Positions 1 to 64,000 of a stretch of 64,000 bases of DNA are shown here, in pieces. The notes beneath the pieces are model-generated. The model had not been told where the DNA came from. It did not search any database and saw nothing but the letters and a program-made list of their open reading frames with translations. This stretch comes from Verrucomicrobiaceae bacterium. Its GTDB lineage: Bacteria; Verrucomicrobiota; Verrucomicrobiia; Verrucomicrobiales; Akkermansiaceae. Each line of letters starts with the position of its first letter. The first letter of the stretch is position 1. The stretch is taken from positions 1 through 64,000 of the forward strand of contig JAIXOR010000078.1 of NCBI GenBank assembly GCA_027486655.1, read 5' to 3'. The position numbers were made by a program, and so were the translations under genes.

Positions 1-1347
1 ACCCCCTTCTGCCACACTGGCCATCTGGTTTCCGGCATGGCCAGCGGCTGTCCGGTGAACAACCTGATCCCCGAGTGGAATGATCTGATCTTCCGTGGTC
101 GCTGGAAGGAAGCCCTTCAGCGCCTTCACAAGACCAACAATTTCCCGGAGTTCACCGGTCGCGTCTGCCCCGCTCCCTGCGAAGGCTCCTGCGTGCTCAG
201 CGTGATCGAGCCCGCCGTGACGATCAAAAACAACGAGTGCGCGATCATCGATCGTGGCTGGGAGGAAGGCTGGGTCACCCCGCGCATTCCCGAAATCCGC
301 ACCGGCAAGAAGGTCGCGATCGTGGGCTCGGGTCCTGCCGGACTCGCCTGTGCCGACCAGCTCAACCAGGCTGGCCACAGTGTCACGGTCTTCGAACGTG
401 AGGACCGCATCGGCGGCCTGCTGATGTATGGCATCCCGAACATGAAGCTCGACAAGGAACTCGTCGTTCAGCGTCGCGTGAACCTGCTCGCCGAGGAAGG
501 CATCACTTTCAAAACGGGCATCTTCATTGGCAGGGACAGCGAATGGACCGCCGAGAAACTGCGCGATGAGTTCGACGCCGTGGTTCTCTGCTGTGGTGCC
601 ACTGCAGGTCGCGATCTTCCGATCGAAGGACGTGATGCCAAGGGCGTTTACCTCGCGATGGAGTTTCTCACGACGAACACCCGCTACCAACTCGACCACA
701 AGTTCGACGGCACCAACCCAGACCTCAATGCCACCGGCAAGGACGTTGTGGTCATCGGCGGCGGCGACACCGGCACCGACTGCGTGGGCACCAGCCTGCG
801 TCACGGTTGCAAGAGTGTGATCCAGCTGGAAATCATGCCGCAGCCACCATTGAAGCGCGCTGCGAACAACCCATGGCCGGAGTGGCCGAAGGTTTACAAG
901 ATGGACTACGGTCAGGAGGAAGCCGCAGCCCTTCAAGGCAGCGATCCCCGCCATTACCTCGTTCAGACCAAGCGCTTCCTCAAGGATGAAGCCGGCAACC
1001 TCAGCGGGCTTGAGATCGTGCAGATCGAGTGGGCCAAGGACGAGCAGGGCCGCATGTTCCCGAAGGAAATCGAAGGCACCCTGCGCACCCTGCCCTGCCA
1101 GCTTTCCCTGCTTGCCATGGGCTTCACCGGTCCGGAAAGCGAAGTCGTGAACCAGTTCGCCCTGGAGACCGATGCCCGCTCGAACATCAAGGCCGAGCAC
1201 GGCACCTTCACCACCAATGTCCCCGGCGTCTTCGCCGCTGGTGACGTGCGTCGCGGCCAGTCGCTTGTCGTCTGGGCCATCAATGAAGGCCGGGGAGCCG
1301 CACGCGAGTGCGACCGCTTCCTGATGGGCGTGACGAACCTGCCGTAA
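1..1347 (+). CDS. gltD: Glutamate synthase small subunit, 5'-truncated by window edge
   Basis: This is the NADPH-dependent, FAD- and Fe-S-containing beta subunit of glutamate synthase. It passes electrons to the large subunit, which makes glutamate from glutamine and 2-oxoglutarate. The reading frame is open from base 1 (TPFCHTGH...), so the true start and the first Fe-S cysteines lie upstream; the ATG at 37 is internal. Visible features are the cysteine cluster in PFCH and CPAPCEGSC, the FAD-binding Rossmann loop [14 protein letters not shown], the NADPH-binding loop [11 protein letters not shown], and the C-terminal [19 protein letters not shown] typical of the family. The insertion HLVSGMAS before [12 protein letters not shown] is also found in the cyanobacterial/plant-like type. 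gltB is presumably upstream. No terminator is evident downstream. The family call is very secure. Confidence 0.96.
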
Positions 1348-1353
1348 GGAGAT

Positions 1354-1515
1354 TCAGGCAAGAAACTCTTCGATCAGCCCGTCGATCTCGGCACGGCGGG
1401 CTGATTCCTGTAGGCTCGTCCCATTGTGGTTGATCTCGACGTCGCGAACCCCAGGTGTGACAAGCTTCTGGCCCCCCACAGAACTGCCAGACCGTCGCAA
1501 CTGCCATTTCCAACT
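1354..1515 (-). pseudogene. Probable 3' remnant of an unknown gene
   Basis: Read on the minus strand, this spacer gives a protein-like tail ending QESARRAEIDGLIEEFLA and a TGA at 1354-1356. The frame continues cleanly back to about 1470. There it meets a run of six C on the plus strand (1472-1477), across which a sensible protein frame (VWQFCGG) switches frame, as expected for a one-base indel. No start codon or N-terminus is present. I do not recognise the family. The evidence is only the protein-like composition of the frame, so this may be chance coding potential in GC-rich DNA. Confidence 0.3.
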
Positions 1516-1562
1516 TGTCTTGGCAACGCGGCGGATCTAAGGATCCTTCTTCAATCAGTGCG

Positions 1563-2384
1563 ATGCATGGTTTTGCCGTCAACTTGGCCATTTCGATTTC
1601 GATGATGGCAGTCGGGCAAGTCCTTGCCGGGCCCCTGAAGAATCCACCCTTCTTCTATTCGCAACCGGGCGAACTGCAATTCAGCTGCGCTGTCATGCTG
1701 AATAAGCAAGAAGAGGCCCTGGCCAGAAAGTTGGACAAGGGTTCCGTTGATGAGCGATGCGCTGCGGCAAGGGAACTTTGGACGGGCCATAGCGGTCGTC
1801 ATGCGCAGCGTGTCGTGGAGTTGACTTTGGCCAGCGCACCAGAATCGCAGTCCTTGTCGGCACTCAAGCGTTTCGTGGACGACAGCCTGAAACCCGAGGC
1901 GATTCTTCGGGAGATTCGTGACGGTGACAATTCGTGGGGTCTTTGGCTCGCCTGCCTCAAGCCTCATGAAAGTCTCGTGCCGGAGCTTCTAGTGGAGTTG
2001 AATAAAAAGAAGTTAAACCGGTCCGCAGTCATCCTTGCACTTGGGAAATCTGGAGACAAGAGGGCGCTTCAACCACTTCTTGAGTTGCTCAAGGATCCGG
2101 ACCATCGCCTTCCTGGCGATGCGGCACAGGCGTTGGGATACTTGGCATTCCCGGAGGTGGAACAAGAGCTGGTGGACGCGCTTTCGACTGACAATCCATG
2201 GCTCAAAGTCAAGGCCTGTTCAGCACTTGGAAAGGTAGGAAGCCGTCGAGCGCTTCCGGCCCTTCAGAGGATTGCCAACGATCAGAGATATACAGGCGCA
2301 TTGTCAGTCCGATCGGGGGCCGAAGCCGCCATTCAGGCCATTGTCAAACGTAACCCTGAAGTCGAGTCCCCCAACCTTCGGTGA
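1563..2384 (+). CDS. Secreted HEAT-repeat protein
   Basis: A 273-residue protein. The ATG at 1563 is preferred over the upstream ATG at 1515 because it puts a hydrophobic signal-like segment (about residues 4-22, ending VGQVLAG) at the N-terminus. Residues about 60-150 form a helical region of unknown fold. From about residue 155 there are HEAT/PBS-lyase-type repeats: ILALGKSGDKRALQPLLELL, then AAQALGYLAFPEVEQELVDAL, then ACSALGKVGSRRALPALQRI. Such repeats form alpha-solenoids for protein binding, so an extracytoplasmic scaffold role is inferred. The next small secreted gene follows after 76 bases on the same strand. No enzymatic motif is visible. Confidence 0.75.
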   Translation: MHGFAVNLAISISMMAVGQVLAGPLKNPPFFYSQPGELQFSCAVMLNKQEEALARKLDKGSVDERCAAARELWTGHSGRHAQRVVELTLASAPESQSLSALKRFVDDSLKPEAILREIRDGDNSWGLWLACLKPHESLVPELLVELNKKKLNRSAVILALGKSGDKRALQPLLELLKDPDHRLPGDAAQALGYLAFPEVEQELVDALSTDNPWLKVKACSALGKVGSRRALPALQRIANDQRYTGALSVRSGAEAAIQAIVKRNPEVESPNLR

Positions 2385-2460
2385 CGCCATTCCTGGTTTT
2401 CGAGCTTTCATTTCAGTCTGTCTGGCGCTCTACAATGGTGGTGATTGAGCAGAAGATTTC

Positions 2461-2976
2461 ATGAAACAAAGACTTTCAATTCTCGCAGTCGCGGTAGCCT
2501 TGATTTGTTCGATCCTTGGATCACCGCAGACAGATTGTGCCCAGCCATTCTCTGGCTTTGCGATCCCTAAAGACAGCACTGCCGCACACCGTGCCACTGC
2601 GGAAAGAACCGCCAAGCACTTCGGGATGACTTCGTCGCAACTCGACCGGAACCCGGTGTGCTGCGTTTGGATGGAAATTCGTCCGTGGCGCCCCGCCCCG
2701 GGTGAAGATGGCTATATCATCATTCATCAGGGCGGAGGCACATTGATCATGGCTACAAACCAGGAACAGTTGGATGCTGCGGCGGATCGCTTTATGGCTG
2801 CATCCCGCAACGTTGCAGGGAAGCGAGAAGTCCCGATCGGCTTGATGACCAACTTCAAGGTCCTGGAGGATGCGAATGCCACCCAAGCCAGTTCTGATCA
2901 ACCCACTGCCAGGCCTGATTCAGAATCTTCGGGTAGCGACAAATCCCAACCCGAATCGGTGACGCCCATCCGGTGA
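2461..2976 (+). CDS. Hypothetical secreted protein, 171 aa
   Basis: The protein starts with a classical signal peptide (MKQRLSILAVAVALICSILG, probable cleavage near TDCAQ). The mature part of about 145 residues has no motif I recognise. Its middle (about 60-125) is a compact mixed region rich in aromatic residues and Met. The last about 35 residues are Ser/Asp/Pro-rich and probably disordered. It follows the HEAT-repeat gene in the same orientation and converges on the large minus-strand gene, with only 25 bases between the stops. The real function is unknown. Confidence 0.6.
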   Translation: MKQRLSILAVAVALICSILGSPQTDCAQPFSGFAIPKDSTAAHRATAERTAKHFGMTSSQLDRNPVCCVWMEIRPWRPAPGEDGYIIIHQGGGTLIMATNQEQLDAAADRFMAASRNVAGKREVPIGLMTNFKVLEDANATQASSDQPTARPDSESSGSDKSQPESVTPIR

Positions 2977-3001
2977 TGAAGCAGGCCTCCTGATTCGGTC
3001 G

Positions 3002-5230
3002 CTACTTCGTATCTTCCAACACGATCTCGACCCCGGATTCGCCTCCTGCAGGCACGTTGCAGACGATCTGCCAGCGTTGGGTCGAGGCGTTCCAATCGGT
3101 CTGCCAGGCGGTCAATGGCCGGCCATTCACCAGAACGCGATGCCCTTGAGGCGACTTCAATCCGCTCACGGTGACCGGCAGGTGGCCAAGCCCGCCCGAG
3201 ACGGTGACCTGCGCATGTTGGTCCTGATCGACAGCCACCACCAAGGGATAGGCCTTCACGATGATTCCCCGCCCTGCGACCGGCTGGAGCGAATTGCCCC
3301 GCGCTTCACGATGAACCGGCCGCCAGGTGTCGGCATCGCGATCGAGCATGCCGCGAAACGAGGAATCAGGGCCATAGTAGGCGGCGGCCTTTGCCGGGAA
3401 GACGACCAGTTCCAGCTCCGCCTCGACGAAGTCCCCGGGCTTCAGTTCGCTGACATCGGGCGGCGGCACGAGATCGATGGAGGTCCGGTGATTGCTGCGC
3501 CCCCACTCGGTGCCATAAGTCGCCAGATGTGGCAAAGCAGGCCTGCCACCGAGCACAGCCCGCCATGAACGTACGATCAGTCCGCGACTGGCCGCCGCAT
3601 GACCCTTTTCAAGCTGGGCCGCTTCCAATCCATGCACGGAGACCCATGAACCCGCACCGGTGAGAGGGAACGAGGTTCTGTCATATTCATCCTTCAACAG
3701 GCGTGGCTGCCACTCGTCACGGAGACCACCAAGGTCCCCAACCGCGATCTTCCTGGCAGGCACATTGTTGTAGAAATCCGCACCAAGCTGGAAGAATGCG
3801 AGTCGCTTCCATCTAACAGGCTTTCTCACATCATAACGCAGCCTCAGGAAGGTGCGCAGATGATCGTTCGCGGCGGGCACCGAAACGTCCATGCGCGCCG
3901 TGATCTCGCCGCCACTCGATTCCTCGCTGTAACCGACATCGGTCAGGCAGGGGCCGTGTGCGCGGTAATCGGTGCGCGTGGCCTTCATCGTCTGATAATG
4001 GCCTTGTGAATCCTTCCAGAGCAGGAAATCGCCGCCCCCACAATTTCCGGCCCAACCCCAGCGTCTCGCCTTGGGCTCCTCCGAAAGCGTCATCAGCGGT
4101 CGCATGTCCGTGATGAAGCAACGACGCTGCACCCGACCCGGCTCGAAGCAGATGCTTTCCCCGAAGCTGCCCACAGCCGCCTCATCCCAGAACTGGTTGT
4201 GTCCCCAGCCGATGAGGCAGAGCTGGGCATGAGATGCCGCACACACGCCACCATAGCGGGCATGGACCATCTGAAGCACGAACTCGCGTCGCGTCTTCGG
4301 CGGTACCCGCACCCACGTGAAGCCATGAAACCATTGCCCGTCATGGGTCAGCCGACCCTTCTCGGCACGCATGTGCCAGTTCTTCGAAACCTGCACCGGA
4401 ATGCCCGTGGACGTGCCGTCGGGTTCGCACAACATCGGCGTGAAGCCCGTGATGGGCAGATGATTTCCCTGCGTGAACATCAACCTCGCCACCGTGGGTT
4501 GATCGCCATCATTGCGCAGTGTGACCCGCCAACGGTCGATGCGGTCGAGATGCTCCTCCGGATAGTAAGTCCCACTCGCGTTGCTCCATGCTTTCTCCGG
4601 CAGCTCCAACCGATGGCAGCCAAGCGTGTCATCGCGACTGACCTTCAGTTCCGATTCCACAACTGCCTCCAACCGACTCTTCGGAAACTCAAGTGAAATG
4701 CCTTCATTACCCTCCACCGACTTTCCGCCGCTCCGCAACGCAAGAAGTGCTCCGGACTGGCTTTCCAATCGATAAGCCAGCCTGTCCGGCCAGACGCTGA
4801 TCTCCAACCGGGCCGTGCCATCGAAGACCTTTCCGCTGGAGTCGGCAAAGGTCAGTCCCTCGATCGCAACCCGCTGGAAAAAACGTCCGCTCTCCACGAT
4901 GCGCACCGGTTGCCGCCACTCATCTTCCGGCTGTTGATGCCCGGTGCAAAGGTAACGTCTCCCATCGGCCACCAGCGCGAACTCCCAGTCACCCTCGACC
5001 GGTTTCACCCGACGCGAATCGAAAAACATCGTCTTCTCGCCCACCTGGAGTCCGAGGACATCCTCCTTGGGACGATCTTCCCCTTGAAACATCTTCGGCG
5101 GACCATTCACCCACCAAAGGCCGGTTCGATCCTCTGGACGCGGCATCCAGTCCGCAACTGTGGGATCGGCGGCCAGCGTGACGACCGGAATCAGGAATCC
5201 CACAACCATGATAGCCCGAAGATGGTTCAT
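3002..5230 (-). CDS. Large secreted protein of unknown function, 742 aa
   Basis: An N-terminal signal peptide is clear (MNHLRAIMVVGFLIPVVTLAADP, cleavage after LAA). The mature protein is rich in aromatic residues and beta-strand-like segments, with many Trp and Arg, as in extracellular carbohydrate-active or beta-sandwich proteins. I see no catalytic motif that would support naming an enzyme family. Segments such as GHNQFWDEAAVGSFGES and WGWAGNCGGGDFLLW look conserved in style. The C-terminal about 80 residues resemble a separate small beta domain (VNGRPLTAWQTDWN... IVLEDTK). The gene is transcribed alone, convergent with the 171-residue protein gene and divergent from the CPBP protease gene. 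Confidence 0.7.
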   Translation of the reverse strand: MNHLRAIMVVGFLIPVVTLAADPTVADWMPRPEDRTGLWWVNGPPKMFQGEDRPKEDVLGLQVGEKTMFFDSRRVKPVEGDWEFALVADGRRYLCTGHQQPEDEWRQPVRIVESGRFFQRVAIEGLTFADSSGKVFDGTARLEISVWPDRLAYRLESQSGALLALRSGGKSVEGNEGISLEFPKSRLEAVVESELKVSRDDTLGCHRLELPEKAWSNASGTYYPEEHLDRIDRWRVTLRNDGDQPTVARLMFTQGNHLPITGFTPMLCEPDGTSTGIPVQVSKNWHMRAEKGRLTHDGQWFHGFTWVRVPPKTRREFVLQMVHARYGGVCAASHAQLCLIGWGHNQFWDEAAVGSFGESICFEPGRVQRRCFITDMRPLMTLSEEPKARRWGWAGNCGGGDFLLWKDSQGHYQTMKATRTDYRAHGPCLTDVGYSEESSGGEITARMDVSVPAANDHLRTFLRLRYDVRKPVRWKRLAFFQLGADFYNNVPARKIAVGDLGGLRDEWQPRLLKDEYDRTSFPLTGAGSWVSVHGLEAAQLEKGHAAASRGLIVRSWRAVLGGRPALPHLATYGTEWGRSNHRTSIDLVPPPDVSELKPGDFVEAELELVVFPAKAAAYYGPDSSFRGMLDRDADTWRPVHREARGNSLQPVAGRGIIVKAYPLVVAVDQDQHAQVTVSGGLGHLPVTVSGLKSPQGHRVLVNGRPLTAWQTDWNASTQRWQIVCNVPAGGESGVEIVLEDTK

Positions 5231-5480
5231 CCGAAGCGGTTTCTGAACTTAGAGCGCGCAAAGAACCAGCAAAGAATCCCTAACCGAGTTCTTCAATCAT
5301 CCCCGGTGATACCCGATTCATAAAGGGCGGTAGAGCCTTTCGCATTTCGAACTCTGGATTCCCGACGGCGCTTGAAACCGGTTTGCAAAATGCCCATTCT
5401 CGACTTAGAAAAATTGGAAACGACGCTTCCGTCCTCCGATCAGGCGTCTCAGGACTCACCAATCGACTCCACCCACGGCC

Positions 5481-6401
5481 ATGGATGAAGCCCCAATGAT
5501 CCCACCAGCCCAGGCACCTGCCGGTCTTTTACGTCGTATCATCCGCTCGCCGCTGATGCGAATCGTGGTCCTCGGTTTCATCCTGTTGATGATGTTGGGC
5601 CTGAACACGGATGTGATGACGAGCTTTGCGGGAGACCCGTTCAAGGAAGTGCAGCACATCGTGGCGCTGGCCATCGCAGGACTCACGATCTATCGCGCCT
5701 ATGCCCGTTTCATCGAGCGGCGTCCTGTCTCCGAACTGGCCTTGCCGGGCATGGGTCGCGAACTCGGCGTCGGCCTGCTCATCGGCGCAGGCCTCTATGC
5801 CACATGCGAACTGATCCTGATGGCCCTTGGCATTTATCGCATCAATGGCTTGAACCCCATGAGCTTCATGGTGCCGGCGATCGCGATGGCACTGAGTTCG
5901 GGTGTCTTCGAAGAGCTTTTGTTCCGTGGGGTGCTCTTCGGTTCCGTCGAGAAGTGGTTCGGCAGTTGGGCCGCGCTCGTGGTGTCCTCGCTCGTTTTCG
6001 GCCTCACCCATCTGATCAATCCTCAGGGCAGCCTGGAAGGCGCGCTGTTCATCGCCGTGGAGGCGGGCACCCTGCTGGCTGCAGCCTACATGCTCACTCG
6101 CCGACTGTGGCTGAGCATCGGTTTCCACGTCGCATGGAACTACACGCAATCGGCCATCTTCTCGAGCATCGTCTCCGGCAATGACGCGTCGCAAGGTCTG
6201 ATTCGATCCACGGTCAAAGGTCCCGACTATCTCACCGGCGGTGATTTCGGCGTTGAGTCGTCCATCCTTGCCCTGTTGCTCTGCACCTCAACGGGAATCG
6301 TGATGTTGGTCATGGCGGCGAAGCGTGGAAAGATCGTCCCTCCGATCTGGAAGCGCACTGCCGATGAGAGAGTCTCCGGGAAATCCATCCACCAGGGATG
6401 A
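5481..6401 (+). CDS. CPBP-family intramembrane glutamic endopeptidase
   Basis: A 306-residue polytopic membrane protein of the CPBP (CAAX protease and bacteriocin-processing, Abi) family. All three catalytic motifs are visible: EELLFRG (the EExxxR motif, about residues 144-149), the FGLTH segment with its conserved His about 25 residues later, and the FHVAWN motif (HxxxN). There are about eight hydrophobic segments. Family members cleave substrates in the membrane or process bacteriocins and signalling proteins; the substrate here is unknown. The 250-base upstream spacer to the divergent 742-residue gene holds no other gene and should contain both promoters. Confidence 0.88.
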   Translation: MDEAPMIPPAQAPAGLLRRIIRSPLMRIVVLGFILLMMLGLNTDVMTSFAGDPFKEVQHIVALAIAGLTIYRAYARFIERRPVSELALPGMGRELGVGLLIGAGLYATCELILMALGIYRINGLNPMSFMVPAIAMALSSGVFEELLFRGVLFGSVEKWFGSWAALVVSSLVFGLTHLINPQGSLEGALFIAVEAGTLLAAAYMLTRRLWLSIGFHVAWNYTQSAIFSSIVSGNDASQGLIRSTVKGPDYLTGGDFGVESSILALLLCTSTGIVMLVMAAKRGKIVPPIWKRTADERVSGKSIHQG

Positions 6402-6650
6402 CGGTTCGAGTTGGGTCATCGCAGGGGCTCTGAGCGAACACAGAGGATCACAGGTAGGGTGCCTTGGTGGCTTTGCGTCCCTCCTTTCAATCGGTGGCTC
6501 TGCCGATCATCCGCAAGTTTCCGGATGAGGTGGATGTTCAGGCAAATTCGGAACAACCATTCAACTCGACCGCGTCCTGCTTTCCCTTGGCTTGCTTCCA
6601 CGGACTGACTCGTGGCTGAATGTCGCGCGATCCACAACACAAACGGCTTC

Positions 6651-7595
6651 ATGAAACGACTGCTCCTCGCCCTTCCTCTGATCGGATTCGCCTTCGCCGG
6701 GACGGAAGTGGAACTGACCACCCCCACCGGTGTCCTGCGTGCCACCCTGGAGGGCTCCAGCAAAACTTCGGATTGCGCCGTGCTGATCCTGCCCGGTTCA
6801 GGGCCGACTGATCGTGATGGCAATTCCCTCGGGCTCCCGGGAAAGAATGATGCCTTGAAAATGATCGCCACCGACCTGGCCGAGCGGAACGTCGCCTCGC
6901 TCCGCATCGACAAGCGCGGCATCGCCGCCAGCAAGGAGGCCGGGATGAAGGAGGAGAACCTCCGCTTCGAGACCTACATCGACGACACGGTCGCATGGAT
7001 CGAGTTTCTGGAGACAAAGCAGGGCTTCAAGAAGGTCGTCGTGCTGGGTCACAGCGAAGGCGCGTTGATCGGCATGATCGCGGCCATCAAGCATCCGGTG
7101 GCAGGGTATATCTCCCTTGCTGGCACCTCGCGTCGCGCCTCGGTCCTGATCCGCGAGCAGATCGCCACAAGGCTGACACCCGAATTGCTGGCCGAGTCGG
7201 GCATCATCCTCCAACAACTCGATCAGGGAGTTCCGGTGAAAAAGGTCTCAGCCAGCCTCGATCCCCTCTTCCGCAAGAGCGTCCAACCTTATCTCATCTC
7301 CTGGTTCCGCTACTCGCCCGTCGAGGAAATCACCAAGCTCACCTGTCCCTGTTTGATCGTGCAGGGCACCACGGACATCCAGATTCCGCTCGCGGATACA
7401 GACGCCCTGCATCAGGCCCGCGCGGGATCGAAGCTGATCAAGATCGAGGGCATGAACCACGTCCTGAAAAGGGTTCCTTCCGGTCTCGAAGCCCAGATTC
7501 CCTCCTATTCGAATCCAGATCTCCCTCTGCACCCGGAGTTGATGGGAGCCATTTCACGGTTTGTCAGGGAATGCGGCGGTCCCCTTGCCCCGTAG
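6651..7595 (+). CDS. Secreted alpha/beta hydrolase
   Basis: The protein has 314 residues when started at the ATG at 6651, which exposes a signal peptide (MKRLLLALPLIGFAFAG). The upstream in-frame GTG at 6612 would bury it. The nucleophile elbow GHSEG places the catalytic Ser at about 135. An oxyanion-type region LPGSGPTDRDGN (about 48-59) precedes it, and late Asp/His residues (QGTTDIQIP and GMNHVLK) complete a plausible triad. This arrangement is common in the serine aminopeptidase/acyl-transferring S33-like group of periplasmic hydrolases. The substrate is not predictable. It is the first of three same-strand genes leading to the PPIase and pdxA, but with gaps of about 100 bases. Confidence 0.85.
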   Translation: MKRLLLALPLIGFAFAGTEVELTTPTGVLRATLEGSSKTSDCAVLILPGSGPTDRDGNSLGLPGKNDALKMIATDLAERNVASLRIDKRGIAASKEAGMKEENLRFETYIDDTVAWIEFLETKQGFKKVVVLGHSEGALIGMIAAIKHPVAGYISLAGTSRRASVLIREQIATRLTPELLAESGIILQQLDQGVPVKKVSASLDPLFRKSVQPYLISWFRYSPVEEITKLTCPCLIVQGTTDIQIPLADTDALHQARAGSKLIKIEGMNHVLKRVPSGLEAQIPSYSNPDLPLHPELMGAISRFVRECGGPLAP

Positions 7596-7691
7596 CAAGC
7601 GCCACTCCCCGCTTGCATTCGATTCGTTGGGAAAAGACAATCGAGGCGTCGCTCCGATGTTTCCAGGACGATTTCGGCATCCCACCCCGCC

Positions 7692-8729
7692 ATGAAGCTT
7701 CAAACCATTTTCACCACCCTCTGCCTCGCGGCCTCCGCCCACGCCGAGCCACAGCAGCTTCCGGTGCCCCAGCCTGTTCCCGGCCCCGCCAGGCCTTCGG
7801 GCCCCATCGAGGTCAACGGCATCGCCGCCAAGGTCAATGGCCGCCTGATCACCAAGAGCCAGGTATCCTTCCTTCTCGCCCCGGTTTACGCCCAGCTCAT
7901 GGCCCAGTTCCCGAGGCGCGGTCCTGAGTTCGAACGGATCCTCAAGGAGTCCCGCAACAAGGTGCTTGATGAATTGATCGACCGGGAAATCATCCTCGAT
8001 GAGTTCAAGCAACTCGGAGCCTCGATCAAGCCCGCCATCATTGACGAGGAAGTCGATCGCCAGATCCGGGACCTCTACAACGGCGACGAAGCGAAGTTCC
8101 TCGAGGAGTTGAAAAAGAACCGTCTGACCATGGATGGCTACAAGAAGATGTCCGAGGAAAAGCTGGTGGTGCAGGCGATGCGTGCCAAGCACATCGCGGA
8201 CGCACCTCCTCCTCTGCCGAACGAAGTGGCGAAGGAGTATGCGGAAATCAAGGCCACCTTGCGCGACATTTCCAAGGACGTTCTCTCGTTCCAGAAGATC
8301 TTCATTCCGCGGTCCGATCCATCGAACGCTGTTTCGAGTCCGGAGAGCCAACTGGCGATTGCCGAGGACCTGGTGACCCAGCTCCAGTCGGGGAAGGATT
8401 TCGCCGAACTCGCCAAGGCCCACTCCAAGGATGCCTTTGCAGAGAGCGGAGGAATTCAGGAGAACGTGCCAAGAATTGAGCTCTCACCGGAATTCGCCTC
8501 CATCCTCTCCGAGGCCGAGATCGGCAAGGTGCTCGGCCCGTTGGAGGACCCACAGGGGTTCACCGTGGTGAAAGTCACCAAAAAGGTTCCGGGTCCATCC
8601 CCCTCGCTCTCCGACAAGAAGGTGCAGGAAATGGTCGAAGACCGCGTCCGTCGCAAGAAGACCGCCGGGGAGTACGATCGCTGGATCCAGTCCAAGAGGA
8701 AGCGGGCCTTGATCGTTCGTTTGATCTGA
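7692..8729 (+). CDS. surA: SurA-like periplasmic peptidyl-prolyl isomerase
   Basis: A 345-residue protein with a signal peptide (MKLQTIFTTLCLAASAHAEP) and a Pro-rich linker. It then has a SurA N-terminal chaperone domain (IEVNGIAAKVNGRLITKSQV, ELIDREIILDEFKQLG) and one parvulin (PpiC) domain at about 195-310, with AEDLVTQLQSGKDFAELAKA, AESGGIQENV and GPLEDPQGFTVVKV. E. coli SurA has two parvulin domains; this one has one. It is expected to assist folding of outer-membrane proteins in the periplasm. Only 17 bases separate it from pdxA, the order also seen in the enterobacterial surA-pdxA operon. The symbol is assigned by domain order and context; a generic PpiC protein is the alternative. Confidence 0.85.
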   Translation: MKLQTIFTTLCLAASAHAEPQQLPVPQPVPGPARPSGPIEVNGIAAKVNGRLITKSQVSFLLAPVYAQLMAQFPRRGPEFERILKESRNKVLDELIDREIILDEFKQLGASIKPAIIDEEVDRQIRDLYNGDEAKFLEELKKNRLTMDGYKKMSEEKLVVQAMRAKHIADAPPPLPNEVAKEYAEIKATLRDISKDVLSFQKIFIPRSDPSNAVSSPESQLAIAEDLVTQLQSGKDFAELAKAHSKDAFAESGGIQENVPRIELSPEFASILSEAEIGKVLGPLEDPQGFTVVKVTKKVPGPSPSLSDKKVQEMVEDRVRRKKTAGEYDRWIQSKRKRALIVRLI

Positions 8730-8746
8730 GCGAGCGACCCAACATC

Positions 8747-9601
8747 GTGCCCACCATTGCCATCACCCTTGGCGATCCTGCCGGGATCGGTCCCGAAGTG
8801 GTCCGAAAGGCCCTTGCCTCCGGTGACTTGCCGTTGGGTTATCGCTTTGAGGTGATCGGCGATGAATCGGCGGGCAGTCCAGGCAGGCCCGACCTGCGTT
8901 CAGCTCAGGCGTCCTACAACGCCCTGAAGGAAGCCGGAGCCAGACTTCTCGACGGTCGGGCCGATGCCGTGGTCACTGCTCCTGTCTCGAAAAAGCAGCT
9001 TCAGAGCGTCGGATTCGCGTTTCCAGGACAAACGGAATTTTTCGCAGATGTCCTTGACGTTCAGGACTATGGAATGTGTCTAAGTGGTGACACCCTGACG
9101 GTTGCCCTTGCCACCATCCATGTTCCCCTTTCCCAGGTTCCTGGACTCTTGACGGTCGAGTCGATCGTCAGAACCGGCAAGCTCCTGGGAGGCTTTCTCT
9201 CTCGAGAAAAGGGTGCCCTGCCCCGCATCGCAGTGGCCGGACTCAACCCCCACGCAGGTGAGGACGGGGCTTTCGGCAACGAGGAAATCCGGATCATTTC
9301 CCCGGCGATCGAGGCCCTGAACGCCACCGGCCTGGCCCATTTCTCCGGGCCCGGAGTGCCTGATGCGATTTTCCGCGACGCGGCCCGAGGTGGCTTCGAC
9401 GGCGTGCTCGCGATGTACCACGACCAGGGACTGATCCCTCTCAAGCTGCTCGATTTCGACACGGCGGTGAACGTTACGCTCGGCCTTCCCAAGCCCCGCA
9501 CCAGCCCTGACCACGGCACCGCTTTCGGAATCGCGGGAAAGGACCTTGCCGACCCCAGTTCCATGATCCGCGCCATCCGTCTTGCCTGCGAACTGTGCTG
9601 A
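8747..9601 (+). CDS. pdxA: 4-hydroxythreonine-4-phosphate dehydrogenase
   Basis: PdxA oxidises 4-phosphohydroxy-L-threonine in the DXP-dependent pyridoxal phosphate pathway. The protein starts at GTG 8747 and has about 284 residues, somewhat shorter than the usual about 320-330. Diagnostic segments are present: GDPAGIGPEVV at the N-terminus, TAPVSKKQL, GQTEF, the metal-ligand region GLNPHAGEDGAFGNEE, and YHDQGLIPLKLLDF with TSPDHGTAFGIAG near the C-terminus. The shortening lies between the first motif and TAPVSK (about residues 38-60) and could be a family variant. It is probably co-transcribed with the surA-like gene. The identification is secure. Confidence 0.94.
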   Translation: MPTIAITLGDPAGIGPEVVRKALASGDLPLGYRFEVIGDESAGSPGRPDLRSAQASYNALKEAGARLLDGRADAVVTAPVSKKQLQSVGFAFPGQTEFFADVLDVQDYGMCLSGDTLTVALATIHVPLSQVPGLLTVESIVRTGKLLGGFLSREKGALPRIAVAGLNPHAGEDGAFGNEEIRIISPAIEALNATGLAHFSGPGVPDAIFRDAARGGFDGVLAMYHDQGLIPLKLLDFDTAVNVTLGLPKPRTSPDHGTAFGIAGKDLADPSSMIRAIRLACELC

Positions 9602-9673
9602 GAGGGCGAGGCTGGGTTTCAGCGACAGCACCCAATCATTGCCGAAGATCCATCTGATTCCCCCCTCTCCGCC

Positions 9674-10039
9674 ATGCCTCCAATCTCGATTTTGATCATC
9701 GCCATCGCGTTCGGAGCTCTGATCGTCTGTGTGGTCGTTTCTGTGGGCTCCAGTGGAGGGCCTGCAATTCGTCCCCGGCGACGATCAAGGCGTTCCCATT
9801 CCGACAGCGGATTTCCCTTTCAAGACTGCAGCAGTTTTGCACAGACCGACAGCAGCCCTCCTCCGCAACATCACGAGCCGTCTCACCATGCCCACACCGG
9901 TTGGGACGGGCATTCCCATCACGACTCTGGCAGTCATTCACCCAGTGACAGCGGCGGCGGATTCGATGGTGGTTTTAGCGATAGCAGCGGCGGCGGCGAT
10001 TGCGGTGGAGGAAGCAGTGGCGGTGGTGGTGGGGATTAA
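9674..10039 (+). CDS. Small membrane protein with Ser/His/Gly-rich tail
   Basis: A 121-residue protein. Residues 4-24 form one strongly hydrophobic segment (ISILIIAIAFGALIVCVVVS), followed by a basic RRRSRRS patch. The rest is low-complexity: Ser/Pro/His-rich (QHHEPSHHAHT) and then Gly/Ser runs ending GGGSSGGGGGD. Such tails occur in small bacterial membrane proteins of unknown role; a metal-binding or surface-adhesive function is only a guess from the His and Gly content. Another plus-strand frame overlaps this gene (from 9729), but its protein-like part begins only at 10104. Confidence 0.55.
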   Translation: MPPISILIIAIAFGALIVCVVVSVGSSGGPAIRPRRRSRRSHSDSGFPFQDCSSFAQTDSSPPPQHHEPSHHAHTGWDGHSHHDSGSHSPSDSGGGFDGGFSDSSGGGDCGGGSSGGGGGD

Positions 10040-10103
10040 TGCCATTGATGAGTGCTTGCATTCCCACTTCACCGCGAAAATCGAGCTGAGGCTTCTCCGT
10101 CCA

Positions 10104-10589
10104 ATGAAACAGTTCTTCTATTTGAGCTTCGCTGCCATGACTAGCTGTTCGACGGCGATCCGGTCGATCGGCCCGAATGTGGACCAGCTTCACGATGCTA
10201 GGAAAGTGTTTCGCCGAGCTGCAATCATCCGGGAATTCGGAGAGCCTCGTTCCACGGTCCACCTGCGAAAGCCGGCGCGTTCAAGCACGCTACTGAAGGG
10301 AGATTTCAGGGTTCCAGGGGATCGATCTGGCGAGAACCCATTCGTGGACAGTGTCGACACCTACCTTCTCAAGGGGCAGATTTATGATCAGAGCGCCATG
10401 AAAGATGCCACCGTGATGAGTGGCCTGGGATTGGTGACTCTGGGGGCTTCTGAGATCATCTCCTTTCCCTGGGCTACGATGAACTGGACAAGCTCAGCAG
10501 CCGACCGTCATGTCCTGACTGTGGGGTTCTTCCAAGATCAGATGAGAAGTTATCAGATCCTCGACGAGGCCCCTCCCCCCGGACGCTGA
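10104..10589 (+). CDS. Hypothetical lipoprotein-like protein, 161 aa
   Basis: The start at ATG 10104 is chosen because it gives a short hydrophobic leader followed by a lipobox-like AMTSC (Cys about residue 15). The longer in-frame extension from 9729 overlaps the preceding gene and is low complexity. The mature protein has a basic N-terminal half (RRAAIIREFGEPR), a middle segment DSVDTYLLKGQ, and a Gly/Ala-rich, mildly hydrophobic stretch (VMSGLGLVTLGASEIISFP) that could insert in a membrane. No family is recognised. It lies 64 bases after the Ser/His/Gly-rich protein and may be co-transcribed with it. Confidence 0.55.
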   Translation: MKQFFYLSFAAMTSCSTAIRSIGPNVDQLHDARKVFRRAAIIREFGEPRSTVHLRKPARSSTLLKGDFRVPGDRSGENPFVDSVDTYLLKGQIYDQSAMKDATVMSGLGLVTLGASEIISFPWATMNWTSSAADRHVLTVGFFQDQMRSYQILDEAPPPGR

Positions 10590-10669
10590 GGGTCGGGATG
10601 AGAATCCAATCGAAGGAAAAGTATGGGAACTGCACAAGGCAAGACTGACTACCTATCCAACGAAATGGC

Positions 10670-10795
10670 ACGAACCCCGAGCCTCTTTCGTTTTTGAGTT
10701 TGGTGCTTCCTCTCCGCCTTGCACGCCTTCAGATCGACCGGCCAGGGGTGCCTCGGATATCGCCTGGCGAGGTCCTTCATCATTTGCCTAGGCGA
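10670..10795 (-). pseudogene. Decayed copy of the hrpB 3' end
   Basis: This stretch aligns along its whole length with 11923-12057, the end of the intact hrpB gene and its first downstream bases. Shared blocks include the cacgaaccc...cctct segment, gagttt.gtgctt, tctccgcc, cacgccttc.gatc, cggcca.gggtgc, ggat..cgcc.ggcga and tccttc.tcat. Compared with the intact copy it lacks about ten bases around the hrpB stop codon and carries many substitutions, so it cannot encode the HrpB C-terminus. The PHP gene lies between the two copies. It is best explained as the relic of a tandem duplication or gene replacement at this site. Confidence 0.75.
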
Positions 10796-10829
10796 CATGA
10801 CTGATCAGGGTATCCTTCGTCGCCAGTGA

Positions 10830-11756
10830 TCAGCGCAACACCGGATTTGACCAGGCACGCCTGCCCGCCGCATCAACCACTGTCACCCGCAGAAAGCGCG
10901 ACTTGGCGAATCGCGCCAGCGGGATCACCGTGCGCGTCATCGTCTGGCCGTGCTTTGCCACCGCCAAGCTCCCGCCACCCTGCACGATGACGGTTGCCAC
11001 GGCCGAGCTTTCCACGATGACATCTGTCTCGGTGAAGAGCAGATCATGGATTTCAGGGCCCTGCGAACTGTAGAACGCCCGGGCTTTCAGGGCGGCGAGC
11101 AGCGTTTCGGGCGTATTCGTCTCGGCCTTGACCATCACCCATCCACCAAAATGGTCGGGCTCGGTGAAGTGCGCGTCATCCGTGGCAATCAGCGCAAGGT
11201 CGCGCCCCTCGGCCAACAGAAGGTCGGCAATGGCGGCCCCATCGGGACGGTCACAGCCCACGGCACAGCCATGGTTGTAAATCTCGACCGCATGGGCAGC
11301 GGTGATGCTGCGTGCATCGTCCAGCGTCATGCCCGACCACTGCGGATGCGCAATGGCCACAAAGGCCCCAGCCGCGACGGCCCGGACCGCGATCGCCGCA
11401 CCGCTTTCCTGGCCCTCGTGGACCCGGAAATCCGGCGCGTGAGGCCGGGAAAAGTCGGCCGGCAACCCGACGGCGAGAATGTGCCACAGCCCGCCATTCG
11501 CCATCGGCCCGGAATGCAACTCTGCGCCGAGGATTGTGGTGAAGCCGTCGTTCCGAAACGGTTCCGTATCCACGATCGGATAGTCGTAGAGCCCCACGAA
11601 ATGATCCGTCAGCGCCAGGAAGTCATAGCCCTCGGCACGGTAGCGGCGGCAGACCTCTTCCGGAGTCAATACACCGTCGGACCGATCTGAATGGGTGTGC
11701 AGGTTGCCACGCCAGAATCGGCCTGGGGTGCTAAAGGCGGTGGGATGAAGGGTCAT
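10830..11756 (-). CDS. PHP-domain metal-dependent phosphoesterase-like protein
   Basis: A 308-residue protein started at the ATG at 11756 (MTLHPTAF...). The frame stays open for 56 codons upstream, but that part is not protein-like. The PHP metal-site motifs appear in order: HTHSDRSDG (about 20-28), LTDH, GAELHSG, IAHPQW and TDDAH. Together they should bind two or three divalent metals. The family includes polymerase-associated PHP domains, histidinol phosphatases and nucleotide phosphoesterases; the substrate here is unknown. The last about 80 residues form an extra beta-rich domain (VIVQGGGSLAVAKHG...). The gene sits between intact hrpB and a decayed hrpB tail, which suggests it arrived or was rearranged at this site. 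Confidence 0.85.
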   Translation of the reverse strand: MTLHPTAFSTPGRFWRGNLHTHSDRSDGVLTPEEVCRRYRAEGYDFLALTDHFVGLYDYPIVDTEPFRNDGFTTILGAELHSGPMANGGLWHILAVGLPADFSRPHAPDFRVHEGQESGAAIAVRAVAAGAFVAIAHPQWSGMTLDDARSITAAHAVEIYNHGCAVGCDRPDGAAIADLLLAEGRDLALIATDDAHFTEPDHFGGWVMVKAETNTPETLLAALKARAFYSSQGPEIHDLLFTETDVIVESSAVATVIVQGGGSLAVAKHGQTMTRTVIPLARFAKSRFLRVTVVDAAGRRAWSNPVLR

Positions 11757-11965
11757 GGGATTCCTGGTTGATGATTGAGAGAAAAGGGAAAAAATGTCGA
11801 ACTTGAATAGGTTGCACTGATCCGACTCTGTTAGGAAGCGGGGGGCATCGTCACTTAGCCGATTGAAGGCTACAGCAGCCGTTGGGGTTACGCATGAACA
11901 GCAGCCCAAACCAACAAAAGACACGAACCCAGAACCTCTCCCGTTTTGAGTTTAGTGCTTTGAAC

Positions 11966-14551
11966 TTACGGCTTCTTCTCCGCCATCCACGCCTTCGGAT
12001 CCTCCGGCCACGGGTGCTTGGGATAGCGCCCGGCGAGATCCTTCTTCATCTGCGTGTAGCCGCTGGCCCAGAAGCTTTTCAGGTCCTTGGTCATCTGCCA
12101 GGGGCGTTGGCCGGGGGACAGGATGTGGACGACGAGCGGCACTCGACCGCTGGCGATCGTCGGGGTTTCCCAAACGCCGAAGAGATGCTGCACGCGAATG
12201 GCGATGCACGGATCCTTTCCCATCTCGTAGGTGATCTTGCACGACTGGCCGTTCGAAAGCGTGATCCGCTCCGGCGCATAGGAGTCGAGCGCCGAACGCT
12301 GCGGCCCGCTGAGCCAGTCGCGCAGCACTGGCCAGACGTTGCGTTCCTTGATGTCCTTGTACGCCACCGCGCCATGGCAGATCTGCGCGACCGCTGCGGT
12401 CCTATCCTCTTCGGCCCAGCCGGGAAGCCCCATCTCCGGCATCCACTTGCTGAGCCCGTCAAGGCGCGCCGTCCATTGGTCGACCTGCGCATCCCAGCTC
12501 TTCAGGACGAGTTCACCAGAAAGCACCCGCGCCGCGAGGATCTCGGCAGCGGCATCGAGGTTCACCCCGTGATCGCTTTCCTTCGACTCGATGACGAGGT
12601 CGCGGAAACGGGTCTCCTTTCTCGCCACGACGCGTCTACGGGATTCATCGTAGCTCGCGCCGTCGGTGATGGTGAAATCCTCCGGGAACAGTTCGCGCAG
12701 CCACTCAGGGTCGATCCCGGTGGCGCGTCGCAAATGGACGATGACCTCGCGGGCCTCGACCTCGGTGATCTCCGCCGCGACGAAGGCCGGGGCGCTCTTG
12801 ACGCAGGAATCGTCGTCGAGCTTGCCCTTGCGTCCGCCGACCACGCGACAGGCCAAGGTCCCCTGCCCCAACCGGATTCCGAGGCGGTCGCTGAACGAGG
12901 CCAGCATCGCCTTCGCAACCTGCTCGCGACGGGCCTTGAAATCGATCGCGGTCCAGGCCCAGCCCGCACGCTTCGCCAGAGTTTCAAGGCGATCCAGACC
13001 CTGCGCCACTTCACGTGCTCCGCGTCCATGAACCCCCAACTGGCTGCAACGGCGTGGATCGAACTGCATCGCCTCGGCCGACTCGAAGGCGCGGTATTCC
13101 CCGGCGAAATCGCTGCCGTCGTCCGCGAAGATGAAGTCCTTCCGGCCCACGCTGCCGGGTTTGCCACTGAAGATCCCCTCGCCCTGCACGGCCGCTGCGA
13201 TGAAGGCGGTCTCCGCCACGCAGCCATGCTCGTGACCCGCCAGCATGAGTCGGGAAAAGCGCGGCTCCAGAGGCAGCGATGCCATTTTCCGGCCCTCGTC
13301 TGTTAGATCGCCAAGGGCATCTATTGCGCCGAGATCATGCAGCAGTCGTTCGGCGCGTTGCAGCGATTCTTCCAGCGGCGCATCCAGCCAGCGGAACTTC
13401 CTGATTTCGTTCACGCCCGCCGCTTTCAGCAGCAGTACGCACTCGGCGAGGTCGACGCGACGCACCTCCGCAGCCTCGAAGCCCTCGCGTCGAGCATGCT
13501 CGGCGGAGCTCCACAAGCGGAAGCAGCGCCCCGGAGCCGTTCGACCAGCACGACCGGCCCGCTGCTCGGCTGACGCCCGGGAAATCTTGCGGATGTGGAG
13601 GGTGTCGATGCCGCGGCGTGGATCAAAGGACGCGAGGCGGGCCAGTCCGGAGTCGATGACGGTGCGCACTCCATCAATGGTCAGCGAGGTTTCGGCGACG
13701 TTGGTGGCGACGATGATTTTCGGCCTCGTGCCGGGAGAGATTGCAGCCTCCTGCGCGGCGGGTGGCAGGCTGCTGTAGAGTGGAAACACATCCCAACCCC
13801 GAGCCATCGAACCGGCTTCTAACAGCTCGATCGTTTTCCGGATTTCATGGGTGCCCGGCAGGAACATCAGGATGCTTCCGGGGTCCGGCATCGCCATGGC
13901 CTCGCGACACACCGCCGCCATGCGTTCCCAGATCGGGGTTTCACGGGGTGGGCCGCCGCGACGATCATGCTGGGCGATCTTTTCCGGTCGCCACTCAATT
14001 TCCACGGGAAAAGTTCGTCCACCGGCTTCGAGGGTCTCGGCTGGTGTGAGATAGTCGGCCAGGCCTGCTGTTTCGAGCGTGGCGGACATCACCAGCACTT
14101 TCAGGTCGGCACGCGGCCCGTCCTGGAGATCAAGGCAGCGTGCCAGTGCGACATCCACCGCGAGGCGGCGTTCATGGAATTCATCGAACACCACCGCGCC
14201 GACGCCGGTGAGCTGCGGATCATCCTGGAGCCAGCGCTGGAAGACGCCGTCGGTCACGTAGACGATCTTCGTATCGCGACGATAGCGGCTGTCGAAGCGC
14301 ACCGAGTAGCCGACGCCATCGCCGATCGGGGTGCCGCGTTGTTTCGCCACCCAGCCGGCCAACAGGCGAGCCGCCATGCGTCGGGGCTCGATCACCACGA
14401 TCATGCCCTGGATCCCGGCATCGGCGATCATCCCGGGCACGGCCGTCGATTTCCCGGAGCCCGTGGGGGCCTTCAGGAGCAGACGCGCGCGATGCGGAAC
14501 GCTGACCGCCTTCACCAGGGCGGCCTCGATTTCGAAAACAGGCAGGGACAC
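11966..14551 (-). CDS. hrpB: ATP-dependent RNA helicase HrpB
   Basis: A DEAH-box helicase of the HrpB family, 861 residues from a GTG at 14551 (VSLPVFEIEAAL). The open frame extends to 15211, but that extension runs antisense through tatA and the next gene and is not HrpB-like. Motifs in order: Walker A APTGSGKST (about 32-40), the DEFHER box, SATLE, and the helicase C-terminal TNVAETSLTIDGV and QRAGRAGRTAPGRCFRLW. Next come the ratchet/HA2 region and the characteristic HrpB C-terminal domain with GQRPWQMTKDL and AGRYPKHPWPEDP. Length matches the family (about 810-840 or slightly more). The cellular role of HrpB is poorly defined. A decayed copy of this gene's 3' end lies at 10670-10795. Confidence 0.95.
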   Translation of the reverse strand: MSLPVFEIEAALVKAVSVPHRARLLLKAPTGSGKSTAVPGMIADAGIQGMIVVIEPRRMAARLLAGWVAKQRGTPIGDGVGYSVRFDSRYRRDTKIVYVTDGVFQRWLQDDPQLTGVGAVVFDEFHERRLAVDVALARCLDLQDGPRADLKVLVMSATLETAGLADYLTPAETLEAGGRTFPVEIEWRPEKIAQHDRRGGPPRETPIWERMAAVCREAMAMPDPGSILMFLPGTHEIRKTIELLEAGSMARGWDVFPLYSSLPPAAQEAAISPGTRPKIIVATNVAETSLTIDGVRTVIDSGLARLASFDPRRGIDTLHIRKISRASAEQRAGRAGRTAPGRCFRLWSSAEHARREGFEAAEVRRVDLAECVLLLKAAGVNEIRKFRWLDAPLEESLQRAERLLHDLGAIDALGDLTDEGRKMASLPLEPRFSRLMLAGHEHGCVAETAFIAAAVQGEGIFSGKPGSVGRKDFIFADDGSDFAGEYRAFESAEAMQFDPRRCSQLGVHGRGAREVAQGLDRLETLAKRAGWAWTAIDFKARREQVAKAMLASFSDRLGIRLGQGTLACRVVGGRKGKLDDDSCVKSAPAFVAAEITEVEAREVIVHLRRATGIDPEWLRELFPEDFTITDGASYDESRRRVVARKETRFRDLVIESKESDHGVNLDAAAEILAARVLSGELVLKSWDAQVDQWTARLDGLSKWMPEMGLPGWAEEDRTAAVAQICHGAVAYKDIKERNVWPVLRDWLSGPQRSALDSYAPERITLSNGQSCKITYEMGKDPCIAIRVQHLFGVWETPTIASGRVPLVVHILSPGQRPWQMTKDLKSFWASGYTQMKKDLAGRYPKHPWPEDPKAWMAEKKP

Positions 14552-14701
14552 GCAGGTGATTTGCTGGGAAAGACAAAATCGGGTAAACGAAAAACGGGCT
14601 GAAACTCGCTTCTTCGAGGCAGGCCGAGAGTGAGTGATCGATCCGGGGAAATCACCCGTAATTGGCATTGCACCTCGAATTCCCGCACCTAGACTACCTC
14701 C

Positions 14702-14935
14702 ATGAACACGCCAGTCGCACTTATCGGACCCATTGGAAACATGGAAGCCGTGATGATTTTCATCGTCATTCTCCTCCTGTTTGGAGCCAAGAAGCTTCCG
14801 GAACTCGCCCGCGGGGTTGGCAAGAGCATGGGCGAATTCAAGAAGGCTCGTGAGGATTTTGACCGTGAACTCACCCGTGGCGAGGAAGAAGCCCGCGTCA
14901 AGGAAGCCCCCGGCAAGGAGCCTCGCGATGTCTGA
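14702..14935 (+). CDS. tatA: Sec-independent protein translocase TatA/E
   Basis: A 77-residue protein with the TatA architecture. A short N-terminal extension leads to one transmembrane helix (about 15-28, VMIFIVILLLFGAKKLPELA), with the conserved FG hinge and the LPELARGVGK amphipathic helix. A charged C-terminal tail follows (EEEARVKEAPGKEP). TatA multimers form the pore for folded proteins carrying a twin-arginine signal; one likely client in this window is the Gfo/Idh/MocA protein at 46296. tatC is not present here. The last 8 bases overlap the ATG of the following lipoprotein gene, so the two are probably translationally coupled. Confidence 0.93.
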   Translation: MNTPVALIGPIGNMEAVMIFIVILLLFGAKKLPELARGVGKSMGEFKKAREDFDRELTRGEEEARVKEAPGKEPRDV

Positions 14936-16016
14936 AATGACTGCTCCATCTTCCTCCAGCAAGATCGCTCCGTTGAAACGCGGTGCGATCTTTTTTGCGT
15001 CTGCCTTGCTCCTGCTCGGGGGCTGCAATCGGAAATCAACCGCCGACTGGGACACCCCTGGTTCGGCTAGCTCACCCACTCCGCCTTCGGTCGTTGCCTC
15101 GCCTGCGCCTCCGCCCGATGCCACAACTACCGATCCGAAGACTGTTTCGTCCTCCAAACAGTCCGAAGCCGTCACGTCCACTTTCGAGTTTCCGGGCTCG
15201 CTGCGCTTCATCGGCTACAATGTCGAGAACTGGCTGACGATGGACCGCTACGTTGATGGCAAGAATCTCAAGGGTGCCAACAAGCCGGAAGACCAGAAGC
15301 TCGCGGTGATCGCGATTCTCTCCCGACTCAAGCCTGACGTGCTCGGGCTCTGCGAAATCGGCCAGAAGGAGGATATTCTGGATCTGCAAACCCGGCTCAA
15401 ATCGGCCGGGGTGGATCTGCCGAATCTCCACTACGTCGGTGGGGCCGACCCCACCCGTCATCTGGCCCTGTTGAGTCGTTTTCCGATCGGCAAGACCGGC
15501 ACCATCGCCAAGTCCGATTACTCCCTCGAAGGCCAGACCTTCTCGATTCAGCGTGGCGTCCTCGATGCCACCGTCACCGCAAACGGCAGCGACTACCGCT
15601 TCCTCGGCGTCCATCTCAAGTCGAAGCGCGAGGTTGAAAACGGAGATCAGGCGGCGATGCGGCTCAATGAGGCACATCTGCTGCGCAACCACATCGACAC
15701 GATCCTCACCGCCGATCCCTCCACCAAGCTGGTCGCCTACGGAGATTTCAACGACACCCGCGCCAGCCCCGCGATCAAGCTGATCCAGGGCGATTACAAC
15801 CATCCCCACTACATGACTCCACTGCCACTCAAGGATCGTCGTGGAGAGTACTGGACCCACTTTTGGGAAAAGGAGGATGTGTATTCCCGCTTCGACTGGA
15901 TTATGGTCAGCCAACCTCTGAAGGCCGAAGTCAGTTTCGACGCATCAAGGATCCTCGATGAGCCCGAATGGGACAAGGCCTCCGATCACCGCGCGGTAAT
16001 GATGCAACTGAAGTGA
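14928..16016 (+). CDS. Lipoprotein of the endonuclease/exonuclease/phosphatase family
   Basis: A 362-residue protein starting at the ATG at 14928, which overlaps the end of tatA. The N-terminus has a hydrophobic segment and lipobox (ALLLLGGC), then a Ser/Thr/Pro-rich linker to about residue 85. The catalytic domain shows the EEP motifs in order: IGYNVENW, LCEIGQ (metal-binding Glu), LLSRFPIG, VHLKSKRE (catalytic His), YGDFNDTRASPA and SDHRAVMM (final Asp-His). Such enzymes hydrolyse phosphodiester or phosphomonoester bonds using Mg2+. As an exported lipoprotein it may act on extracellular nucleic acids, lipids or inositol phosphates; the substrate cannot be told. Confidence 0.9.
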   Translation: MSEMTAPSSSSKIAPLKRGAIFFASALLLLGGCNRKSTADWDTPGSASSPTPPSVVASPAPPPDATTTDPKTVSSSKQSEAVTSTFEFPGSLRFIGYNVENWLTMDRYVDGKNLKGANKPEDQKLAVIAILSRLKPDVLGLCEIGQKEDILDLQTRLKSAGVDLPNLHYVGGADPTRHLALLSRFPIGKTGTIAKSDYSLEGQTFSIQRGVLDATVTANGSDYRFLGVHLKSKREVENGDQAAMRLNEAHLLRNHIDTILTADPSTKLVAYGDFNDTRASPAIKLIQGDYNHPHYMTPLPLKDRRGEYWTHFWEKEDVYSRFDWIMVSQPLKAEVSFDASRILDEPEWDKASDHRAVMMQLK

Positions 16017-16258
16017 ACTCCCGGGAGTCATCGCCAGTTCGGTTGTTGAGAAGGGTGAAGTCCCACTGAGTACATCGATCCGTGAATTAAGAACACTGAA
16101 CGCCAAAGGTTTTGTGCGATCCTTGGTCGGTCCTCCGACCTCGGTTCAGATGCCAGCCGTTTTGGGGAAGTCCGGCAACATGACCCTTGCGGAGACTCAT
16201 TGGAATCGGTCCTGAAATCAAACTGGAAATCGAGGGCCATTCGGGCTTTGCTCACCTC

Positions 16259-16990
16259 GTGAATGCATTTCTAAGGACTGTCTCCAGCCTCCTGCTTTTC
16301 GCCACTCCGGCCATGGCGTTCCGCCTGCCGGACAGCTCAACGCAATGCGTGGTTGGAACGGCGAAGGACTGGAACAGCTCCTACGTCAGTCTCGCACTCT
16401 ATCAGAAAACGGGTGGCAAGTGGCAGCAGGTTGGAGCATCTTGGAGTGGTCGGCTGGGAAAGAACGGCCTGGTTTGGGGCAGTGGCTTGAGCCCGGTGCC
16501 CAAAGGCGCCACCACCAAGCGGGAGGGTGACAATCGCGCACCTGCCGGCGTGTTTTCCATCGGCGGAGCCTGGGGTTACGATGCCTCGATCCGCAAGAAT
16601 CCGGCGCAGTTTTATCGGCAGGTCACTCCGCGTGATCTCTGGGTCGAGGACTCCTCGTCGCCCAGCTACAACCGCAACGTGGTCATCGATCACGATCCCG
16701 TCTCCGACTGGGAAAAGAAGCAGCAGATGAAACAGGGCGATCCGGCCCACAAGCTGAAGCTTTTCATCGCCCACAACGCCCCGCCCAAGGCCATTCCCAA
16801 TGCCGGAAGTGCGATCTTTTTCCATATCTGGAGGGCGGAGGGAGGCAGGCCGAGCGCGGGCTGCACCACGATGCCCGAAGAAAGATTACGCTGGATGATC
16901 GCCAACATCGATCCCTCCAAGCATCCGGTCTATGTGCTGCTGCCCCAGGCCGATTACCAGGCCAAGAGGACTGAATGGGGTCTGCCCTGA
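16259..16990 (+). CDS. Exported L,D-transpeptidase-like (YkuD-type) protein
   Basis: The protein has 243 residues when started at the GTG at 16259, which places a signal peptide first (NAFLRTVSSLLLFATPAMA). The frame is open further upstream with a TTG at 16187, which would bury the signal. The C-terminal half carries the L,D-transpeptidase-type active site: IFFHIWRAEG with the conserved His, and SAGCTTM with the catalytic Cys about 13 residues later. Upstream, APAGVFSIGGAWGY fits the substrate-binding strand of this fold. Members cross-link peptidoglycan or attach proteins to it; this subgroup of L,D-transpeptidase-like proteins is mostly uncharacterised. It converges on the MFS gene. Confidence 0.82.
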   Translation: MNAFLRTVSSLLLFATPAMAFRLPDSSTQCVVGTAKDWNSSYVSLALYQKTGGKWQQVGASWSGRLGKNGLVWGSGLSPVPKGATTKREGDNRAPAGVFSIGGAWGYDASIRKNPAQFYRQVTPRDLWVEDSSSPSYNRNVVIDHDPVSDWEKKQQMKQGDPAHKLKLFIAHNAPPKAIPNAGSAIFFHIWRAEGGRPSAGCTTMPEERLRWMIANIDPSKHPVYVLLPQADYQAKRTEWGLP

Positions 16991-17016
16991 GGCTTTTCCG
17001 GACCCGATCAAGCCTC
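16989..17016. terminator. Possible bidirectional terminator hairpin
   Basis: GAGGCTT at 16989-16995 is perfectly complementary to AAGCCTC at 17010-17016, with a 14-base loop, exactly between the convergent stop codons of the transpeptidase-like and MFS genes. There is a short T run on one side only. The stem is only 7 bp, so this is suggestive rather than firm. Confidence 0.35.
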
Positions 17017-18222
17017 GCGTTCGCGACCCTTGTAGAAGATTACAAAGATCCCGAGGCAGAGCACGAGGATCAAGGTCTGGACGGACCAGAAGGAGGTCCA
17101 GCCTCCTGCTTGGTGAACCACGGCGAGGTCGTAGAGATGGCCTGAAAGCAGAATGCCGATCGAACTTCCAAGACCTCCCGACACGAGGGTCAGCAGACCC
17201 TGAGCCTGCCCGCGCAGTCCGTGGGGCACACGTCGATCGAGGAAGATCTGGGCGGTGATGAAATAGAAGGTGTAGCCGAAGCCGTGCAACACTACCCCGG
17301 GCATCAACCACAGCCGTTCTTCGGAGATGCCCGCCATCGTGAACGAGGCGAAGCGGATCACATGGATCACCAATGAGGCCGTCAGCACCGTCTTGATCCG
17401 CCATCGGGTCATCACCGCGCCGATGGTCAGCATGGCCAGCACCTCGGGCCACTGGGCCAAGGTCATCGTGGCCGAGGCTTGAAGGTCGCCGAGGGCCTCC
17501 AGATGCCTTGGCACGAACATGTAGAAGGCAGCAAGCGGAATGGAGAGCAGGCCGGTGACCAGAAAGAACACGAAATGGTCGCGTTCCTTCAAGAGCGCGA
17601 AGGCATCGATGCCGAGGAGGCTCAGCCAGGAGCGACCAGTGCCGGAGGGATGGGTGGCAGGCAGGGCAAAGGCCAGCAGCCCCAGCAGCACCCGCGGCAC
17701 GACCGAGGCATAGCCTGCAATGGCCGAGCGATCGGCATGCAGCACATGGCTGGTGATCAAGCCGGCCGCCATCCAGCCGATCGTGCCACCCAGGCGTGCC
17801 AGAGGAAAATTCCTCTGAGGGGAATCCAGATGAGCAAGCGCCACCGTGGTGCACAGCCCCCACATTGGTCCGGAGAGCAGGGAGTTCGCCGCCAGGAGAC
17901 CGATGAACCACCAGGGATTCCAATCATGCTCCAAGGTCCAGAACGCGCCATAGAGCAGGATCGAGCCACCGATGGAAATCCATCCCAGCAGGCGTTCAGC
18001 CCGCACGCGCTGATCCGCCAGTGCCCCGACGATCAGCGGGGAAATGATCGCCGTCACAGGTCCGACCAGAAAGGCCAGGGTCACCCACTCCTCGAGATTC
18101 CTGGCGGTAAGGATGTTGGTCAGGGCGGAGGCCCAGAACCCGGGGGCCATGCCCAGCAGGAAAAACATGACCCAGAACCCTTGAAACAAGGGGATTCGGG
18201 AACTGCGGACCACACTCGACAC
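17008..18222 (-). CDS. MFS transporter, nucleoside-permease-like
   Basis: A 404-residue protein with about twelve hydrophobic helices. The N-terminal GFWVMFFLLGMAPGFW, the loop LADQRVRAERLLG (MFS loop 2-3 signature region) and AGWTSFWSVQTLI near the end resemble the nucleoside:H+ symporter/MFS_1-like group. This resemblance is from general recognition, not alignment, so the substrate should be treated as unknown. The gene stands alone, with its stop overlapping the hairpin shared with the convergent gene. Confidence 0.78.
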   Translation of the reverse strand: MSSVVRSSRIPLFQGFWVMFFLLGMAPGFWASALTNILTARNLEEWVTLAFLVGPVTAIISPLIVGALADQRVRAERLLGWISIGGSILLYGAFWTLEHDWNPWWFIGLLAANSLLSGPMWGLCTTVALAHLDSPQRNFPLARLGGTIGWMAAGLITSHVLHADRSAIAGYASVVPRVLLGLLAFALPATHPSGTGRSWLSLLGIDAFALLKERDHFVFFLVTGLLSIPLAAFYMFVPRHLEALGDLQASATMTLAQWPEVLAMLTIGAVMTRWRIKTVLTASLVIHVIRFASFTMAGISEERLWLMPGVVLHGFGYTFYFITAQIFLDRRVPHGLRGQAQGLLTLVSGGLGSSIGILLSGHLYDLAVVHQAGGWTSFWSVQTLILVLCLGIFVIFYKGREREA

Positions 18223-18408
18223 GGGTTCAGACTAGGAGTCAGGACCGATCCCGCAACTCTGGAAATGGGATTCAGAGGGGACCATAAAACGACAAGAACC
18301 GCTCGTGAGGATCAGGCAACAATCGTTCGAACAATCGGGGCCCAGGGAATCAAAGCATCGGAACCCGGCGGCTGATGAAGATTGCACCGTGACCTTCACT
18401 GATCTGGC

Positions 18409-19485
18409 TCAGGCAATGCCCACCCTCAGATCCCTCACCGTCCAGAGAAGGCCGTTGGCGGGCGCTCCTGACCCTTTCATCTTCCTTGCTCCGTCATTTC
18501 GACGCGGGCTGAAGCGCTCGCGCGAAGCGGTGAAGGCTTCGTTGACGAAGGCCTTGGTGCCGATGACCGCTCCGTCGGTGAAGTAGCGGACTTTGCAGCG
18601 AAGCATTGCCGCCATGCTCAGCTCGGGCAGCACCGTGCCGTTGTCTTGTGGGGAGATGGCCATATCACCTTTGACCTTGGCTTTGAGCACTTGCTTCCCG
18701 GCTGTTAGATCCGCCTCGCCGCTTTTGCGCTGAAGCGCCAGACCCATCATCTGGCGAAAAATTTTAGCCGCCTCCTTCCACTTCTCAATCTCGAAGCCCG
18801 CACCCCGATGGCTCAGGCAGGCCCGCACCAACCCTTCGCGGGCTTTCTTGCCGTTGCCCTTGTTGCTGCCGCCAATCGCTTCGCCATAGCTGCTCCAGCG
18901 GTAGTCGGCGGGATCCTTGACCATCCCCGCTCGAACAGGATTGAGGTCAATGTAAGCCGCCATCGTCCGTGCCGCGATTCCGCTCTCGACGATGACGCTC
19001 TTGTAACGCTGTTCCCAAAGCGTTCCGCTGCGTTCGTGGACTCGGTTGAATCAGCGGGTGAAGCGCTGCAGCAGCGTCTTCATGAACTCACTAAGAGAGT
19101 GCATCCGATAGGTGTGACGAGCATGAATTTCAGCAGCCCACGACTCATTTCCAGCCTCTCGCGCCTGCTGGAGTTCCTGCGCCACCCCAGCCACGAAGGC
19201 AGAAGACTGGATGGCGGTGAGACGTTTCAGCAGCACCTCATCCGAGATTCCACCTTCCGGCATCGGCGGGACCTCCAGAAGCAGGTGGAAATGGTTAGAC
19301 ATGATGCAGTAGGAAAGCACGCGGCAGCCGGAGAAGTTCTCCTGCATGCGCATGAAGGTGCGGAACTTCTCGCGTTCGAGGTCCTTGAAGACGAAGCGTC
19401 GGTCCACCACGCGTGAAATGCAGTGGTAGATCGCCGGTTTGACCGTCGAATCCTTCCAAGGTGCCAACCAGCGCGCCCGCCTCAT
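18409..19485 (-). pseudogene. REP-associated/IS200-like (Y1) transposase, one in-frame TGA
   Basis: Two open frames in the same register, 19485-19051 and 19050-18409, join into one transposase of about 358 codons. The N-terminal half has the Y1 transposase features: KPAIYHCISRVVDRRF, FVFKDLEREKFR and the metal-binding HxH in SNHFHLLLEVP. The second half continues with FNRVHERSGTLWEQRYKSV and AAYIDLNPVRAGMVKDPADY, conserved in this subfamily. Between them, FTR is followed by TGA and then FNRVHE. Relatives normally carry RWFN here, so a TGG to TGA change explains the break. No frameshift is needed. This subfamily is usually an isolated single-copy domestication-like gene. No target-site duplication was found. 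Confidence 0.85.
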
Positions 19486-19527
19486 GCCCCCATCCTGCAT
19501 GCCCCGCGCCCCATGGCAAGAGGAATC

Positions 19528-19554
19528 CCTACAAGTTGTCTGTCACCATGTAGG
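19528..19554. repeat. Inverted repeat upstream of the RAYT transposase
   Basis: CCTACA at 19528-19533 and TGTAGG at 19549-19554 form a 6-bp inverted repeat around 15 bases, about 40 bases upstream of the transposase start. RAYT-type transposases act on short palindromic sequences near their own gene, so this is a candidate recognition hairpin. No second copy was noticed at the 3' side. Confidence 0.3.
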
Positions 19555-19605
19555 TAAATGCTTGTTTGCTCCCGGGGTTGGGGCGTTCAGGGGTCGCTCT
19601 CGGCG

Positions 19606-20481
19606 TTAGAGGGGGAACGGGGCGAGGTCGATTTCGACTTCGAGGGCGGAGGTTTGGCCGGGGAGGAGGGTGACGGCGTGTTCGCGAAGGTTGCCGGACT
19701 CGACGCAGAGCATGCGGAGGTATTCGTCATCGCCGAAGTCCGGCATGCGGGCGGCTTTGTCGATCCAGGGATTCCAGACGACGGTGGAGAGGGATCCGGA
19801 TTTGCGGATGCGGATGAGGCGGCGGAGCACGGGATCCGCGATCTCGGTCGCGTCGGTGGTGTTCTGATAGACGCGGTCGGTTTCCGCGGTGAAGCGGATG
19901 GCGTCGTGTTCCTCGGTGAATCGTTCGCCCAGGAGTTGGTCCGTGTAGGAAACCCCGCGAAGGCCGCGGACTTCGGCCTGGTGGATGTCAGCGACGTGGA
20001 GGTAGGTGTGGAAGCAGTTTTCGAAGGTGAGCGCTGAGGATCCCAGGTTGGAAACGATGAATTCCATGCGCAGCGAGGCCCCGAGGGTGACGAGGAAGAC
20101 GACGGATGCGTCATTGCCGTGGTGCGGCAGGGTGAAGCGGAGGCGCACGTCACCGCCTGGCAGCAGGAGGGACTCGGTGAGATCCCATGCGGTGATGCGG
20201 GCGGTTCCGTGACCGGGGGCTCCCTCGCGCGGGCCGAACCAGGGGTAGATGAGCGGGACGCCGCCGCGGATGGGTTTGTCCGGCGAGAAGTCGCTGGCAT
20301 CGCTCATGAAAAGCACGGGAGGGCCTTCGCGCGGTCCCCAAAGGGCGACGTGGGCTCCATGCTGATAGACGAGGGCCGAGCAATCCGGGGTCTCGATGCG
20401 AAGAGCGGGCAATCCCCCTTTGGCCGAGACGGCGGTGACGCTTCCGGGAATTTCGTGGCGTTCGAGGGGATTCATGGACAT
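19606..20481 (-). CDS. D-hexose-6-phosphate mutarotase (aldose 1-epimerase family)
   Basis: A 291-residue YeaD-type protein, started at ATG 20481. A second ATG two codons later is equally possible. Characteristic segments are HGAHVALWGPREGPPVLFMS, PIRGGVPLIYPWFGPR (the RGG-P-WFG motif of this family), GHGTARITAWDL with the conserved His, FENCFHTYLHVADI (catalytic His region) and VVWNPWIDKAARMPDFG. The enzyme should interconvert the alpha and beta anomers of glucose-6-phosphate or a related hexose phosphate. It starts 5 bases after the ftsZ stop on the same strand, so it is the last gene of the cell-division run, an unusual partner. Confidence 0.9.
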   Translation of the reverse strand: MSMNPLERHEIPGSVTAVSAKGGLPALRIETPDCSALVYQHGAHVALWGPREGPPVLFMSDASDFSPDKPIRGGVPLIYPWFGPREGAPGHGTARITAWDLTESLLLPGGDVRLRFTLPHHGNDASVVFLVTLGASLRMEFIVSNLGSSALTFENCFHTYLHVADIHQAEVRGLRGVSYTDQLLGERFTEEHDAIRFTAETDRVYQNTTDATEIADPVLRRLIRIRKSGSLSTVVWNPWIDKAARMPDFGDDEYLRMLCVESGNLREHAVTLLPGQTSALEVEIDLAPFPL

Positions 20482-20486
20482 TCCGG

Positions 20487-22454
20487 TCACTTTTTCTTGC
20501 GGAGGAAGGGAGGAAGATCGAGGTCCTCGCCATCGACGACATTCGGGTTTTCTCCTTCGAAGCGGCCCCTGGGGGCGGAGTCGAGTCCGAGTTCGCTGGC
20601 GGAAGAGGCGGCGGACTTGATACCGAGTTTGAGTTTGGGCACCTCGGGTTCCGGAGCGGAGGGTGCGGCGGCGGCTTCTTCTTTGACGGGATCCACTGGA
20701 GGTGTCGCCGGGGTGGACGAGGCCGAAACGCCGATGGAGAGGGCCTTGGGTCCTTTGGAAGCGGTCCACGGCGCGACGCCGGGCGGACGCTTGCGGGGGA
20801 TGGGGGTGAAGCCGGAGGATTCCAGGTCCGGGATTTCGTAATCCTCGTCCTCGATGGGGGTGGGATCGTCTTCGTGGGCGCCGTAGGGATCGGCGGCGGC
20901 TTGTGGGGCCTCTTCCTCGTCCTGGGCCTTGGAAACAAACTCGGCCACGGTGACGACGGTCTCTTCGATGTCGAGGATCTCGTCCTCATCGGAGGAATCC
21001 TCCACTTGCGGGAGCACGGCTTTGGAAACGACGGGCTCGGGCTGTGGTTCCGGCTCGGGCGCGGGTTCGGGCTCGGCTTGGGCAGCGGATGGAATTTCCG
21101 CTTGTGAGACCGGTTCGGGTTCCGGTTGAGATTCGGGTTTCGGCGAGGGTTTGGCCGGGATTTCGGGCTCGGCGAAAGGTCGATCGTCATCGAAGAGGGA
21201 GGGGATGACGGCGGCGGCGGCACGGCGGAGGCGGGACACCGGAGCGGGATCCGGCTTGGCGGGAGCGGGGGCGACCTCGAGAGCCAGGTCTTCAACAGCC
21301 GCGGCAGGTGCGGGAAGTGGATCCTGGCGTGGGCTCACGGTTTCCTGAATGGGAGGCGGCTCGGGGACGGGGGCCGGAGCGGCGGCGGGCTTCGAAGGAG
21401 GTGGGGTGAAACCCTGGCTCGGATCGAGAAGCGGGCTGTCGTTGGACGAACGGGTGAGCGATTCGCGGGGAGCCATGGCCAGCGAGTCCTCGGGCAGTGC
21501 GCTGATCAGAGTGAGGGAGAGCGCCTCGCCCATGGCGGGGTCGACCGCCGCACCGAACAGGACGTGAGCGTGTTCCGGCACGAATTTCTGGAGGCGCTGC
21601 ATGAGCAGCTCGATTTCGAAAAGAGTGAGGTCCTCGCCTCCGCAGAGGTGGACGAGAACGGTCTGGGCGTCCTTGAGGAGCGAGCCTTGATCGAGCAGCG
21701 GGCTGGCCAGTGCGTTGCGCAGGGCCTTGACGGCACGGTCCTTGCCATCGGCGATGCCGGAGCCGAAGAGGCAGCGCGAACGGTTGGTGCGGAGGGCGCT
21801 CATCAGGTCGTCGAGGCCGACGTTGATGAGGCCAGGGCGCACGACGAGGCGGATGACCGCCTTGATGGACTCCGAGATCATGTGGTCCGCGGCGACGAAG
21901 GCTTCATGGATGCCTTGTTTGGCGAGGACGAGTTCGCCCATGCGGTTGTTGTCGAAGGTGACGAGTGCGTTGGATAGGACGGCGAGCTCGTTGAGCGAGG
22001 TCTCCGCCTGGTCGCGGCGGCGTTTGCCTTCGAAGGCGAAGGGCATGGTGGCGAAGACCACGACGAAGGCGCCTTCCTCACGGGCGATGCGGGTGACGAT
22101 GGGAGCAGCGCCGGAGCCGGTGCCGCCACCGAGGCCGGTGCAGAGGAAAACGATGCGGCGGCCCTTCATGGAGGCGCGGATGGCATCCTCGGCCTCGAGC
22201 ACGGCCTGGTGGCCGAGTTCCGGATCGCCTCCCGCGCCGAGGCCTTTGGTGAGATTGACGCCGAGCTGGATCTTTTCCTTGGCGAGGCAGGTGCCGAGGG
22301 TGCGGACGTCGGTATTGAGGGCGAGGAGTTCGGCTCCTTCCATGCCATCCAGCGCGATGCGCTCGAGCATGTTGGCACCGGCACCGCCGAGGCCGATGAT
22401 CTTGACGGAGTTGGCCGGGATGACTTGTTGGGGATCGCGTGAGTAGGGAATCAT
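20487..22454 (-). CDS. ftsZ: Cell division GTPase FtsZ with a long Pro/Glu-rich linker
   Basis: A 655-residue tubulin homologue that forms the Z ring. The ATG at 22454 (MIPYSRDP) is used; 24 further open codons upstream lie in the spacer after ftsA. The GTP-binding signature GGGTGSG is at 109-115, with NTDVRTL, MPFAFEGKRR and FDNNRMGE as expected. The globular domain ends near residue 325. It is followed by an exceptionally long linker (about 330-640) rich in Pro, Glu and Ala, with repeats such as PEPEPVSQAE. The conserved C-terminal peptide DLPPFLRKKK binds FtsA or membrane partners. Most FtsZ are near 380-400 residues. Confidence 0.96.
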   Translation of the reverse strand: MIPYSRDPQQVIPANSVKIIGLGGAGANMLERIALDGMEGAELLALNTDVRTLGTCLAKEKIQLGVNLTKGLGAGGDPELGHQAVLEAEDAIRASMKGRRIVFLCTGLGGGTGSGAAPIVTRIAREEGAFVVVFATMPFAFEGKRRRDQAETSLNELAVLSNALVTFDNNRMGELVLAKQGIHEAFVAADHMISESIKAVIRLVVRPGLINVGLDDLMSALRTNRSRCLFGSGIADGKDRAVKALRNALASPLLDQGSLLKDAQTVLVHLCGGEDLTLFEIELLMQRLQKFVPEHAHVLFGAAVDPAMGEALSLTLISALPEDSLAMAPRESLTRSSNDSPLLDPSQGFTPPPSKPAAAPAPVPEPPPIQETVSPRQDPLPAPAAAVEDLALEVAPAPAKPDPAPVSRLRRAAAAVIPSLFDDDRPFAEPEIPAKPSPKPESQPEPEPVSQAEIPSAAQAEPEPAPEPEPQPEPVVSKAVLPQVEDSSDEDEILDIEETVVTVAEFVSKAQDEEEAPQAAADPYGAHEDDPTPIEDEDYEIPDLESSGFTPIPRKRPPGVAPWTASKGPKALSIGVSASSTPATPPVDPVKEEAAAAPSAPEPEVPKLKLGIKSAASSASELGLDSAPRGRFEGENPNVVDGEDLDLPPFLRKKK

Positions 22455-22507
22455 GGCAGGAGAAGGGGGGGTGGAATGGGAGTGTGGGAATCCGGAAGGA
22501 TGGGGTT

Positions 22508-23722
22508 CTAACGGCCGAAGGGCCAAAACAGCCGGCCGATTTTGCCAATGACCCCGGGAGGGGCGGCGCGTTCGGTTTCGAGGATCTGTGCGTAGCGGAT
22601 GAGTCCGATGGCGGTGGCGTAGCGGGGATCCTTGAAGCTGGCCTGGATGCCGCTGATTTCCGGCAGTTCGGGGCGGTAGATATCCCGGCCGAAGACGTCG
22701 AAGGCAAGCTCGCTGAACCCGCGCATCAGGCTGGTGCCGCCGGTGAGGTAAATGCCCGCGCCGATGGCTTCGACGGAGCCCTGGGGCAGGCGTTGTTGAA
22801 CGAGGCGCAGGGTTTCCTCCAGGCGCTGGCGGATGACTTCATTGAGGACCGAGCGGCTGACCTCGACTTCGGCGAATCCGCGGTCGTCATTGAGGCGGGC
22901 GGAGCCCACGGAGCGGACGGGATCCGCGGAGGCATCGCCCTCGGTGATTTTGAGGCGTTCCGCTTTGGAGAAGGGCAGTCCGGTGACGAGGTGGATGTCG
23001 TTGGTGACGTGGTCGCCGCCGACGGGGATGCAGCCGGAGGCGGTGATGACGCCGCCGAGGTAGAGGGCGTAGTCGGTGGTGCCGCCGCCGATGTCGATGA
23101 CGAGGGCACCGCGCTCGCGTTGTTCGCGATCGAGGGCCATCTGGGCGGTGGCGATGGGGGCGAAGACGATGTCATCGACCTCCAGGGGCATTTCCCTGAC
23201 CAGCTTGATGCTGTTCTGGATGCGGTTTCCGATGCCGTGGACGATATGGAAATCCGCCTCGACGGTTTTTCCGAAGAGCCCGACGGGGGAGGTCGAGTGT
23301 TCCAGGCCGTCCAGCCAGTAGTTGCGGATGATGGGGTGGAGGTAGACGTGGTCCTGGGGAATGTGGACGTCGCGGGCGATGGTGCGGGCCTCTTCGACGT
23401 GTTCCGGTGCGACGACGGGGTCGCCATCGGGCAGACGGAAGGTGCCGCGGTTGTTGACGCCGGTGATGTGGGATCCGGTGACGGAGAGGAAGACGGAGCC
23501 GATTTCCACATCGCTGGCGTCCTCGGCCTTGGCGAGGGCGTCCTTGAGGCAGGCGCGGGTCTGGGAGTAGTCGAAGATCTCGCCTTTGCGGACGCCGGCG
23601 CTTTTGGTTTCGCCGATGCCGAGGATTTTCACGGCGCTGTCCGCCTTCACCTCGCCGACGACCAGGCAGGTTTTGCTGGTGCCGATCTCGAGTCCGACAT
23701 GGATTTTGGTGCGACGGGCCAT
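22508..23722 (-). CDS. ftsA: Cell division protein FtsA
   Basis: A 404-residue actin-like ATPase that anchors FtsZ to the membrane. ATG 23722 gives MARRTKIHVGLEIGTSKTC, with the phosphate-1 loop GLEIGTSKT. Phosphate-2 is ALVIDIGGGTTDYALY and the adenosine loop region is AGIYLTGGTSLMRGF. The C-terminus GVIGKIGRLFWPFGR fits the membrane-targeting amphipathic helix. It starts 19 bases after ftsQ and ends 53 bases before ftsZ, the classical ftsQ-ftsA-ftsZ order. The identification is secure. Confidence 0.95.
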   Translation of the reverse strand: MARRTKIHVGLEIGTSKTCLVVGEVKADSAVKILGIGETKSAGVRKGEIFDYSQTRACLKDALAKAEDASDVEIGSVFLSVTGSHITGVNNRGTFRLPDGDPVVAPEHVEEARTIARDVHIPQDHVYLHPIIRNYWLDGLEHSTSPVGLFGKTVEADFHIVHGIGNRIQNSIKLVREMPLEVDDIVFAPIATAQMALDREQRERGALVIDIGGGTTDYALYLGGVITASGCIPVGGDHVTNDIHLVTGLPFSKAERLKITEGDASADPVRSVGSARLNDDRGFAEVEVSRSVLNEVIRQRLEETLRLVQQRLPQGSVEAIGAGIYLTGGTSLMRGFSELAFDVFGRDIYRPELPEISGIQASFKDPRYATAIGLIRYAQILETERAAPPGVIGKIGRLFWPFGR

Positions 23723-23741
23723 GAGGGTGGGGAGAGTGGGA

Positions 23742-24728
23742 TCAGTTGCGATTGATGAGACGGCTGATGTCGCGCGCGCGGCGGTTGGGAGCCGTGGTGG
23801 GGTTATCCGCGGCGGAGACGGGAACGGCGCGGGGAGCGGGGGCCTCGCCACGGAGAGTGATCGGAATGTTGTATTTCGGGATCAGGTTGATGGTGGCGAT
23901 GTCATAACCCTTTTCCCCGGCATGGTCCAGAGCGGCGCGGAGGCTTTCGATCTGGCGGGCGTGATCGCCGAGGGAGAAGGTGGCGCAGGTGCCCTGGCGG
24001 GTGACCAGTTCGAGCGACCAATCGTTGGCCTTGCGGATGGAATCGATCCAGCGCGCGGCATCGGGATCGGCCTCGCGGGCGGCGTCCAGGAGGAGGAAGC
24101 CATGGGCGAGGTCCGGGTGGCGGATTTTGCGGCCGGCCTGCACGGGAAACTCCGATGAGGCGGGAAGATCGATGACGGGGAGGGCGGAGGCGGTTTCCAG
24201 TTGCAGGGAGGAGCAGGGGAAAACGATGCCGTCGTCATCGACGAGCAGTCCGCCGGAGGTGCGGGGTGCGGGGAGGTCGGGGGCGGGGCAGCGGATCCAG
24301 GCCTTGGCGATGCGGGGGACGACGCGCACCATGAGGGTGCCGGGGAGGTGGCGTTCGATGCGGGCGTCGCTGAGGGCGGGGAGGGCTTTGAGATTGGCGG
24401 TGGCCTGGGTGACGCTGACTTCGAAGATGCTGGGGTTTTTCGTCAGGTCGATGCCGGCGGCGGAGGCGATTCCGAGTTCGTCGATGACGGGATTGGGATT
24501 GAGGTCGATGACCTGGAGGCGGAAGTCCGGGTTTTTGTAGAACGCGTGTTGGAGGCCACGCCAGACGCCCCAGCCGATGCCGGCGAGGGCGACGAGGACG
24601 CAGGCGAGTTTGGTGAAGCGGCCGGCGAGGCGCAGGAAGCCGAACCAGGCGATGCGCGGGGACATGACGCGGACTTCCAGGACATTCCGTTGAGCGGACC
24701 TGCGGTGCTTGGTGGTCTTGCGTTTCAT
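23742..24728 (-). CDS. ftsQ: Cell division protein FtsQ
   Basis: A 328-residue bitopic protein. A basic cytoplasmic N-terminus (MKRKTTKHRRSAQRN) is followed by a transmembrane helix near residues 37-57 (LACVLVALAGIGWGVW). A POTRA-like domain begins about residue 70 (QVIDLNPNPVIDELGIASAA), and the FtsQ/DivIB region has ARIERHLPGTLMVRVVPRIAKAW and GLLVDDDGIVFPC. The extracytoplasmic domain ends near 300 and a short disordered Ala/Pro/Arg tail follows. Sequence conservation is weak, as usual for FtsQ; its position between ddl and ftsA makes the call firm. Confidence 0.9.
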   Translation of the reverse strand: MKRKTTKHRRSAQRNVLEVRVMSPRIAWFGFLRLAGRFTKLACVLVALAGIGWGVWRGLQHAFYKNPDFRLQVIDLNPNPVIDELGIASAAGIDLTKNPSIFEVSVTQATANLKALPALSDARIERHLPGTLMVRVVPRIAKAWIRCPAPDLPAPRTSGGLLVDDDGIVFPCSSLQLETASALPVIDLPASSEFPVQAGRKIRHPDLAHGFLLLDAAREADPDAARWIDSIRKANDWSLELVTRQGTCATFSLGDHARQIESLRAALDHAGEKGYDIATINLIPKYNIPITLRGEAPAPRAVPVSAADNPTTAPNRRARDISRLINRN

Positions 24729-24744
24729 GGGTGGGTGGAGATCT

Positions 24745-25665
24745 CTAACAGGAGCGGGCCTTCAGCGAGAGTTCGCCGATGCGCTGGCAGAGCTCGGGAA
24801 AGGAAATGCCGGCGGCGGCGGCGGATTTGGGCAGGAGGCTGGTCTCGGTCATGCCGGGGATGGTGTTTGCCTCGAGGACGAAGGGGTGGCCTTGGTCGTC
24901 GAGCAGCACGTCCACGCGGGAGTAGACCTCGATGCCGAGGGCGCGGTGGGCGGCGAGGGCGGCCTCCTGGACCTTGCGGGTGGTGGTTTCATCGAGGGCG
25001 GCGGGGCAGACGTATTGGGAGCCTTTGCCGCCGGAGAGCCAGGGGTATTTGCTGGAGAAGTCGTATTCGCCATCCGGCGGGATGATGTGGACGACGGGGT
25101 AAGCCTGATCGTCGAGGATGGCGACGGTGAGTTCGTATCCGGAGACGAACTCCTCGACGAGGATCTCGTTTCCATACCTTGCGGCGTCTTCCATGGCGGC
25201 CATGGCCTTGGCGGAATCCTTCACGATGTGAACGCCCACGCTCGACCCCTGGCATGGGGCCTTGACGACGAAGGGCACGGAGAACGAGGGAAGTCTGACG
25301 CCGTTGGAGACATCGACGATCTCGGACTTCGGCGTCGGCACGCCGGCGGCGACAAACGCGGCTTTCGCGAGGTTTTTGTCGAAGGCCTTGCGGCTGCTCT
25401 CCACGCCGGCTCCGGTGTAGGGCACGCCGAGTTTTTCCATCGCGGCCTGGAGTTGTCCGTCCTCGCCGAAGGTTCCGTGGATGAGGTTGAACGCGAGATC
25501 CACACCGGGCGGCAGCTCGATGGAGGTGGAGGTGACATCCACCGGCGTGGCGTCCAGTCCGAGGCCGAGGAGGGCCTTGAGCACGGCTTTGCCGGAGGCG
25601 AGCGAGACCTCGCGTTCGGATCCGGGTCCGCCCATGAGGACGGCGATTTTTCTGGAGCTGAGCAT
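24745..25665 (-). CDS. ddl: D-alanine--D-alanine ligase
   Basis: A 306-residue ATP-grasp ligase that makes the D-Ala-D-Ala dipeptide for peptidoglycan. N-terminal VLMGGPGSEREVSLASG matches the Ddl signature. HGTFGEDGQLQAAMEKLG, PFVVKAPCQGSSVGVHIVK and EEFVSGYELTVAIL form the ATP-grasp core. DVLLDDQGHPFVLEANTIPGMTETSLLPKSA contains the metal- and substrate-binding residues. The gene starts 27 bases after murC-murB and ends 16 bases before ftsQ. Its TAG stop lies inside a CTGTTAG motif that recurs in this window. Confidence 0.96.
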   Translation of the reverse strand: MLSSRKIAVLMGGPGSEREVSLASGKAVLKALLGLGLDATPVDVTSTSIELPPGVDLAFNLIHGTFGEDGQLQAAMEKLGVPYTGAGVESSRKAFDKNLAKAAFVAAGVPTPKSEIVDVSNGVRLPSFSVPFVVKAPCQGSSVGVHIVKDSAKAMAAMEDAARYGNEILVEEFVSGYELTVAILDDQAYPVVHIIPPDGEYDFSSKYPWLSGGKGSQYVCPAALDETTTRKVQEAALAAHRALGIEVYSRVDVLLDDQGHPFVLEANTIPGMTETSLLPKSAAAAGISFPELCQRIGELSLKARSC

Positions 25666-25692
25666 GGGGTGGAGTCTGCGGTTGGGACTTGG

Positions 25693-27993
25693 TCAGAATT
25701 CCGGTTCGTCCTCGCCGATGATTTTCACTTCGGTTTCGAGATCGATGCCGCGTTCTTCGCGGGCTTTGTGTTGGATGGACTCGATGAGCGAGAGGATGTC
25801 CCTGGCGGAGGCTCCGCCGCGGTTGACGAGGAAGTTGCCGTGGATCTCGGAGACCTCGGCGTGGCCGAAGCCGGTGCCTTTGAGGCCGAGCGAGTCGATG
25901 AGGCGGCCGGCGGGGATTTCCTCGGGGTTCTTGAAGGTGCAGCCGGCGGAGGCGCTGACGGGTTGGGAGGTTTTGCGTTTTTCGCGGGAGGCATCCCAGC
26001 GTTGCTTGATGTTTTCCGGTTTGTCCGGCTTGCCCTTGAAAACGGCCTGGAGGGCGAAGTTGCGGCGGAGTTCCGGGACATTGCGGTAGCGGGCGAGGAT
26101 TTCCTCGCGTTCGCGGGTGCGGATGACGCCGTCTTCATCGAGGAAGGTGACGCGCACCACCTGATCAAAGGTTTCGATGCCCATGGCACCTGCGTTCATG
26201 CGGAGGGCTCCGCCGACGTTGCCGGGGATTCCCTCCATCCATTCGAAGCCGCCGATGGCGGAGGCACCGGCGAAGGAGGCGAGTTTCTTGAGGCGGACGC
26301 CGACGCCGGCGGTGATCTCGCCGCGGGGTCCGAGGGAGATATCCGAGAAAGCGCCGCCGCTGGGGTGGATGACGACGCCGCGGATGCCGCCGTCGCGGAC
26401 GAGCAGGTTGGATCCGCGGCCGACGACGCGGACCGGGATGCCGCGCTCGCGGCAGTATCCGACGAGGAAAGCGAAGCCGTAGAAGCCGTGTGGCTCCATC
26501 CAGAACTGGGCGGGGCCGCCGACGAGCAGGGTGGTGTGCTTGCTCATCGGTTCGTAGAGTTTCCCATCGATCTCGCCGGCGGGCATGAGGTTCTTCATTT
26601 CCTCGAGCACCTTGAGATCCGCGGCGATGCGGGTGCCCGCCTCGTGGACGTTGCCGGCGCCGAGGGTGATGAGGAGGTCGCCGGGCTGGAGGGCATTGCC
26701 GACCGTGTGGTGGGCGGTGGAGAGGTCCGGCAGGAAGGTGGCGGGGACATCGCCATGGGTCTTCATCGCATCGACGATGGTTTGGCCGGAGATGCCCTCG
26801 ATGGGTTTTTCGGAGGCGGGATAGACGTCGCTGACAAAAACCAGGTCCGCGGCCTGGAGGACCTTGCCGAAATCATCGGCGAGTGCCTGGGTGCGGGTGT
26901 AGCGGTGGGGTTGGAAAAGGACGACGACGCGGCTGGGCTTGAGCGAGCGGGCGGTCTGGAGGGTGGCGGCGAGTTCGGAGGGATGGTGGCCGTAGTCGTC
27001 CACGATCCGGTGATGGGCCGAGAGATACTTCGTTTCAAAGCGCCGCTTGGCCCCGGCGAAGGTGGAGAGGGCGCGGGCGACAAGCGGGAAATCCGCACCG
27101 CAGCTGTCGGCCAGGGCGATGGCGGCCAGGGCGTTGAGGATGTTGTGGTGGCCGGGGATGCCGAGCTCGATATCGCCGAGGGGTTCGCCGTTGCGTTTCA
27201 CGGTGAAGGCGGAGGAGCCTTTGAGGTCGCGGACGTCGGTGGCGGTGTAATCGGCATCCTCCCAGCCGTAGGAGACGGCATTGGGTCGGGAGGCGCAGAG
27301 TTCGTGGGCGACGGGGTCCTCGGCGCAATAGACGAGCTTGCCGCGGGTTTTCTCGGCGAGGGTGGTGAAGACCTCGCGGATGTGGTCGAGATCGCGGTAG
27401 AAATCGAGGTGCTCGGCCTCGATGTTGAGGATGACCGAGTGTTCGGGGCGGTAGAGGGCGAGGGTGCCATCGCTTTCATCGCCCTCGGCCACCATGTATC
27501 CGCCGTCTTCGGACCAATTGGCATTGGAGCCGAGGATGGGGATCTCCGCGCCGACGTAGTGGCTGGGCTTGAGACCGGCCTCGCGGAGGACGTGGGCGGT
27601 CATCGAAGAGGTGGTGGTTTTCCCGTGGGTGCCGGAGATGATGATGCCCTTGCGGGTGTGGAGGATGGCGGCGAGGCACTCGGCACGGCGGAAGAGCGGG
27701 ATCTTGGCGGCGACGGCGGCGGCGTAGGCGGGATTCTCCGGGCGGATGGCGGATGAGAAAACGACGAGATCCGCGCCCTGGATGGCCTCGGCGGTGTGGG
27801 GTGAGGAGAAAAGCAGTCCCTTGCCCTGCATGCGCTCGGTTTCCGCGGTGGTGACGCGGTCCGATCCACTGACCTTGTGGCCCATGCCCATGAGGAGCAG
27901 GGCGAGGCCGCTCATGCCCGATCCGGCCACGCCGATGAGGTGGATGTGGAGCGGTTGGCCGCGGTCGGTGAGGCGCTGGGTGAGTTCGGTCAT
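25693..27993 (-). CDS. murC-murB: MurC-MurB fusion: UDP-MurNAc--L-alanine ligase and UDP-GlcNAc-enolpyruvate reductase
   Basis: A 766-residue bifunctional enzyme. Residues about 1-465 are MurC, with HLIGVAGSGMSGLALLL, the ATP loop GTHGKTTTSSM (about 120), DDYGHHPSELAATL and FQPHRYTRT. Residues about 475-766 are MurB, with VGRGSNLLVRDGGIRG (FAD), GIPGNVGGALRMNAGAMG, SAGCTFKNPEEIPAGRLID and GNFLVN. In the MurB half the usual proton-donor Ser of the SAG-S-FKNP motif is Cys. The two enzymes act two steps apart around UDP-MurNAc synthesis. The ATG at 27993 overlaps the murG stop as ATGA. MurC or MurB fusions with neighbouring Mur enzymes are known in related phyla. Confidence 0.95.
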   Translation of the reverse strand: MTELTQRLTDRGQPLHIHLIGVAGSGMSGLALLLMGMGHKVSGSDRVTTAETERMQGKGLLFSSPHTAEAIQGADLVVFSSAIRPENPAYAAAVAAKIPLFRRAECLAAILHTRKGIIISGTHGKTTTSSMTAHVLREAGLKPSHYVGAEIPILGSNANWSEDGGYMVAEGDESDGTLALYRPEHSVILNIEAEHLDFYRDLDHIREVFTTLAEKTRGKLVYCAEDPVAHELCASRPNAVSYGWEDADYTATDVRDLKGSSAFTVKRNGEPLGDIELGIPGHHNILNALAAIALADSCGADFPLVARALSTFAGAKRRFETKYLSAHHRIVDDYGHHPSELAATLQTARSLKPSRVVVLFQPHRYTRTQALADDFGKVLQAADLVFVSDVYPASEKPIEGISGQTIVDAMKTHGDVPATFLPDLSTAHHTVGNALQPGDLLITLGAGNVHEAGTRIAADLKVLEEMKNLMPAGEIDGKLYEPMSKHTTLLVGGPAQFWMEPHGFYGFAFLVGYCRERGIPVRVVGRGSNLLVRDGGIRGVVIHPSGGAFSDISLGPRGEITAGVGVRLKKLASFAGASAIGGFEWMEGIPGNVGGALRMNAGAMGIETFDQVVRVTFLDEDGVIRTREREEILARYRNVPELRRNFALQAVFKGKPDKPENIKQRWDASREKRKTSQPVSASAGCTFKNPEEIPAGRLIDSLGLKGTGFGHAEVSEIHGNFLVNRGGASARDILSLIESIQHKAREERGIDLETEVKIIGEDEPEF

Positions 27994-29087
27994 TTTCGGG
28001 AGAGGCTGGCTTCGATGGCGTCGCACACCCGGTCCGCGGCGTTGGGGATGGCGAGGTCGCGAGCGGCTTTTGCCATGCGTTTGTAAGTTGGCAAGTCCTG
28101 CAGGATCGAAACGGCCATGGCGGCCAGCTTTTCGGGATCGAGATCGCGTTCCTGGACGAGTTTGGCGGCGCCGGCGGAGGAGAACACCTCGGCATTGCGC
28201 GTCTGGTGGTCATCCGCGGCGAAGGGGTAGGGCACGAGGATGGAGGGCTGCCCGGAAATGGCGATTTCGGTGAGGCTGGATGCGCCGGAGCGGGCGATGA
28301 CGAGATCCGCGACGGCGTAGGCGGAGGGCATCTGGTCGCAGAATCCGAGGACGTGGTGGTTGGCGCGGCCTTTCGAGAGTTCCAGCACGCGTTCGAAATC
28401 GAGGGCGCCGGCGATGTGGAGGACCTGATAGTCCTGGGGCAGCCTGGCGGAGGCCTCGGCGCAGAGTTCATTGAGGCGGCGGGCCCCCTGGCTGCCGCCG
28501 GTGACGAGGACAGTGGTCTTCGCGGGGTCCAGGCCAAAGCGGGCGGCGGCTTCCTCACGGCCGGGCGGGTGGAGGATTTCCGGGCGGACGGGGGTGCCTG
28601 TGTTGACCGTCTCGCGGTTCGGGAAAAATGTCTTTGCCGCATCCAGACCGAGGAAGACCTGGGTACAGAAGCGGCTGGTGAGCACATTCGCGCGGCCGGG
28701 CCGGGCGTTTGAGTCGTGGATGAAGGTTTTCACGCCGAGTTTGTGCGCGGCATAGACGGGCGGCAGCGAGGTGAACCCGCCCATGCCGAGCACGGCGTCC
28801 GCCCCGAAGTCCCGGATGATCTTCCTGCACAAGCCGATGGACCCCCAGGTTTTCCAGAGGAAGGGCAACATGCGCGGGGAGAGCGTGGGGGGCTTGGCCA
28901 CCGCTGGCACGGTCTTGAAGCGGAGGTGCGAGTATTTTGCCGAGGCTTCCGCATCCACCTTCTTTTCGGAAATGAGCAGCATCACCTCATGGCCGCGGGC
29001 ACGGAATGCCTCGCCGACGGCGATGCCGGGAAACAGGTGGCCGCCTGTGCCGCCACAGGCGATGAGGATTTTCAGGGGATGGGACAC
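27990..29087 (-). CDS. murG: UDP-GlcNAc:undecaprenyl-PP-MurNAc-pentapeptide GlcNAc transferase
   Basis: MurG makes lipid II from lipid I at the inner membrane. The start chosen is GTG 29087, giving 365 residues and VSHPLKILIACGGTGGHLFPG, the normal MurG N-terminus. An upstream ATG at 29159 would add 24 atypical residues. Motifs: GGTGGHLFPG, GADAVLGMGGFTSLPP, VTGGSQGARRLNEL, and the donor-binding ARSGASSLTEIAISGQPSILVPYP. The stop overlaps the start of murC-murB (ATGA). murD, murE, murF, mraY and ftsW, usual neighbours in a dcw cluster, are not in this window. Confidence 0.95.
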   Translation of the reverse strand: MSHPLKILIACGGTGGHLFPGIAVGEAFRARGHEVMLLISEKKVDAEASAKYSHLRFKTVPAVAKPPTLSPRMLPFLWKTWGSIGLCRKIIRDFGADAVLGMGGFTSLPPVYAAHKLGVKTFIHDSNARPGRANVLTSRFCTQVFLGLDAAKTFFPNRETVNTGTPVRPEILHPPGREEAAARFGLDPAKTTVLVTGGSQGARRLNELCAEASARLPQDYQVLHIAGALDFERVLELSKGRANHHVLGFCDQMPSAYAVADLVIARSGASSLTEIAISGQPSILVPYPFAADDHQTRNAEVFSSAGAAKLVQERDLDPEKLAAMAVSILQDLPTYKRMAKAARDLAIPNAADRVCDAIEASLSRK

Positions 29088-29225
29088 GCGAGGAGGATGA
29101 ACAGCCGGAATGGCGTGAAAACCGTGGATTTCCACGACCGTCCGGGAGTCTTTAAGCAAATCTTAAATATCCGGCAATCCTCAAAACCCGTCGGGAGATG
29201 AAATCTCGCGCGGCGGCGGTCCGGG

Positions 29226-29699
29226 TCAGCGCATGACCACTGCGAGGAGGAACTTCTGGAGGTTCAGGTAGAGCATCGAGCGCAACAGGGCGGCTCCGCT
29301 CTCGGCGGTGAGGCGGGCTGGGTCGAAGTCCTCCTCCGGGCCGAAACGATGGCGATCCTCGATGGCGAGGCGCGCTTGATTGAGGGCGCTGTACCATTTC
29401 ATGGCGTCGTCACGGGTGATCCAGAGCGGGCCCTCGCCGCCGCCTGCCTGTGAGTGGGCCTCGGCGACCGCGGCGGCCACATGGGCCACATCGGAGCGGA
29501 AGGCCTCGTCGAGGTCCGGCACGATGAACTCCTGCCAGTCCTCGGCGAGGGCTTCGTGATTGATCAAGGCACCGAGGCGCTCGGCCAGAGGCTCGTCGGC
29601 GGAAAGCGCGTCGTGGGGGATGCCGCCGAGGACGTTCCAATCACCTCCGTCCATCACATCGATGCGCAGGCCGCCTTCCAGTGTTTGCTGGATTCTCAT
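29226..29699 (-). CDS. DUF2017-family protein
   Basis: A 157-residue acidic, mostly helical protein. It matches the DUF2017 family in length and position: in other bacteria, including Actinobacteria, this family is encoded directly after clpS. ALINHEALAEDWQEFIVPDL and DAMKWYSALNQARLAIEDR are the clearest conserved-looking segments. Its ATG overlaps the clpS TGA as ATGA, so translation is coupled. The function is unknown; the repeated pairing with ClpS suggests a link to regulated proteolysis (inference). Confidence 0.75.
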   Translation of the reverse strand: MRIQQTLEGGLRIDVMDGGDWNVLGGIPHDALSADEPLAERLGALINHEALAEDWQEFIVPDLDEAFRSDVAHVAAAVAEAHSQAGGGEGPLWITRDDAMKWYSALNQARLAIEDRHRFGPEEDFDPARLTAESGAALLRSMLYLNLQKFLLAVVMR

Positions 29700-29977
29700 G
29701 AGACCTTTTCGAGGGAGGTTCGCAGCTGGTGCGCCTGGAGCTGCTGGGCATAGAACTCCGCCTTCTCGCGCTCGCCGGTCCAGACGATCGAGCGGCCGGC
29801 ACGGTGCACCTGCATCATGAGCGCGGCGGCCTTTTTCTCACCGTATCCGAAAACCTTCATGAAGACCCAGGTGACGTATTCGGTGAGATTCACCGGATCA
29901 TCGTGCACCACCACATTCCACGGGAGGGTCGTGGCGGTTTCCTGCCGCGTCGTGGTGAGCGTGTCCGGATCGGCCAT
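29696..29977 (-). CDS. clpS: ATP-dependent Clp protease adaptor ClpS
   Basis: A 93-residue adaptor that delivers N-end-rule substrates to ClpA/ClpC-ClpP. Start ATG 29977 (MADPDTLT); 17 more open codons lie upstream but overlap ispG. The core is typical: PWNVVVHDDPVNLTEYV with the Asp-Asp binding residues, VFMKVFGYGEKKAAALMMQVH, and a C-terminal helix with EREKAEFYAQQLQAH. The gene begins 10 bases after the ispG stop and overlaps the DUF2017 gene by 4 bases. Confidence 0.93.
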   Translation of the reverse strand: MADPDTLTTTRQETATTLPWNVVVHDDPVNLTEYVTWVFMKVFGYGEKKAAALMMQVHRAGRSIVWTGEREKAEFYAQQLQAHQLRTSLEKVS

Positions 29978-29987
29978 GGCGTGTTTT

Positions 29988-31766
29988 TCAAACGGCTGCG
30001 GGCTGCGGGGCATCCACCCACTTGCCATGTTCGCGGATGAGGTCGATGAGGCGTTCCACCGCCTCTTCCTCGGGGATGTTGAACTTCACGGCGGTCTTGC
30101 CGACGTAGAGGTTGATCTTGTTAGGCGCGCCGCCGACGTAGCCGAAGTCCGCGTCCGCCATCTCGCCGGGGCCGTTGACAATGCAGCCCATCACCGCGAT
30201 GCGCACGCCCTTGAGGTGGCCGGTGGCGGCGCGGATTTTCTGGGTGGTGGACTGGAGGTTGAAGAGCGTGCGGCCGCAGCTCGGGCAGGCGACGTAGTCG
30301 GTCTTGAAAATGCGGGTGCCAGCGGCCTGGAGGATGTTGTAGGCCAGGCGCAGCGACTGGCCGGGAGCCGTTTCGCCACGGACGAGAACCGCATCACCGA
30401 TGCCGTCGCAGAGCAGCGAGCCGATGTTCCGCGCGGCGGGCAGCAGGGCTGTTAGAAAATCCTGGTTCTCCGATGGCGGCGTGAGCGTGTCCTTGAGCAG
30501 GATCGGATGGCGCGGATCCACCTTCGACGCCAAAAGGCGGAACGCAGGGATGACCTCCATGTCCGATCCATCGGAAACCGTGACCAGGCAAGGCTCCGGG
30601 CGGGCGTTCAGTGCAATCACCGCCGCATCGTCCTTCGGATCGATTTCCAGAACTCCGGATTTCTCCGCGATGATCTCCGGTTTGAAATCGCCCATCGAGG
30701 CGATCTTGTGAGCCAGCGCGTTCCAGCGGTCCTGCGTGGTGAACACCCGCACCGTGTTTTCCCCGCCCAGCGCGTGGCCCATGATGGTGACCGATGAACT
30801 ACGACGTCTCTCGTACGAGAACGGATCGTAGGAGGGCGTGAAGTTGCTGCTGGGAGGGCTGGTTTTTGCTTCTTTGTTGAATGGCTCCACCAGCGCACGG
30901 GCCACCGGGATCTCGTGCACGGCGTCCTCGGTTAGAGAAACGCGGACCGTGTCGCCAATGCCATCGGCGAGCAGCGAGCCGATGCCGATGGCACTCTTGA
31001 TGCGGCCGTCCTCGCCATCGCCGGCCTCGGTGACGCCGAGATGGATCGGGTAGTTCCAATCCGGCCCTTCCGCGCGGAGCCGCGCCACCAGCAGGCGGTA
31101 GGCCTCGATCATGACCTTCGGGTTGCTCGCCTTCATCGAGAAGATGAGCTCGTGGTAATCATGGTCCCTGGCGATGCGGGCAAACTCGAGTGCGCTCTCC
31201 ACCATGCCGAGCGGGGTGTCGCCATAGCGGTTCATGATCCGGTCGGAGAGGGAGCCATGGTTGGTGCCGATGCGCATGGCGCGGCCGAAGTCCTTGCAAA
31301 GCCTGACGAGCGGGGTGAACTCGTCGCGGATGCGTTCGAGCTCCTCTTCATACTGATCGTCGGTGTATTCGCGGATCTCGAACTTCTTCTTGTCCGCGTA
31401 GTTTCCCGGGTTCACGCGGATTTTCTCCACCCATTTGGCGGCTTCCAGCGCGGCATCCGGCTTGAAATGGATGTCCGCCACCAGCGGCACCTCGCATCCG
31501 GCGGCGCGGACTTCGCGGGCGATGTTTTCCAGATTCGCTGCGTAAACCCGCGTCTGGGCGGTGATGCGCACGATCTCGCAGCCCGCCTCGGCCAGGGCGA
31601 GCACCTCGGCGACGCAGGCCGGAGTGTCCCGGGTGTCCGAGGTGATCATCGACTGCACGCGGATCGGGTTGTTTCCGCCGATGCCGACATTTCCCACCTT
31701 CACCTCGCGGGTTTCTCGGCGGGCGTAGTGGAGCAGGTCCGGGCAGTAGGTCAGGGACGGATTCAT
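29988..31766 (-). CDS. ispG: (E)-4-hydroxy-3-methylbut-2-enyl-diphosphate synthase, long form
   Basis: IspG (GcpE) reduces 2-C-methyl-D-erythritol 2,4-cyclodiphosphate in the MEP pathway to isoprenoids, using a 4Fe-4S cluster. The protein has 592 residues, the long type with an extra central domain, as in Bacteroidetes, Chlamydiae and plants; E. coli IspG has about 370. The N-terminal TIM-barrel half contains NPIRVQSMITSDT, VPLVADIHFKP and RVNPGNYADKKKF. The C-terminal part carries the cluster cysteines in CPSCGRT and MGCIVNGPGEMADADFGYVG. It heads the minus-strand run that continues into clpS and the dcw genes. The undecaprenyl carrier used by MurG derives from this pathway. Confidence 0.96.
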   Translation of the reverse strand: MNPSLTYCPDLLHYARRETREVKVGNVGIGGNNPIRVQSMITSDTRDTPACVAEVLALAEAGCEIVRITAQTRVYAANLENIAREVRAAGCEVPLVADIHFKPDAALEAAKWVEKIRVNPGNYADKKKFEIREYTDDQYEEELERIRDEFTPLVRLCKDFGRAMRIGTNHGSLSDRIMNRYGDTPLGMVESALEFARIARDHDYHELIFSMKASNPKVMIEAYRLLVARLRAEGPDWNYPIHLGVTEAGDGEDGRIKSAIGIGSLLADGIGDTVRVSLTEDAVHEIPVARALVEPFNKEAKTSPPSSNFTPSYDPFSYERRRSSSVTIMGHALGGENTVRVFTTQDRWNALAHKIASMGDFKPEIIAEKSGVLEIDPKDDAAVIALNARPEPCLVTVSDGSDMEVIPAFRLLASKVDPRHPILLKDTLTPPSENQDFLTALLPAARNIGSLLCDGIGDAVLVRGETAPGQSLRLAYNILQAAGTRIFKTDYVACPSCGRTLFNLQSTTQKIRAATGHLKGVRIAVMGCIVNGPGEMADADFGYVGGAPNKINLYVGKTAVKFNIPEEEAVERLIDLIREHGKWVDAPQPAAV

Positions 31767-31820
31767 CTTTCCCTGCTATGTAACCGGGAAAACCGCCCGG
31801 TGCAACGGCTGCGTCGAGCC

Positions 31821-32168
31821 CTAGCTTTTCATGGCGAGCCTGAGAAGGATGCCGCCGACCTGCACCGCCACAAACACCCCGGCGACCACAAAGGCGTGGG
31901 GCCAGCGCAGGTAGCAGAACTGCCGCACCGCCCAGGCCGCCAGCAGGAAGCCGACCAGGAGCGCGAAGGGCCCCATGAACCAACTGCAAATCGCCGTGAT
32001 CACCGCGACTCCGAAGGCAATCATGAAGGTGCGGGCGATCGAGGCATCGGCCTCGTGGCGGGCGATGATCCACATCGTCAGGGACATGGCCAGCGAAGCG
32101 ATGAGGGCGACAAGCATGGGTCCGTCTATCATCCGGAACGCGACAGGTGAAAGGATAAACTCGAACAT
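31821..32168 (-). CDS. Small integral membrane protein, unknown
   Basis: A 115-residue protein from ATG 32168 (MFEFILSPVAF). The frame is open 18 codons further but without protein-like sequence. Four hydrophobic segments are visible: about 13-31 (MLVALIASLAMSLTMWII), 44-60, 62-75 and 92-110. An ARHEADASIA loop lies between the first two. The layout resembles small ATP synthase subunit I-type (AtpZ/AtpI) membrane proteins, but I see no decisive motif. It lies 54 bases upstream of ispG on the same strand. Confidence 0.55.
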   Translation of the reverse strand: MFEFILSPVAFRMIDGPMLVALIASLAMSLTMWIIARHEADASIARTFMIAFGVAVITAICSWFMGPFALLVGFLLAAWAVRQFCYLRWPHAFVVAGVFVAVQVGGILLRLAMKS

Positions 32169-32250
32169 GGCATTGGCCGCGGGAATGCAGTGCGCGTGGC
32201 TTGCCTCCGGCCGGATTGACACGGTGAGGGCCCCGCGTCATGGTCCGCGC

Positions 32251-33354
32251 ATGTCATCCGGAAAGCCAGCAACGCGAAGCGCCGCCAGAATGGCCGTGTT
32301 TCCGCTGGCTTGCTGGTTCCTCGCGTTGATGGCCTTCGCGCAGTTGCTGGTGGCCGGCATGGCGCTGGCCACGCGCTTCGAGGAATCCCGCGTGGTGAAG
32401 GTGGTGGAGAAAGAGGTTTCAAAACCCGTGGTCGTGCGCATCCCGGCCGCGGGGACCGCGCCAGCCCCCGCCGTGGTGTCGCGGCCACCGGCACCGGCCG
32501 CCACCACCGTGGAAGCGCCCCTTCCGCCCCCGACTCCGGTCCAGGCCCCCCAAATCGCCGATCCGCGTGCCGAAAGGCTGGTCGGCGAAGCCCGCGAGGC
32601 CCGCGTCGCCGGAGACATGGGCAAAGCCATCGTCAAGCTGGAGGAGGCTCTCACCCAGTCAGCCGAGGACCCGAACGTGCACTACGAACTCGGCCTGGTC
32701 CACGAGCAGATGGGCGTTTTCGACACGGCGGCCTCCCACTACGAAAAGGTCTTCCAAATGGGCGTGGCCGGTGCCGGTGCGCTCTATCCACTCGCCGCGG
32801 CCAAACTGCGCGATGGTTTCGAACAGCCGGACGCCATGCTCGGCAAGCTGTCGCTCGGCCGGGTGCGCATCTTCAACAACCCGAATCACGAGGGCGGCCA
32901 GCAGGTCATCCTCACCATCCCGGTGCAGAAGGCCCCGGCCGATGAGATCGATGTCAGCGAGATCGCCGTCTCGGTGGTCTTCTTCAACCGGACCACCAAG
33001 GGTGAAATCAGCCAGCTCGAGGACAAATCCTGGGTGCGCGAGCAGTGGGTGACCCTCCCCTTCGATTGGGCGGGTGGCGAGGAGGACCTGCGCATGACCT
33101 ACACGATCCCGCCGCAGGACGCGCAGACCGAGCACCTCTTCGGCGGACGGACGTATTACGGCCAGGTCGTTTCCCTCACCTACAAGGGAGAGGTGCTCGA
33201 CGTCCAGGCCTGGCCTCGCGACCTCGCCGCGCGCCTGCCCGGCAGACAGGTGGCCGCCGGACCGGCCAATCCCGTGCTGCCCGAGTTCCAGGACACGCTG
33301 CCGCCGGACTTTGATCCCGAACTGGGCGTCCTGCCACCGCCGCTTCCCGAATGA
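32251..33354 (+). CDS. Membrane-anchored TPR protein
   Basis: A 367-residue protein with one N-terminal transmembrane helix (about 15-37, VFPLACWFLALMAFAQLLVA), a Pro/Ala-rich linker (about 65-105) and a short TPR region (GEAREARVAGDMGKAIVKLE and NVHYELGLVHEQMGVFDTAA). A beta-rich C-terminal domain of about 200 residues follows (VRIFNNPNHEGGQQVILTIP, AVSVVFFNRTTKGE). No enzymatic motif is seen. Its TGA overlaps the ATG of the kinase/FGE fusion gene (ATGA), so they are coupled and probably work together in the envelope. Confidence 0.72.
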   Translation: MSSGKPATRSAARMAVFPLACWFLALMAFAQLLVAGMALATRFEESRVVKVVEKEVSKPVVVRIPAAGTAPAPAVVSRPPAPAATTVEAPLPPPTPVQAPQIADPRAERLVGEAREARVAGDMGKAIVKLEEALTQSAEDPNVHYELGLVHEQMGVFDTAASHYEKVFQMGVAGAGALYPLAAAKLRDGFEQPDAMLGKLSLGRVRIFNNPNHEGGQQVILTIPVQKAPADEIDVSEIAVSVVFFNRTTKGEISQLEDKSWVREQWVTLPFDWAGGEEDLRMTYTIPPQDAQTEHLFGGRTYYGQVVSLTYKGEVLDVQAWPRDLAARLPGRQVAAGPANPVLPEFQDTLPPDFDPELGVLPPPLPE

Positions 33355-34865
33355 GTTCACCCGACCCTGCCTCCACCACTCCGGATTCCGGCGATCGTCT
33401 GTTAGGCGAATACCGCCTCAAGACCCTTCTCTCCGAAAACACCGTGATCCGCCGCTGGCTTGCCGAGCAAGTCTCCGTTTCGCGCCGCGTTCTCGTCGAT
33501 GAGTTGAAACCCGGGCCCACCGCCCCGCGCGAGGAGTTCCTTGCCGACGTCCGCGCCAAGGCCGCGGTGGATCACCCGCTCATCGGCTCGGTGTTTGAGG
33601 CCGTGGCCGAGCCCGATTGTTGTTTCTTCGCCCACGAACTGCTTCCAGGTGCCTCGCTCGAGGAACGGCGGGAAGCCGGCGAGCCGATGAAACCCGCACG
33701 CCTCGCCCATGTCATCCGCCGCGTCGCCGAGGCCGAGCTTCACCAGGAGGGCGCGGGCATCGCCACCTCCCCGCTCGGCCTGGAACACATCCACCTCGAT
33801 GACCACGGAGTGATCCGCGTGGAAAACCTCGCTGAAGGCGGCCCGCGCAGCATCGATCATTCGTTTCGCGACATCGCCCGGCTCGGAGACAAGCTGCGCG
33901 CTCTGGTGGCCGACGGCCAACCGGGAGCCACCCGCATGCTCACCCTGCTCGGTTGGATGCGCGGCGAGGGCCTGGAGTCCCACCTCGGGTGGGAGCAGGT
34001 GCGTGACATCGCCCTGCAGATCGAGCAGCAGCTCGCGGAGCCGGTGGCTCCCGCACCCACCAAGGCCGCCCCGAAGTCCGGCGGCAAGGCACCGATCGCC
34101 CTGATCACCGGGGCCGCCGCGCTCATCGCCGTCGTCGGTGCGATCTTCGCGCTGAAGTCCACTCCGGATCCGCTCGATCAGCCGCTCGCCCAAAAGCTCC
34201 CGGAAACCGTCCTGATCCCCGCCGGACGCCACCCCACGGCCGATGGCACCGAGCACGAGCTCAAGAGCTTCCGCATCGTCCCCCACGAGGTGACCATTTC
34301 CCAATACGCCACCTTCCTCGAAACACTGGAAACCCTCGCCAAGGACAAACGCGAGCGCTCCTTCGATCACCCGGACCAACCCGCGGATAAATCCTCTCAC
34401 ATCCCGGAGGATTGGGCACAGCTGCTCGCCGCCGCCAAATCCAACAGCCTGTGGAACGGCCAGACCGTCAGCCTCGACGCACCCGTGGTCGGCGTGGACT
34501 GGTGGGATGGCTACGCCTATGCCGAGTGGAAACGCGGCCGCCTCGCCTCGCAGGAAGAATGGTTCGCCGCCCTGCGTCTGGACCTGCCCTCACCCGCCAC
34601 CCTCAAGCCGGCCGGGTGGATCGCCGTCACCTCGGAGACCGCCGACCGCACGCCCCGCGGCCTCGTCGGCATGGCGGGCTCCGTCTGCGAATGGACCCGC
34701 GAACCCGCGCCCAACCCCGCCAACCCTCTCGGCGAGCCGAAATGGGTGCTCATCGGCGGATCCTACCTCAAACCCGGAACCAACGCCCTGGCCCGCGAGT
34801 GGGTCGATGATCGCTCGCTGCGCCGCAAGGACCTCGGATTCCGCATCGTCTTCGACGCCGATTAG
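33351..34865 (+). CDS. Degenerate protein kinase fused to an FGE-sulfatase (SUMF1-like) domain
   Basis: A 504-residue protein. Residues about 15-230 look like a Ser/Thr kinase fold (GEYRLKTLLSENTVIRRWLA, DHPLIGSVFEAV, FAHELLPGASLEER). The catalytic positions are lost: the HRD/K..N region reads LEHIHLDDHG, and no DFG is visible. A transmembrane helix follows (about 248-268, APIALITGAAALIAVVGAIF). The C-terminal about 220 residues have the FGE-sulfatase pattern: PHEVTISQYATFLE, VGVDWWDGYAYAEWKRGRLA, QEEWFAAL, GMAGSVCEWT, IGGSYL, LGFRIVF. A role as a membrane-spanning sensor or scaffold is inferred. Confidence 0.82.
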   Translation: MSSPDPASTTPDSGDRLLGEYRLKTLLSENTVIRRWLAEQVSVSRRVLVDELKPGPTAPREEFLADVRAKAAVDHPLIGSVFEAVAEPDCCFFAHELLPGASLEERREAGEPMKPARLAHVIRRVAEAELHQEGAGIATSPLGLEHIHLDDHGVIRVENLAEGGPRSIDHSFRDIARLGDKLRALVADGQPGATRMLTLLGWMRGEGLESHLGWEQVRDIALQIEQQLAEPVAPAPTKAAPKSGGKAPIALITGAAALIAVVGAIFALKSTPDPLDQPLAQKLPETVLIPAGRHPTADGTEHELKSFRIVPHEVTISQYATFLETLETLAKDKRERSFDHPDQPADKSSHIPEDWAQLLAAAKSNSLWNGQTVSLDAPVVGVDWWDGYAYAEWKRGRLASQEEWFAALRLDLPSPATLKPAGWIAVTSETADRTPRGLVGMAGSVCEWTREPAPNPANPLGEPKWVLIGGSYLKPGTNALAREWVDDRSLRRKDLGFRIVFDAD

Positions 34866-34902
34866 AGACTCGGGGCGGAAATCCGCAGACCAACTAAACC
34901 AT

Positions 34903-34931
34903 TGAGTTTTTCTGAATTTCAGGAAAACTCA
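34903..34931 (+). promoter_or_regulatory. Hairpin directly before the 34936 start codon
   Basis: TGAGTTTTTCTGA (34903-34915) pairs with TCAGGAAAACTCA (34919-34931) across a 3-base loop. This gives 13 pairs with a single T-G wobble, ending 4 bases before the ATG at 34936. The AGGA at 34921-34924, the likely ribosome-binding site, is inside the stem. It could terminate the upstream pair of genes or mask the ribosome-binding site; there is no clean T run after it. Confidence 0.5.
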
Positions 34932-34935
34932 GGCA

Positions 34936-35544
34936 ATGACCAACGAGCAGCGTGCCAATTGGATCCGGAGGGGAATCATCCTCTTCGTCGCGCTCGTTGT
35001 GGTGCTGGGCGTTTGGTTCTTCCCGGAGAAAAAGGTGGAGAAAAAAGCCGCCACCGCCGATGCGGCGAAGCATCTCGTCGAGGTGCTCCATTTCCACCAA
35101 CCCGGGCTCGCCGAGAGCGAGACACTTGCCGACACGCTCAACAAAGTGGGCAAGAAATACGGCGAACAGGTCCTCATCACCCGCATCGACATCGCCAAAG
35201 ACCCCGCGCGGGCCAAGGCGGAGAAAGTCACCCAGGCACCGAAAGTGGTGATGATGGCCGGTGAGATCCGCGCCTGCAAATTCCAGGGCCTGTGGACCCA
35301 GGCGCAGATCGAGCGCAAACTCGACGAGATCCTCCACGGGCTCAAGCGCATGGGCAAGGACTGGCGGCCCGATGTGAAGGGCATGCAGACCGCCGCGGAA
35401 GCCCCGGCACCGGCACCGCCCTTGAAGGCCGCTTCTCCCCTCCAACCCGGCAAGCCGAACTTCCCGCCGCCCCCCGCCCCCACCAAAACCTTCCCGCCCG
35501 CAGGCGCCGCCACCCCGCAGAAACCCGCCCAACCCGCGAAATGA
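34936..35544 (+). CDS. Membrane-anchored thioredoxin-fold protein without CxxC
   Basis: A 202-residue protein with an N-in signal anchor (about 13-30, GIILFVALVVVLGVWFFP). A thioredoxin-like domain follows (about 46-130: HLVEVLHFHQPGLAESETLA, LITRIDIAKDPARAKAEKVT, APKVVMMAGEIRACKF). The position of the usual WCxxC is HFHQPG, so no redox activity is expected. The cis-Pro region TQAPKVV is kept. The last 55 residues are Pro/Ala-rich. It overlaps the next gene, an active-looking thioredoxin lipoprotein, by ATGA. An adaptor role is inferred. Confidence 0.72.
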   Translation: MTNEQRANWIRRGIILFVALVVVLGVWFFPEKKVEKKAATADAAKHLVEVLHFHQPGLAESETLADTLNKVGKKYGEQVLITRIDIAKDPARAKAEKVTQAPKVVMMAGEIRACKFQGLWTQAQIERKLDEILHGLKRMGKDWRPDVKGMQTAAEAPAPAPPLKAASPLQPGKPNFPPPPAPTKTFPPAGAATPQKPAQPAK

Positions 35545-36092
35545 AGACCCGGATTTCATCGGTGCTGGCCCTCACCCTCTGCGCCGCCGCCCTGCCCTCC
35601 TGCGACAAGGCGCGCAACCTCACCAGCCTCTTCGACAAGAAACCCAAGGCCGCCGGCGCGGCCACCCCCTACGACGGCCCGCTCGTCTCCCCGCTCGGCG
35701 CGGCAGACTACGATGCGTTCCCAAAGAAGCCCGGCCGCGTTGTGGTCATCGATTTCTACGCCGACTGGTGCGGACCCTGCCGCGAGCTGGGGCCCATCCT
35801 CGATGAGGCCGCCAATCTGCACAAAGGCCTCGTCCTCGTCGGCAAGGTCAACGTGGACAAAGCCAAGGAAATCGCCGCCCGCGAAGGCGTGAGCGGCATC
35901 CCGGACGTCCGCATCTACCGGGATGGCGAGCTCGTGGACCAGTTCCGCGGCTACCCCGGGCGGGACGAGGTCCTGCGCCGCATCGCCTCCCACACCGAGG
36001 GCCTCGCGCCGCTGCCCAAGGCCGCGCAGCCGAAGTCCTCCCTCAGTCCGATGGACAAGGACTGGATGCCCCAGGGCATGCAGAAGCGCTGA
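35541..36092 (+). CDS. Thioredoxin-domain lipoprotein
   Basis: A 183-residue protein starting at ATG 35541, coupled to the upstream gene. It has a signal peptide with lipobox (AAALPSC, Cys about 22). The thioredoxin domain spans about 55-150 and carries the active site DFYADWCGPCRELGPIL, the cis-Pro loop VSGIPDVRIYRDGE and the terminal GRDEVLRRI. WCGPC is the redox-active motif of classical thioredoxins. As an exported lipoprotein it likely acts as a periplasmic disulfide reductase or oxidoreductase. The last gene before carB, with a spacer of 141 bases. Confidence 0.88.
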   Translation: MKTRISSVLALTLCAAALPSCDKARNLTSLFDKKPKAAGAATPYDGPLVSPLGAADYDAFPKKPGRVVVIDFYADWCGPCRELGPILDEAANLHKGLVLVGKVNVDKAKEIAAREGVSGIPDVRIYRDGELVDQFRGYPGRDEVLRRIASHTEGLAPLPKAAQPKSSLSPMDKDWMPQGMQKR

Positions 36093-36233
36093 ATCCGCTT
36101 CATTTCGCACGAAACAGGAGGCTCCGGGCGCGGATGCCGCGGGTTTGCAATCCAACCCTTTACAAGCGGGAAATTCCCTGCCAAACCCCGTCCAATTTAG
36201 CCGCTCCGGCGCGCCGCGAACCAGCCTCTCATC

Positions 36234-39428
<3,195 letters not shown>

Positions 39429-39501
39429 GGTGGCCTGACCGTCAAAATTTGCTTGCGGAAAGTGTTCATAAATACACCATTTCCGCATTCGGCCTTAACT
39501 C

Positions 39502-42500
39502 ATGAAGTTTTATTCCAGTCTCTCGCAGGCCACTGGCGAGCCAAGCATGCTTGGCTATGTCAAGGTTCTGCAACGAGCATGGGACGAAGAAGAAGGTTTC
39601 GGGCTAAGCGGAGTACTCTGCGTTGAAGGCGTCCCCACCCTCTACAAAAAGGTCTCCAAAAAGGTGCTTCAGGGTGGAGAGATCCTCGATCTTCACCGCC
39701 GCTTTTGGAACCAGAGCGTGGCGAGTATCCTGCTGATCAGTGACCCCAAGACGGTTTATTTGATTTCAGGACTTCAGCCTCCGCAAAAGGACCCTCAGTT
39801 TTTGGATCCTAGTTTGGATTCATCGCCAATTGTCGAACAATGGTTGAAGCACGACTTCAGCCGCCAAAATGAAGAGGAGTTATTTGAAACCATTCTGAAT
39901 GGCGATTTCTATCGCCGTTACGATGGAAAATTCAGGAGTGCCGGGGCTGTGGATTTGCATCTCACCCGGAATCTACTCGAATTACGAAATCAACTCTCCC
40001 CAGTTCTAGGGGACCGTGCGCCAGAATTCATCTGTCGGCTGCTCTTTGTCTGCTACTTGGTTGACCGGGGAATTGTCCCGCTCCAAGGGACAAAAAATAA
40101 GCGCCTACACGAAGCATTGGAAGAACGGACCGACGAGGACGCTGTGGAGTGGCTCTACGCATTCTTCGCTTCTCAGAAAAAGGTCTTCAATGGCAGCATG
40201 TTTGATCAGGATCTCGATGCCGAGAAAGCGCTTTTAGGTCCCAGCCAGATGCATTGTGTGAAAATGCTCTTGCGGGGAGATGACATCGGCAAAGGAGAAA
40301 GAACACTCGGTTTTTGGGCATATGACTTCAGGCTTATCCCGGTTGAGACGATCAGCGCGATCTATGAAAATTTTCTCGAGGTTGAGAACCGCAAAAAGAC
40401 TGGTTCTCATTACACACCGAGATTCCTCGCGGAAATGGCAATGGATGTGGCAACTGACGGCCTCAAAACCTGGCATAAACTCAGTTACCTGGATCCGAGC
40501 TGTGGCTCGGGAATTTTCCTCGTCATTTTGTTCAATCGTTTGGTTACGCACTGGGAAATGACGAATGAGACCGAGGCGAACCGTGCTGGCAACTACAAGC
40601 GCAAGGAACAGGCTTTGCGCAAGATTCTGGATGAGCAGATCCGCGGTATGGACATCAAACCAACAGCTTGTGTCCTGGCCTGCTTCAGCCTGTACATTGC
40701 GTTTCTAGATGCATTCAACCCGTCTGATATCAAAACCTACATCCAAAAGACGGGCCACAATCGGTTGCCTAAACTATTCGTCAAAGCCAATGGCAGGGAT
40801 ACTGGAGAAAATCTGATCCCCGTGGTGATGGAAGGCGACTCGCTGAACTCCACCCGGTTGCGAAAGCGGAAATACGATGTGGTGATTGGAAACCCCCCAT
40901 GGGGAGGTGATGGTAGGGGAAGCACTGATCCAGCGTTAAAGTTTCTCCACCTCACCGACGATCTGCTCGATGAGAATGGCCGAGCCTGCCTGTTGCTCCC
41001 GTCCAAGCTGCATTTCAACATTTTCAGCAATCCGGATCAGGAGAAGTGGCTGGGTAGTCATACTCTTGAGCGCGTCCTTCAACTGGCCGACTTCCGGAGA
41101 ATCCTTTTTCCAGAGGCAAAATGCGCGACGATGGTCCTGCGTTTCAGGCTGGGGCAGTCTGCTGACGCCCGGCATGAGATCATTTACGACGCGCCGAAAT
41201 TCGACCCCGCCGCGCGCCGCCAAGGTTTTGTTTCACTGACTTCTGCTGACAGGAAGGTCGTCCCACAGGCCCGACTGCATGATGCGGCGAAAAAGAAGAA
41301 GGCGAATGTAGTATGGAAAAAGCTTCTCTGGGGCACACCACGCGACGAGCGCTTGTTGGGCTTCCTAGAGACCTTTCAGAAGATCGAGGATCGGGCTGGA
41401 AAACATGCATCGCAAAAACCATGGCGGGAGGGACAAGGGATTCAACCGGACCCGAATGAAAAATCAGAGAAGCCACACAAGCCTTGGTGGAAGCGTAACC
41501 ATCTTTTTGTCCCGGCCACATCGCCATGTTTGAACAAGTGTCAGTTTCTGCTTGAGAGTGATACTGAAATTGTGGGCGACAGGTTTTCCCGGCTCAATCG
41601 ATCTCGGGAAAAAGAGCGTCAAATTTTTCAAGCGCCCATGGTTCTTGTGAGTCAAGGGTTCGGCAAAGTCGTCTTTTGCGATTTCCCGGTTCTTTTTCAA
41701 GATTCCCTCCAATCCATTCATGGCCCGCTTGAGGATGAAGATTTGTTGCTTTTCCTGAGCGCTTATTTGCGGTCGGATCTGGCGAAGTATTTCCTATTTC
41801 ACACGTCGTCGAAGCTGGGTATCGAACGTGACGTGGTGAGGTGGGACGAGGTTTTGAAGTTGCCTTTTCCGTTGCCAGACGAAGCTCCGTCCGAAAAGGC
41901 TGCGTCAATAGTTAGGAAGGTTGCGGATTTACTTAGGGCGAGCCGTGATCGAGTTCTCGCCAAACAGGATCGACTCGACAACGACGGGTGGCTCGGATTT
42001 CGAGCCAAGGAAGCGGCACACCTTCAGTCCAAAACAAACAAACTGGTGAACGAGTATTTCGGTTTGTTGGAAAATGAGGAATGGCTGGTGGAAGATACAG
42101 TTCATATCTATTGGAAAAGCGCCACGCCGAGTTCTGCCGACGAGGTCGACATTCCTACGATTGTCCCAGTTGACCAGTGCGATGGAATTCCCGGGTATGA
42201 AAATGGGCTTCAAACCTATGCGGATTCACTTGCCTCCACATTGAACTCTTGGGCGATTGACCAGAATTCCCGCTGGCGTGTGTACGCAGAGGGCGGTATC
42301 GACGAGTCCAGCGGCCTGGCAATGGTGGCTCTTAAGATCGGAAGTCAAGAACGTGATTTCCGGCCCAAGCAGTTGATTCACGAGGTTTGGAAAGACATTT
42401 TCGGCAAGGCGAGAAAACGTCAGCAAACGCTTTCCGAACAGCGCCAGGTTTTGGTTTTCGACGATGGAGTTTTCAGGATCTTGAGACCCTCCTCTCTAGC

Positions 42501-42582
42501 CCATTGGACACGTTCATCAGCATTGAATGACGCGGATCAAATTTATTCCCAGATCAAGCTTATGGGGGAACGCCGAAAATGA
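39502..42582 (+). CDS. Eco57I-like N6-adenine DNA methyltransferase, 1026 aa
   Basis: A large class I SAM-dependent methyltransferase. The N-terminal region (about 1-170) has ILDLHRRFWNQSVASILLIS, found in long defence-type methylases. A helical region with RLLFVCYLVDRGIVPLQG (about 178-195) precedes the catalytic core: SHYTPRFLAEMAMD, motif I LDPSCGSGIF (about 330) and motif IV IGNPPWGGDG (about 463), the NPPW type of N6-adenine enzymes. Residues about 560-1026 should contain the target-recognition region. I could not find a convincing nuclease motif in the N-terminus, so it may be methylase only, with the nuclease supplied by the next gene. Its TGA overlaps that gene's ATG. Confidence 0.88.
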   Translation: MKFYSSLSQATGEPSMLGYVKVLQRAWDEEEGFGLSGVLCVEGVPTLYKKVSKKVLQGGEILDLHRRFWNQSVASILLISDPKTVYLISGLQPPQKDPQFLDPSLDSSPIVEQWLKHDFSRQNEEELFETILNGDFYRRYDGKFRSAGAVDLHLTRNLLELRNQLSPVLGDRAPEFICRLLFVCYLVDRGIVPLQGTKNKRLHEALEERTDEDAVEWLYAFFASQKKVFNGSMFDQDLDAEKALLGPSQMHCVKMLLRGDDIGKGERTLGFWAYDFRLIPVETISAIYENFLEVENRKKTGSHYTPRFLAEMAMDVATDGLKTWHKLSYLDPSCGSGIFLVILFNRLVTHWEMTNETEANRAGNYKRKEQALRKILDEQIRGMDIKPTACVLACFSLYIAFLDAFNPSDIKTYIQKTGHNRLPKLFVKANGRDTGENLIPVVMEGDSLNSTRLRKRKYDVVIGNPPWGGDGRGSTDPALKFLHLTDDLLDENGRACLLLPSKLHFNIFSNPDQEKWLGSHTLERVLQLADFRRILFPEAKCATMVLRFRLGQSADARHEIIYDAPKFDPAARRQGFVSLTSADRKVVPQARLHDAAKKKKANVVWKKLLWGTPRDERLLGFLETFQKIEDRAGKHASQKPWREGQGIQPDPNEKSEKPHKPWWKRNHLFVPATSPCLNKCQFLLESDTEIVGDRFSRLNRSREKERQIFQAPMVLVSQGFGKVVFCDFPVLFQDSLQSIHGPLEDEDLLLFLSAYLRSDLAKYFLFHTSSKLGIERDVVRWDEVLKLPFPLPDEAPSEKAASIVRKVADLLRASRDRVLAKQDRLDNDGWLGFRAKEAAHLQSKTNKLVNEYFGLLENEEWLVEDTVHIYWKSATPSSADEVDIPTIVPVDQCDGIPGYENGLQTYADSLASTLNSWAIDQNSRWRVYAEGGIDESSGLAMVALKIGSQERDFRPKQLIHEVWKDIFGKARKRQQTLSEQRQVLVFDDGVFRILRPSSLAHWTRSSALNDADQIYSQIKLMGERRK

Positions 42583-43205
42583 AAGATTCGAATGATCCCC
42601 GCTGGTTCGCTCTTTTCCCCGAGGACAAGATCCCGGGGATGATCAAGGACGTTTTGGACGCATGCATTCATTTGACTCGACCCGCACAAGGCGAGAAGCG
42701 CCCTGAGGAAGCAATCAGCAGACAGGTTTTCCAAGAGCTTTGCAGAATGCCTGCATATCGCCGAGGTCCGCTGGAACCTCATTTTGAATCATGGCTGCCA
42801 GATTTGGACGGAAGAGCCGATATCCGCTTCAGTTGTGGCAAAGGAATCGAGACTTACTTTGTTTTCGAAGCAAAGCGGCTGTTCGTTACCTACCCACGCG
42901 GAAGAAAGGATTCGTTGGTCAAGGAATATGTCCATGAGGGCATGATGCGCTTCGTAACCGGCAAATACGCTCCCTTTCAACATTCAAGTGCAATGCTGGG
43001 CTATGTTCACGACGCAGAGATTGCTGCGGCGCGTTCAGCCGTGACTGATGAAATTGCGAACAACGCAGGCCGCCTTTTTCTCGTTCGAGGTCTCGCTGCC
43101 ACCACGGTTGGGGTTGGCCCCCAAGTTGACGATTCGATTCACCTTCTAGAAAGCAATCGAAGTTTTTTGATCTACCATTTGCTTGTCCCCATACCCCCAG
43201 AATAA
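42579..43205 (+). CDS. Putative PD-(D/E)xK restriction nuclease
   Basis: A 208-residue protein with no recognised named family, but with a credible PD-(D/E)xK active site: Asp81 in DGRADIRF and Glu97-x-Lys99 in YFVFEAKRL, separated by a short beta-hairpin-sized stretch. An upstream helix with a Glu (PHFESWLPDLDGR) fits the fold. The C-terminal half (SAMLGYVHDAEIAAARSAVT and ESNRSFLIYHLLVP) is unassigned. The gene overlaps the methyltransferase gene by ATGA, the strongest reason to see it as the cognate restriction subunit. An alternative is an accessory nuclease of a defence system rather than a classical type II enzyme. Confidence 0.72.
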   Translation: MKDSNDPRWFALFPEDKIPGMIKDVLDACIHLTRPAQGEKRPEEAISRQVFQELCRMPAYRRGPLEPHFESWLPDLDGRADIRFSCGKGIETYFVFEAKRLFVTYPRGRKDSLVKEYVHEGMMRFVTGKYAPFQHSSAMLGYVHDAEIAAARSAVTDEIANNAGRLFLVRGLAATTVGVGPQVDDSIHLLESNRSFLIYHLLVPIPPE

Positions 43206-43244
43206 TTGCAGCATGATTGGGAGAATGAAATACCGAGAGCGGCA

Positions 43245-43610
43245 ATGAGAACGACACCGGAATTTTCAGAACTGCTGCGATCACACTCAAGTCGTGGCTG
43301 GGATGGAGCCGAAGTTCCTCCCGTTTCTGTGACGGCGTTGAATCAGGCACGAGAGATGATACTGGCTCTTCCCGCTTCCATTCCCAATCCGGATCTGGCT
43401 GTGGATCCTGATGACGGCGCGGTTTCGCTTGAGTGGTATGGAGGCCCATCCCGGGCTTTTTCCGTTAGTGTCAGTGGTTCGCCCCGCATGGCCTGTGCGG
43501 GAATTGATGGCACGGTGTGGCTCGTTTCGACGGAACCAAGGTGCCTGATTTTGTGCTGCAAAGCATACAACGAGTGCTGGCATGAGCGTGCTTCCATCGG
43601 GCCTTTCTGA
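43245..43610 (+). CDS. Small protein of the island, unknown function, 121 aa
   Basis: ATG 43245 is chosen, giving MRTTPEFSELL; a TTG at 43206 would add 13 residues. It contains SRGWDGAEVPPVSVTALNQA, then DLAVDPDDGAVSLEWYGGPS and RAFSVSVSGSPRMACAGIDG. I recall similar Trp-Asp-Gly / Val-Asp-Pro-Asp-Gly small proteins as widespread orphans on mobile DNA, usually followed by a second small gene, but I cannot confirm that here. It begins 39 bases after the nuclease gene and overlaps the next, truncated gene by 29 bases. The function is unknown. Confidence 0.65.
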   Translation: MRTTPEFSELLRSHSSRGWDGAEVPPVSVTALNQAREMILALPASIPNPDLAVDPDDGAVSLEWYGGPSRAFSVSVSGSPRMACAGIDGTVWLVSTEPRCLILCCKAYNECWHERASIGPF

Positions 43611-43692
43611 GGAAGTTGATGACAGCGAGACGCTGGGCCGCTTCTGCGGCTCTTCATCGTGGTTTGCGCGCGAAATCAAACGTGTGAAGTAT
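43582..43692 (+). pseudogene. 5' fragment of a small island gene, cut off by the carB repeat
   Basis: From the ATG at 43582 the frame reads MSVLPSGLSEEVDDSETLGR, then FCGSSSWFAREIKRVKYPA. It looks like the start of a real protein. Exactly at the repeat boundary (43693) it runs into the carB 3' end out of the carB frame and turns into Arg/Pro/Ser-rich nonsense ([16 protein letters not shown]). The gene overlaps the preceding small gene, as expected for a coupled pair. The missing 3' part shows that the right junction was formed by recombination inside this gene. Confidence 0.6.
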
Positions 43693-43847
43693 CCCGCGAG
43701 GACGAAGTCCAGATCCGCTCCACCGCCATCGCCCAGAAGATCTCCTACGCCACCAACCTCCCCGCCGCCGAGGCCAGCGTGAAAGCCATCCGCTCGCTCA
43801 AGGAAATGGAACTCACGGTGAAGAGCATCCAGGAGTATCATGGTTGA
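43693..43847 (+). repeat. Direct repeat, right copy: orphan carB 3' end
   Basis: A second copy of the last 155 bases of carB, encoding [20 protein letters not shown] and the rest of the C-terminus with its own TGA at 43845-43847, but no gene body upstream. It differs from the left copy at 43697, 43700, 43772 and 43844 only. It is non-functional as a gene. It is either the original chromosomal carB end left behind when the island arrived, or a donor-derived copy. Confidence 0.97.
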
Positions 43848-43927
43848 AATGGGTCAGTTGGAGACTTCCTCCTGATTTCTCCAAAATGACAAATTGGGTT
43901 TGGGTTCTCAGCTCCAACTCCCCATCT

Positions 43928-43954
43928 GCTCCTGGTTTTTCCTGAATCAGGAGC
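43928..43954. repeat. Inverted repeat in the spacer after the island
   Basis: GCTCCTG at 43928-43934 and CAGGAGC at 43948-43954 form a 7-bp inverted repeat with a 13-base loop containing five T. The repeat lies about 80 bases after the orphan carB end and about 150 bases before the next start codon. It could be the original carB terminator displaced by the island. No other gene is seen in 43848-44102. Confidence 0.35.
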
Positions 43955-44102
43955 CATCCATGAAATTCCCCCGAACCCACCGAACAGGCAAACCTTGATG
44001 AGCGAGGACCTATCTCCCGGGATGATCCTGCGCAGGCACCTGAAACACCTTTCCAAGCGGCGGCGGCTGTGCATCATGGTGGAGTCTCATCAGACATTCA
44101 TC

Positions 44103-44396
44103 ATGAAAACCAAAACCCTCCTCGCACTCGCCTCCTTCGCCATCGCATCCGCAGCCTCCGCCCTTGCAGGCACATCCTATCAGGCCACCGGTCCGGTGCT
44201 GGAACTCACCGACAAGAAGATCGTGATCCAGAAGGACACGGAGAAATGGGAGTTCGCCCGCACTCCGGAGACCAAGGTGGAAGGCACGCTCAAGGTGGGT
44301 GAAAAGGTGACCGTGCACTACACGATGACGGCCGCCTCGGTGGAGGTGAAGCCCGCCAAGGATGCCAAGCCGGAAGCGAAACCCGCGAAAAAGTGA
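44103..44396 (+). CDS. Small exported protein, 97 aa
   Basis: ATG 44103 gives a clear signal peptide (MKTKTLLALASFAIASAASALA). The mature part is about 75 residues: GTSYQATGPVLELTDKKIVI, then WEFARTPETKVEGTLKVGEK and VTVHYTMTAASVEVK. This is a small beta-barrel-like sequence resembling OB-type periplasmic proteins. A Lys/Ala/Pro tail follows (PAKDAKPEAKPAKK). Thirty-six open codons upstream are not protein-like. No function can be given. Confidence 0.65.
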   Translation: MKTKTLLALASFAIASAASALAGTSYQATGPVLELTDKKIVIQKDTEKWEFARTPETKVEGTLKVGEKVTVHYTMTAASVEVKPAKDAKPEAKPAKK

Positions 44397-44457
44397 ACTC
44401 GCGGATTCCCGCAAATTCGTGAGGAAGCCGGTCCGTCGGAACCACGTATCGTGCGTC

Positions 44458-45387
44458 ATGCTCCGTTGGTTTTCCCTCGCGCTTCTTTCCGCCGCCGCAG
44501 TCACGGTTTCCGTGTCCGCGGCGGACCCGCATCCGGAGGTGGCTTCGCAAAAGAAGTTCATCGAGAACGGGAAGATCAAAGTGGGCGTGGACCTGAGCTC
44601 CGGGGGCTCGATCTACTGGTTTTCCGAGCTGCCCGCGGATCGCAATCTGCTCAACCATGCCGACCGCGGTCGCTTCATCCAGCAATCCTACTACGGCAAG
44701 CCGGACGGCTCGATGTGGGCGAAGAAACCGTGGCGCTGGAATCCGGTGCAGGGTGGCGATTACAAGGGCAAGCCCGCACGCCTTCTGGAGGTCAAGGAAG
44801 AGACCAACTCGCTCTACGTCCGCAGCGTGCCGGTGAACTGGGCGGGCGGCCAGGATCTGGAGGACTGCCGCATGGAGCAGTGGATCTCGCTCTCCGACAA
44901 CATGGCCCGCGTTCGTTTCCGGTTTTCCTACCGCGGCACGGACACCCATCCGGCCGTCCATCAGGAACTGCCCGCCGTGTTTGTGGACTACGCACTGCCG
45001 GACCTCGTTTACTACAAAGGCGCGAAACCTTGGTCGGACGAACCGATCAGCAAGGACCAGCCGGGCTGGCCCAACGAAGGACGGAAATGCACCGAGCACT
45101 GGGCCGGATTCCTCGGACCGGACGGCCGCGGCGTGGGCGTGCTGTTTCCCGGCACCGAGAAGATCACCACCTACCGCCACCCCGGAAAACCCGGACCCAC
45201 CGGCGGCGGCTGTTCCTACTTCGCACCCATCCGCACCATGGCCATCACGCCGGGCTTTGTGTTCGACTACAGCATCTATCTGACCATCGGCAGCGCCGAC
45301 GAGATGCGGGGGCGCTTCAAGCCCATCGCACTGCGTTTTCTCGAAGAGCAGTCCAAGGCAAAAGCCACGGAAGCCGCGCCGAAGTGA
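44458..45387 (+). CDS. Exported protein of unknown function, 309 aa
   Basis: Start at ATG 44458 (MLRWFSLALLSAAAVTVSVS, signal peptide ending SAA). The upstream open frame overlaps the preceding gene. The mature protein is rich in Trp, Tyr and Gly, with VDLSSGGSIYWFSELPADRN, FIQQSYYGKPDGSMWAKKPW, GFLGPDGRGVGVLFPGTEKI and CSYFAPIRTMAITPGFVFDY. The pattern suggests a carbohydrate-associated beta-rich domain, possibly galactose-mutarotase-like, but no catalytic residues can be assigned. It lies 61 bases after the small exported protein gene. Confidence 0.68.
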   Translation: MLRWFSLALLSAAAVTVSVSAADPHPEVASQKKFIENGKIKVGVDLSSGGSIYWFSELPADRNLLNHADRGRFIQQSYYGKPDGSMWAKKPWRWNPVQGGDYKGKPARLLEVKEETNSLYVRSVPVNWAGGQDLEDCRMEQWISLSDNMARVRFRFSYRGTDTHPAVHQELPAVFVDYALPDLVYYKGAKPWSDEPISKDQPGWPNEGRKCTEHWAGFLGPDGRGVGVLFPGTEKITTYRHPGKPGPTGGGCSYFAPIRTMAITPGFVFDYSIYLTIGSADEMRGRFKPIALRFLEEQSKAKATEAAPK

Positions 45388-45448
45388 GGTCGGCCGGCCG
45401 GGTTCTAACGGATTGACCGGCTCATGATCCGTGCTTTGCTCGGCATCG

Positions 45449-46228
45449 ATGAAAATCCCGTCCCTCCTCGCCTGCACCTTCGCCATCGCCATTTCCTGCC
45501 ATGCCGCGCCCGTCGGCAAAGCGGTGATCTATCAGCAGGGCGGCGTCGAGCTGGAGGGATACCACGCGCACGATGACTCAAGGACCGGCAAGCGTCCGGC
45601 CGTGCTGGTGATCCACCAGTGGACGGGTCTCTCGGATTACGAAAAACGTCGCAGCCACATGCTCGCGGAAATGGGATACAACGTGCTCGCCGCCGACATC
45701 TACGGCAAGGGCATCCGGCCGCAGCCACCCGCCGCAGGCAAGGAGGCCGGAACTTACAAGAACGATCGCACGCTTTTCCGCGCCCGCATCCAGGCGGCGC
45801 TCGATGTCCTCAAGGCGGATCCGCTCACCGACGCATCGCGCGTGGCGGTGATCGGGTATTGTTTTGGCGGCACCGGTGCCCTGGAAGCCGCGCGCGCCGG
45901 AATGAAGGTCAATGGCGTGGTCTCCTTCCACGGTGGACTGGACGCCCAGCCAGGCCTCACGGCAACACCAGGCAGCGCCATGCCGAAGATCCTCGTCCTC
46001 CACGGAGCGGCGGACCCCTACGTGCCCGCCACCCAGGTGGCTGCGTTCCACAAGGAAATGGACGATGCCAAGGCGGATTGGCAGATGGTTTTCTACAGCG
46101 GGGCCGTGCACAGCTTCACCCACAAGGAAGCGGGCGACGACCCGTCGAAGGGCGCCGCCTATCAGGAAGCCGCGGATCTCCGCTCCTGGGAGGCCATGCG
46201 CGCCTTCTTCGCGGAGGTTTTCCGCTGA
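45449..46228 (+). CDS. Exported dienelactone hydrolase family protein
   Basis: A 259-residue alpha/beta hydrolase from ATG 45449, with a signal peptide (MKIPSLLACTFAIAISCHAA). The dienelactone-hydrolase triad is visible: Cys138 in GYCFGGTGAL, Asp189 in HGAADPYVP and His221 in YSGAVHSFTH. HQWTGLSDYEKRRSHMLAEM with AADIYGKG is the usual N-terminal signature. Many such exported proteins hydrolyse esters or lactones of unknown origin, so aromatic degradation should not be assumed. Confidence 0.9.
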   Translation: MKIPSLLACTFAIAISCHAAPVGKAVIYQQGGVELEGYHAHDDSRTGKRPAVLVIHQWTGLSDYEKRRSHMLAEMGYNVLAADIYGKGIRPQPPAAGKEAGTYKNDRTLFRARIQAALDVLKADPLTDASRVAVIGYCFGGTGALEAARAGMKVNGVVSFHGGLDAQPGLTATPGSAMPKILVLHGAADPYVPATQVAAFHKEMDDAKADWQMVFYSGAVHSFTHKEAGDDPSKGAAYQEAADLRSWEAMRAFFAEVFR

Positions 46229-46295
46229 GACAGCTCCGCCCGCATCTCGTTGAGCTTGAAAGATGGGCGGGCTCCGGGAGGTAATTCCGGCCTGC

Positions 46296-47675
46296 ATGTC
46301 ACCCTCGCTCAGCCGCCGCCGCTTTCTCTGGACCACGGGCGTGGCCGGTCTCGGACTCTCCCACTCCGTCCGCGCCCAGACCGCGAAGCCCGCCGTCGCC
46401 GCCAACTCGAAACTGCGCGTCCTCTGCGTGGGCGTCGTCGGCACCATCGGCCGCGTCGACCGCACGCAGGTGGCGTCGCATTCCGCCGTGGAAATCGCCG
46501 GCCTCTGCGATGTGGATGCGAACAGCCTCGCCCTTGCCGCCAAGGACCATCCAGGAGCCTTCACCTGCCGGGACTACCGCGAGGCCTTCGCCAAACACGG
46601 CGACAAGTTCGACGCAGTCATCGTTTCCACGCCGGACCACACCCACGCGCCGATCATGATCACGGCATTGGCGAACCGGAAGCATGTCTACGGACAAAAG
46701 CCGCTCGTCCACCAGCTTGAGGAACTCTCGCTGATGGAAAAAGCCATCACCGCACGGCCGGACTGCGTCACCCAGCTCGGCAACCAACGCATGGCCGGAG
46801 CCGGCCGCCGCGCCGCCGTGGAAATTCTCAGGCAAGGCATGCTCGGCAAGGCCATCGAGGCCCACGTCTGGGTGAACTCACCCAACGAACGCGATTACTT
46901 CAACCTCGACCGCAAGCTCGATCCACCCAGCCCAGCCCCGGAAAACCTCGACTGGGACCTATGGCTCGGGCCCTCTCCGCAAGTTCCCTACCGCAAGGGC
47001 ATCGCGCCCGTCGTCTGGCGCTCACTCTGGGAATACGGCTCCAACGGCATGGGCGACTGGGGCTGCCACGTGCTCGACGTGATCCTCTTCGCCTACGACG
47101 AACTCGTTTCTCCCAGCGCCGTGCAGACCCACTGCATCAGCGCCACCGATCCCGCCTTCCACAACCACCCCTGCCGGTCCACGATCACCTATCAGGTCAG
47201 CGGCGGCAGCTTCGCCCGGAAGGAATTTGTCATTCACTATTCGGATTCCGCCCAGGCCGTGTCCCGTGCCGCCATCGGGCTGCCACCCGGAAAATTCGCG
47301 GACACGAACATGACCGTCGTCGTCTGCGAAGGCGGCGTGCTCGCCCTCACCGCGGATGGACGCCTGGAAATCTGGCGCGATGGCCAGATGTCCTCGGGAT
47401 TGAAAATGCCGGGCCTTCCCGAGTTTCCCAAGCTCAACCACTGGCACGCCTGGGTGGACAACTGCATGGGTATCCGCACCGAACTGCGCACCCCCTTCAA
47501 GGATGCCATCCGCATGACCGAGGCCACGCTGCTCGCAGTGAAGGCCTCGCGCTTCCCCGGCGAGGAACTGCGCTGGGACCGGGCCTCGCTTTCCTTCACC
47601 AACCACGAGGAAGCCACCCGCACCCTCATCCGCCGCAGCTATCGCGAGGGGTTCGCCCCGCCTCCGGTGGTTTGA
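46296..47675 (+). CDS. Tat-exported Gfo/Idh/MocA-family oxidoreductase
   Basis: A 459-residue protein from ATG 46296. A twin-arginine signal is evident (SRRRFLWTTGVAGLGLSHSV, cleavage near VRAQ). The Rossmann domain starts near residue 45 (LRVLCVGVVGTIGRVD), with IAGLCDVDANSL, YREAFAKHGDKFDAVIVSTP and DHTHAPIMITALANRKHVYG. The usual EKP catalytic motif is QKP here (GQKPLVHQ). NEYGSNGMGDWGCHVLD-like sequence (WEYGSNGMGDWGCHVLDV) is typical of verrucomicrobial and planctomycete exported members thought to act on sugars or glycans. TatA encoded at 14702 could serve its export. Confidence 0.9.
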   Translation: MSPSLSRRRFLWTTGVAGLGLSHSVRAQTAKPAVAANSKLRVLCVGVVGTIGRVDRTQVASHSAVEIAGLCDVDANSLALAAKDHPGAFTCRDYREAFAKHGDKFDAVIVSTPDHTHAPIMITALANRKHVYGQKPLVHQLEELSLMEKAITARPDCVTQLGNQRMAGAGRRAAVEILRQGMLGKAIEAHVWVNSPNERDYFNLDRKLDPPSPAPENLDWDLWLGPSPQVPYRKGIAPVVWRSLWEYGSNGMGDWGCHVLDVILFAYDELVSPSAVQTHCISATDPAFHNHPCRSTITYQVSGGSFARKEFVIHYSDSAQAVSRAAIGLPPGKFADTNMTVVVCEGGVLALTADGRLEIWRDGQMSSGLKMPGLPEFPKLNHWHAWVDNCMGIRTELRTPFKDAIRMTEATLLAVKASRFPGEELRWDRASLSFTNHEEATRTLIRRSYREGFAPPPVV

Positions 47676-47768
47676 GCGGTCTTTTTTCCTGACAAGCCGG
47701 CCCCCTCCTGCTACCCGTTCACGCGAATCCATGGAGGCGTGAAGCGGCGGCCTCCCCATTACCCCCGC

Positions 47769-48446
47769 ATGCAGATTCTTGTCATTGAAGACGAACGCCA
47801 GCTCGCACGGCACGTGTGCAGCGCGCTCTACCGCGGAGGCCACGAGGTCAAGGCCCTCCATGACGGGGCCGAGGGCCTCGCCGCCGTGCTCAAGGAGGCT
47901 CCGGACCTCGTCGTGCTCGACCTCAACCTCCCGGGCATGAACGGCTTCGATGTGCTCGAGCGCATGCGCCGCGCCCACTCCACCTCGCGGGTCATCATCC
48001 TCACCGCACTTGGTGACGTCGAACAACGCATCAAGGGACTCAAGGCCGGCGCGGACGACTACGTGGCCAAGCCATTCTCCATGGATGAACTCGTCGCCCG
48101 CGTCGAAGCGCTCGGCCGCCGCGGAGCCACCCCCAAGGCGGAGGACAAACTCACCGTGGGCGACCTCCACATGGACGTCCACCAACGCCGCGTCACCCGA
48201 GGCACCACATCCATCAACCTCTCGCCCCGCGAGTTTGAACTGCTGCAAGTGCTCATGGAGGAACCCGGACGCGTCTTCACCCGCACCGAGCTCTCCGAAC
48301 GCGTCTGGCAACGCGAACACGAATACGAAAACCGCAGCGTCGAGATCTTCATCGGCAGGCTGCGCAAAAAAGTGGATGCCGGCCACAGCCAGCCACTCAT
48401 TCACACCATCCGCGCCATCGGATACACCGTGAAATCCAACGACTGA
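47769..48446 (+). CDS. OmpR/PhoB-family response regulator
   Basis: A 225-residue protein from ATG 47769 (MQILVIEDERQLARH). The receiver domain has the acidic pair Glu7-Asp8, phospho-acceptor Asp51 (VVLDLNLPGMNG), the Thr of ILTALGD and Lys in AKPFSMDEL. The C-terminal winged-helix DNA-binding domain (about 128-222) has NLSPREFELLQVLMEEPGRV and RSVEIFIGRLRKKVDAG. It is the first gene of a four-gene operon (gaps 13, -4 and -4 bases). Its partner kinase is two genes downstream. Confidence 0.94.
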   Translation: MQILVIEDERQLARHVCSALYRGGHEVKALHDGAEGLAAVLKEAPDLVVLDLNLPGMNGFDVLERMRRAHSTSRVIILTALGDVEQRIKGLKAGADDYVAKPFSMDELVARVEALGRRGATPKAEDKLTVGDLHMDVHQRRVTRGTTSINLSPREFELLQVLMEEPGRVFTRTELSERVWQREHEYENRSVEIFIGRLRKKVDAGHSQPLIHTIRAIGYTVKSND

Positions 48447-48459
48447 ACCCAGCCCTCCC

Positions 48460-49092
48460 ATGATCCGCCCCCTCGTCCTGCTGCTCGCCTGCGGCTGCTC
48501 CCTCAGCCCGGCGGAATCCGTCATCGAGGGCCGCGTCACCCTGCCGCAGGGAAAGAAGGCCCCGGTGATGGCCAAGCGATACGAAATCGTCACCAAGGGC
48601 GGCGTGCTCTCCACCAATCCGCCGGTCGCCGTCGTTTACCTCGAGGGCGACTTCGGAAAACCCGCCTCGCTCCCGCTCCGCAGTATCGTCCAGAAGGACT
48701 ACGCCTTCATCCCATCGCTGCTGCCCGTGCGCACCGGCACCAAGGTGGAATTCCCCAACGAGGACGATACCTATCACAACGTCTTCTCGTTCTCCCCCGC
48801 CAAGCGCTTCGACCTCGGCCGCTACCGACCCGAGGACAAACCCGTCCCCTTCCAGGTCTTCGACAAACCGGGCATGGTCACCCTGCGCTGCGACATCCAT
48901 GAACACATGCGCGGCATCGTGCTCGTGCTCGACACACCCCACTTCGTCGTCACCTCGCCGGATGGCAAATTCCGCCTCACCGGCCTGCCCGCCGGAAACT
49001 ACAAACTCAAAGCCTGGATCGACAGCCGCACCACCCTCGAAAAACCCGTTTCCCTCTCCGGCGGCGGCACCGTCAAACTCGACTTCCCGTGA
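48460..49092 (+). CDS. Exported cupredoxin-like protein with a carboxypeptidase-regulatory-like tail
   Basis: A 210-residue protein with an N-terminal leader (MIRPLVLLLACGCS; a lipobox reading LLAC is possible). The cupredoxin domain carries type-1 copper ligands in the expected order: His106 in DDTYHNVFSF, and Cys144, His147 (or His149) and Met150 in LRCDIHEHMRG. The last about 55 residues look like a small beta-sandwich (VTSPDGKFRLTGLPAGNYKL), common in methylamine-utilisation or plastocyanin-like proteins. It sits between the response regulator and the sensor kinase, so it may supply or sense copper or redox state for that system (inference). The final TGA overlaps the kinase GTG start. 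Confidence 0.82.
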   Translation: MIRPLVLLLACGCSLSPAESVIEGRVTLPQGKKAPVMAKRYEIVTKGGVLSTNPPVAVVYLEGDFGKPASLPLRSIVQKDYAFIPSLLPVRTGTKVEFPNEDDTYHNVFSFSPAKRFDLGRYRPEDKPVPFQVFDKPGMVTLRCDIHEHMRGIVLVLDTPHFVVTSPDGKFRLTGLPAGNYKLKAWIDSRTTLEKPVSLSGGGTVKLDFP

Positions 49093-50792
49093 AACCCACC
49101 TCGGGCATCGCGGGCTTCCGCATCCGTCTGCTCCTCGGCATGATGCTCGTGGTCTCCGCCGTCACGGCCCTCACCCTATGGATCGCCCAGCACCGCGTCT
49201 CCACCGACGTGAGGCAGCAGATGCAGCAGGCCTTCCTCAACGAAACCACCGCGCTCCAACAAGCCCGCGAGGTCCGCCACGCCGCCCTTGTCGAACGCTC
49301 GCGCGTGCTCGCACGCCGCCCCAGGATCCACGCCGCCCTCGAGGACGACGCGCGGGATCTCCTCTATCCGAATGCTGAGGACGCCCTGCGCGACACCATG
49401 GACAAGGATGCCAACCACGCCCTCAAGGCGCGCTTCTACCGCTTCCTCGATGCCCACGGAAAGGTCATCCCCGCGCCTCCCGCCGCACCCGCAGGCCGCC
49501 TCAGCCCCGCCGAGGAGGCCGCACTCAGCCTGCCGGAGCTGCCACGCACCCAGCAGGTGGGATACCTCGCACGGGAGGGTGCCCTGGATGAAATCATCGC
49601 CGCACCCATCATCTCCACCGAGTCCGAGGAGGTGATCGCCAATATTCTGTTAGGCTTCCGCCCCTTCGATGTGGAGGGCGGCAACAAAAACATGCGCGCC
49701 GGCATCTGGACCGCGGGAAGCATGTTCATGGACGGCTGCCCGCCGGAAACCCTCGCCCTCCTCTCCCGCGTGATGAGCCGTGGCGATGGCCGCTTTCCCG
49801 TGGAGATCGACATCCAGGGCACCCCCCACCTCGTCTTCAGCCAGCTGCTCAACCCGGACTCGGTGTTTCCACCCGCCCACGAAGTCTGCGTTTACTCTCT
49901 CGATGCCGTCGAGCAACGCCGGAAAAGCCTGCGCCTCCAGATCCTCGGTGCCGGCGGCCTGCTTCTGTTAGGCGCGGGCACCGCCAGCCACATCATCGCC
50001 GGCAGGCTCGCCATGCCCGTCACCCAGCTCGCCGCGGACTCCGCCCGCAACGCCGTGCGCCGCGAGCAGGCGGAAGCCGCCCTCGAACTCACCAACGTCG
50101 AGCTCGAACGCTCGATGCGCTTCTCCGCAGACACCTCGCACCAACTCAAGACCCCCATCACCGTGCTGCGCGCCGGCCTTGAGGAACTCGGCAAGCACCC
50201 GGGCGTCACCCCCGCCATGCACGGTGAAATCGGCCAACTCATCCAGCAGACCTCGAAACTCTCCGTGATGATCCATGACCTGCTGCTGCTCTCACGCCTG
50301 GACGCAGGCAGGCTCCAGCCACGCATGGAATCCATCGACATGGGCCTGCTCGTCGACTCGCTGGCGGACGACCTCAGCGCCGTTCCCGGGGCCACCGACC
50401 TTGAGGTGATCGTCGACGTGCCGCCCGATCTCCACGTCCGCGGTGAAAAGCGCTACGTTTCGATGATCCTCCAGAACCTGCTGGAAAACGCGTGGAAATA
50501 CAACACCCCCGGCGGCTCCATCCACATCCGCGGAGAGCGATCCGGCGAGCTGCTCGCACTGCGGGTCGGCAACACCGGCCCCCCCATCCCCGCACCCATG
50601 CAGGAACACATCTTCGAACGCTTCCACCGCGCCGCCATGGGTGAGAACGTGCCCGGCCACGGACTCGGACTCAACATCGCCCGCGAGCTCGCTCTCCTCC
50701 ACGGCGGCGACCTGCGCCTCCTGAGCTCGGAAAACTCGTGGACCGAATTTGAAATCACCCTGCCCATCTCCAACGACATCCACAGAGCATGA
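49089..50792 (+). CDS. Sensor histidine kinase
   Basis: A 567-residue kinase starting at GTG 49089, overlapping the cupredoxin gene. One transmembrane helix lies near 12-30 (LLLGMMLVVSAVTALTLWIA). A periplasmic domain of about 250 residues follows, then a second helix near 285-310 (ILGAGGLLLLGAGTASHIIA). The dimerisation/phospho-acceptor segment is SADTSHQLKTPITVLRAG with His351. The ATPase domain has NLLENAWKYNTPGG and GHGLGLNIARELALLHGGD. The periplasmic sensor domain is not a family I recognise. The TGA overlaps the ATG of the porin gene. Confidence 0.93.
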   Translation: MKPTSGIAGFRIRLLLGMMLVVSAVTALTLWIAQHRVSTDVRQQMQQAFLNETTALQQAREVRHAALVERSRVLARRPRIHAALEDDARDLLYPNAEDALRDTMDKDANHALKARFYRFLDAHGKVIPAPPAAPAGRLSPAEEAALSLPELPRTQQVGYLAREGALDEIIAAPIISTESEEVIANILLGFRPFDVEGGNKNMRAGIWTAGSMFMDGCPPETLALLSRVMSRGDGRFPVEIDIQGTPHLVFSQLLNPDSVFPPAHEVCVYSLDAVEQRRKSLRLQILGAGGLLLLGAGTASHIIAGRLAMPVTQLAADSARNAVRREQAEAALELTNVELERSMRFSADTSHQLKTPITVLRAGLEELGKHPGVTPAMHGEIGQLIQQTSKLSVMIHDLLLLSRLDAGRLQPRMESIDMGLLVDSLADDLSAVPGATDLEVIVDVPPDLHVRGEKRYVSMILQNLLENAWKYNTPGGSIHIRGERSGELLALRVGNTGPPIPAPMQEHIFERFHRAAMGENVPGHGLGLNIARELALLHGGDLRLLSSENSWTEFEITLPISNDIHRA

Positions 50793-52003
50793 AGCCAACG
50801 CTCGCCCTCCCCTGCGCCCTCCTCGCCATCTCCACCACCTCGATCCATGCCGAGGACTTCGCCGAGGGCATCAGCGACGCACTCACGGTCTCCGCCTATG
50901 ACGATCAGGTCCGGGCACGCCTCAGCGGACTTCTCGACCTCGAGCTCTACACCTTCTCCGGCGAGGCTCCCGGGCTCATCTTCACCGATGATTCCCACCT
51001 CTTCGCGCCGCGCCTCTCGCTCTTTCTCGATGCCCAGCTGGGTGCGCCGCTCTACTTCTTTTCCCAGGCCCGCGTCGATACCGGATTCGATCCGGCCGAT
51101 GACTCGCTCGGCATCCGCCTCGATGAATACGCCCTGCGCCTCACCCCCTGGGAAGATGGCCGCCTCAGCATGCAGGCCGGCTGCTTCGCCACCATCGTCG
51201 GCACCTATGTGGAACGCCACCTCTCGTGGGACAACCCCTTCATCAACGCGCCGCTCGTTTATGAAAACATGACCGCAATCTACGACCACGAGGCTCCCTA
51301 CGATCAGGCGGACTTCGCCGATGGCCTCACCCATGAGAAATACGAATACAACCCGGTGATCTGGGGACCCTCGTACGCCACAGGACTCTCGGTCTCCGGC
51401 AAGTCCGGCGGGCTCGAATACGCCGCGGAAATCAAGAACGCCGGCCTCGCCTCGCGCCCGGAATCCTGGGATGGCTTCGATACCGGGTTCGACCACTCCA
51501 CCGTCAGCACGCGCGTCGCCTGGCGGCCGGACATGGCTTGGAAACTCGGACTCTCCGCCAGCCAGGGACCCTACTTCACCGACGAAGCCGCCGCAGGACT
51601 GCCCGCAGGCACCGGAATCAACGATTACCGGCAGATGGTCCTCGGCCAGGACATCAGCTTCGCCTGGAAACACTGGCAGGTCTGGGCGGAAATCTATCAG
51701 GCCCGCTTCGAGGTCCCCCTCGCCGGCGATGCGGACACCCTCGGATACTACATCGAGGCCAAGTACAAATTCACCCCGAACCTCTTCGGTGCCATGCGCT
51801 GGAACCAACAGTTCTTCGATGACGTGCCGGACGGCCTCGGCGGCGAGGTGCCGTGGGGACGCGACATCCACCGCATCGATGCCGCCCTCACCTGGCGCTT
51901 CAGCACCAGCGCCCAAGCCAAGATCCAATACAGCATCCAACACGAGTCCGGCGGCGGCGGCACCTCGGACCTCATCGCCGGCCAGTTGACGCTTCGTTTC
52001 TAA
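50789..52003 (+). CDS. Outer-membrane beta-barrel porin-like protein
   Basis: A 404-residue protein with a signal peptide (MKPTLALPCALLAISTTSIHAE). The mature sequence alternates aromatic and polar residues as in barrel strands (ALRLTPWEDGRLSMQAGCFA, YYIEAKYKFTPNLFGAMRWN) and ends in Phe (AGQLTLRF), the outer-membrane assembly signal. It resembles alginate/OprP-type export or uptake porins in style, but the specificity is unknown. It is the last gene of the operon with the two-component system, which suggests its expression is the system's output. A CTAACAG motif follows its stop. Confidence 0.8.
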   Translation: MKPTLALPCALLAISTTSIHAEDFAEGISDALTVSAYDDQVRARLSGLLDLELYTFSGEAPGLIFTDDSHLFAPRLSLFLDAQLGAPLYFFSQARVDTGFDPADDSLGIRLDEYALRLTPWEDGRLSMQAGCFATIVGTYVERHLSWDNPFINAPLVYENMTAIYDHEAPYDQADFADGLTHEKYEYNPVIWGPSYATGLSVSGKSGGLEYAAEIKNAGLASRPESWDGFDTGFDHSTVSTRVAWRPDMAWKLGLSASQGPYFTDEAAAGLPAGTGINDYRQMVLGQDISFAWKHWQVWAEIYQARFEVPLAGDADTLGYYIEAKYKFTPNLFGAMRWNQQFFDDVPDGLGGEVPWGRDIHRIDAALTWRFSTSAQAKIQYSIQHESGGGGTSDLIAGQLTLRF

Positions 52004-52040
52004 CAGTCTGGCTCCGGGACATCCCCGGACGCGTCCGCCC

Positions 52041-53531
52041 TCAATACCGCCGCCACGCGCTCGGGAAAAACAGAACCAGCAGCGCGAACAACTCGAGCCT
52101 GCCCAGAATCATCAGCCAGGCCAGGAAGACCTGAGTGGACTCGCGGAGATGCCCGAAGTTTTCGGTAGGCCCCACCGTGCCGAATCCCGGCCCGATGTTC
52201 GAGATGGTGGCCAGCACCGCTCCGCCGCAGGTCTCCATGCTGATCCCCGTGCCCGCCTCCAGCGCGGCCACCGCCAGCGTGGAGAAGACGCAGATCATCA
52301 GATACATCAACAGGAAGAACACCGTCCGCGAACGGGCCTCCTCGCTGATCGGATTGCCGTTCACCGTCAGCCGGAACACCCGGTTCGGACGGAAGGCCCG
52401 GATGATCTCCTGCCGCGCGGACTTGAGGAAAACCAGCAGTCGCCCCACCTTGAAACCACCCGCCGTGGATCCGGCGCAGCCGCCCATCAACATGAGGAGC
52501 GCCAGGATCATCTTCGCCCACGCAGGCCACAACTCGTAATCCGCCGTGCCAAAGCCGGATGTGGAAACAATCGTCACCACGATGAACGAGGCATCCCTCA
52601 GCGCCTGCACGAAATCCACTCCACCTCCAAGCGCCCGCCCCGCGCCGATCGTGAGAATGCACGCCACGCAGATGCCGAACAACCACAGCGCGTCCTCCTC
52701 ACGCCCCAGCCGTTTCCATTTCCTGCGGACCAGCACGACGATCAGCAGGAAATTCAAACTGCACACAAACATGAAGACGGTGATCCACAGCTCGATGAGC
52801 CAGCCGTTCCCCCATCCCGAATAGTAGCCCACGCTCTTGTTGTGCGTGCTGAAGCCCCCCGTGGACACCGTGGCCATCGCATGGCAGATCGCGTGAAACC
52901 ACGTCATGCCCATCGCCTTCAATCCCAGCGTGCAGGTGGCGGACAAGGTCAGGTAAATCCGGATCAGCGACCAGGCGGTGTCCTGAATCCGCGCCATGCC
53001 GGACTCGCCGCCGCGGAACGAGGACTCGTTTTGAAACAGCGACTTCGAGCCCATGCCGAAGTAGCTCAGCACCGCCACGAACAGGACCAGAATGCCGATG
53101 CCTCCCAGCCACTGCGTCACCGAGCGCCACATCAGCACGCCGCGCGGCCAGGCCTCGATGTCGCTCATCACCGATGAACCCGTCGTCGTGAAACCCGAGG
53201 CCGCTTCGAAAAACGCCCCCGCCACATTCATGCCCGGCGGGCAGAACACATAGGGCATGCCGCCGAAGAATCCGCTCAACAACCAACCCAGCCCCACGAT
53301 CACCACCGCTTCCCGCCGCGGCACGCGACCCGCCATCCGCTGGCGACCGCCCGCCGCCACCAGCCCCAGCGCCATGCCGAGCGTGATGCCCGCGGCCTTG
53401 AACAATCCGGCGGTCGCCCCGGCCGGACCGGTCGCACCGTCCCACCATGAAAACAACGCGCAAGCCACCATCGCCAGCGCCTGGAACAAAAGCAGAATGC
53501 CGGTAATGCGGCTGACAAGTCGGTGATTCAT
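52041..53531 (-). CDS. trkH: TrkH-family potassium uptake channel subunit
   Basis: A 496-residue membrane protein of the TrkH/KtrB superfamily. The selectivity-filter regions appear in order: EAASGFTTTGSSVM, TVSTGGFSTHNKS, IVSTSGFGTADYELWP and ISNIGPGFGTVGP. ALLMLMGGCAGSTAGGFKV is the conserved TrkH segment after the third pore loop. The channel lets K+ in when assembled with the TrkA ring. The gene begins 13 bases after trkA, so the two form an operon. Confidence 0.95.
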   Translation of the reverse strand: MNHRLVSRITGILLLFQALAMVACALFSWWDGATGPAGATAGLFKAAGITLGMALGLVAAGGRQRMAGRVPRREAVVIVGLGWLLSGFFGGMPYVFCPPGMNVAGAFFEAASGFTTTGSSVMSDIEAWPRGVLMWRSVTQWLGGIGILVLFVAVLSYFGMGSKSLFQNESSFRGGESGMARIQDTAWSLIRIYLTLSATCTLGLKAMGMTWFHAICHAMATVSTGGFSTHNKSVGYYSGWGNGWLIELWITVFMFVCSLNFLLIVVLVRRKWKRLGREEDALWLFGICVACILTIGAGRALGGGVDFVQALRDASFIVVTIVSTSGFGTADYELWPAWAKMILALLMLMGGCAGSTAGGFKVGRLLVFLKSARQEIIRAFRPNRVFRLTVNGNPISEEARSRTVFFLLMYLMICVFSTLAVAALEAGTGISMETCGGAVLATISNIGPGFGTVGPTENFGHLRESTQVFLAWLMILGRLELFALLVLFFPSAWRRY

Positions 53532-53544
53532 CGCGGCGTTTCCA

Positions 53545-54894
53545 TCAGGCTTCCAACAGTTTCACCAAGGGCTTGAGCGAACCCTCGGCCACCATCACGA
53601 ACAAATGATCACCGGCCAGAAGCACCGCGTCCGGTCCGGGCACCTCGGCGTGGATGCCACGCTGCCAGCCCACCAACACCACACCCGGCGGCCAGGCGAC
53701 CTCGCGCACCATGTGACCCGCCGCGATCGAACCGGGGGCGACGTCGATCTCTATCAGATCCGCGCCGTCGAAGGATTTGACGAGCTGGTGTTTCTCCCGC
53801 GTGAGAAAGCGGCGGATCTCGCGCCAGGTCGCCTCGCGCGGACTCACCGCCGCGCGGATGCCGAGCTGCTTCCCGGTCGCGGAGATCACCGCGGCGTAAT
53901 CGGTGCGGTGGATCAGCGTGAGGCAGTGCTTCACTCCAAGCGTGTGGGCCTGGAGGCAGGACATGACGTTGTCCTCATCGTCCGCGCTGGTGCCGATGAA
54001 GAAATCCGCCGCGCCCACCTGCTCCTCCTCCATCTCCGCCGCCAGCGTTGCGTCCGCACGGATCACCGTGGTGTTGAGCAGGCGGTCCGCCAGTTTCTCA
54101 CACAGCGCCGGATCCTTTTCGAAGATCCTCACATCGCAATCCACCGATTCCAGCATCTGCGCCAGCGAGAAGCCATACTCGTTGCCGCCGAAGATCACCA
54201 CCCGCATCCGCTCGCCTTTCGGAGCACCCCCTTGCAGACGCACCGCAAACTTTCGCAATCCGCGCGGCTCGCCGAAAATCGCCACCACATCGCCCACTTG
54301 CAGCACGGATCCCGCGTTCGGCACGAAATATGAATCCCCGCGCGACACCATCGCCAGACGGATCCCCTGCGGCGGCGCCAGATCCCGCAGCGACTTGCCC
54401 ACCACGTCCGAACGCCCGCCCACCCTCACCTGCTGCAGCTCGATCCGTCCGCGGGCCAGCTCCTCCACGATCATCGAATCCGGATTGCGCACATGCTTGG
54501 CCAGCTCGATGGCCGTAAGCCGCTCCGAGCTGAACGTGTGATCGATCCCGAAATGCCCCTTGTAGTCAAACAACCACTCCTCGCGCTGCAGCCCCGGATG
54601 CACCCGGCAGACCGCCTTCCGCGCACCCATCTTCCGCGCCATCGATGAGGAAACGAGATTCGCCGTGTTCGACGAGGTCAGCGCCAGAAACAAGTCACAC
54701 TCGGCCACATCCGCATCCAGCAGATCCTGCACGCTCGCGCCATTGCCCTGCACCACCTTGGCATCGATCTCCTCATCGAGCTCCAGGGCGACCGCTCCAT
54801 CCTTCTCGATCACCGAGATGGTATGGTTCTCCTGCGACAACACCGAGGCCAGGTGCCTGCCGATCTCGCCTGCTCCCACAATGACGATTTTCAT
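53545..54894 (-). CDS. trkA: Trk potassium uptake regulator TrkA, two RCK domains
   Basis: A 449-residue cytoplasmic protein from ATG 54894 (MKIVIVGAGEIGRHLASVLS). It has two NAD-binding RCK-N domains (GAGEIG near 7, and VVIFGGNEYGFSLAQML near 235), each followed by an RCK-C domain (VGGRSDVVGKSLRDLAPPQG and PGSIAAGHMVREVAWPPGVV). NAD(H) and nucleotide binding gate TrkH. An 18-codon upstream extension is not TrkA-like. Full length for a duplicated TrkA. Confidence 0.95.
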   Translation of the reverse strand: MKIVIVGAGEIGRHLASVLSQENHTISVIEKDGAVALELDEEIDAKVVQGNGASVQDLLDADVAECDLFLALTSSNTANLVSSSMARKMGARKAVCRVHPGLQREEWLFDYKGHFGIDHTFSSERLTAIELAKHVRNPDSMIVEELARGRIELQQVRVGGRSDVVGKSLRDLAPPQGIRLAMVSRGDSYFVPNAGSVLQVGDVVAIFGEPRGLRKFAVRLQGGAPKGERMRVVIFGGNEYGFSLAQMLESVDCDVRIFEKDPALCEKLADRLLNTTVIRADATLAAEMEEEQVGAADFFIGTSADDEDNVMSCLQAHTLGVKHCLTLIHRTDYAAVISATGKQLGIRAAVSPREATWREIRRFLTREKHQLVKSFDGADLIEIDVAPGSIAAGHMVREVAWPPGVVLVGWQRGIHAEVPGPDAVLLAGDHLFVMVAEGSLKPLVKLLEA

Positions 54895-55075
54895 GACAAG
54901 CCGCAGACTAAGCGTATTCCGACGGGTGACAAGGACCGTCCCATCCACGCGCCGCGATCACCCTGTATTCCCATGGTAGATGCACATCCGCCAAAGATCG
55001 GGCCGCGCCCTGCTTGCAAATTGATTTTTTCCGGGACGAATGATAGATCTCCCGATGATTCAACTCCCAAAATCC

Positions 55076-55609
55076 ATGAAATCCCTCATCCCGCTCCTGC
55101 TCACCGCCGCCATGATTTCCCATGCCCCGGCTCAAACCCCGAAACCCACCCCCGCGCAAACCGCCGAGGCCCTCTACCGCCAAGGCCAGATGGCGGAGAA
55201 ATCCGGCGATCCCGACGCCGCGCGCACCGCATACGCCGAGGCCCTCAAGGCCAATCCCAACCACGCCCAGGCCCGCTTCAGCCTCGGCCAGTTGAAGATC
55301 AGCGCACCCACCCTCATCTCCAAGGCCCGCGAAAACAAATTCGGCGCAGTGCCCGTTCCCGAATACCGCCTCGAAGCCGCTTCCCTCGAAGAATCCCTCG
55401 CCGCCCTCTCCACCATCGTCGAGAAACAATCGAAAAACGAAGTCACTCCCAACTTCATCATCCAGGACCCCAAAGGCACCCTCGCCGAAACCAAAATCTC
55501 CCTCAACCTCAAAGCCATGCCCGCCAAGGCCGTGCTCCAATACGTCCTCGACATGGCCGGCGCCAAAGCCCGCTTCGACGAACACGCCATCCTCATCGTC
55601 CCACGCTGA
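55076..55609 (+). CDS. Exported protein with TPR and secretin-N (STN)-like domain
   Basis: A 177-residue protein from ATG 55076 with a signal peptide (MKSLIPLLLTAAMISHAPAQ). A TPR-like segment (LYRQGQMAEKSGDPDAARTAYAEALKANP) is followed by a region ending NFIIQDPKGTLAETKISLNL and KAMPAKAVLQYVLDMAGAKA, then HAILIVPR. The last part resembles the STN domain of secretins and TonB-dependent transducers. Two further ATGs lie upstream at 55040 and 55055. It may be a secretion or signalling accessory; nothing around it supports a specific role. Confidence 0.7.
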   Translation: MKSLIPLLLTAAMISHAPAQTPKPTPAQTAEALYRQGQMAEKSGDPDAARTAYAEALKANPNHAQARFSLGQLKISAPTLISKARENKFGAVPVPEYRLEAASLEESLAALSTIVEKQSKNEVTPNFIIQDPKGTLAETKISLNLKAMPAKAVLQYVLDMAGAKARFDEHAILIVPR

Positions 55610-55662
55610 TCCCACGAAAGACGCAAGCATCGCCAGGTGATCGAACGTCGATCAGTTGGGGA

Positions 55663-55848
55663 TCAATAACTCGGCATCGCCGAGCAGCGAAAAACCGCAT
55701 CCAGCACGTTCTTGTCCGTCACCGGATCGTAGGCAACCGTCATAGCGATTCGGTTCTTCGGATCGTGCCTATCCTTCCAATCGATCATCAGCCCGCGGCT
55801 AGCCGTCTGGTTAGCGGCGTGAAGCGTTACTGGAAACCGGAGAGAATG
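55663..55848 (-). pseudogene. Orphan C-terminal coding remnant
   Basis: The minus strand reads a protein-like tail: LRFPVTLHAANQTASRGLMI, then DWKDRHDPKNRIAMTVAYDP and VTDKNVLDAVFRCSAMPSY, then TGA at 55663-55665. The frame is open to a TGA about 80 bases further upstream, without a start or an N-terminal domain. The next part of the spacer holds a decayed C5-methyltransferase fragment. The family is not recognised; it may be the end of a gene lost when the restriction-modification locus was rearranged. Confidence 0.45.
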
Positions 55849-55990
55849 TTGCAGTGGGCAATTATTGGTAGGTTGGAAAACGGAACTGCGTGGCTTTTTC
55901 GAAAATCATTGGTCAAAAGCGCTGGATACTCACGCACCAAAGCTTGAATAACCGATGATGTAGAGAAGCTAGCAGGTTAAGCCGCTCAGG

Positions 55991-56140
55991 CGATGTCGCC
56001 CTTCGGACTTTCCTTGCCGCGGACTTGCTCGATGGGCCGAGGTGGAAATTGTCGTCGCCGTAGTCGCCATCAGTAGATGGCAGCCTGTTTCGCGCAGATG
56101 TTATTGAACCACATTCAGAGTTGTTTGGCAACGTGACGCG
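55991..56140 (-). pseudogene. Decayed 5' fragment of a C5 DNA methyltransferase gene
   Basis: This segment aligns with 57874-58028, the 5' part of the intact methyltransferase gene, in the same orientation. Shared runs include cgatgtcgccc, tgccgcggac.tgctcgatgg, ccgaggtggaaat and tagatggc.gcct. Read on the minus strand it gives FNNICAKQAAIY followed by a stop, matching SNDICPKKAAIY of the intact protein. It carries many substitutions and lacks the rest of the gene. The intact methyltransferase and the GIY-YIG nuclease lie just to the right. No complete gene is seen elsewhere in 55610-56213. Confidence 0.8.
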
Positions 56141-56213
56141 GTGCGAAATCTGCGATGATCGCGTCAACGGTTTTGCGGCGGGCAATGATCATGATATGTC
56201 TACTCGGTTTTGA

Positions 56214-56933
56214 TCACGAGTCATCTTCTGCTTCCTGTTCAACGGATGATGCCCCTCCCATCCCTTCGTAGCGGCGCGCCGCCAACCATTGCAAGCGCTT
56301 GGCCTGAGTCAGCAGCACACGTCGCAATCCGCCTTGCACTTGGCGTTCAGAGATCACTTGAGCGAGGCGCGAAATAATCAAAGCGCGCCGGGCAATTCTG
56401 AAGTCCGGGTGAGATCTGAGTTCATACACCCGGTCTGAAACGATCCGCGCTCGGAATGATGGCGGAGTCGGCACATTCAATTCGCCTGCGGGTGGGTCCT
56501 TTTCGTTGAGGATCGCCTTGAACTTTGATTCTTGGACCGCCCGTTCGGTGATGTGACGCTCAAGAGCATCGAGATGTCGGCGCGCCTCGATATTCTTGCT
56601 CTCTGTATTCTGAAATTGGGGCAATGGCCAAACCTCAATCTCGTAGACCTCAAACGGATCAAGGACAGACATGGCCACCGCATCGGTCCTTTGATTCGTC
56701 AGATGGCGGCGGATACGGGTTCTCAACATCTCGTTGGTTTGCCCCACGTAGATCGGCTCACCATCGTAGTCGAAAAAAGCATAGACACCCCAACGGTAGT
56801 TGCCGACTTTGTGAGTTCCAGATGCCGGAAACGGAGTATCAAGTAATATGGCAAGGTTATCCCGGAGGTCTTTTGTCTCGAACGGAGGCAGCTTTACGGA
56901 GTCGGGATTCTTCTTCGGCATATCGCGGTGCAT
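56214..56933 (-). CDS. GIY-YIG nuclease, candidate restriction enzyme
   Basis: A 239-residue protein. The first ATG (56933) is preferred because GAGGAG stands 6 bases before it. The GIY-YIG core is GVYAFFDYDGEPIYVGQT (GVY 49-51, YVG 62-64), followed by the catalytic Arg-rich helix (LRTRIRRHL). Later VYEIEVWPLPQF and a conserved Glu-containing helix (LDALERHITERAV) complete the fold. Type II enzymes such as Eco29kI use this fold, and this gene follows a C5 methyltransferase by 20 bases. It is therefore probably the restriction half of a type II system; the recognition site is unknown. The C-terminal 80 residues are Arg-rich and helical. Confidence 0.85.
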   Translation of the reverse strand: MHRDMPKKNPDSVKLPPFETKDLRDNLAILLDTPFPASGTHKVGNYRWGVYAFFDYDGEPIYVGQTNEMLRTRIRRHLTNQRTDAVAMSVLDPFEVYEIEVWPLPQFQNTESKNIEARRHLDALERHITERAVQESKFKAILNEKDPPAGELNVPTPPSFRARIVSDRVYELRSHPDFRIARRALIISRLAQVISERQVQGGLRRVLLTQAKRLQWLAARRYEGMGGASSVEQEAEDDS

Positions 56934-56953
56934 TTCAACTCCTCAATGATCGG

Positions 56954-58081
56954 TCAACTTGCCATCATGCTGGGCCATTTGTTTGCGACGAGTTGCGGGA
57001 CTGCAAGTTGTGATGCCCGACAGATGGGAAGGAAGAGGTGATCGACCAAATGCTTCACGACAGGAACAACGACCGCATCGCCCATGGCGTTGTAGGATTC
57101 GTTGTAGGAAGTCGATAGCTTATAGGTCCTAGGCGCGCCCATGAGAAGGGCGGCTTCGCGGGGGGTAATGAGGCGGGCGGACCAGCCGCTTTGGTCGTGG
57201 AGGAGGAGAAACTGGCGGCTGCTGCCGCCTTCGGCGGTGCGGAGGCAGCCGGAGAGGTCGTCGAAGCGGAGTTCGAGGACTTGTTTGCCGTGGCGGGTGC
57301 GGCGGTAGCCAGGGAAGACGGCGCGCTGTTTGCGTGGGAGTTTGTCGAGCAACTCGCGGTGGCTGGGGGCGATGATGGAGAAGAGGGCATCGGCTCTGGC
57401 TTTCTCGAAAACCGGCGCGTCCCAGTCGATGAGATCGGTGAGGGATTTGGCGCGCTTTCTCGGCCGTGGCATGGACCAGAAGACGATGTCGTCCAAGGGC
57501 GCGATGGCCTTGCGGACGGGCTCGGGGTGCAGCCAGTTTGGGCCGTTGTCTTCGAGGTGGGAGGTGTCGAGGTGATCCTGGACGGCGACAACAAAGACGC
57601 GGGGCCGGGATTGGGGGACCCAGTGGCGGGCGTCGAGCAGCATGGGGCCGACCTTGTAGGAACGCTCGCGCAGCGCTTGGTAGAGCAGTCGGAAATCCTC
57701 GCCGCCATTGGCGGAAAGCAGGCCGACGACATTCTCCAAGGCGATGACGGCGGGTTTTTCCGGCATTTCGTCGAGTACCCTGAGCCATTCCCAGAACAGT
57801 CCGCTGCGTGAGGCGGCGAGGCCGCCCATTTTCCCGGCGAGCGAGAGATCCTGACAGGGGAAGCTGGCCCAGACGATGTCGCCCATAGGGATTTCGGTGC
57901 CGCGGACCTGCTCGATGGAACCGAGGTGGAAATGGCCGTCGCCGTGGTTGGCCTGGTAGATGGCGGCCTTTTTCGGGCAAATGTCGTTGGACCACACCGG
58001 GACGCAGGCGTGTTTCGCTCCTTGCGTGACCAGCCCGCTGCCGGCGAAGAAATCGACGAAGCTTGGGGTTGGTGCCTTCAT
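56954..58081 (-). CDS. DNA (cytosine-5-)-methyltransferase
   Basis: A 375-residue C5 methyltransferase. Motif I is FVDFFAGSGLVTQG, motif IV is SFPCQDLSLAGK with catalytic Cys76, motif VI is ALENVVG with Glu116, and motif VIII is PQSRPRVFVVAV. The short target-recognition region lies about 190-290. Motifs IX and X are RLITPREAALLMGAPRTY and YNAMGDAVVVPVVKHL. It precedes the GIY-YIG nuclease in the same operon and should protect host DNA from it. A decayed copy of its 5' end lies beyond that nuclease. Confidence 0.95.
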   Translation of the reverse strand: MKAPTPSFVDFFAGSGLVTQGAKHACVPVWSNDICPKKAAIYQANHGDGHFHLGSIEQVRGTEIPMGDIVWASFPCQDLSLAGKMGGLAASRSGLFWEWLRVLDEMPEKPAVIALENVVGLLSANGGEDFRLLYQALRERSYKVGPMLLDARHWVPQSRPRVFVVAVQDHLDTSHLEDNGPNWLHPEPVRKAIAPLDDIVFWSMPRPRKRAKSLTDLIDWDAPVFEKARADALFSIIAPSHRELLDKLPRKQRAVFPGYRRTRHGKQVLELRFDDLSGCLRTAEGGSSRQFLLLHDQSGWSARLITPREAALLMGAPRTYKLSTSYNESYNAMGDAVVVPVVKHLVDHLFLPICRASQLAVPQLVANKWPSMMAS

Positions 58082-58252
58082 GCGGGCATTTGAACAGCTT
58101 GAGAGTGAGCTGTCAAAGAGGGATTATAACCGGGAATACCGCGCCCACCTGGATCTGATCAAAGGCGACGGAGAGGCCATCCATCGCCGTACACTAGGCT
58201 CTTCACGAGAGAGCCATCCGGCACCATGCACCCATGCCCATGCACACACGTT

Positions 58253-60178
58253 TCATCGCAGGCCGCCGGGGATGGGCATGTCCAGCAGGGGCATGGAGTG
58301 GCCGTCGGCGGGCGATTCGGAGAGGATCTCATGGATTTGGACCGACCATGGTGGCGTATCGCCGATCCGGTAGGCGGCCCAGGCACCGCTGTCTTCGAGG
58401 CCGGCGGTTCCGGTGAGCTTGAGGGTGTCCCCGGAGCGCACGGTGCGGATGAGTGCGTCTCCGGTGGTTTTGCCTTCCTCGTTCTTGAAAAGGACACGGA
58501 GCGTGGAAGTGCCTCCCGTGACGGAGATCTCGACCACGGGAAGCAACAAGGTGCCGCGCCGGCAGGTGTCCGCACGCGGGCCATCGGTGACGGGTGGCCG
58601 CCAGTAGCAGGCTGCGGACTCCAACTGGATCCGCTCGCCCGCGATCGGAAAGGCGGGCGTTTCCCAGAGGTGGGCTTTCTCCGGGAGTTTCAGAATCGTA
58701 TGCCCGAGCACCCATCCGCCACAGGCCAGCAAGGTGGCGGCCAGCAGCATTACTCCGAGGTGGTCGCCGAAGGACCATTTGCGGGAGCGCCGATCTTCCG
58801 GAGCGGTGCTGGATCTGGCAAGTGGCGTGGATCGCTTACGGCCACGGGACCGCCGTGAGGAATCCGCCGCATTCTCCCAATCGGCCGCCTCGCCCTCCAG
58901 CCACGTCGCTGGATCGGCCTTCACGGAGGGGGAAAATCCGGTGGGTTTTTCAGCGATCGGAGCATCCTGCGCGGTCGGCCCGCTGGCCTCCTCGCCAGAC
59001 ATCGCGGGGGCATCGATCCACACATCATCGGCGGCGGCTGCGGAAACCGGAGTGGATGAATCCGGCGGCGGCCCGGGTGAGTCGGTCTTCGGACGGCCGG
59101 CAAGACCGGCAGCCTCCAGATCCGGATTGCCGAAGGCCATGGCCTCGATCATCCGGATCTCGTCGTCGAAGTCCCACAGGTCCCGTTCCGACAACATCGG
59201 ATCGTCCTTGGACGTTTCCCAACCCAGCGCGCGGTTCGGATGGATGTGGGACCACAGGGACGGCTCAGCACCCGGGCCAAGCGCGTCGCGCGCAGCGACT
59301 TCGATCCGCCGGAAATCGGCAGCCACCCGCGCCATGTCCGGGGGCCGGCTTGCCGGATCGAGCGAGAGACAGCGGTTGATGCACTCTCGCAGCTCCCGCT
59401 CCTCCGTCCCGGGACCGGTATCCGGCCACGGCAGCACGGCCTGCGCTTCGAGATTTCCCGCCACCTTGAGCCGGTCCACCTGCACGTCCTGCCAATCGCT
59501 CGTTCCCGCCGCCGGGGCCACCTGCTGATAGACGGCATGGCAACGCGGGAAAAATCCTGTTAGAATCCGATAGGCCAGCACGCCGAAGGCAAACACATCC
59601 CAGCCGAATCCCGCGGCGCGGCGGTATCCCGAGGGGTCCCTGAGCTGTTCGGGTGGCTGATAGAGCAGCGCATCCGTGAACGGGAACGCCCGCACCCCGG
59701 GCATGTTTCCCAGAGCCCAGTCCGTCAGCAACAGTTCATCGTCAGGACCGATGAAGACATTCCCCGGCTTCAGATTGCCATGGGCCACGCCGCGTTCATG
59801 CATTCCCGCCAGGGCGCGGGCCAGGGATTTCACCCGCATCCACGATGAGTCGCCCGGATGCTCTCCGAGTTCGTGTTGAAGGCTCAGCGGGCGCAGTGAG
59901 CGGAGGCCGCCCGCATCATCGACAAACACGGGTCCCATCCGGGTGGCGGTGCCCGCTCCGGACCGGGGGCGGATCACCGGCATCACACCGGGTGGCCAGC
60001 CACCCGCGGCGAGCCGCCGCGTCATTTGCTCAAAGAGCGGGAGATTCACCGCGGATTCATCGAATCGCTTCAAGGCCAGTCTCTCGCCATCCTCATCCTC
60101 CGCCAGATAGACACGCCCGCTGCCTCCTTGGCCGATCAACCCAAGGATCTTCAAACCACCAGCATGCTCCGCGATCAT
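58253..60178 (-). CDS. Membrane-anchored Ser/Thr protein kinase-like protein
   Basis: A 641-residue protein from ATG 60178 (MIAEHAGGLKIL). The longer open frame runs antisense through a PEP-CTERM fragment and is rejected. The kinase domain (about 9-300) has the Gly loop GQGGSGRVYLAED, ALKRFDE with the ATP-binding Lys, HGNLKPGNVFI in place of HRDLKPEN, DWA in place of DFG, and YQPPEQLRDPSGY. The catalytic Asp of HRD is absent, so activity is doubtful. A Pro/Ser-rich linker, one transmembrane helix (about 475-500, MLLAATLLACGGWVLGHTIL) and an extracytoplasmic domain of about 140 residues follow. A signalling or scaffold role is likely. Confidence 0.85.
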   Translation of the reverse strand: MIAEHAGGLKILGLIGQGGSGRVYLAEDEDGERLALKRFDESAVNLPLFEQMTRRLAAGGWPPGVMPVIRPRSGAGTATRMGPVFVDDAGGLRSLRPLSLQHELGEHPGDSSWMRVKSLARALAGMHERGVAHGNLKPGNVFIGPDDELLLTDWALGNMPGVRAFPFTDALLYQPPEQLRDPSGYRRAAGFGWDVFAFGVLAYRILTGFFPRCHAVYQQVAPAAGTSDWQDVQVDRLKVAGNLEAQAVLPWPDTGPGTEERELRECINRCLSLDPASRPPDMARVAADFRRIEVAARDALGPGAEPSLWSHIHPNRALGWETSKDDPMLSERDLWDFDDEIRMIEAMAFGNPDLEAAGLAGRPKTDSPGPPPDSSTPVSAAAADDVWIDAPAMSGEEASGPTAQDAPIAEKPTGFSPSVKADPATWLEGEAADWENAADSSRRSRGRKRSTPLARSSTAPEDRRSRKWSFGDHLGVMLLAATLLACGGWVLGHTILKLPEKAHLWETPAFPIAGERIQLESAACYWRPPVTDGPRADTCRRGTLLLPVVEISVTGGTSTLRVLFKNEEGKTTGDALIRTVRSGDTLKLTGTAGLEDSGAWAAYRIGDTPPWSVQIHEILSESPADGHSMPLLDMPIPGGLR

Positions 60179-60436
60179 GGGGGCGGAACTAACATTTCGT
60201 TTTTCGTCCGCCCAAGAGGGAACGTCCCGGAAACGTGCAAGAATTGCGCTGCCATTGCCAACAGCTCGGTGGATGGCAGCGGAAAAACCCTCGCCAGCGT
60301 GCGACCGGACGCCAGCTTCTCTCTCTTTGAGGGAGTCGACGGAGTCTATCTGAACTACAGCGCCGTCCCCGAGCCCACCTCGCTCGTGCTCGCCCTGCTT
60401 TCCGGCATTCCGCTCCTGCGCCGCAAGCGGGCATGA
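60179..60436 (+). pseudogene. Truncated PEP-CTERM protein remnant
   Basis: The frame reads NISFFVRPRGNVPETCKNCA, then SVRPDASFSLFEGVDGVYLN, and ends with a full PEP-CTERM tail: VPEPTSLVLALLSGIPLLRR and KRA. There is no signal peptide. Upstream the frame runs antisense into the kinase gene, whose start abuts this fragment. The 5' part of a PEP-CTERM gene therefore seems to have been lost. A short ORF from the ATG at 60164 is open, but without a signal it could not reach the sorting machinery. Confidence 0.7.
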
Positions 60437-60613
60437 GGCGGCCCGCGGCAAATCCCGCCCCCGCATGGCCCATGCTGCATGATTTGCAGTAAAAACCGCG
60501 GGGATTTTCTTTCGGATCACGATCCCATTCCAGACTTTCCGCGTCCCCACGCGCTCGCGGAATCGGATGCTTTTCCTGAGATCCGTCTTGGCGCTGGAGA
60601 GACCTTTCCAATC

Positions 60614-61417
60614 ATGCAGACCAAACAGAAATCACGTTTGTCATCCATCGCTTCCGCAGCCGCATGGCTCGGTCTTGCCGCCACTTCGGGAGCCACGGTG
60701 TTGTCGAACCTCAACAGTCCTTCCCAGCTCACGTCCGACTTCAACGCCGGCTATTCGAACAATCCCTGGACCCACGCGACTTCCGGTGGCCTTGGTGACT
60801 CCGGTTGTGCGGTCGTTCCCGATGGCGATGACGTGCTCATGACCTACACCACCGGTTACTCCACGGAAGTGGGAGGCAGCTACACGATCGGTGCCTATTT
60901 CTACAACGTCTACAATTCGGGTTTCGGAGCACTGGGCTTTTCCAACCTCTCCAGCGCGAACCCGATCTTCTGGGGCAATCCTGACAACAGCATCGGCGTC
61001 TCGATCCATGGTGGCGGCGGCGAGTATGTGAACGTGATCGGCAGCAGCGACAGTTCGGGCGCCACATGGGGCAATGGCGATCTGGCCACCAATGCCTGGT
61101 TCTACGCGCAGACCACCCTCACCTTCACGGCGGTGGATGCCTACAGCCTTACCACCACCATCTGGAACAGCGATGCAAACGGCGTGCTGGGAAGCCAGCG
61201 TGCGAACGATACCGTCACCGGCAGCCTGGGTGACGGTTACAAGCTCAACGAGAGCTACGGCACGATCTATGCCCACGTCGGCACCTCCGGCTCGCGGTTC
61301 ACCAAGGTGGACAACATCAGCACCGCAGGATCCACGGGCGCCATCCCCGAGCCATCCGCCGTGGTTCTGCTGGGCGCAACCGCGCTCGGCTTCGGCCTGC
61401 GCCGCCGTCGCGCGTAA
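60614..61417 (+). CDS. PEP-CTERM sorting-signal protein
   Basis: A 267-residue protein from ATG 60614. The signal peptide is SSIASAAAWLGLAATSGAT. The mature domain (about 30-235) is rich in Gly, Ser, Asn and aromatic residues (SYTIGAYFYNVYNSGFGALG and GVSIHGGGGEYVNVIGSSDS), as in surface or exopolysaccharide-associated proteins. The C-terminus has the tripartite sorting signal: IPEPSAVVLLGATALGFGLR with a basic RRRRA end. Exosortase would process it; no exosortase gene is in the window. A strong terminator follows. Confidence 0.9.
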   Translation: MQTKQKSRLSSIASAAAWLGLAATSGATVLSNLNSPSQLTSDFNAGYSNNPWTHATSGGLGDSGCAVVPDGDDVLMTYTTGYSTEVGGSYTIGAYFYNVYNSGFGALGFSNLSSANPIFWGNPDNSIGVSIHGGGGEYVNVIGSSDSSGATWGNGDLATNAWFYAQTTLTFTAVDAYSLTTTIWNSDANGVLGSQRANDTVTGSLGDGYKLNESYGTIYAHVGTSGSRFTKVDNISTAGSTGAIPEPSAVVLLGATALGFGLRRRRA

Positions 61418-61441
61418 GACCGCACACGGTCTTTTCGATCA

Positions 61442-61473
61442 GGCTCACCGTGGCAATCACGGTGGGCCTTTTT
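61442..61473 (+). terminator. Rho-independent terminator
   Basis: GGCTCACCGTG (61442-61452), a 5-base loop, CACGGTGGGCC (61458-61468), then TTTTT at 61469-61473. The 11-bp stem has one T-G pair. It lies 25 bases after the PEP-CTERM stop and is the clearest intrinsic terminator in the window. Confidence 0.88.
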
Positions 61474-61584
61474 GTTAGGAGGTCAAATGGACGATGCCAC
61501 CGAATGTCGTCCAGTCTCCGGCGCGCTTCACCAGCCACAAACCCGGCCGGGGAGGACAGAAGGGGGGCCGGGCCGGCGGGACGT

Positions 61585-63696
61585 TTACCAGGTGATTTGA
61601 CAACCGATGCCGAAGCTGCGCGCCGGGGCGATCTGGCCGGCGAGTGGCTGGCCTTTGGCGGAGTTGTCAAACTTCGCGAGGGCGTAGTCCGCATCCAGGA
61701 GGTTGCTGCCGAAGAGATAGACGCTGGCATGGTCCCATGAATATCCGAGGCGGGCCCCCAGCAGGCGGCGGGTTTCCAGCGCGGTGACCCGGGGGCTGGC
61801 CGGATCCGTGTAAGTGGCATCCGCCCATGAAAACAACGTGCTGGCGAAGAAGCCCGAGGAGTGTTGGTAGGATGCGCCGAGCGAGGCCGTCCACTCCGGA
61901 GCATTGGGAAACGATTGGCCGTCGCGGTCCACGCCATCGAGCATGAACTCGCCAAACTCGGTGTGCACCCACCCCAGAGTGCCGCTGACGACCAGCGGTG
62001 CCCAGGGTTTCCAGCGGGCTTCCAACTCGCTGCCGTAGCGCCGGGAGCTGGCGGCATTGGTGGTGTAGGTATCGATGGGTTTCAAACCTCCGGGTGCGTC
62101 GAAGGTGATCTGCGGATCGTCCATCCAGGAATGAAAGAGGCCGGCGGAGAGCTCCAGAGTGTCGCATGGATTGGCCCGGCCATAGAGGTCGAGATCCCAG
62201 GTAAGCTCGGGATCATAGGGACCGCTGGTGCCCAGACTGGGCGCGAAGCTGACGCCGCCGCTGTGGTAACCGCGGGCAAGCTGGAGGCCCACTTTCCCTC
62301 GCTCGTCCGGCTGCCATTCCAGCGCGATCTGGGGCAGCAGCGCGGTGTCCGCGATGTCCGCCGTGGATTTCGCCTCCGGACGCGTTCCCACGGTCGCCGC
62401 GGCCTTCACCTCGCGCTGATCGTGCTGCATGCGCAAGCCGCCGGTGAGGTGGAGGTTTTTCATAAACTCCCAATCTCCACGGCCATACACGGCCAGCACC
62501 CTCACATCCTCCTGACCCATGCTTTGATAAGGCGAACCGGAGGGCAAGGGAGCCACTCCCACGCCGCTGTAGCCGAGATCATAACTGCTTGCCTCAAGAT
62601 AAACTCCGGACCGCCAATCCAAGACACCCTCGTCACACGAAACACTCAGATCCTGAGTGAAGCGGAGTTCATCGATGACCCCGTTTGCCACCCAGGCGAG
62701 CACCGCAGTCTCGTCGAGATCGAAATGGGTTTTCAAGTCGAGCTGCTGGAGGGCGGTGGTGGACTTCAATTCCAAATCATGCGGCAGCGCCAGACTGGCG
62801 TTGAGAATGACCGCATCGCGCCGGGCCGGGCAGGAGGGATCCAGATTGAGCGCGGTCTTGCGATCGAACAGATCGTAGCCGGCAACCGCCCTGGCCGTGC
62901 CGAACGGATTGCCGCTCGACTCGTCATGGACCAGCGACAGGTCATACGCCGCGTCACGACATTGGTTGGGATGCCATATGAGTCGCGCCTGATAGCGATC
63001 ACGCCGCGTCGCGCCAAAGGCATCGTCACCGTTGTAGAGGTTGGTGACATCGTCATCGCTCTCGCGGTGAGCGACGGCAACCCGCAGCGCGAGTTCATCG
63101 GGCCGCAACACGAAATCCTGGACGATGCCCGCGCGGAGGGTGCGGTTTTCCGATGCTTCAAGCAGCGCCTTGCCATCGTTCGAGAACCCCGGTGCACCGG
63201 TCTGAAGCCGCAGAGCCCCACTCAAGCTTGCCGGGCCGGGACCGAGCAGCTGGGGGCCGCGCAGAAGCTCCACGCTTTCCAGATCCCACAGCAGCGGCGG
63301 CAGGTAACGGAGCGTCGCCACCGAGAGTGTCGCGCCATCTTCCATCACCGGGATCAGCGGATTGGAGGCCGTTCCCACCACATAAAAAAGGCCGTCCTGA
63401 TTCACACCGCGAAGGCTGAAGCTGCCGACCGACATGTTGCCGCCATAGGCATTGGCCACGGTGTCAAACAGATCCTGATAGGTTCCCCGCTGGACAGGCG
63501 CTTCCGACAACGCCGCCGCGTCGATCCGGACCGAATTGCCCGGGATGGCTTCCGTTTCATCCTCTGGCCGTTCCGAAGTGACCATGAGGGGGGAAAGTGC
63601 GGCCGTTTCACCACAAAGGCTCGGCGGGAGAAGCGGGATGCCAAGAAGGATGCCACCCGCAAGGTGGTGGAGTTGCCGGATCAGGGATGGCTTCAT
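61585..63696 (-). CDS. TonB-dependent outer-membrane receptor
   Basis: A 703-residue receptor with a signal peptide (LAGGILLGIPLLPPSLCGE). A short TonB-box-like region (LSPLMVTSERPED, about 34-46) and a plug domain follow (about 55-175, GTYQDLFDTVANAYGGNMSV, FSLRGVNQDG, ESVELLRGPQLLGPGPASLS). The rest is a barrel of about 500 residues, ending GIGCQITW with an aromatic last residue. The closing strands match the family (GARLGYSWDHASVYLFGSNL, LDADYALAKFDNSAKGQPL). The ligand cannot be told: no siderophore, vitamin or sugar gene is adjacent. Confidence 0.93.
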   Translation of the reverse strand: MKPSLIRQLHHLAGGILLGIPLLPPSLCGETAALSPLMVTSERPEDETEAIPGNSVRIDAAALSEAPVQRGTYQDLFDTVANAYGGNMSVGSFSLRGVNQDGLFYVVGTASNPLIPVMEDGATLSVATLRYLPPLLWDLESVELLRGPQLLGPGPASLSGALRLQTGAPGFSNDGKALLEASENRTLRAGIVQDFVLRPDELALRVAVAHRESDDDVTNLYNGDDAFGATRRDRYQARLIWHPNQCRDAAYDLSLVHDESSGNPFGTARAVAGYDLFDRKTALNLDPSCPARRDAVILNASLALPHDLELKSTTALQQLDLKTHFDLDETAVLAWVANGVIDELRFTQDLSVSCDEGVLDWRSGVYLEASSYDLGYSGVGVAPLPSGSPYQSMGQEDVRVLAVYGRGDWEFMKNLHLTGGLRMQHDQREVKAAATVGTRPEAKSTADIADTALLPQIALEWQPDERGKVGLQLARGYHSGGVSFAPSLGTSGPYDPELTWDLDLYGRANPCDTLELSAGLFHSWMDDPQITFDAPGGLKPIDTYTTNAASSRRYGSELEARWKPWAPLVVSGTLGWVHTEFGEFMLDGVDRDGQSFPNAPEWTASLGASYQHSSGFFASTLFSWADATYTDPASPRVTALETRRLLGARLGYSWDHASVYLFGSNLLDADYALAKFDNSAKGQPLAGQIAPARSFGIGCQITW

Positions 63697-64000
63697 GGTG
63701 GTGCTTTCCAGGAAGGGTTGTTTTCAACAACGCCCTCCTGTTCATCCGTCGAGACTCACGAGGCCGATTGGCAGATGTCTGCAACACCACATACCCTTGG
63801 AAGAAATCCGAGCCGCCGGGAAAGTCGATCCATAGAGCCATCGGATCGATGCATATTCTGCACGTTTTCATGGCCCTGTCTTGGTGGTGTGCGATGAAGG
63901 GCATCGCTTCACTTGGGACCATCGAAGCGGTGCACCTCCCCCCATACGTCCCATGCCGAAATCCCGGGAGCCTGCTTTGGCTCCGGAGCGTAACTCGGAG
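63697..64000. other. Spacer upstream of the TonB receptor, nothing recognised
   Basis: These 304 bases to the window end precede the receptor start on the minus strand. A minus-strand open frame of about 100 codons (from 63922) overlaps the receptor start and is not protein-like. I looked for a cobalamin riboswitch and a Fur-like palindrome and saw neither. The promoter of the receptor should be here. Confidence 0.4.

What the first reader, a model, noticed from the sequence alone, without database searches (positions are those of the whole stretch)
39502..43205. Candidate new restriction-modification pairing: 1026-aa adenine methylase coupled to a 208-aa PD-(D/E)xK protein
The methylase has NPPW and DPSCGSG motifs and the length of type IIG fused enzymes, but I see no nuclease motif in its N-terminus. 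The next gene, overlapping by ATGA, has Asp81...Glu97-x-Lys99. This suggests the nuclease is split off as a small coupled subunit, an arrangement I cannot assign to a named type.
Basis: partly seen in the sequence, partly recalled or inferred. Interest (0 to 1): 0.72.

Follow-up and report, generated by a model that had tools for sequence, protein, structure and literature searches.

The report
Split restriction pair beside carB
Two coupled bacterial genes, a DNA-marking enzyme and a small separate DNA-cutting enzyme, look like a virus-defence pair that recurs in several bacterial phyla and whose marking enzyme is filed in one defence database as a single fused enzyme.

Summary
The 1026-aa protein is a gamma-type N6-adenine DNA methylase with intact DPSCGSG and NPPW. 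Its N-terminus shows no nuclease site: no Lys column reaches 75% in residues 1-225 of 24 aligned methylases. The 208-aa protein matches no Pfam, NCBIfam or PADLOC family, but its model (pLDDT 88.6) has PD-(D/E)XK topology. E43, D81, E97 and K99 are invariant in 26 of 26 aligned sequences, and in a 20-sequence set reaching down to 16% identity.

The pairing is conserved. Of 28 nuclease loci in a genome scan, 27 have the methylase directly upstream; the other starts at a contig end. In 247 genomes of a second phylum, 9 of 11 loci could be tested and all 9 have it. In 16 of 24 scan loci a LexA-like regulator precedes the methylase; the window copy has none.

Best reading: a translocase-free, split Type IIG-like restriction-modification system. 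Split Type IIG-like systems were reported in 2016 (PMC4752239) with PLD, GIY-YIG or HNH nucleases plus translocases, so this is a new variant of a known kind. That the nuclease borrows the methylase's specificity is inferred; my sequence test was inconclusive. No activity is shown. The window copy lies between 160-bp copies of the carB 3' end.

The parts
39502..42582 (+). gamma-type N6-adenine DNA methylase with C-terminal recognition region (M+S subunit), 1026 aa
   Evidence: Pfam N6_Mtase 2.4e-9, Eco57I 7.8e-9, MmeI_Mtase 2.5e-7; PADLOC REase_MTase_IIG PDLC03623 1e-54; model pLDDT 84.5, VIA Z 26.0 to CamA over 277-855
42579..43205 (+). small PD-(D/E)XK nuclease (R subunit), 208 aa; E43, D81, E97, K99
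   Evidence: 26-sequence alignment, 20-sequence divergent alignment, model pLDDT 88.6, VIA list headed by OkrAI, BglII, BamHI, BstYI
42579..42582 (+). ATGA stop/start overlap of the two genes
   Evidence: sequence; 4-nt overlap in 13 of 27 related pairs
43206..43610 (+). third ORF of the insert, TTG start, 134 aa, function unknown; probably not part of the system
   Evidence: no family match; a 52% identical piece (66 aa) after the pair in L012
39274..39433 (+). left direct repeat = 3' end of the intact carB (carB ORF 36234-39428)
   Evidence: aligned
43693..43852 (+). right direct repeat = second copy of the carB 3' end, no full gene
   Evidence: aligned

Best explanation
A two-subunit, translocase-free, split Type IIG-like restriction-modification system. 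The methylase (M+S) reads a short DNA site through its C-terminal recognition region and methylates an adenine there, marking host DNA. The small PD-(D/E)XK protein, made by translational coupling, docks on the methylase, most likely on the N-terminal domain or helical connector where fused Type IIG enzymes carry their nuclease, and cuts DNA near unmethylated sites, probably when two complexes meet. Shown here: gene order and coupling, conserved catalytic residues of both proteins, conserved linkage, predicted folds. Inferred: the complex, shared specificity, cleavage, defence.
For: Methylase family and fold (CamA Z 26.0, rmsd 4.5 over 484; BrxX Z 22.4, 4.4 over 598; MmeI Z 22.0, 5.1 over 552; DrdV Z 21.1, 5.5 over 544). 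No conserved Lys in its residues 1-225. Nuclease: invariant E43, D81, E97, K99, topology helix 42-56, strands 65-73, 76-86 (D81), 93-101 (E97, K99), helix 114-126, strand 136-144; the first 12 VIA rows are all nucleases (OkrAI Z 8.5, rmsd 4.0 over 140; BglII, BamHI, BstYI, McrC, MunI, NucC, BsoBI). Linkage: methylase directly upstream in 27 of 28 loci, in 9 of 9 testable of 11 loci in a second phylum, and on both plasmid records found. From the methylase side, 12 of 14 testable methylase ORFs among 276 genomes have a nuclease-profile match next door. One of the two exceptions (L085) has a fused-type N-terminal D...ExK by eye and no neighbour match, an either/or pattern with n=1.
Against: No complex, cleavage or methylation was measured. 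No fusion of the two was seen. The nuclease's identity follows that of the recognition region beyond the methylase core (partial r 0.33 for residues 640-760, permutation p 0.001), which a self-reading nuclease would also give; the methylase's own N-terminal and C-terminal domains show 0.50 and 0.38, so the test does not discriminate. In the pair L018/L030 the recognition region falls to 53% and the nuclease is 66% while the catalytic part is 82-86%. Best solved-structure neighbours of the nuclease are Type IIP enzymes of similar size that read DNA themselves, at Z near the tool's background for best matches (7-8), and Foldseek alone gave nothing under E 0.049.
Confidence: 0.6

Rival explanations
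1. Ordinary Type II pair: the small protein is an independent BamHI/BglII-like restriction enzyme that recognises the same site by itself, and the methylase only protects.
For: VIA rows 1-5 and 7 are OkrAI, BglII, BamHI and BstYI, all around 200 aa; gamma methylases such as M.AhdI and M.TaqI accompany separate Type II enzymes (PMC4081073 passages); nuclease and recognition region co-vary.
Against: The coupled order and the invariant core persist down to 16% nuclease identity with one methylase superfamily in every testable nuclease locus, which fits a docking partner better than an exchangeable enzyme (inference).
Confidence: 0.25
2. The nuclease is not a restriction subunit but a conditional or abortive effector that senses the methylation state, as in BREX-like schemes, with the methylase as marker.
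For: The methylase resembles PglX/BrxX; a LexA/S24-like regulator precedes it in 16 of 24 loci, hinting at damage-linked expression.
Against: No PglZ-, BrxC- or other partner gene was seen between the repeats; gene pairs stand alone in most flanks by eye (not searched by profile).
Confidence: 0.1
3. Decayed Type IIG relic or chance neighbours.
For: Some relatives are broken: L039 and L110 have the methylase in two ORFs, and one search counted one stop in the G456 nuclease.
Against: Both window ORFs are intact and all four nuclease residues are invariant in 26 of 26; linkage has no testable exception.
Confidence: 0.05

Closest known systems
Split Type IIG-like systems AchA6III, OspHL35III, MexAMORF1192P (PMC4752239; section 10 read whole, S4 Fig legend in passages, figure not seen)
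   Same: Methylase with recognition domain and no endonuclease motif; endonuclease encoded on a separate peptide nearby
   Different: Those use PLD, GIY-YIG or HNH nucleases with translocases; here a small PD-(D/E)XK and no translocase in the insert
Fused Type IIG / IIL enzymes: MmeI, BpuSI, DrdV (PMC3874165 passages)
   Same: Gamma methylase, helical connector and recognition region; fold match over 151-863 (MmeI) or wider (DrdV, BpuSI)
   Different: Here the nuclease is a separate gene and the methylase N-terminus lacks a conserved ExK
HVO_A0006 / HVO_A0237 of Haloferax volcanii (PMC4389544, abstract and passages)
   Same: Proposed split of PD-(D/E)XK nuclease and methylase
   Different: There the two are unlinked gene fragments on one plasmid; here they are a coupled operon conserved across phyla
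Heterodimeric Type IIS enzymes BspD6I, BtsI (PMC6261011 and PMC2909958, start of abstract in search listings only)
   Same: Small separate subunit supplies a catalytic site; VIA Z 5.1, rmsd 4.0 over 121 to the BspD6I small subunit
   Different: Their large subunit is a nuclease, not the methylase
BREX PglX/BrxX
   Same: Methylase fold, VIA Z 22.4 over 148-868
   Different: No other BREX gene between the repeats

Membership tests
Type IIG (fused) | gamma-class m6A methylase with N..PPW and motif I | tested here: met
Type IIG (fused) | endonuclease domain at the N-terminus of the same polypeptide | tested here: not met
   no Lys column at 75% or more in residues 1-225 of 24 sequences
Type IIG (fused) | cleavage at a fixed distance from the site | not testable with these tools
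   needs biochemistry
Split Type IIG-like (PMC4752239) | MTase-TRD peptide without endonuclease motif | tested here: met
Split Type IIG-like (PMC4752239) | endonuclease on a separate, linked peptide | tested here: met
Split Type IIG-like (PMC4752239) | one recognition module serves both activities | tested here: inconclusive
   co-variation test does not discriminate
Split Type IIG-like (PMC4752239) | translocase partner, as in the examples AchA6III, OspHL35III and MexAMORF1192P | tested here: not met
   three ORFs only between the repeats, none a translocase
[quoted passage not shown]
   model secondary structure and invariant residues
PD-(D/E)XK nuclease superfamily | match to a known sequence family of the superfamily | tested here: not met
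   no match in Pfam, NCBIfam or PADLOC at E 1 or better; nothing relevant in PDB sequences
BREX | PglX-type methylase | tested here: inconclusive
   NCBIfam BREX_2_MTaseX 51.4 bits against a cut-off of 400
BREX | PglZ and other core genes beside it | tested here: not met
   not among the ORFs between the repeats
Type IIP with separate enzyme | nuclease recognises its own palindromic site | not testable with these tools
   needs biochemistry

The most novel reading that the evidence does not exclude
A large, unlisted class of two-subunit restriction systems: a single methylase/recognition protein lends its specificity to a tiny detachable PD-(D/E)XK nuclease, in many lineages under a self-cleaving LexA-like repressor that would release the operon on DNA damage. 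PADLOC's REase_MTase_IIG models PDLC03603 and PDLC03623 would then describe methylase subunits whose nuclease has been overlooked.
Probability: 0.35. Interest if true: 0.7.

Novelty: new variant of a known kind. Interest (0 to 1): 0.52.

Why it matters
If right, a set of methylases that PADLOC labels as fused Type IIG enzymes are half-systems whose nuclease was missed, so predictions of which genomes can restrict DNA, and of what to clone for new enzymes, need the neighbour gene. A detachable nuclease that takes its target from an exchangeable partner would also be a handy test bed for how Type IIG enzymes arose by fusion (or split), and a LexA-type controller would link restriction to DNA damage, which I did not find described in the searches.

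Tried and rejected
Profile look-ups of the nuclease and of the third ORF gave nothing at E 1 or better; PDB sequences gave only a designed protein at E 0.51 for the nuclease. Foldseek with the nuclease model had no match at or under E 0.001, the best being Bax1/XPB at 0.049; I rely on VIA plus the motif, and note that Z 8.5 is only just above the tool's stated background for best matches. Phage records and viral contigs gave no relative; plasmids gave 2 records of 72,556.

I tested whether the nuclease varies with the recognition region (22 loci; L028 dropped as nearly identical to L019, and L024 absent because its nuclease ORF is short). The answer is positive but no larger than for other methylase domains, so I claim nothing from it. 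The bounds of the recognition region (about 621-800) are my choice.

Rejected: chance adjacency, nuclease hidden in the methylase N-terminus, BREX membership. Rows left out: A5 omits L024, L037 and L039 (short, cut or broken nucleases) of 28 loci; A6 omits L014, L020, L022, L037 (cut) and L039 (split) of 28; A7 has the 16 regulators plus L081, L083, L084 and L009, not those found later; A8 is a hand-picked 20. One search's printed output was cut in the middle.

Literature: searches. Searches (split type IIG; LexA family with type IIG) returned no paper; one search returned one phage paper. That no paper describes this exact pair is therefore only 'not found in these searches' of an open-licence library.
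Full report
What is there. Two genes overlap by ATGA at 42579-42582: a 1026-aa methylase (39502-42582) and a 208-aa protein (42579-43205). The methylase matches Pfam N6_Mtase (2.4e-9), Eco57I (7.8e-9) and MmeI_Mtase (2.5e-7), all above their cut-offs, and PADLOC's REase_MTase_IIG model PDLC03623 at 1e-54 over residues 35-918. The 208-aa protein and the third ORF of the insert match no family in Pfam, PADLOC or NCBIfam at E 1 or better.

The nuclease. In 26 aligned sequences (window plus 25 loci) E43, D81, E97 and K99 are invariant. In a 20-sequence set that reaches down to 16% identity, the invariant columns are E43, D81, E97, K99, Y117, G121, F125 and H200, so four of eight are the expected catalytic positions. 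The AlphaFold2 model (pLDDT 88.6, pTM 0.87) puts E43 at the start of helix 42-56, D81 on strand 76-86 and E97/K99 on strand 93-101, followed by helix 114-126 and strand 136-144. The first 12 rows of the VIA second look are all nucleases, headed by OkrAI (Z 8.5, rmsd 4.0 over 140), BglII, BamHI and BstYI; the BspD6I small subunit scores 5.1 (rmsd 4.0 over 121) and Type IIG BpuSI 4.7 (rmsd 4.1 over 120, on chain residues 7-147). These Z values are modest and Foldseek alone found nothing under E 0.049, so the assignment rests on motif, topology and the uniform list together.

The methylase. Its model (pLDDT 84.5) matches CamA (Z 26.0, rmsd 4.5, 484 residues, 277-855), BrxX (22.4; 148-868), MmeI (22.0; 151-863) and DrdV (21.1; 16-851). 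The first 140 residues form a small alpha/beta domain; DrdV and BpuSI alignments start inside it (16 and 39), which would fit a vestige of the fused nuclease, but this was not tested by a search of that domain alone. No Lys column reaches 75% in residues 1-225 of 24 aligned methylases, so no ExK site is conserved there.

Conserved pairing. A genome-contig scan gave 28 loci: Verrucomicrobia, Lentisphaerae, Kiritimatiellae, many Desulfobacterales and other 'Deltaproteobacteria', a spirochaete, an Anaerolineae and a Sulfurimicrobium, by record title; 27 of the 28 titles are marked MAG. In 27 of 28 the methylase lies directly upstream; L037 starts at a contig end. By first start codon, 13 of 27 overlap by 4 nt, 3 by 1 nt, 5 have gaps of 1-6 nt and 6 have longer apparent overlaps. 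In 247 genomes of the phylum of G334, 8 carry 11 nuclease matches; 2 of the 11 lie at contig ends and all other 9 have the methylase upstream (for L017, for the rest). Two of these nine repeat loci of the scan (L017, and L111, which by contig and ORF lengths is L027). Genome G334 has four copies. Both plasmid records found (Sagittula, Bradyrhizobium) carry an annotated N-6 DNA methylase just upstream.

From the other side, the methylase matched in 13 of 276 genomes of the window's phylum, 16 matches in 15 ORFs. Of these 15, one (L083) runs off a contig end. Of the 14 testable, 12 have a nuclease-profile match next door. The two without are L078, whose 227-aa neighbour shows an unproven DIGF...VEAK by eye, and L085, whose methylase has a fused-type N-terminal ADYLF...ICEAK by eye and which fits PADLOC's PDLC03604. 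Relatives L007 and L076 fit PDLC03623 (30-1009 of 1022) and PDLC03603 (17-1013 of 1016) over their full length, so these two IIG models seem to describe methylases that have a separate nuclease.

Regulator. In 16 of 24 scan loci whose methylase start is held, the next gene upstream is a LexA-like protein (Pfam LexA_DNA_bind plus Peptidase_S24 in the 4 of these 16 tested, and in L081 and L084). In 20 aligned regulators the A-G cleavage pair (101-102), Ser139 and Lys176 are invariant; which residues these correspond to in E. coli LexA is recalled. The window copy, L012 and seven other scan loci lack it.

The insert. The pair and a third ORF lie between two 160-bp copies of the carB 3' end, 96% identical, in a 4259-bp stretch of 51.5% GC against 64.6% and 64.3%. 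Within the genus the carB end is 74-86% identical (five genomes), so the two copies are closer to each other than to any of these. In G240 the carB end runs on into sequence like that after the right-hand copy (73% over 304 bases; 68% over 129 bases beyond the repeat, E 4e-6); the other five loci compared showed no such match. [quoted passage not shown] L012 carries the nearest relatives (66% and 62% identity) also just after carB, but without a second repeat, so import from a relative by homologous recombination is an open alternative.

How it probably works, and what is not shown. I hold that the methylase gives the site and the mark, and the small nuclease docks and cuts unmarked DNA. A test for shared specificity was inconclusive: nuclease identity follows the recognition region (partial r 0.33 for 640-760), but the methylase's own N- and C-terminal domains do so as strongly (0.50, 0.38). 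The resemblance to BamHI-like enzymes keeps the independent-enzyme rival at 0.25.

Compared with what is known. PMC4752239 (section 10 read whole, S4 legend in passages) describes Type IIG-like systems with methylase and endonuclease on separate peptides, using PLD, GIY-YIG or HNH nucleases and translocases. PMC4389544 (passages) suggests a split IIG from two Haloferax gene fragments. PMC3874165 (passages) defines Type IIG by an N-terminal cleavage domain. The present pair fails that definition and fits the split kind with a new nuclease type and no translocase: a new variant of a known kind.

Noticed in passing
window 39274-39433 and 43693-43852: 160-bp direct repeats of the carB 3' end flank the low-GC insert; suggests insertion with long target duplication.
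   Followed up: partly
L015-L019, L023-L025, L027-L032, L038, L039 (upstream of the methylase): LexA-like regulators with LexA_DNA_bind and S24 domains (Pfam run on L015, L016, L023, L038) and invariant AG, Ser and Lys; a self-cleaving repressor in front of a restriction operon.
   Followed up: partly
L076 832-9206 (-): The methylase-nuclease pair is embedded between a Type III mod-like gene and a Type III res gene, all four overlapping.
   Followed up: partly
L012 28-3606 (+): carB ORF of 1192 aa with an extra in-frame stretch of roughly 200 aa that resembles, from memory, REP-associated tyrosine transposases; Pfam at 1e-5 listed no transposase there.
   Followed up: partly
window 43206-43610 (+): Third ORF of the insert, no family; by eye it may be frame-shifted near its 3' end (not tested). 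A related piece follows the pair in L012.
   Followed up: no
L079 8059-13050 (+): The methylase-nuclease pair is followed on the same strand by further large unassigned ORFs; the 685-aa one matches no Pfam family at 1e-5.
   Followed up: no
L102, L103, L104 and L017 (all G334): Four diverged copies of the pair in one genome.
   Followed up: no
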